DNA from: a bacterium
GTDB taxonomy: Bacteria; Blakebacterota; Blakebacteria; Blakebacterales; Blakebacteraceae
Reading direction: 5' to 3'
NCBI GenBank assembly: GCA_025774205.1
Contig: JALGWK010000014.1
Location: forward strand, 1-22,341
DNA: 22,341 nt
Part shown: piece by piece, positions 1 to 22,341 of the stretch
Layout of the letters: each line of letters opens with the position of its first letter
Position numbering within the stretch: position 1 is the stretch's first letter
Position numbers and translations under genes: made by a program
Notes under the pieces: model-generated
The model's input: only the letters and a program-made list of their open reading frames with translations
What the model was told of the DNA's origin: nothing
Databases searched by the model: none

Positions 1-1
1 A

Positions 2-721
2 AACGTGCTTCTGACGGGAGGGACCCGGGGCCTGGGACTGGCCATTGCCAGGGAACTTTCTGCCCGCGGCTACCGCGTAATTGCTACCGGCAGAAAACCT
101 TCGCAGGCACTCGATGAGGTCAGTCGACTCGCTTCCGGCGATGGCGAAGTTGAGTTCATGAACCTTGACCTCGCCGCGGATGACCTGCACGAATTTGTTC
201 AGAATGTCACCCGGACGTATGGAGAGCTGTATGGACTGGTCAACAACGCCGCGCTCGGTATCGATGGCGTCCTGGCAACGATGCACGATTCGGAGATCAC
301 GCAGATCCTCGACGTGAACATCAAGTCTACGATCATCCTCACCAAGTACGCCTCGCGGTCGATGCTTCTCCAGAGTGAGGGGCGGATCGTGAATATTTCA
401 TCGATTATCGCCAACACCGGATTCAAGGGACTTTCGGTATATGCCGCCTCCAAAGCTGCCCTGGTCGGATTCACCCGATCGCTGGCTCGGGAGATGGGGC
501 GTGAGGGGATCACTGTTAACGCCATTGCTCCCGGGTTCATGGAGACAGAGATGACTGGTGATATCGACCAGGAAAACATGCAGTCCATTATCAGGCGCAG
601 TCCGTTGAGCTGCCTGGTGACCACCGATGATGTGGCGGGCGGTGTGGCCTATCTGCTCAGCCCGGAGGCCGCCAGGATTACCGGCATCACCCTGACCATC
701 GATGCCGGCAGCACTGCCTGA
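2..721 (+). CDS. SDR-family oxidoreductase (FabG-like), 5' end cut by the window
   Basis: Short-chain dehydrogenase/reductase expected to use NAD(P)H to reduce a keto group or oxidise an alcohol in the cytoplasm. The reading frame is open from the first bases (Asn-Val-Leu-Leu-Thr-Gly-Gly), so the true start lies a few codons upstream, outside the window. The cofactor motif TGGTRGLG is at the very N-terminus. NNAA follows near residue 80, the catalytic Ser lies in VNISSI, and the YAASK catalytic Tyr/Lys motif lies near residue 145. The C-terminus GITLTIDAG is typical of FabG relatives. About 240 residues is the usual length. Eight bases separate it from the acetyltransferase gene, so the two are probably co-transcribed. 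The substrate is unknown. The neighbours suggest a sugar or acyl-thioester modification locus rather than housekeeping fatty-acid synthesis, but this is inference. Confidence 0.9.
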   Translation, partial: NVLLTGGTRGLGLAIARELSARGYRVIATGRKPSQALDEVSRLASGDGEVEFMNLDLAADDLHEFVQNVTRTYGELYGLVNNAALGIDGVLATMHDSEITQILDVNIKSTIILTKYASRSMLLQSEGRIVNISSIIANTGFKGLSVYAASKAALVGFTRSLAREMGREGITVNAIAPGFMETEMTGDIDQENMQSIIRRSPLSCLVTTDDVAGGVAYLLSPEAARITGITLTIDAGSTA

Positions 722-729
722 GGCATCTG

Positions 730-1572
730 ATGACGACGATGACAAGAGAGCTCCAGGACTGCCTTGCACCTCACGGAGACGCGCCCCTCCTGATCCATTC
801 CGATCTCTTCAGGGCAAATGTCTTTGTCGAGAAGAGTGCCGACCGGGAGCAGCTGCTGCACGGACATCTCGAGACAGTCCAGAGCCTGACCGATCCGGCG
901 AATATCTGGATCCCTGCCTTCAATTACCAGTTTCCCGGAACCGGTGTCTTCGATCTTGCCAATTCCAGGTCGGAATTGGGACCCTTTGATGAATTCATGC
1001 GCACCAGCTGGGCGAAAGAGAGAAGTCCGGATCCCGTATTTTCCTTTTCGTCACTGATGCCGATCCGTCTGAAAGAGGAACCGGGTACTGAACTGGTCGC
1101 ATTCAGCCGCCAGACCGCGTTCTCGACCCTGGTCGAGGAAAAGGGGGGAGTCCTGTTTTACGGCGCGGGACTGTCAGCAGCCACGATGATACATCATGTT
1201 GAATACCTTGCCGGCGGTCCTCTCTATCGCTACGACAAGACCTTCAGGGGGTATCTGGTTGATATGGACGGTACCCGGCTGGAGATCACCTACATCTACC
1301 ATGTTCGTCCACACCTGATGTCCCTGGATTACGACTGGCCCGGGATCAGGGGTGATCTGCTCGATGAGGGAATCATCAGGACCGTTACCAGGAACAATAT
1401 CGACCACGCCATCTACATGAATGCCGGAGACCTGGCCGCTTTCTGGCTCGAAAAGCTGCGTGTGGATCCACTCTATCTTCTGGACGAGGAATCGAAGGCA
1501 TGGGTGAAGCCGAAACTTGATCAGCTCGGGAGACGATTCCAGATCACCGATTTCGAGGGGAACACGTCATGA
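730..1572 (+). CDS. AAC(3)-fold N-acetyltransferase-like protein
   Basis: A 280-residue protein of the aminoglycoside 3-N-acetyltransferase fold, which transfers an acyl group from CoA to an amine. Family features visible are LLIHSD (residues 20-25), IPAFNY (61-66), the GPFDEFMR stretch (84-91), RSPDPVFS (98-105) and GAGLSAATMIHHVE (145-158). The resistance enzymes usually have a His-Pro in the R-S-x-x-P-x-x-S region where Asp-Pro is seen here. That fits the branch of this fold found in polysaccharide loci, where it probably acylates an amino sugar. The stop overlaps the next gene's start (ATGA), so translation is probably coupled to the DUF4910 protein. ATG at 730 was taken because it sits eight bases after the SDR stop; ATG at 739 is an alternative. 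An antibiotic-resistance role is not supported by the context. Confidence 0.8.
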   Translation: MTTMTRELQDCLAPHGDAPLLIHSDLFRANVFVEKSADREQLLHGHLETVQSLTDPANIWIPAFNYQFPGTGVFDLANSRSELGPFDEFMRTSWAKERSPDPVFSFSSLMPIRLKEEPGTELVAFSRQTAFSTLVEEKGGVLFYGAGLSAATMIHHVEYLAGGPLYRYDKTFRGYLVDMDGTRLEITYIYHVRPHLMSLDYDWPGIRGDLLDEGIIRTVTRNNIDHAIYMNAGDLAAFWLEKLRVDPLYLLDEESKAWVKPKLDQLGRRFQITDFEGNTS

Positions 1573-2849
1573 AGTCTCCCGGTCAGGAAATGTATGAATT
1601 CGCCGAACGGCTCTGGCCCATTCCGCGAAGCATTACCGGTAGTGGAATCAGGGAAACCCTGGCCCTGATCAAGGAACACCTGCCGTCACTGGAGATCATC
1701 GAGGTGCCTTCCGGCACTCAGGTGTTCGACTGGATTGTGCCGCAGGAGTGGCGTATCGAGGAAGCCCGTATCATTGGTCCCGATGGCGAGACCGTACTCG
1801 ATTTCAGGGAGAACAATCTTCATGTCGTCGGCTACTCGACAGCAGTCGACGAGATCATGGATCTCTCCGATCTGCAGGAACATCTCTATTCGGATCCTGA
1901 AATGCCTGAGGCAGTACCCTACATCACTTCCTACTATCAGGAGCGATGGGGATTCTGCATGAGCCACAGGCAGCGGGAGTCGCTGCAGGAGGGGGAATAT
2001 CACGTCATCATCAGAAGCGAGCTGTTCGATGGCCACCTGACCTATGGAGAGTTGATCATCCCGGGAAAGAGAGTGGAGGAGATTCTTCTCTCTACTTATA
2101 TCTGTCATCCGTCGCTTGCGAACAATGAATTATCCGGACCGGTTGTTCAGACATATCTGTCAAAATGGCTGGGAACGCTCAGTGAGAGGGAATACACCTA
2201 CCGGATCGTCTTCATACCCGAAACGATCGGGTCGATCACCTACCTTTCCCGAAATCTTGAAGAGATGAAAGAACGGGTCAGGGCGGGATTCAATGTTACC
2301 TGTGTGGGTGACGATCGGGCGCACTCCTTCCTCCCATCACGACGGGGCGATACCCTTGCCGACCGGATCGCAGTGCATGTCCTGGGGCATATGCATCCCG
2401 ATTACGTGGCCTACTCCTATCTGAACAGGGGCAGTGACGAGCGGCAGTATTGCAGTCCCGGTGTCGATCTTCCGGTGTGCTCAGTCATGCGAAGCAAGTA
2501 TTGCGAATACCCGGAGTATCACACCTCTCTGGATAATCTGGACCTGATATCACCAGCCGGTCTTCTCGGCGGCTACGAAGTACTCCGGAAGTGCATTGAG
2601 TGCCTGGAACACAATGTCTATCCGTCCGTCACGACTCCCTGCGAACCCCAGCTTGGTAAACGGGGGCTGTACCCCACGTTGAGCACGAAAGACAGCGCTT
2701 TCCGGGTCAGTGTAATGAAGGATCTCCTGGCCTGGTCAGATGGTGAGCATTCTCTGCTGGAAATCGCCGAGATAATCCATAAGCCGATGTGGGAACTGTT
2801 CGATCTCGTAGACACGCTGGTTGAACACGATGTACTTGCCATACGCTGA
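1569..2849 (+). CDS. DUF4910/DUF2172 aminopeptidase-like protein with C-terminal winged helix
   Basis: A 426-residue protein of the DUF4910 family, a Zn-aminopeptidase-like fold related to M28 and commonly encoded in polysaccharide or sugar-modification clusters; its biological substrate is not established. Diagnostic stretches are LWPIPRSITGSG (residues 15-26), the metal-site region with CHPSLANNELSGPVV (His180, Glu187), FIPETIGSITYLSRN, and SDERQYCSPGVDLPVCSVMR followed by EYPEYHTSLDN with a likely His ligand. The last roughly 60 residues (WSDGEHSLLEIAEIIHKPMW onward) look like the small winged-helix domain often found at the end of this family. It starts within the stop of the acetyltransferase gene (ATGA overlap). 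It is the last gene of its run: the following 134 bases hold no gene. Length and motif order match an intact family member. Confidence 0.88.
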   Translation: MKSPGQEMYEFAERLWPIPRSITGSGIRETLALIKEHLPSLEIIEVPSGTQVFDWIVPQEWRIEEARIIGPDGETVLDFRENNLHVVGYSTAVDEIMDLSDLQEHLYSDPEMPEAVPYITSYYQERWGFCMSHRQRESLQEGEYHVIIRSELFDGHLTYGELIIPGKRVEEILLSTYICHPSLANNELSGPVVQTYLSKWLGTLSEREYTYRIVFIPETIGSITYLSRNLEEMKERVRAGFNVTCVGDDRAHSFLPSRRGDTLADRIAVHVLGHMHPDYVAYSYLNRGSDERQYCSPGVDLPVCSVMRSKYCEYPEYHTSLDNLDLISPAGLLGGYEVLRKCIECLEHNVYPSVTTPCEPQLGKRGLYPTLSTKDSAFRVSVMKDLLAWSDGEHSLLEIAEIIHKPMWELFDLVDTLVEHDVLAIR

Positions 2850-2872
2850 GCACCCGAATCCGGAACATCAGC

Positions 2873-2925
2873 TTCAGGCCTGAAAAGGTCGCAGGTGTTA
2901 CCAGCCGGTTACCGGGATCCGGCTG
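2873..2925. repeat. Intergenic palindrome and hairpin after the DUF4910 gene
   Basis: The 134-base gap (2850-2983) contains a perfect 12-base palindrome TTCAGGCCTGAA at 2873-2884 and an inverted repeat CAGCCGG (2902-2908) / CCGGCTG (2919-2925). The second could form a 7-bp hairpin with a 10-base loop. No T-tract follows, so it is not a standard intrinsic terminator. The position between two gene runs makes a transcript-end or processing role possible but unproven. Confidence 0.4.
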
Positions 2926-2998
2926 ATTCCTGTGTCCCGGTCGTTCCCGTCGCCCGGGTGGAGGTTGCCGATCAGGTAGCGGCGTGAGGGGAATTGTG

Positions 2999-4540
2999 GT
3001 GAATCGGGTAGTGGTCGGTCTGACCACGTTCGGTAAAGATGAACGGCCGATCGGAGCCATTCTGTCCCATGCCTGCCGGATGGCTCTGGCTGATTCCGCG
3101 CCATATACCTCCGATCTCGTGCCGGACTGCGTGGTGATCGGAAGTATGGACCCGATAGGTTTCGCCAGGCAGACCGGTCTCGACTCACTGGTGGGGATCG
3201 AGCTGGAACTTGCCCGGGATACGGAGATCCACCACGTGGAACTCGGTTCGGCGACCGGGGCGGCGGCGATCGAACTGGGGACACGGCTCGTATCACCCGA
3301 ACGGAACGTCCTGGTCTGCTTCGGCGAGAAGATGAAGGGGAAACTGAGGAACGAGGATATACCCTCCCAGATCTCAACCGTGATCGCCATTGAAGAGAGG
3401 GAACGGGGACTGGGTGAGATGCCTTCGGTAGCTGCCCTGGCATCACTGGAATACATGGACGTATTCAAGGTCTCGGAACAGGAATTCAAAGACGCCTGCT
3501 ATGAAATGAGCGTCAGCAGTCTCTGGTACGGGGCGCTCAACGAATTCGCCTATTTCAGGGAGCCGATCACCCGCGAGCAGTATGATGACCCCGCGGTCAA
3601 CCGGATCATCGCGGCCCCCCTGACAAAACTTGATTGCAGTGGTTCCTACAACGGAGCCGGAGCGGTATTTCTCACCGCGGAACCGACCGATATCAGGCTG
3701 CCTGCCATCTCCTCCGCCTTCGACAATATCAGGCTCACGGAACGGAACACCCTGGTCTCCCTCGAGGCAACGGTACTGGCCGGGCGGCGCGCCTTCAGCG
3801 AGGCTCGACTGAATCCCTGCGAGATAGACATCTGTGAACTGCACGACGCCTTCAAACCGGTACCCTGGATCGCATGTGAAGACCTGGGTCTGTGTGAGAG
3901 GGGAGAGGGGGTCACCTGCGTTCTGAAGGAATTGAACCGGGAAGGAAGACGACTCCGCGTCAACCGATCTGGCGGATTCCTCGCCCGGACCCATCCGCTC
4001 GGGGCCTCGGGTGGAGCGCAGCTCGTGGAACTGGTCTGGCAGCTGCGAGGGCACGGCCAGTATAAACGGATGTTCAGTGAAGATCAGGAGAAACCAGATT
4101 TCGGGCTCTGGTTCAACATGAGCGGATTCGGGAATACCTGCATCGTGGGTATCGTCGAGAAGACGGAACCGGCGAGGCGGCGCGAGGGATTCAGGGAAGA
4201 TCTCCTGCCGACCTCCATACCTGAAAAATACCTCTACCTGAAGTCCCCCCGGAAGGACCGGATCATCGCCGCAACCCGCTATGAATCTCCCGACAGCGAA
4301 CGTGTCGATGTGGCCATCATCCAGACCACCGAGGGTGATTTCAGGATCGGGCTGACCAGTGATGCCAGCCGCGGAGGAAAGAAGCGATACATCTCATGGA
4401 TCAAATCCGACGAGTCATGGATCAAAACCGACGAGGAGCTCTATTTCGTCAGGGAGGGGTATTTCAAGGGGAAATGGGCCGGCCTGCTCAGGCGGCTCCG
4501 GGGAGGGTCGCGGGAAGCTGATGACCGTGACAGGGAATGA
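2999..4540 (+). CDS. Thiolase-fold (SCP-x type) protein with Cys-to-Ser active site
   Basis: Thiolase superfamily protein of about 513 residues, with the conserved core in roughly the first 390. Family landmarks are VELGSATGAAA in place of the usual C-[SA]-[ST]-G nucleophile motif, FGEKMKG, ICELHDAF with EDLGLCERGEG, and GGFLARTHPLGASGG, which carries the catalytic His. The nucleophile position is Ser (residue 84 from this start), so normal acyl-Cys thiolase chemistry is unlikely; a decarboxylating, regulatory or structural role is possible. The final ~110 residues form a basic extension I do not recognise. GTG at 2999 is preferred because GAGGGGA (2986-2992) lies six bases upstream; GTG 2984 would add five residues. 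The gene precedes an exported phosphoesterase by about 100 bases. Confidence 0.8.
   Translation: MNRVVVGLTTFGKDERPIGAILSHACRMALADSAPYTSDLVPDCVVIGSMDPIGFARQTGLDSLVGIELELARDTEIHHVELGSATGAAAIELGTRLVSPERNVLVCFGEKMKGKLRNEDIPSQISTVIAIEERERGLGEMPSVAALASLEYMDVFKVSEQEFKDACYEMSVSSLWYGALNEFAYFREPITREQYDDPAVNRIIAAPLTKLDCSGSYNGAGAVFLTAEPTDIRLPAISSAFDNIRLTERNTLVSLEATVLAGRRAFSEARLNPCEIDICELHDAFKPVPWIACEDLGLCERGEGVTCVLKELNREGRRLRVNRSGGFLARTHPLGASGGAQLVELVWQLRGHGQYKRMFSEDQEKPDFGLWFNMSGFGNTCIVGIVEKTEPARRREGFREDLLPTSIPEKYLYLKSPRKDRIIAATRYESPDSERVDVAIIQTTEGDFRIGLTSDASRGGKKRYISWIKSDESWIKTDEELYFVREGYFKGKWAGLLRRLRGGSREADDRDRE
4394..4435 (+). repeat. In-frame 21-bp tandem duplication inside the thiolase-like gene
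   Basis: Two adjacent 21-base units (4394-4414 and 4415-4435) differ at one base and encode SWIKSDE then SWIKTDE in the unusual C-terminal extension. The unit is a multiple of three, so the frame is kept. Confidence 0.95.
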
Positions 4541-4656
4541 GTCAGCATGACCTTTGAGATGATGTGAACGCTCAGCAGGGATAGAGAGTATCGGAGACAC
4601 GCGGGCCACGGAGAGGTCGAAACCGGTCATTGAGGTGAAGAGGTATGGAGGTACGG

Positions 4657-5865
4657 ATGAGGAATAAAGTCGATAACCGGCTGATGGTTGTGACGGCTGC
4701 CACCCTGCTGAGCCTGATGGGGGGTCAGCTCCAGGCCCAGGATGAGCCGTACGTCGTCCATGAGATCACACCGGTCATCGTGGAAGGCCCCTGGCTGGTG
4801 GCTCCGACCGCGGACGGAGTCAGCATCGTCTGGGTGACCGATTCCGAATGCCACTCACAGGTGGAATTCGGTACCTCCGCCGACCTGGGAAGGGTGGCCG
4901 AGAACGACCGGCACGGGCTCCTGCCGATCGGGACGCTCCATGCTGTCCGGCTGACGGGATTGACCCCGGGAGAGACCTGCTGGTACCGGGTGGTCTCGAC
5001 CATGGTCGTAAAGATGAAGGCCTACTGGCCGGAGAAAGGGCTCAGCGTCGAGAGTCCGGTCTACCAGTTCACTGTCCCCGATCCCGGGCAGAGCGAGGTG
5101 TCGTTCAGTTTCCTTGCCGACACCCAGCATGGGGACCTGCCGCGTATCGGAGCGAACCTCGACGCGGTCGACTGGAACGGTCTCGACTTCTTCGTCCATG
5201 GCGGGGACGCGTTCGGTTCGCTGGAGAGCGAAGAACAGCTCCTGGAGAAGCTGATCCATCCGGTGCTCGAGCGGCTGGGACACGGAATCCCCCTCGTCTT
5301 CGTCAGGGGCAACCACGAGATGCGCGGATCGTTCGCCCGGCATCTCCATGATTACGTTCCCGCTCCCGAGGGGGAATTCTATTACGCCTTCGACGCGGGG
5401 CCGGCCCACTTCCTCGTGCTCGATACCGGTGAGGACAAGGATGACGACACCAACGTCTACGCCGGACTGAACCGGACCGAACCCTACCGGGAGAAGGAAT
5501 TCGCCTGGTTCGAGGAGCATGCCAGGATTGATGAACGGTTCAGTGAGGCGCCCTTCCGGATCATCCTGATGCACGCCCCCCGGTGGGGATGGGTCGACGG
5601 CGACAATGACCGGTGGACCGGACTGGCCAACCGCACCGGCATCGACCTCGTGCTCGCGGGGCATAACCACCGCTACTCCTGGTCACCTCCCGGCAGTGAC
5701 GGCAGGGAGTACGCCGTCCTGGTCGTCGGACAGGACCAGGTGGCTGATGTCCGGGTCGGCGTAGATGAGATCACGATGAAGGTCACGGACGCGGATGGAA
5801 CCGACGTCGCCGTCCATTCGATATCCCGTTCGGAAGTCCGCGCACCTTCGCAGGGGGACACCTGA
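4657..5865 (+). CDS. Exported calcineurin-like metallophosphoesterase with N-terminal FnIII-like domain
   Basis: Secreted or periplasmic metal-dependent phosphoesterase resembling purple acid phosphatases. The N-terminus (RNKVDNRLMVVTAATLLSL up to about QLQAQ) is a signal peptide. The next ~110 residues (GVSIVWVTDSECHSQVEFG to GLTPGETCWYRV) have the FnIII-like pattern that precedes the catalytic domain in that family. The catalytic blocks follow in order: FLADTQHGD, VHGGDAFG, VRGNHEM, LMHAPRWG and LAGHNHRY, supplying the Asp, Asn and His ligands of a dinuclear metal site. ATG 4657 is preferred because GGAGG (4647-4651) lies five bases upstream; ATG 4645 would add four residues and is also plausible. 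The stop overlaps the next start by one base (TGATG), coupling a secreted enzyme to a cytoplasmic acyl-CoA synthetase, an odd pairing. The substrate is unknown. Confidence 0.87.
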   Translation: MRNKVDNRLMVVTAATLLSLMGGQLQAQDEPYVVHEITPVIVEGPWLVAPTADGVSIVWVTDSECHSQVEFGTSADLGRVAENDRHGLLPIGTLHAVRLTGLTPGETCWYRVVSTMVVKMKAYWPEKGLSVESPVYQFTVPDPGQSEVSFSFLADTQHGDLPRIGANLDAVDWNGLDFFVHGGDAFGSLESEEQLLEKLIHPVLERLGHGIPLVFVRGNHEMRGSFARHLHDYVPAPEGEFYYAFDAGPAHFLVLDTGEDKDDDTNVYAGLNRTEPYREKEFAWFEEHARIDERFSEAPFRIILMHAPRWGWVDGDNDRWTGLANRTGIDLVLAGHNHRYSWSPPGSDGREYAVLVVGQDQVADVRVGVDEITMKVTDADGTDVAVHSISRSEVRAPSQGDT

Positions 5866-7973
5866 TGACCGGCAGCATGACGGAGCGGTCACATGATCTG
5901 GACGCTCTCTTCTTCCCCCGCTCGGTGGCGGTGATCGGTGCCTCGACGAAGGAACTCTCGATCGGCAACCGGATCATCAGGAATCTCCAGGACTTCGGCT
6001 ACACCGGCCCCATTCATGCCATCAATCCGAAGGGTGAAGAGGTCCGCGGCCTGCGGCCTCATATCTCCATCCTCGATGTCCCCGGGGACGTGGAACTGGC
6101 CCACGTCGTGATACCGGCAGGGTACGTTCCGGCGGCGATGGAGGAGTGCGGCCGGAAGGGTGTGAAGGTCGTGATTGTGAACTCTGCCGGTTTCAGGGAG
6201 GTCGGCAGCGAGGGTGAGGAGCTGGAACGGCAGGTGCTGGCGATCGCTCGTGAACACGGCATCCGGGTGTTCGGGCCGAACTGCCAGGGCATCATCAACT
6301 CCGATCCCGGGGTGCGGGCCTACTGCAACTTCACCTTCACCCGTCCCCTCGAGGGCTCGATCTCGATCGTGGCCCAGAGCGGCGGGGTGGCCGAGATGAT
6401 CAATCAGCGGTTCGTCGAACTGGGTGCCGGGGTGAGGATGTACGCCTCCAACGGGAATGCCAGCGACATCTCCATCCCCGAGGTGATCCGCTACTGGGGT
6501 GATGACGAGGCGACGAAGGTGATCGTGGTTCACGTGGAGAGTCTCTCTGATCCGACGGCGTTCCTGGAAGCCTCCGTCGAGGTAGCGGCCCGGAAGCCGG
6601 TGCTGGGTATGAAGGCGGGACGCACCCCGGAGGGGGCGCAGGCCGTCTCCTCCCACACCGGCGGGCTGGCCCGGCAGGAAGTCGTCACCGAACTCCTCTT
6701 CGATAGAGCCGGGATGGTCACCTTCCGGGATGTGGAGGAGATGTGCCAGGCGGCCGTGGCCTTTTCCAGCCAGCCGGTACCGACCGGCAACCGGGTCGGA
6801 CTGATCACCAACACCGGCGGGCCGGCCATCATAGCCACCGATGAACTGGTGGAAGCCGGACTCGTCATCCCTCCCCTGAGCGAGAACACCAGGCTGGTCC
6901 TCCGGGAACAGCTTCATGCCGCGGCGTCGATCGCCAATCCCATCGATGTGCTGGCCACGGCCGGAGCGGAGCACTTCCGGTCGGCGGTGGAGGCGCTGAT
7001 GGACGAAGAGGATATCGACAGCGTCTACATCAATTTCGTCACCCCCTTCTTCGTCGATGTGGAGAGCATCGCCCGGGAACTCGTGGAGGCCAATCGGGCG
7101 GGGCGGAAGCCGATCGTCTGCAACCTGATGACCGACCGGAAGGAGTGGGCCGGAACGGTGAAGATCCTCCGGGAAGGGGGGATCCCCACCTATTCCTTCC
7201 CGGAGATGGCGGCGAAGTCGCTGGCGGCCATGACCCGCCTCCACCTGCTCCGCTCCCGGGAATCGGGGGAGCCGGTAACGTTCGAAGATGTGGACAGCGA
7301 TCGGGCCCGTGAGATCCTCGATGACGCCTGGGAGAGCGATTCGGCCTGGCTCTCCTCCGATCAGGTCTACGGGATACTGGAAGCCTACGGTCTGCCGGTG
7401 GCCAGCTGGAAGACTGTCTGCGGCGCTCCCGAGGCGGTCGCAGCGGCCGAGGAGATCGGCTTCCCGGTGGTCGTCAAGGCCGACTCGCCCGATATCGTCC
7501 ACAAGAGCGACGCCGGCGGGGTGGCGGTGGATCTGAAGGACGCCGAGGCCGTCCGGGCTGCAGTGGAACGGATGGAGGCTGCCCTTGAGCCGGTGATCCC
7601 GGACTACCTCGTCCAGGCGTACCTGCCGGGAGGGATGGAACTGATCGCAGGCGCGAAAGCAGAGGCGGGCCCGGGACACCTGATCATGTTCGGGATGGGC
7701 GGAATCCATGTCGAGGTGCTGAAGGACGTTGCCTTTGCCCTGACTCCGGTAACTCCTCCCGGAGCTGAGCGGATGATCGATTCACTCCGCTCACGGCCGG
7801 TCCTCGAGGGTGTCCGCGGCCGCAATGGTGTGGACCGGGAGGCACTGCTCGACATCATCCAGCGTCTGTCACAACTGGTCAGCGAACAGCCCTGCATCAA
7901 GGAGATCGATCTCAATCCGATCCTCGCCTTCGAAGACCGGGTAATAGTGGTTGATGCCCGGATAGGTCTCTGA
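5865..7973 (+). CDS. ADP-forming acyl-CoA synthetase (fused alpha-beta, acetyl-CoA synthetase type)
   Basis: A 702-residue NDP-forming acyl-CoA synthetase that interconverts acyl-CoA + ADP + Pi and acid + CoA + ATP in the cytoplasm. The domain order is CoA-binding (LFFPRSVAVIGAS, residues ~15-27; FGPNCQG), a succinyl-CoA-synthetase-like domain with SSHTGG carrying the catalytic phospho-His, a ligase-CoA domain (GNRVGLITNTGGPA), then ATP-grasp from about residue 490 (GFPVVVKADSPDIVHKSDAG, with the second His, and EIDLNPI near the end). Length matches fused alpha-beta enzymes. CAGGGGG lies about eight bases upstream of the ATG at 5865. In fermenting or syntrophic bacteria such enzymes make ATP from acyl-CoA, which fits an anaerobic aromatic degrader, but acyl specificity cannot be read. 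Its last 21 bases recur in the chimeric ORF at 9631-9759. Confidence 0.93.
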   Translation: MTGSMTERSHDLDALFFPRSVAVIGASTKELSIGNRIIRNLQDFGYTGPIHAINPKGEEVRGLRPHISILDVPGDVELAHVVIPAGYVPAAMEECGRKGVKVVIVNSAGFREVGSEGEELERQVLAIAREHGIRVFGPNCQGIINSDPGVRAYCNFTFTRPLEGSISIVAQSGGVAEMINQRFVELGAGVRMYASNGNASDISIPEVIRYWGDDEATKVIVVHVESLSDPTAFLEASVEVAARKPVLGMKAGRTPEGAQAVSSHTGGLARQEVVTELLFDRAGMVTFRDVEEMCQAAVAFSSQPVPTGNRVGLITNTGGPAIIATDELVEAGLVIPPLSENTRLVLREQLHAAASIANPIDVLATAGAEHFRSAVEALMDEEDIDSVYINFVTPFFVDVESIARELVEANRAGRKPIVCNLMTDRKEWAGTVKILREGGIPTYSFPEMAAKSLAAMTRLHLLRSRESGEPVTFEDVDSDRAREILDDAWESDSAWLSSDQVYGILEAYGLPVASWKTVCGAPEAVAAAEEIGFPVVVKADSPDIVHKSDAGGVAVDLKDAEAVRAAVERMEAALEPVIPDYLVQAYLPGGMELIAGAKAEAGPGHLIMFGMGGIHVEVLKDVAFALTPVTPPGAERMIDSLRSRPVLEGVRGRNGVDREALLDIIQRLSQLVSEQPCIKEIDLNPILAFEDRVIVVDARIGL

Positions 7974-8013
7974 TCGAACAGCAGACATTCATCTCTTTCC
8001 GGAGTCTTGAATC

Positions 8014-9610
8014 ATGCGAAACTCCCATACCCTTTCGATCCTCTCACTGCTGGTTCTCCTGGCCGGTTGCAGCCGGTATCTGACGGGAAACGGGAGCGCC
8101 GTGGAGTCGATCACCACGGAAGAACTGAAACTCCACCTGAGCTTCCTCGCCGCGGATGAGTTCGCCGGCAGGGACACCCCCTCGCCGGAACTCAAGATCA
8201 CGTCCCGCTATCTGGCGACGATGGTCGAGGGTTACGGACTGCAGCCGCTCATGCCCGACGGTTCATGGTACCAGACGATATCGCTCGATGTGACCGAAGC
8301 CGATCCGGCCGCCACCAGGCTGATTGTCCATGAGGGATCCCGGCAGCAGGAATTCCGCTTCGCCTCCGATTTCGGGATTCCGGGCCGGGTCACTGAAGCG
8401 GGACAGATTACAGGCGAGGTCTTCTTCGCCGGACTGGGAGTGAGCGCGCCCGACCTGGAGTGGGACGACATCGGATCGGCCGATCTGGAGGGAAAGGTCG
8501 TGGTGATCCTTGATCCGGTCATACCGGAGGGACACCCGCTGGCGACGACGGAGGGACGTCGGGCGATTCGGAACCGGAGCGGTTCGATCATGAGGGCCGG
8601 AGCAATCGCGGTACTCACGGTCATCAGTGAAGAGCGGGAGGCGTCGCATCAGGAACAGGGAGAGCAGTTCACCTCCTCGAGGTATCTCTATCCCACCGAG
8701 GAACTGAATTCCGCCTACTATGCACGACGTACCTACAGCTTCTCCCGGGCTGAACTCCGTCATGCGACCGCCACCGCCGTTCTCGGGATAACGGGTAGTG
8801 AACTGGACGGGATGTTCACGCAGGTCGGGGAAGGGGAACAGGTGGCGACGAGTGCGATCGGCGGACGGACGGTCGAGGTCTCGGTCGGGATCAGCAGTCG
8901 GGTGGAGGAATCGTACAACGTCGTGGCCATGGTTGAAGGGAGCCATCCCGACCTGAAGGATGAATATGTGGTGCTCAGCAGCCATCACGATCACCTGGGA
9001 ATCCGGAACGGGCAGGTCCTCAACGGAGCCGACGACAATGGCTCGGGAACGGTCGCGATGCTCGAGATCGCCCAGGCTCTCATGATTACACGACCAAAAC
9101 GGTCCACGATCCTGGTCTGGCATACCGGGGAAGAGAGGGGACTGATCGGGTCGCAGTATTTCGTCCAGAGATGTCCGGTGGAGGTCAGCAGGATCACTGC
9201 TGAACTGAATATGGATATGCTCTGCAGGAACGATCCCGACAGCCTCTACGTGATCGGATCGAACAAGCTGAGTTCGGAGTTCGACGCGATCATCAACCAG
9301 GTGAACGAGCGCCATGTCGGGTTCGGGCTCGACTACCGGTATGAGCTTCCGCAGTGATCATTATCCGTTCATCCAGTACGGCATCCCCGGTGTCTGGTAC
9401 TTCTGCGGCACAACGCCCGATTACCATCAGCCGACCGATACCATCGATCGGGTTGATTTCGAAAAAATGCAGCGGGCCACCAGGCTGGTCTACCTGACGA
9501 CACTGGAGATAGGGAATCTCCCGCATATGCTGGCGCTCGATCTGCATCCGGATATCACAAGCAGGGGGGAGCACAACCTGGCGATCAACTGGCGGGAAAC
9601 GGGTCGGTAG
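8014..9610 (+). pseudogene. M28-family lipoprotein metallopeptidase, frameshifted
   Basis: A Zn-dependent M28 aminopeptidase-like lipoprotein broken near its end. The N-terminus has a lipobox (LLAGC, Cys19). The metal site is present in order: SHHDH (His324), GADDNGSG (Asp341), HTGEERGLIGS (Glu373/Glu374) and LNMDM (Asp401). The first frame then stops at 9357 after GLDYRYELPQ. The remainder continues in another frame, from about 9341 (SFRSDHYPFIQYGIPGVW through DYHQPTDTIDRVDFEKM) to the stop at 9610. Relatives usually have several extra residues between the DYRY and RSDH segments, so a deletion that is not a multiple of three is the simplest reading; a single sequencing error is less likely. 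The first-frame product lacks the last His ligand (SDH) and should be inactive. Neighbouring sequence also looks decayed. Confidence 0.85.
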
Positions 9611-9630
9611 GATCCGGGGAGATCATCACG

Positions 9631-9759
9631 ATGGCAAACTGGCTGAACATGGGTGAGATACTGCGGGTGAACGCCGGCAAGTTCCGGGGCAAGATGTGCC
9701 TGAAGGACGCCGGGAGGAGTTTCACCTTCCAGGAGATCGATGCCCGGATCGGTCTCTGA
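9631..9759 (+). pseudogene. 42-codon chimera: acyl-CoA ligase start fused to acyl-CoA synthetase end
   Basis: An open frame from ATG 9631 to TGA 9759. Bases 9631-9740 match the first 110 bases of the acyl-CoA ligase at 15260-15369 almost perfectly (two differences: the start codon and a silent third position). The match begins exactly at the start codon and ends within GAGATCGA. From GAT at 9739 the sequence instead matches the last 21 bases of the ADP-forming synthetase (7953-7973) with one difference, including its stop. The product would begin MANWLNMGEILRVNAGKF and end EIDARIGL. GGGGAG lies about nine bases upstream, so translation is possible. It has no catalytic motifs and is most likely the scar of a deletion between a ligase copy and a synthetase copy. 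Whether the 42-residue peptide is made is unknown. Confidence 0.85.
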
Positions 9760-9809
9760 CCACGATACTGTGAATCCCTGGGGCTCTGACCAGCCTGGAG
9801 CACCTGTGG

Positions 9810-9879
9810 CACAATCCCGAGGTGGGCTCATCCGGATTGTGGGGGTAGTAGTCGGAAACAGCGGGTACGTCCGTTTCCG
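9810..9879. repeat. Two hairpins in the gap before the TetR gene
   Basis: The 181-base stretch 9760-9940 has no convincing gene. CACAATCC (9810-9817) pairs with GGATTGTG (9834-9841) around a 16-base loop that itself holds GAG/CTC. CGGAAAC (9853-9859) pairs with GTTTCCG (9873-9879). Neither is followed by a T-tract. They sit between the decayed region and the tetR promoter and may be remnants of the rearrangement or RNA-end structures. Confidence 0.45.
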
Positions 9880-9882
9880 GAC

Positions 9883-9910
9883 TTGACAGAATGGTGGAAA
9901 GGAGTAAGTT
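9883..9910 (+). promoter_or_regulatory. Probable tetR promoter
   Basis: A perfect -35 box TTGACA (9883-9888) is followed after 16 bases by TAAGTT (9905-9910), a weak -10. The start codon is at 9941. The -10 overlaps the left arm of the inverted repeat at 9908-9927, the arrangement expected for autorepression. Confidence 0.55.
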
Positions 9911-9927
9911 AGTTAGGACTCACTAAC
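9908..9927. promoter_or_regulatory. Putative TetR operator 1 (upstream of tetR)
   Basis: Inverted repeat GTTAGTTAGGACTCACTAAC. The two 10-base halves (the second reverse-complemented: GTTAGTGAGT) agree at 8 of 10 positions, and the outer GTTAGT/ACTAAC arms are perfect. The same 20-base design recurs at 10694-10713 before the transporter gene. Confidence 0.75.
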
Positions 9928-9940
9928 ACGGAGACACCCG

Positions 9941-10522
9941 ATGGCGGGACGCAGAGAACAGATAGTACAGGCCGCCCTGGACCTGGTCTCGGAGGAAGGC
10001 TCATCCGGACTGACCATGATGAACATCGCCCAACGCATCGGAACCTCCGACGCGGCACTCTACCGGCACTTCCGGAACAAGCTGGAGATTATGGAGGCGA
10101 TGATCCGTAAGTTCGGTTCAGATATGGTACAGGCAGCCCGGGAAGCAGCCAGGGAGGCGCCCGACCCGGTTGAGGGACTGCGGCGCATCATGCGGACACA
10201 GCTGGAGCACATTGTCCGTCAACGAGCTCTACCCCGCATGATCCTGCTGGAGGAGATCCACCTGAAGGACGAGGTACTGAAGGTAGAGGTGGAGCGGGTG
10301 ATCCGCGGCTATCTCGAGCTCATCCAGGAAAAACTGCGGGAGGCCCAGGAGATGGGCATGGTCCCTCCGGACGTGGACATCGAGGTGGCCGGTATCTCCT
10401 TCCTGGGCACTGTCCAGAGTTCGGCGATGCTCTGGTCGCTGAACCCGGAGCGGTTCCCCCTCCTCGACAGGGCCGATGCCCTGTGGCGTATCTTCACCGA
10501 CAGCATTCGTCTGCAGGGCTGA
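9941..10522 (+). CDS. TetR-family transcriptional regulator
   Basis: A 193-residue TetR-type repressor. The N-terminal helix-turn-helix region is clear: AALDLVSEEGSSGLTMMNIA (residues 11-30) followed by QRIGTSDAALYRHFRNKLEI (31-50), with the recognition-helix signature S-x-x-A-L-Y-R-H-F. The helical C-terminal domain would bind an unknown ligand. The start ATG 9941 has GGAG about seven bases upstream. The gene faces the same way as the RND transporter operon 210 bases downstream. Near-identical inverted repeats lie before both, so it most likely represses itself and the transporter operon until a hydrophobic inducer, possibly an acyl-CoA, fatty acid or lipid, binds. The ligand is a guess from neighbourhood. 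Confidence 0.93.
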   Translation: MAGRREQIVQAALDLVSEEGSSGLTMMNIAQRIGTSDAALYRHFRNKLEIMEAMIRKFGSDMVQAAREAAREAPDPVEGLRRIMRTQLEHIVRQRALPRMILLEEIHLKDEVLKVEVERVIRGYLELIQEKLREAQEMGMVPPDVDIEVAGISFLGTVQSSAMLWSLNPERFPLLDRADALWRIFTDSIRLQG

Positions 10523-10553
10523 AGACAGGCAGTGGGCAGGGGAGTATGGAAGG

Positions 10554-10584
10554 GGTTGGAGGAGACGAGGAGGTTGGAGGAGAC
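10554..10584 (+). repeat. Short direct repeat in the tetR-transporter gap
   Basis: GGTTGGAGGAGAC occurs at 10554-10566 and again at 10572-10584, a period of 18 bases, in a purine-rich stretch just after tetR. The rest of the 210-base gap (10523-10732) holds an 8-base inverted repeat TCCCGTGA (10623-10630) / TCACGGGA (10684-10691), a run of seven T (10678-10684) and the second operator. Confidence 0.8.
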
Positions 10585-10693
10585 ATGGGAGAAAAAGGAT
10601 ACAGAGGAAACGGAGGGTGATGTCCCGTGACGGGCGTCAGTGCTGTTCGGATGGCACCAGGTCAGGGAGAAGGCCCCTTTTTTTCACGGGATG

Positions 10694-10713
10694 GTTGGTA
10701 AGCACTAACTAAC
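10694..10713. promoter_or_regulatory. Putative TetR operator 2 (upstream of the RND operon)
   Basis: GTTGGTAAGCACTAACTAAC matches operator 1 at 16 of 20 positions with the same arm length and 8-base centre. The right arm ACTAAC is identical and the left arm differs by one base. It lies 20 bases before the transporter start codon, where a bound repressor would block transcription initiation or elongation. Confidence 0.72.
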
Positions 10714-10732
10714 ACACGGGAAGGTACCCGAC

Positions 10733-13078
10733 ATGAAATGGAAACACACCTGCCCATCACCGCGAATCCGTTCGGCCGCGGTGATGGTGCTGGTCGCGAT
10801 CATCACCCTGCTCGCGGCCGTACAGATCCGCTCGCACCTGAGGCTCGAGACGAATCTGGACGCCTACATGCCCGCCGACCATCCAGCGTTCGTGTACAGC
10901 GACCAGGCGGATGAATGGTTCGGGATACAGGACGCGGTGGTGGTGGTCCTGCACCACCCCGAGGGGATCTACCGCCCGGAAACGATGCAAAAACTGGTCG
11001 ACCTGACCCGTCGACTGCAGGAGTTGCCGGAGATCCGACCTGACGATGTGAAGAGCCTGGCCACCGCGGACAACATCGTGGGGAGCGAGTACGGCCTGGA
11101 CGTCCGCCCCTTCTTCCGGAAGGTGCCCGGGACGCCCGCGGAGATGGGAGCGCTCCGTCGGGAGGTGGATGGGAACGAGATGGTCAACGGCCGGCTCGTC
11201 TCGAAGGATGGGACCACCGCCCTGATCATGGCTGAGATGGACAGCGAGGACTTCAGCCAGGACCTCTACGACCGGCTTCTGGCCCTGCAGCTTGAGTTCG
11301 AGGGGCCCGAGGAGATCCACATCGCCGGGCAGCCGGTGGTGGAGGGTACGCTTGCCCTGCTCGCCCCCGAGGATATGAAGCGGATGGTTCCCATCGTGGT
11401 GGCGGTCATCGCCCTGGTCCTCCTGCTCTCGCTCCGCAGTCTGCGCTCGACGGTCATCATCCTGCTCGTGGTGCTCCTGAGTACGATCTGGACCTTTGGT
11501 CTGATGGCGGCCCTCCGCGTCCCGATGTATTCGGTGAGCACGATGATCCCGGTAATGCTCATCGCCATCGGTGTGGCCGACGGTATCCACATGCTCAGTC
11601 ATCTCGATCTCCATCTCAGGGAGCACCCGGATATCGGACCGATCGAAGCGATCCGGGACATGACCGGTCAGATGAAGACACCCGTGATCATGACTGCAGC
11701 CACGACCGCCGTGGGCTTCCTTGCTCTGATCACGTCACAGGTCTATCCGGTGAAGTACTTCGGCCTGTTCACCGCCTTCGGCGTGCTGGCGGCAATGGTG
11801 CTTTCGCTCCTCTTCCTGCCTGCCTCGCTCCACCTCGTGGGACTGCCCCGACGGAAGAGAGCGGAAATGCCGGAGAAAGACGGGTCTCCGCGAGGTGATG
11901 TGGACGGTTCGGCCCGGGAGGGTGGTATCGCCCGCCGGACCGCGGACCGGGTGCTTCGACACCGGGGAGCCGTCGCCCTTTTCTGGCTCGCGGTCGGACT
12001 GATCTCCGTACTGGGTGCCCGGCGGATATGGGTGGACTCCAGTTTCCTCGCCAAGTTCGGGCAGGAGAGTCCGATAGTGGAGGCCGACGCCTTCATCAAC
12101 GGACAGTTCGGTGGCACCTCGACCCTCAACGTCATCTTCGAAGGCGAGGATGAGGTCTTCAAGGACCCCCTGGTCTGGGAGCGCATCCAGGACCTGCAGG
12201 AGGATCTGGAGGACCGTGAGGTGGTCGGGGACACCTTCTCCCTGGCTGACTATCTGAGCCGCATGCACATGGTGATGAACGAGGACCGGCTCTCCTACAA
12301 CGTCATCCCCGACTCCCGCGAGCTGATCGCACAGTACCTGCTTCTTTACAGCATGTCGGGGGACCCGGAGGAACTGGACCGGGTGGTGGACTACGGGTAC
12401 CGGCGGGCGAATCTCCGGGTGCAGCTCAAGGGGGACAACACCCGCGTCATCGAAGCGGCGATGTCAGTGGTGGAGGAACACCGCGACCGTTTCCCGGGAC
12501 TGGAGATCCACTACGCCGGATCGGCCTACAAGAGCTTCATCTTCAGTGACCTGATCCTGGAGGGGCAGATAGGCAGCCTGGTCCTCTCCATCGTGATCAT
12601 TGTGCTGATGCTGGCGCTGATGTTCCGCAGCCTCCTTGCCGGGGTGATCGGCTCGCTTCCCGTCGTCCTGACCATCTTCATCAGTTTCGGAGTCATGGGG
12701 TACCTGGGCATACCACTCAACTCCACGACCGCCATGCTGGCCAGTATCGCCGTGGGTATCGGTATCGACTACGCCATCCACTTCATGGACCGCTTTCGCC
12801 GCAGGATGCGGGTCCACGGTGATCTTCAGCGCGCGGCCCGGGAGACCATGACCCACAGCGGGAGAGCCATCGCTTTCAATGCGATCACGGTGATCGCCGG
12901 CTTCGCCGTACTGCTCTTCTCGGTCTTCCCCCCCAACCGTGAACTCGGCGCCCTGGTGGCGCTGAACATGTTCGATGCATTCGCGGCCACGCTCACGCTC
13001 GTACTGGCCATGCTGGCCCTGAAGCGACTGCGTTTTCTGACTCGCACAACATCCTCAGTAGAAGGAGATGTACGATGA
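10733..13078 (+). CDS. RND-superfamily exporter (MMPL/HpnN-like)
   Basis: A 781-residue inner-membrane RND transporter of the MMPL/HpnN/SSD type, which moves lipids or other hydrophobic molecules out of the inner membrane using ion gradients. It has two similar halves. Each starts with one membrane helix (about residues 14-34 and 422-442) and a large periplasmic loop, then five clustered helices (about 235-380 and 625-770). The RND Asp motifs are GVADGIHMLSH in half one and GIGIDYAIHFMDRFRR in half two. A charged linker (PRRKRAEMPEKDGSPRGD) separates the halves. GGAAGG lies about eight bases before ATG 10733. The stop overlaps the LolA-like gene by four bases. With a periplasmic LolA-fold partner and an outer-membrane barrel, it suggests an envelope-spanning export or lipid-transfer route. 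The cargo is unknown. Confidence 0.92.
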   Translation: MKWKHTCPSPRIRSAAVMVLVAIITLLAAVQIRSHLRLETNLDAYMPADHPAFVYSDQADEWFGIQDAVVVVLHHPEGIYRPETMQKLVDLTRRLQELPEIRPDDVKSLATADNIVGSEYGLDVRPFFRKVPGTPAEMGALRREVDGNEMVNGRLVSKDGTTALIMAEMDSEDFSQDLYDRLLALQLEFEGPEEIHIAGQPVVEGTLALLAPEDMKRMVPIVVAVIALVLLLSLRSLRSTVIILLVVLLSTIWTFGLMAALRVPMYSVSTMIPVMLIAIGVADGIHMLSHLDLHLREHPDIGPIEAIRDMTGQMKTPVIMTAATTAVGFLALITSQVYPVKYFGLFTAFGVLAAMVLSLLFLPASLHLVGLPRRKRAEMPEKDGSPRGDVDGSAREGGIARRTADRVLRHRGAVALFWLAVGLISVLGARRIWVDSSFLAKFGQESPIVEADAFINGQFGGTSTLNVIFEGEDEVFKDPLVWERIQDLQEDLEDREVVGDTFSLADYLSRMHMVMNEDRLSYNVIPDSRELIAQYLLLYSMSGDPEELDRVVDYGYRRANLRVQLKGDNTRVIEAAMSVVEEHRDRFPGLEIHYAGSAYKSFIFSDLILEGQIGSLVLSIVIIVLMLALMFRSLLAGVIGSLPVVLTIFISFGVMGYLGIPLNSTTAMLASIAVGIGIDYAIHFMDRFRRRMRVHGDLQRAARETMTHSGRAIAFNAITVIAGFAVLLFSVFPPNRELGALVALNMFDAFAATLTLVLAMLALKRLRFLTRTTSSVEGDVR

Positions 13079-13875
13079 ATAACCTCAAGACCATCGAGGC
13101 AGGGCTGCTGGCCCTGCTACTGCTGGCCGTTGCCGTACCGACATGGTCGGTGGATGCACAGGAACTGAGCGCCGGGGAGATCATGTGGAAAGTCTACGAA
13201 CGCCCCGAGGGCGCAGACAGGACTTCGACGCTGACCATGGTCCTGCGCAACCGGTTCGGGGACGAACGGGTCCGGTCCATCAGGCAGTTCAGTATCGACC
13301 TGGGCGCAGTGGAGAAGAAGCTGATGTTCTTCACCGCCCCGGCGGATGTGAAGGATACCTCGTTCATGATCTGGAGCTACGACGAGGAGGGGCGGGAGGA
13401 CGACCAGTGGATCTACCTGCCGGCCCTGAGGAAGATCAAGCGGATCTCCTCGGAGTCGAAGGGGGACTACTTCATGGGTTCGGACTTCACCTACGACGAC
13501 CTCGGCGACCGGTGGCCGGATAAGGATACCCACACGATCCTCAGGGATGAGTCCCTGGACGGCATCCCGCACTGGGTGATAGAGAGCCGGCCGAAGGAAG
13601 CCGACTCCATGTACAGTCGCACCGTGGTGTGGGTGCGTCAGGACGGGTCATGGCTGGGGACGAAGAAGGAGTTCTACGATCCGGAAGGTGATCTTCTGAA
13701 GACCCTCACCGTGGAAAAGATCGAAGAGATCCAGGGCTACTGGACTGTGATGGAGAGTGTGATGCATAACGTCCAGAACGATCACCGCACCATAATGAGT
13801 CTCGCGGACGTGTCCATCGACGTCGGTCTGGACGGAGAACTGTTCACCGAACGCAGCATGCGGAGGGGATACTGA
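13075..13875 (+). CDS. Outer-membrane lipoprotein-sorting-like protein (LolA-like fold)
   Basis: A 266-residue periplasmic protein of the LolA_like/outer-membrane lipoprotein-sorting family that often accompanies RND transporters. The signal peptide is residues 1-28 (hydrophobic LLALLLLAVAVPTW, cleavage after VDA). The mature part has the family pattern LTMVLRNRFGDERVRSIRQF, FMIWSYDEEGREDDQWIYLP and DYFMGSDFTYDDL, which belong to the curved sheet that holds acyl chains. The strong site AGAAGGAG (13060-13067) lies seven bases before the ATG, which overlaps the transporter stop (ATGA). It probably carries a hydrophobic cargo between the transporter and the outer-membrane barrel. It is not the housekeeping LolA: it is larger and lies in a dedicated operon. 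Confidence 0.88.
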   Translation: MNNLKTIEAGLLALLLLAVAVPTWSVDAQELSAGEIMWKVYERPEGADRTSTLTMVLRNRFGDERVRSIRQFSIDLGAVEKKLMFFTAPADVKDTSFMIWSYDEEGREDDQWIYLPALRKIKRISSESKGDYFMGSDFTYDDLGDRWPDKDTHTILRDESLDGIPHWVIESRPKEADSMYSRTVVWVRQDGSWLGTKKEFYDPEGDLLKTLTVEKIEEIQGYWTVMESVMHNVQNDHRTIMSLADVSIDVGLDGELFTERSMRRGY

Positions 13876-15164
13876 TGTTGCGCATACGTGACGCAGCCGA
13901 TCGCGGCGGGCGGTTGTCGTGGGCCCTCCTGTCGGTCCTGTTCCTGCTGACGGCCCTGCCGGCCGGCGCGTCGGCCCAGACGCAGGGTGTGGACCTTTCC
14001 GGATATCTGAGGACCTACGGCGGGGTTCTGACCTCGGGGGGGAACGCGGGTGATTACGCCGTCATCCAGAACACCTTCGACCTCAGGTTGGAGCGCAGGA
14101 CCCGCTCCGGCGCCCTGTACGTCAACCCGGTGCTCTATCACTACCCCTCCCGGGATGTCGAGCCGGAGCTTCTCCTGCGGCAGGCCTATCTGGACATCTA
14201 TACCGACCACTTCGACCTGCGCCTTGGCAAACAGCAGATCGTCTGGGGCAAATCGGACGGGGTATTCATCACCGACGTGGTCTCCCCGAAGGACTTCCGG
14301 GAGTTCCTGCTCCCCGATTTCCAGGAGATCCGTGTTGGCGTGACCGGCGCCAGTCTGAACTATTACCGGGGAGGATCCACCTTCCAGGCGGTGTGGCTCC
14401 CACTCTTCGAATCGAACCGCTTCCCAGGGCAGGAGAGTCTGTGGGCGATGCCGGTACCTTCGTTCCAGGAAGGGGTGACCCTGGATCCGGATCGGGGTGA
14501 GGTCGAGGCGCGGCTGGAGAACAGCCAGCTCTTCGGTCGCTGGTCACTGCTGGGGAGCGGGGTGGACCTGGAGGTGGTGGGGGCCTGGTACCTGGATCCC
14601 AACCCGGTCTACCACATCATTCCCGCCGACGGAACACCCGGGAGCGGGGGGGTGGCCTATCTTGAGCATCACCGGTTGGTGCTGGGAGGGGGGAGCGCCG
14701 CGTGGCCGGTCGGGGGGGTGATCCTCCGCGGTGAGGTGGCCTACCAGGACGGTCGGCGCTTCCAGGCCGCGGGTCCCTCCTTCCCCGACGGCACCATGGA
14801 GAGCGATCTCCTCCACTACATGGTGGGAGCGGACTACAACGTGCTTGGCGTGGACGTGAGCGGACAGTTCATCCAGGAAGTGATGCTGGACCACCGCCCG
14901 GAAGCCCTCCGGCGCGAGCGTATCAGGACGGCCACCCTGCTCCTGAGGGACTCCTTCCGACGCGACACGCTCACACTCGAGCTGTTCACCTACTACGGTG
15001 TGGACGATAAGGATGCCCTCATCCGGTCCCGCCTTCTCTGGGACCTGGCCGACGGGTACGAACTCCAGGTCGGGATGAATCTCTTCACCGGGCCCGACTC
15101 GGGAATCTTCGGGCGTTTCGATGCCAACGACATGGCGTTTGTGAAGCTGAAGCTGAGCTTCTGA
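13875..15164 (+). CDS. Outer-membrane beta-barrel protein (DUF1302-like)
   Basis: A 429-residue predicted outer-membrane barrel. It has a signal peptide (WALLSVLFLLTALPAGASA, cleavage after residue 34), then many alternating strands and a final Phe (KLKLSF), the usual barrel-assembly signal. RLGKQQIVWGKSDGVFITDV followed by SPKDFREFLLPDFQEIRVG resembles the DUF1302 family, whose members are found with LolA-like proteins and MMPL transporters in lipid, sterol or hydrocarbon gene clusters. The start overlaps the preceding stop by one base (TGATG). This completes an inner membrane-periplasm-outer membrane set with the two upstream genes. Assignment to the family is by pattern, not search; the barrel nature is more secure than the exact family. 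Confidence 0.82.
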   Translation: MLRIRDAADRGGRLSWALLSVLFLLTALPAGASAQTQGVDLSGYLRTYGGVLTSGGNAGDYAVIQNTFDLRLERRTRSGALYVNPVLYHYPSRDVEPELLLRQAYLDIYTDHFDLRLGKQQIVWGKSDGVFITDVVSPKDFREFLLPDFQEIRVGVTGASLNYYRGGSTFQAVWLPLFESNRFPGQESLWAMPVPSFQEGVTLDPDRGEVEARLENSQLFGRWSLLGSGVDLEVVGAWYLDPNPVYHIIPADGTPGSGGVAYLEHHRLVLGGGSAAWPVGGVILRGEVAYQDGRRFQAAGPSFPDGTMESDLLHYMVGADYNVLGVDVSGQFIQEVMLDHRPEALRRERIRTATLLLRDSFRRDTLTLELFTYYGVDDKDALIRSRLLWDLADGYELQVGMNLFTGPDSGIFGRFDANDMAFVKLKLSF

Positions 15165-15165
15165 G

Positions 15166-15211
15166 AAGGTGAGGATATAGGGATCCCGATGACTCGCGGT
15201 CCTCACCTTTT
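15166..15211 (+). terminator. Weak terminator-like hairpin after the barrel gene
   Basis: AAGGTGAGGA (15166-15175) pairs perfectly with TCCTCACCTT (15200-15209), a 10-bp stem with a 24-base loop containing GGGATCCC, followed only by TT. It begins two bases after the barrel stop. The long loop and short T-run make efficient termination doubtful. Confidence 0.5.
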
Positions 15212-15259
15212 GATAGATGGTCCATGGTATGCTACGGTTGCCCGTGAGAGGAGGACAGC

Positions 15260-16816
15260 GTGGCGAACTGGCTGAACATGGGTGAGATACTGCGGGTGAA
15301 CGCCGGCAAGTTCCGGGGCAAGATGTGCCTGAAGGACGCCGGGAGGAGTTTCACCTTCCAGGAGATCGACAGCCGGGTCAACCGGCTGGCCCAGGGATTC
15401 ATCGACCTGGGGCTCGAGAAGGGTGACCGGATCGCGGTCTTCCTCGAGAACTCGGTCGAAATCTGTGAGATCTATTTCGCGGCCGCCAGGACCGGAGTCG
15501 TGGTGGCGCCGATCAATTTCCGCCTCGATCCAGCTACGATCCGGTACATCATCGATGACTGCGGAGCCTGCGCGCTGGTTGCCCACGATGAATGGGTGCC
15601 GATGTTCGACGGGATGGAGAGCGATCTGCCCGGCATCGAACACTACCTGGTCGTGGGGAAGGAGAGTGAGGGGTGGATCGGGTACGATCGCCTTCTGGCG
15701 AATTATCCCGATGAAGAGCCCGACCGGATCGTCCTCCCCTCCGATCCCTGGATCCAGCCTTACACCTCGGGGACCACGGGCCGTCCGAAGGGGATCGTCC
15801 GATCCCATGAATCGTACGTGGCCTTCTACCTGATCAACGCCGCCGACTTCGGCTTCACCTCACGGGACATCTGCCTCAATGTGATGCCCCTCTGTCACGT
15901 GAACTCCACCTTCTTCACCTTCACCATCAGTTACATCGGCGGCGGAGTCGTCATCCATCCCGCCCGGTCATTCGACCCGCTCGAGGTCCTCGGAGTGATC
16001 GAACGGGAGCAGATCACCTTTATCTCGCTCATCCCCACCCACTACAACATCATCCTTGGCGCCCCCCGTGACGAGGCTTCGAACTTCGATGTCTCCTCGA
16101 TCAGGAAATTGCTCTGCTCCTCGGCCCCGGTCTTCGCCGAATGCAAGCAGACCATCATGGAATTCTTCCCGGGAGTGGACCTCTACGAAGCGTATGGCTC
16201 AACCGAAGCGGGGATCGTGACGACCCTCATGCCGTGGGACCAGATGAGCCACCTCGGTTCGATCGGCAAGGAGTCGGCCGGCACCGATACCATCAGGCTG
16301 CTCGACGAGAATGGGCGAGAGGTGCAGGTTGGCGAGGTCGGCGAGATCTACTCCCGCGGTCCGATGATGTTCACCGACTATCACGGCCTGCCGGAGAAGA
16401 CTGCCGGGTCTTTCCGGGGTGAGTACTTCTCGGCCGGCGACATGGCGCGTCGGGATGATGCGGGGTATTACCATATCGTCGATCGGAAGGACAACCTGAT
16501 CATCACCGGCGGCGAACATGTCTATCCCTCAGAGGTGGAGGAGGCTCTCTCCACTCACCCGGCGGTTTTCGAGAGCGCGGTAATCGGTCTACCACACGCA
16601 AAGTGGGGTGAAGCCGTGACGGCGATAGTTGTATTGAAGAAAGGTGAGAGCGTCACGGAAGAGGAGATCATCGATCACTGTGCCGGTCGGGTCGCCTCAT
16701 TCAGAAAACCGAAAAGCGTGCGTTTCATAACGATGGAGGAGATGCCCCGGACTGGCAGCGGGAAGATCCTCCACCGGGTGCTGCGGGAGCGGTTCGCCGA
16801 TGAGAGAGCTGGTTGA
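15260..16816 (+). CDS. AMP-forming acyl-CoA ligase
   Basis: A 518-residue class I adenylate-forming enzyme that joins a carboxylic acid to CoA via an acyl-AMP. Motifs in order are the P-loop YTSGTTGRPKGIV (residues 168-180), YGSTE near 316, the hinge region DRKDNLIITGGEHVYPSEVE and the C-terminal catalytic Lys in GSGKILHRVLRE. Length is standard. GTG 15260 is the start: AGGAGG (15249-15254) sits five bases upstream, and a copied fragment at 9631 has ATG at the same codon. The motifs fit a medium/long-chain or alicyclic acid ligase. The canonical benzoate-CoA ligase P-loop differs, so an aromatic substrate is possible only from the nearby reductase operon. Its first 110 bases recur at 9631-9740. 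Confidence 0.93.
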   Translation: MANWLNMGEILRVNAGKFRGKMCLKDAGRSFTFQEIDSRVNRLAQGFIDLGLEKGDRIAVFLENSVEICEIYFAAARTGVVVAPINFRLDPATIRYIIDDCGACALVAHDEWVPMFDGMESDLPGIEHYLVVGKESEGWIGYDRLLANYPDEEPDRIVLPSDPWIQPYTSGTTGRPKGIVRSHESYVAFYLINAADFGFTSRDICLNVMPLCHVNSTFFTFTISYIGGGVVIHPARSFDPLEVLGVIEREQITFISLIPTHYNIILGAPRDEASNFDVSSIRKLLCSSAPVFAECKQTIMEFFPGVDLYEAYGSTEAGIVTTLMPWDQMSHLGSIGKESAGTDTIRLLDENGREVQVGEVGEIYSRGPMMFTDYHGLPEKTAGSFRGEYFSAGDMARRDDAGYYHIVDRKDNLIITGGEHVYPSEVEEALSTHPAVFESAVIGLPHAKWGEAVTAIVVLKKGESVTEEEIIDHCAGRVASFRKPKSVRFITMEEMPRTGSGKILHRVLRERFADERAG

Positions 16817-16921
16817 AGAAATCGCCGGCAGGGCTGGAAGGTCTACCACGATCGCGACGGCCCTGATACACTCGTTGCGCAACCCGGATCTGAACCACCG
16901 TCCGTCGAGGAGGTTGAATTG

Positions 16922-18028
16922 ATGAAGTCGTCCATGAAGAAACTGATCTTGCTGTCGCTCGCGTTTGTTGTTGTCGCCAGCGGTTGCGAGACTGAGGGAG
17001 TGGTGGGGAGCGTCTGGTTCAGGCCGACAAGAATGGTCCCAAACAGGATACTGTTCGCTGCTCATCTCGAGGCAGATGATGAGCACGATCTGGGTCTCTA
17101 CGTCATCTACTCACCTTCGACGGCTACAAACCGTTACTGTTACCGGCGAGGAGATCGCGACTGGCCTGCTCCCACGGTCGGTATCGGGTACAGGTCCCAA
17201 TACGGGGTCATCTACGGGATGGGCCAATTGAAGATCTTCGACGGCGTCCTGCGCAACACCGACTCGGTCAACGGACCAGCCGGGGACCATTACGCGGCGT
17301 CGGCGGACACGACGAGCAACAACATGCGATTCGCCTATATGGCCGGCTCCTTCGAAAACGGTTTCAACATAGTCATCCAGGAAGATGCTGACGGAACCCC
17401 CTTCATGCTGACCACCGACGCGTCCTCCTCGGTCTCATACTGGACCCCGACCTGGTCGAACGACGGACAGTGGGTTCTGTACAGCCGCGTCACGGGGACG
17501 ACCGGGGCTGATGCCGAGCTCTGGCGGGCCCACCCTGACGGGACCGGCGTTGAACAGCTCCCGATCACAACCACCGAATTGCCGACCTACGCCACCTTCA
17601 GTCCCGACCTGACAGAGGTTTTCGTGCCGGGTGATATGACCAGCTATAACATCTCGGACGGTTCCGTCGGCACCTTTGACCACCTCCGGGACAATACGGC
17701 CTTCGTGGACGCCCTCGATGCCCTGGGCTACGAATTCGTGGGCAGTCCCATGACCGGACCGCTGCATCAGGGGGATACCGCGACCACGTATCGTCAGACC
17801 GCTTCCATCAGCACCATCTGGCCCCTGTCGAGCAACGACCGGATCTGGTTCGATATGCTGGTCGCTGACTCGGGTGGCGCTGCCCCCCACGAAGTACTGG
17901 GAATCGTACTCCTCACATGGACGCCCGACACCCAGCTGATGGTGGAACATCAGGAGCCGATCCAAATCGCTCCCTTCCGCAGCGAGGAGTACCGGTTCAG
18001 CATTGTCCACCCGACAATCATTCCGTGA
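16922..18028 (+). CDS. Predicted lipoprotein with TolB-like beta-propeller repeats
   Basis: A 368-residue predicted lipoprotein of unknown function. KKLILLSLAFVVVASGC is a lipoprotein signal with the lipid-modified Cys in ASGC. The body contains TolB/PD40-like blade sequences such as YWTPTWSNDGQWVLYSR followed by ELWRAHPDGTGVEQL, and ATFSPDLTEVFVPG, suggesting a partial or small propeller exposed to the periplasm. ATG 16922 is chosen because GAGGAGG (16907-16913) lies eight bases upstream; TTG 16919 is less likely. It follows the ligase by about 105 bases with no obvious gene between, and is closed by a strong terminator, so it may be the last cistron of a ligase transcript or a single gene. 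A binding or scaffold role is likely, but no partner is apparent. Confidence 0.78.
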   Translation: MKSSMKKLILLSLAFVVVASGCETEGVVGSVWFRPTRMVPNRILFAAHLEADDEHDLGLYVIYSPSTATNRYCYRRGDRDWPAPTVGIGYRSQYGVIYGMGQLKIFDGVLRNTDSVNGPAGDHYAASADTTSNNMRFAYMAGSFENGFNIVIQEDADGTPFMLTTDASSSVSYWTPTWSNDGQWVLYSRVTGTTGADAELWRAHPDGTGVEQLPITTTELPTYATFSPDLTEVFVPGDMTSYNISDGSVGTFDHLRDNTAFVDALDALGYEFVGSPMTGPLHQGDTATTYRQTASISTIWPLSSNDRIWFDMLVADSGGAAPHEVLGIVLLTWTPDTQLMVEHQEPIQIAPFRSEEYRFSIVHPTIIP

Positions 18029-18031
18029 TCG

Positions 18032-18051
18032 GTAATGGGTTGTAATGGGTT
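18032..18051 (+). repeat. Perfect 2 x 10 bp tandem repeat
   Basis: GTAATGGGTT occurs twice in tandem just after the propeller-lipoprotein stop codon, upstream of the terminator. It is probably slippage and carries no visible signal. Confidence 0.9.
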
Positions 18052-18084
18052 GGTAGTGACGGCCTGATCAGAGCGACGTGAGAG

Positions 18085-18128
18085 CAATGCCCGCCCGGGT
18101 TGGTACCCCCGGGCGGGCATTGTTTTTT
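18085..18128 (+). terminator. Strong Rho-independent terminator
   Basis: CAATGCCCGCCCGGG (18085-18099) pairs with CCCGGGCGGGCATTG (18108-18122), a 15-bp GC-rich stem with an 8-base loop, followed directly by six T (18123-18128). It ends plus-strand transcription. On the minus strand the stem is not followed by a T-tract, so it would not be an equally good terminator for the facing reductase operon. Confidence 0.95.
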
Positions 18129-18158
18129 CAGGGGCCGGGAGCAGTGCCGATCTGGACG

Positions 18159-19217
18159 TCAGGGGATCAGTATCGCCCGTTTCGCCAGCTTACCCGCATG
18201 GGCCATGTCGAAGACGTCATTGATCTCCGCCAGGGGATGCTGCTCGATGAACGGCTTCACCGCGATCCTGCCGGAGGCGATCCAGTCGAGGACCTCCGGG
18301 TAGAGGGTGGGGTCGCTGCCCCAGTTGCCCTGCACGGTCGCGTCGAACGCCATCAGGTTGCTCAGCCGTACCTCCAGCTTCTCCATCGTGAACCCGACCA
18401 CGGCCAGATGGGCGCCGAAGCCGAGGAGGGTATAAGCAAGTTCCTGCCCGGGCTTCGTGCCCGAAGTTTCGAAGATCTTCCAGAGGGTGCGGGGAGCGCC
18501 GATAGCGGCGGCAGCGTCCTTTATGGCGCCCTTGATCTCTTTCGTCTCCAGGTCGGTGACGTTGATGACCGCGTCCGCGCCGTGCTGCGAGGCGGTTTCA
18601 AGTTTCCCGTCATCGATGTCGAGGGCGAGCACCTTTGCGCCGACCGCGGCAGCGATCTGGACGCAGTGGATGCCGATCCCGCCGGTCCCGACGATGATGG
18701 CGAGTTCTCCCTCGATCAGTCCTGAGAGGAGCACCGACTGGAAGGGAGTGCTGATGGCGTCCGCGACGACAGCGAGTTCCCACAGTTCGTGTTCGGCCAG
18801 TACCGCCTCACTGACGGGGCAGAGGTAGCGGGCGGGCACCACGGCGTGGGACGCGAAACCGCCGTGGCGGTCGTTGCCCGGCATGATCTGGGCACGGCAG
18901 ATACGAAGGTTGCCTGAGGTGCAGAGGTCGCATTCCCCGCAGGGCAGGACCGCCGGGACGAGGACAGGAGTGCCGACGAGAGCCGTATCGACACCGTCAC
19001 CCACCTCCACGACCGTGCCGCTGATCTCGTGGCCGAGCACCAGGGGAAGTTCGGCCCGGGTTTTGACTCCGAAGTGGAGAAAGGAGATGTCGGTGTGGCA
19101 AACCCCGCATCCGGCTGTTTCGACGAGGGCTTCTCCGGGGGCGAGAGATTCGAAGGGTACCTCACCCTCCTCGAACGGCTCGCCCGGTGCGGTCATCATC
19201 CAGCCTCTGATCGTCAT
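18159..19217 (-). CDS. had: 6-hydroxycyclohex-1-ene-1-carbonyl-CoA dehydrogenase (Zn-ADH family)
   Basis: A 352-residue zinc alcohol dehydrogenase expected to oxidise 6-hydroxycyclohex-1-ene-1-carbonyl-CoA with NAD+ in anaerobic benzoyl-CoA degradation. Catalytic-zinc residues are in GCGVCHTD (Cys37) and GHE (His63, Glu64). The structural-zinc Cys set is Cys93, Cys96, Cys99 and Cys107. The Rossmann motif GTGGIG is at 177-182. The stretch PGNDRHGGFASHAVVPAR and the acidic-loop pattern after CDLCTSG closely match the Thauera/Azoarcus Had/BzdX group as I remember it, rather than generic alcohol dehydrogenases. Its start overlaps the ATPase stop by four bases, making it the last gene of the reductase operon. 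The hydratase and ring hydrolase normally acting beside it are not in view. Confidence 0.88.
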   Translation of the reverse strand: MTIRGWMMTAPGEPFEEGEVPFESLAPGEALVETAGCGVCHTDISFLHFGVKTRAELPLVLGHEISGTVVEVGDGVDTALVGTPVLVPAVLPCGECDLCTSGNLRICRAQIMPGNDRHGGFASHAVVPARYLCPVSEAVLAEHELWELAVVADAISTPFQSVLLSGLIEGELAIIVGTGGIGIHCVQIAAAVGAKVLALDIDDGKLETASQHGADAVINVTDLETKEIKGAIKDAAAAIGAPRTLWKIFETSGTKPGQELAYTLLGFGAHLAVVGFTMEKLEVRLSNLMAFDATVQGNWGSDPTLYPEVLDWIASGRIAVKPFIEQHPLAEINDVFDMAHAGKLAKRAILIP

Positions 19218-20014
19218 GGCGCGTCTCCCTTTCGAACACTCCCGATCTCATGCAGGCAGGCCAGCGCCGCCCCGAAAGCTCCCACCTCCTGGGGGTGGGG
19301 GGGCACGACGACCGTGCCGCCGAATGCCTCTTCCATCATCTCCACGACCACCGGGTGGTGAGCGACGACACCGCCGGTCGCCACGACCGCACCCTCGAAG
19401 ACATCCATCTCCAGCACCCGCCTGACGATCGACCGGTAGGACGCGCGGGCCAGGTCGGCCGGGTTCTTCCCCTGCCGGATGCTGGTCAGCACCTCGGTCC
19501 CGGTGAAGACGGTGCAGAAGCTGCCCAGCTCAAGCTCCTCGGTGAATCCCGCCGCCAGATCGTGGAATCCCTCGATAGGGACGCCGAGGCGGAGCGCCAT
19601 CTCCTCGAGGAAACTGCCCGTACCGGCGGCGCACTTCCGGTTCATCTTGTGTGAGAGGCGACGCCCCCGGTCGTCGAGCCGGATGACCTTGGCGTCCTGA
19701 CCGCCGATGTCGACGATTGTAACGGCGCCCTTCACGTGATGGTGAACACCACGGGCGTGACAGTCGAGTTCGGTCCGGGTGCCGTCGGCGAAGGGGATAT
19801 TGGCGCGCCCGAATCCGGTGGCCCAGACCGCGCCGCACGCCTCCCGTTCGATCCCCGCCGCCTGAAGCGCTCCCTCGAAGGCCCGGGTGGCGGCGCCGGC
19901 CAGGTCGGCGGCGGTACGCTCGACGAGGCTGCCCAGCAGGTTGGCCTCATCGTCGATCACCACCGCCTTGGTGGTCCAGGTGCCGCTGTCGATGCCGGCG
20001 AAGATCCGGTCCAT
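19214..20014 (-). CDS. Benzoyl-CoA reductase activator-type ATPase (BcrD/BzdQ-like)
   Basis: A 266-residue member of the BadF/BadG/HgdC ATPase family. It hydrolyses ATP to drive low-potential electrons from its [4Fe-4S] cluster to a reductase or dehydratase. The canonical set is intact: GIDSGTWTTKAV (residues 7-18), ATGFGR (65-70), DIGGQDAKV (102-110), the cluster ligand in NRKCAAGTGSFLEEMA (Cys128), the second ligand in GSFCTVF (Cys167) and VATGGVV near 210. Length fits the short ATPase subunits. The start shares one base with the stop of the subunit gene before it (TGATG), and its stop overlaps the dehydrogenase start. It is most likely the partner of the 415-residue subunit just upstream. 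A 2-hydroxyacyl-CoA dehydratase activator is the alternative; the dehydrogenase neighbour favours benzoyl-CoA reductase. Confidence 0.88.
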   Translation of the reverse strand: MDRIFAGIDSGTWTTKAVVIDDEANLLGSLVERTAADLAGAATRAFEGALQAAGIEREACGAVWATGFGRANIPFADGTRTELDCHARGVHHHVKGAVTIVDIGGQDAKVIRLDDRGRRLSHKMNRKCAAGTGSFLEEMALRLGVPIEGFHDLAAGFTEELELGSFCTVFTGTEVLTSIRQGKNPADLARASYRSIVRRVLEMDVFEGAVVATGGVVAHHPVVVEMMEEAFGGTVVVPPHPQEVGAFGAALACLHEIGSVRKGDAP

Positions 20015-21261
20015 CAGCCGCCGGCACTTTCCGCTGTTCGGCCACGTTCCTCCAGCTGTTCGATGAAGCCCTCGAGGCTGGTCCGGGTCTGTTCCGAGGA
20101 GTAACAGCGGAGATCTATCTGGTCCCCCTCGATCGTGATCACCGGGATGTCGAGCTGATCCCGCAACCGTTCCGGCATGCCGTACCGGCAGTTCGAGTTG
20201 TTCGGACAGGTACGGCTGTCATGGAACACGATGCCATCGACCGAGAACTCCCGCACCATCTGTTCGACATAGCTTTCCTTCGGGGTATCGGATCGGACGA
20301 TGAACAGTTCCAGCGAGGCCCTCGCCATGGAGCGGAAGGGATCGGCCCGGTCAAGGGCGTCGAAGATCCAGCTGTTGCAGTAGGTCGAGGCCACCACGGT
20401 GGTCGCCAGTTCGGCAAAGAGTTCCGAGAGTTCCCGGAGCTTGCCCCAGACCGGCATGCCATCCCAGTAGAGCCGGAACCGTTCACCCTCGACGGCGGCC
20501 ACTCCGTCATCGACCCGCTGCTGCAGTTCGGCCAGAAAAAGGCGGTAATACTCATTGGCAGCCGGCATCCCCCGCATCGTCACGACTGGACCCATGTGGA
20601 TGGTGCCGTCGAAGAAGGTGAGGGGAGCGGGTCTGCTGGCCGCCATCGCCATGCACGCCTTCCAGAGATCGACGCATTCCTTCGAGAGGTCGAGGATTTC
20701 TCCGAACCGGTCGTCGGTCAGCTTCGTGCCCGCGATCTCTTCCAGGGTTGGAACCAGATCCTCCATCTGGCTCGCGATGGCGTCGACCTGGACGTCGGTC
20801 ACGGTCTCGATCATGTGGAGAGATTCAACCCCGATCACCGGCACATCCCAGGTGCGGCCATAGAACTCATACCAGTCGCGGACGTCCCGGCACTGGTTGG
20901 TGTTGAAGACGAGCACATCCGGCTTCGGAACCTCGTCGATACCGAAGGCCGAGAAGGGGGTCTCGCCGGCGAGCCAGGCGCCGATGTCGGCGGTGAGGTA
21001 GGAGCAGATATCCTGGGAGTAGCCGCGGGCATGCGCCTTGGTCATGTAGTCGTTGGCAGTCCTGGCCGCTCCCATCATCGAACTGTGGTTCTCCGGGAAA
21101 TGAACCCGGTAGCCGAGCGCCCGCAGGATCTCAACCGGTCCGGTGCTGGTGCACCAGGCAACCGGAGCCGATTTCGTGGCGGCGGCCTGCCCCAGCTCGA
21201 GGTAGTAGCCAACCATTGTTTCTTTCAGACTGGCTGTGCTCTCAAGGACCCTTCGCTTCAT
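20014..21261 (-). CDS. Benzoyl-CoA reductase subunit (BcrB/BzdO-like)
   Basis: A 415-residue subunit of the 2-hydroxyacyl-CoA dehydratase/benzoyl-CoA reductase family, expected to hold a [4Fe-4S] cluster in the ring-reducing module. It tracks the Thauera BcrB pattern as I remember it: HARGYSQDICSYLTADIG (Cys86), PKPDVLVFNTNQC (Cys124), FFDGTIHMGPVVTMRG (216-231), ERFRLYWDGMPVW (260-272), and FHDSRTC (Cys352), ending IEGDQIDLRCYSSEQTRTSL. Cys86, Cys124 and Cys352 are the likely cluster ligands. Length is near the BcrB size. It lies 41 bases after the upstream ATPase and shares one base with the next ATPase. Substrate assignment to benzoyl-CoA rests mainly on the adjacent dehydrogenase. Confidence 0.87.
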   Translation of the reverse strand: MKRRVLESTASLKETMVGYYLELGQAAATKSAPVAWCTSTGPVEILRALGYRVHFPENHSSMMGAARTANDYMTKAHARGYSQDICSYLTADIGAWLAGETPFSAFGIDEVPKPDVLVFNTNQCRDVRDWYEFYGRTWDVPVIGVESLHMIETVTDVQVDAIASQMEDLVPTLEEIAGTKLTDDRFGEILDLSKECVDLWKACMAMAASRPAPLTFFDGTIHMGPVVTMRGMPAANEYYRLFLAELQQRVDDGVAAVEGERFRLYWDGMPVWGKLRELSELFAELATTVVASTYCNSWIFDALDRADPFRSMARASLELFIVRSDTPKESYVEQMVREFSVDGIVFHDSRTCPNNSNCRYGMPERLRDQLDIPVITIEGDQIDLRCYSSEQTRTSLEGFIEQLEERGRTAESAGG

Positions 21262-21302
21262 CGTCCGCTCCAGTGCTCGATGATTGCTCTCATCCGATCC
21301 GT

Positions 21303-22076
21303 TCAGAGTATCTTCAGCGCGGCCCCGAGAGCGCCGGTCATGATCGGTTCGGGGACTGCTTCGACAGCGAAACCGGTGAGATCGGAGATGGATTTGAGTA
21401 CGCCGGGAAAGTACTCGGCCACTCCGCCGGTGACCACGACCGGTTCCCGCAAGCCCCCGATCTCGTAGATCCGTTCAGCGACCGATCGCATGGTGCCGAA
21501 AGCGATGTCCTCGCGTCTGGCGCCATCCCTCAGTTGTTCGAGGATCTCCACCTCGGAGAAGACGGAACAGTAGCTACCGATCGGTGCGGGGTTGTCTGCT
21601 TCCGCTGCCAGTTCCTGGAGTTTGGTGGGATGGACGTCAAGGTGCCGGGCCGTAAACATCAGGAACGTTCCGATACCGATGGCGCACCGGCGCACCAGCT
21701 TTGTATCGAGGATTCTTCCGTCATCGTCGATTCGTACGACCTTTGGATCACTGCCGCCGATATCGATTATCGACATCGCCTGCTGCAGATGATGCCATGC
21801 GCCGGCGGCGTGGCAGGCGGTTTCACCTGCGATCGAGACGGCGTCCGGGACACATTCGGCCGCGAATCCGGTTGCAGTCAGGGCAGTGAGATCGTCCCTC
21901 GTGATCCCCGCCTCATCGAGGGCCTGATCCAGGGCCTCTTCGATCCGGTGTTGGAAGTATCCGCTGGTCGGAACGATCGCCCGCCCCCGGATGCCGACTC
22001 CTTCTTCCATGACCACGGCCTTGACGCACTCGGTACCGACGTCGGCCGCCGCGACTACTCTGTTCGATTCAGACAT
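21303..22076 (-). CDS. Activator-type ATPase, divergent (BcrA/BzdP-like)
   Basis: A 257-residue ATPase of the BadF/BadG family. Both cluster Cys are present: RRCAIGIGTF (Cys131) and GSYCSVFSEVE (Cys170). VTGGVAEYFPG lies near residue 215. Three nucleotide-site motifs differ from the usual form: ADVGTECVKAV at residues 11-21, where most members have a Ser/Thr-Thr-Thr run; DIGGSDPK at 105-112, where Gln is usual; and CAIGIG in place of CAAGTG. It may therefore be a functional but specialised subunit, or a weak ATPase that binds nucleotide for assembly. Upstream there is AGGAA about six bases before the ATG. It lies 21 bases after the truncated subunit gene, its probable partner. Some bzd-type clusters carry two short ATPases like this pair. 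Confidence 0.83.
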   Translation of the reverse strand: MSESNRVVAAADVGTECVKAVVMEEGVGIRGRAIVPTSGYFQHRIEEALDQALDEAGITRDDLTALTATGFAAECVPDAVSIAGETACHAAGAWHHLQQAMSIIDIGGSDPKVVRIDDDGRILDTKLVRRCAIGIGTFLMFTARHLDVHPTKLQELAAEADNPAPIGSYCSVFSEVEILEQLRDGARREDIAFGTMRSVAERIYEIGGLREPVVVTGGVAEYFPGVLKSISDLTGFAVEAVPEPIMTGALGAALKIL

Positions 22077-22097
22077 GACGGTTCCTGTTCATCGGTA

Positions 22098-22341
22098 TCA
22101 CGTGACCTCCTGAGGCACGACCTGGTCGGAGAGGGCCCCATCCTGCTGCTCGATGAAGTCGAGGACCTGCTGCTGAAGGTTCCTGATGGAGAAAAGTCTG
22201 AGGTCGTGGGCGTCAGCCTCGAAGACAATCGTCGGCAGGCCGGTCGCCCGTCGGAGCTTCACCTCAAGACCGTAACGGACGTTGCTGAGTTCGGGTGAGG
22301 TCCGTCCCTCGTGGAAGACCACGCAATCGATGGCGTTGGTC
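22098..22341 (-). CDS. Second reductase-type subunit, C-terminal part (cut by window edge)
   Basis: About 81 C-terminal residues are visible. They align with the C-terminus of the 415-residue subunit over about 62 residues, roughly 26 identical, sharing V-F-H, R-T-x-P, S-N-x-R-Y-G and E-x-D-x-x-D-L-R plus a final F-I-E-Q. It is thus a paralogous BcrB/HgdA-like chain rather than a BcrC-like one, which would be expected to carry a different C-terminal pattern. The Cys352 position of the paralog is Ser here (RTSPELSN) and Cys358 is Val, so the usual cluster ligand is missing in this part. An upstream Cys sits in AIDCVVFH. The rest of the gene, and its other ligands, are outside the window. Confidence 0.75.
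   Translation of the reverse strand, partial: TNAIDCVVFHEGRTSPELSNVRYGLEVKLRRATGLPTIVFEADAHDLRLFSIRNLQQQVLDFIEQQDGALSDQVVPQEVT

Follow-up and report, generated by a model that had tools for sequence, protein, structure and literature searches.

The last five genes of this contig alternate two HGD-D-type subunits with two activase-family ATPases and close on a dehydrogenase. This raises the question as to whether they encode a benzoyl-CoA reductase (BCR), the enzyme for oxygen-independent opening of aromatic rings, as the initial annotation proposed, or another member of the same superfamily. The window, i.e. the whole stretch of DNA analysed (22,341 nucleotides), is one entire contig of the source MAG. 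The operon lies on the minus strand in the transcription order X (partial)-ATPase1-Y-ATPase2-Had, confirming the order first described, and ends at 18159, beyond the span of 19214-22341 originally assigned to it. X (22098..22341), an HGD-D-type subunit, is truncated by the contig end to its C-terminal 80 residues; ATPase1 (21303..22076; PF01869, E 1.4e-36) is an activase paralogue by motifs and tree; Y (20014..21261; PF06050, E 1.2e-63; AF2 model with pLDDT 94) is an alpha-type HGD-D subunit; and ATPase2 (19214..20014) is a canonical activase with GGQD and RKCAAGTG motifs and 191 bits against TIGR00241 (cut-off 125). Had (18159..19217) passes the equivalog test for 6-hydroxycyclohex-1-ene-1-carbonyl-CoA dehydrogenase (TIGR03201, 454 bits vs. 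a cut-off of 338.65) and is the only match to that family found in the source genome. Gaps of 21 and 41 bases separate X from ATPase1 and ATPase1 from Y, respectively, the Y/ATPase2 and ATPase2/Had pairs overlap, and no promoter or terminator matches were found in the operon region. The Pfam HGD-D and BcrAD_BadFG matches of Y and both ATPases (E 1e-36 to 1e-64) exclude chance resemblance.

As a class I BCR, the operon fails the equivalog models. Y reaches 132 of the 487 bits required for BcrB and 88 of 449 for BzdO, the two ATPases score 113 and 81 of 380 bits for BzdQ and 107 and 86 of 578 for BcrA, and all four proteins (X tested at full length) miss every Bcr/Bzd cut-off. Moreover, Bzd-type BCR genes are present on another contig of the source genome, and the set is complete in a sister MAG, where BzdN, O and Q pass their cut-offs. 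No BcrC-type gene is found within the operon, as noted at the outset, and X is alpha-type rather than a BcrC/BzdN-type partner. The assignment as a benzoyl-CoA reductase is thus not supported, given the failed models, the HadB-like character of Y described below and the Bzd-type genes elsewhere in the genome.

Y has Cys86 (codon 21004..21006, minus strand), Cys124 (20890..20892, minus strand; BzdO Cys128) and Cys352 (20206..20208, minus strand; BzdO Cys380) aligned to the cluster ligands of HadB and BzdO, and this set is intact in all 42 Y proteins. The three-Cys catalytic [4Fe-4S] site is common to BCR and 2-hydroxyacyl-CoA dehydratase (HAD) alpha subunits and is not diagnostic, and Y has both the fold and the site of a HAD alpha subunit. 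Among solved structures, the Y model matches HadB best (Z 51.0, 1.7 Å, 28% identity), followed by BzdO (46.9), MbdO (43.3) and HadC (32.7). Positions 58, 122 and 127 are N, N and V as in HAD, vs. I, T and F in BcrB and P, H and H in BzdO, and HadB is the top-scoring NCBIfam model among those for HGD-D for both Y and X, with BcrB and BzdO lower. In score, fold and active-site residues alike, Y thus sides with HadB. It misses the HadB equivalog cut-off (213 vs. 750 bits) and is not HadB (the 2-hydroxyisocaproyl-CoA enzyme) itself. ATPase2, above its cut-off and with intact motifs, is the canonical activase expected of a HAD, and no HadC-type beta subunit with its own cluster is present in the operon. 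The branch is widespread, with at least 456 relatives confirmed among the matches listed. In-frame stops were reported for some Y matches; the fetched Y genes are open domains in most such loci, making end overrun the likely source.

The missing 5' part of X was not found on other contigs of the source MAG. The sister-MAG X, to which the window X is 77% identical over 78 residues, has 709 residues and an N-terminal ketopantoate-reductase (PanE/ApbA, KPR) domain; where a BcrC-like gene had been sought upstream, relatives have this fused domain instead. It lies outside the window, keeps an intact Rossmann motif and all four catalytic residues (K, N, S and E) in relatives, and matches structures of ketopantoate reductases and D-mandelate dehydrogenase (Z 37.6). 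The HGD domain of X retains the fold and other conserved residues and resembles HadB (Z 47.3) rather than HadC (32.6). As the initial annotation had noted, the ligand Cys are lost: the three-Cys set is intact in none of 11 X proteins, with Gly at the second position in all of them, and the window X, which covers only the third position, has Ser there. X and Y together therefore have a single three-Cys site, and the suggestion that one half of the complex stores electrons is unlikely because the cluster site of X is gone. ATPase1 is altered as well, with GGSD replacing GGQD in the phosphate-2 motif (GG[SR][DE] in most relatives), and retains both Cys aligned with those of the bridging [4Fe-4S] cluster of activases.

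Phylogeny places X and Y in one clade outside BcrB, BzdO and BcrC/BzdN/HadC, with the split between the X clade and BcrC/BzdN/HadC at 100% SH-aLRT; a BcrC-type identity for X is rejected by tree and fold. X is sister to all Y in the tree, and AU tests do not reject forcing X with group I Y (p 0.37) or ATPase1 with ATPase2 (p 0.84), so that a duplication in situ, recent and confined to the interleaved group, is neither shown nor rejected. Together with the motifs, the X/Y and ATPase trees support the earlier suggestion of a canonical and a degenerate subunit-ATPase module in tandem, related by duplication. The alternating order does differ from that of class I BCRs, as originally remarked, but is a fixed trait in relatives, being shared by 11 loci, nine of them complete, across several phyla. 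In other loci X-ATPase1 and Y-ATPase2 are separate modules.

Gene neighbourhoods in relatives give further indications as to function. In one phylum the X operon reads SDR-thiolase-OB/Zn protein-hydratase-KPR/X-ATPase1-Had, and class I BCR genes are present in nearly all X-bearing genomes. Two unrelated kinds of oxidoreductase for 2-oxo/2-hydroxyacids occur among the 69 Y-only loci, a PanE-type KPR in 21 and a GlcD/F-type hydroxyacid dehydrogenase in 10, and never in the same locus (probability of no overlap by chance about 0.02). An NDP-forming ligase is found in 34 of these loci and an AMP-forming ligase in 25; the window encodes one of each on the plus strand, an NDP-forming acyl-CoA synthetase (5865..7973; PF13607/PF13549), often adjoining Y-ATPase2 in relatives, and an AMP-forming acyl-CoA ligase (15260..16816; PF00501), often Y-linked there. 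IorA/IorB/PaaK genes occur in 12 Y-only loci, and some Y-type loci have arylpyruvate genes nearby.

Based on how the sequences are related, which residues are lost, the fusion seen in relatives, the linked genes and the predicted fold, we consider it rather probable that the operon encodes a HAD-side radical enzyme, most likely for aryllactyl-CoA, with X as a cluster-less, KPR-carrying duplicate, that feeds the benzoyl-CoA pathway. Cluster content, reaction, direction, substrate and subunit pairing would be as follows. Y would carry the catalytic [4Fe-4S] cluster, into which ATPase2 would fire an electron, and an (R)-2-hydroxyacyl-CoA, most likely aryllactyl-CoA, would lose water to give arylacrylyl-CoA. 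Upstream, the X-fused KPR may reduce a 2-oxoacid to the (R)-2-hydroxyacid, to which a ligase would add CoA; downstream, the hydratase, SDR and thiolase gene products could shorten arylacrylyl-CoA, yielding benzoyl-CoA or its 4-hydroxy derivative as input to the BCR encoded elsewhere in the genome. X, a cluster-less alpha-subunit duplicate, is probably a Y-paired scaffold bearing the KPR domain, and ATPase1 may be its counterpart among the activases, the impaired partner of ATPase2 in a heterodimer. According to a paper on the BzdNO structure (PMC11971306), HADs recycle one activating electron, and in class I BCRs the partner subunit contributes a second cluster; the single three-Cys site of X-Y hence counts for a HAD. 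Several points argue against this reading, the missed HadB cut-off being one. A KPR step on the free acid needs a ligase before a CoA-ester dehydratase, and the fusion does not amount to simple channelling unless KPR takes the CoA ester; reductases of the KPR family accept ketones of several types; Had and the class I BCR genes link the operon tightly with the benzoyl-CoA pathway; and asymmetry within an activase pair is otherwise characteristic of BCRs. The aromatic substrate is chosen from gene neighbours alone.

A version acting wholly at the CoA-ester level, in which KPR turns 2-oxoacyl-CoA into the (R)-2-hydroxyacyl-CoA for the single radical site of Y, and the X/ATPase1 pair arose as a homodimeric HAD evolved, independently and much as BCR did, into an asymmetric complex with one cluster, seems rather unlikely; if true, aromatic 2-oxoacids would have a further way into the benzoyl-CoA pathway. 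The closing Had gene, the adjacency of Y-ATPase2 to Had, Oah and a Dch-like hydratase in loci L094 and L126, and an ATPase asymmetry like that of BzdP/BzdQ, one of which has also lost GGQD, could instead point to a reductase of aroyl-CoA that depends on ATP: a further class I-like BCR, evolved convergently, that acts on a substituted benzoyl-CoA and whose hydrated product is oxidised by Had. This is unlikely given the Bzd-type genes already in the genome, the lack of a second-cluster partner, the lost cluster site of X, the HAD-type active-site letters of Y and its separation from BcrB and BzdO, and would leave the KPR or GlcD/F linkage unexplained. It is more doubtful still that Y-ATPase2 alone is the enzyme, as a homodimer, with KPR-X-ATPase1 a separate or regulatory unit outside the catalytic complex. 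A partner for Y is indeed missing in several genomes (in G076 and G078 Y is the sole HGD-D match, and in G073 and G089 any others are weak or partial, leaving Y as the only one of full length), and X-ATPase1 and Y-ATPase2 occupy separate operons in the phylum of G027; however, X co-occurs with Y in 10 of the 11 X-bearing genomes of that phylum (Y without X in four; Fisher p 6e-9), the two are interleaved across several phyla, and X has kept its fold. A reverse run, with arylacrylyl-CoA hydrated to the 2-hydroxyacyl-CoA, KPR or GlcD/F giving arylpyruvate and Ior giving arylacetyl-CoA, is improbable: IorAB and PaaK do lie near Y in several loci and GlcD/F-type dehydrogenases usually oxidise, but with the hydratase, SDR and thiolase genes of X operons the same acyl-CoA could go through ordinary beta-oxidation.

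The enzyme is thus more likely an undescribed relative of the radical 2-hydroxyacid-dehydrating enzymes, paired with a duplicated partner lacking the iron-sulfur site; no description of a KPR-HAD fusion was found in the literature searched. Double-cubane proteins aside, solved BCR/HAD members use two different cluster-bearing subunits for catalysis. In this widespread branch a dehydratase-type subunit can stand alone, and one sub-branch has gained a cluster-less, dehydrogenase-fused twin and a degenerate activase, providing a test case for the origin of asymmetry in complexes like class I BCR. It also points to a path by which aromatic 2-oxo or 2-hydroxy acids may enter anaerobic ring cleavage, and cautions that operons of this type may be misnamed benzoyl-CoA reductases.

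Of the known systems, (R)-2-hydroxyisocaproyl-CoA dehydratase of Clostridioides difficile (HadBC with HadI; PDB 3O3M, 4EHT) shares the Y fold, the three-Cys site, the activase family and gene neighbours for hydroxyacid dehydrogenation and CoA activation, whereas our operon has two activases and, in place of a HadC-type beta subunit, the cluster-less alpha-type X, KPR-fused in relatives. Class I BCRs (BcrCBAD, BzdNOPQ, MbdONQP) likewise combine two HGD-D with two activase-family subunits, one activase being degenerate, and have benzoyl-CoA pathway neighbours; unlike them, the operon alternates, lacks the second-cluster BcrC/BzdN chain, belongs to a separate clade and occurs beside Bzd-type genes in the same genome. 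The double-cubane cluster protein DCCP demonstrates that one HGD-D gene product can function without a second subunit type. DCCP and DCCP-R (PDB 6ENO, 7YYL) share the superfamily and activase coupling, but the fold match of Y to DCCP is far weaker (Z 33.7). FldBC consists of two HGD-D subunits and, with FldI, forms the phenyllactyl-CoA dehydratase of Clostridium sporogenes, which, set beside the operon by description only, has the reaction type proposed here. A gene about 30% identical to FldB is mentioned for a benzene degrader in a published account (PMC13416013).

The operon lies on a contig that makes up the window in its entirety (C499), in a Blakebacteraceae metagenome-assembled genome (MAG) of 3.09 Mb that is 85.85% complete (G000). 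Tightly packed on the minus strand, it occupies the final 4.2 kb, running from the C-terminal end of the subunit X gene (22098-22341, minus strand; no other part is present) through ATPase1, Y and ATPase2 to a dehydrogenase of the 6-hydroxycyclohex-1-ene-1-carbonyl-CoA dehydrogenase (Had) family (18159-19217, minus strand), with overlaps between Y and ATPase2 and between ATPase2 and Had. This is the order read in the initial annotation, and its division into a canonical pair (Y and ATPase2) and a degenerate one is borne out by alignments, in which X lacks the three-cysteine set and the GGQD motif of ATPase1 is altered. The assignment of the operon to benzoyl-CoA reductase (BCR) is not supported. 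Y scores 132 bits against the BcrB model (cut-off 487) and 88 against BzdO (cut-off 449), and the two ATPases, both under the cut-offs, score no higher than 113 bits against BzdQ (cut-off 380) and 107 against BcrA (cut-off 578). In addition, a Bzd-type cluster truncated at its contig start is present elsewhere in the genome (L009 1-5607, contig C163), matching a Bzd-type N-O-P-Q cluster on a different contig of a sister MAG of the same genus (G001), where N, O and Q exceed their cut-offs. The operon is not this organism's benzoyl-CoA reductase. Within L009, BzdO is interrupted close to its end, and a large ferredoxin/GltD-like oxidoreductase gene follows the cluster.

Elsewhere in the window, a 119-base direct repeat (96% identical; 9632-9750 and 15261-15379) comprises the start of an AMP-ligase gene and a second copy 5.6 kb upstream, which is flanked by the end of an M28-peptidase-like gene and by a TetR gene. 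Consecutive genes at 9941-15164 encode a TetR regulator, an MMPL transporter, a LolA-like protein and a DUF1302 protein, a putative export-type cluster, and at 730-2849 a DUF4910/DUF2172/HTH_47 gene is overlapped by an Antibiotic_NAT-type acetyltransferase gene.

Among the matches listed, the order X-ATPase1-Y-ATPase2 recurs in 11 loci (nine complete), from Eisenbacteria, Gemmatimonadota, an Acidobacteria MAG, Anaeromyxobacter and the sister MAG. BcrB is above cut-off in 10/10 other genomes tested with this arrangement; G134 is the sole X-bearing genome of the phylum of genome G027 to show neither BcrB nor BzdO, the BcrB calls in G143 and G155 coming from X-profile scores alone and the match in G130 being a fragment below cut-off. 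In the G027 phylum, an X module (hydratase-KPR/X-ATPase1-Had, KPR being a ketopantoate reductase domain) lies apart from a Y module (Y-ATPase2-acyl-CoA synthetase-transporter), so that the interleaved order may be two modules joined, with Y-ATPase2 sitting between ATPase1 and Had. X forms a single clade (support 100) sister to all Y (99), and ATPase1 and ATPase2 group in one clade (100) that excludes Bcr, Bzd, HadI and HgdC; BcrB, BzdO and the BcrC/BzdN/HadC group each fall separately in the subunit tree, the deeper joins of which are unsure, with long branches. The trees support duplication of a subunit-ATPase module, as had been suggested initially. It may have taken place inside the interleaved group or earlier: AU tests do not reject placing X with the Y of that group (p 0.37), nor ATPase1 with ATPase2 (p 0.84).

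The cluster ligands of BzdO are Cys95, Cys128 and Cys380 (PMC11971306). All three cysteines aligned to the HadB/BzdO ligands are present in 42/42 Y; the set is never complete in X (n = 11), where the middle position is invariably Gly (11/11). A position that aligns with Ser in most 2-hydroxyacyl-CoA dehydratase (HAD)-type proteins is covered by ten X, nine of which have Gly there; Glu57 is retained. Extending X upstream, as the initial annotation had proposed, was feasible in the sister MAG, where the gene is intact up to the contig edge and an N-terminal KPR domain (TIGR00745 above cut-off) is fused to the HGD-D part; over 78 residues, the 80-residue stretch in the window shares 77% identity with the end of that protein. 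The rest of X was sought in the other contigs of G000 and not found. The fusion occurs in nine of the interleaved loci, two more being cut by a contig end, and at full length in eight additional genomes, with intact KPR catalytic residues in the relatives. A predicted model of one fusion (L060; pLDDT 88.8) matches HadB with a Z score of 47.3 and ketopantoate reductases/D-mandelate dehydrogenase with about 37.

G076 and G078 have no PF06050 match besides Y, and in G073 and G089 no other match is full-length; in G070 and G072, records titled as chromosomes, the matches are Y and a Bzd pair only. Across 80 genomes of the G027 phylum, Y is present in 10 of 11 carrying X and four carry Y without X, counts in which MAG incompleteness can hide genes. 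A separate locus (L044 7233-11085) has a tandem pair of HadB-like alpha genes, with a single beta gene of the BzdN/HadC type and an AMP ligase alongside, giving three HGD-D genes in the cluster.

Among 69 loci with Y only, KPR genes occur in 21 and GlcD/F-type hydroxyacid dehydrogenases in 10, never together (0/69; an overlap of zero has a chance of about 0.02). Ligase genes are frequent at these loci, and IorA, IorB or PaaK genes occur in 12. L113 has the order IorA-IorB-PaaK-KPR-ATPase2-Y-synthetase-ligase-thiolase. In X operons, the genes ahead of the fusion encode an SDR, a thiolase accompanied by an OB/zinc-ribbon protein, and an enoyl-CoA hydratase that scores under the Dch cut-off; an HcrA-like gene is often nearby. 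These neighbours fit a pathway in which a 2-oxoacid would be converted to an (R)-2-hydroxyacid, its CoA ester, an enoyl-CoA and finally an aroyl-CoA, and it is from them that we infer the substrate, reaction direction and pairing. That Y is instead a reductase is a live alternative, given that Had, Oah and a Dch-like gene adjoin it in two loci (L094 and L126). We favour an enzyme of the HAD lineage.

In ATPase1, GGQD is replaced by GG[RS][DE] or a similar sequence, and the two Cys aligning with those of the activase bridging cluster are retained. One activase of canonical BCRs is likewise degenerate at this site (BzdP, GAEE), so ATPase asymmetry is common to the operon and to BCR. Canonical class I BCRs at L050 4399-5199 and L052/L053 each have one activase without GGQD (GAEE, GALH), with both Cys retained; canonical/degenerate ATPase pairs may be general. 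Because ATPase1 and ATPase2 cluster apart from the BCR activases, the asymmetry would have arisen independently, unless the tree is wrong.
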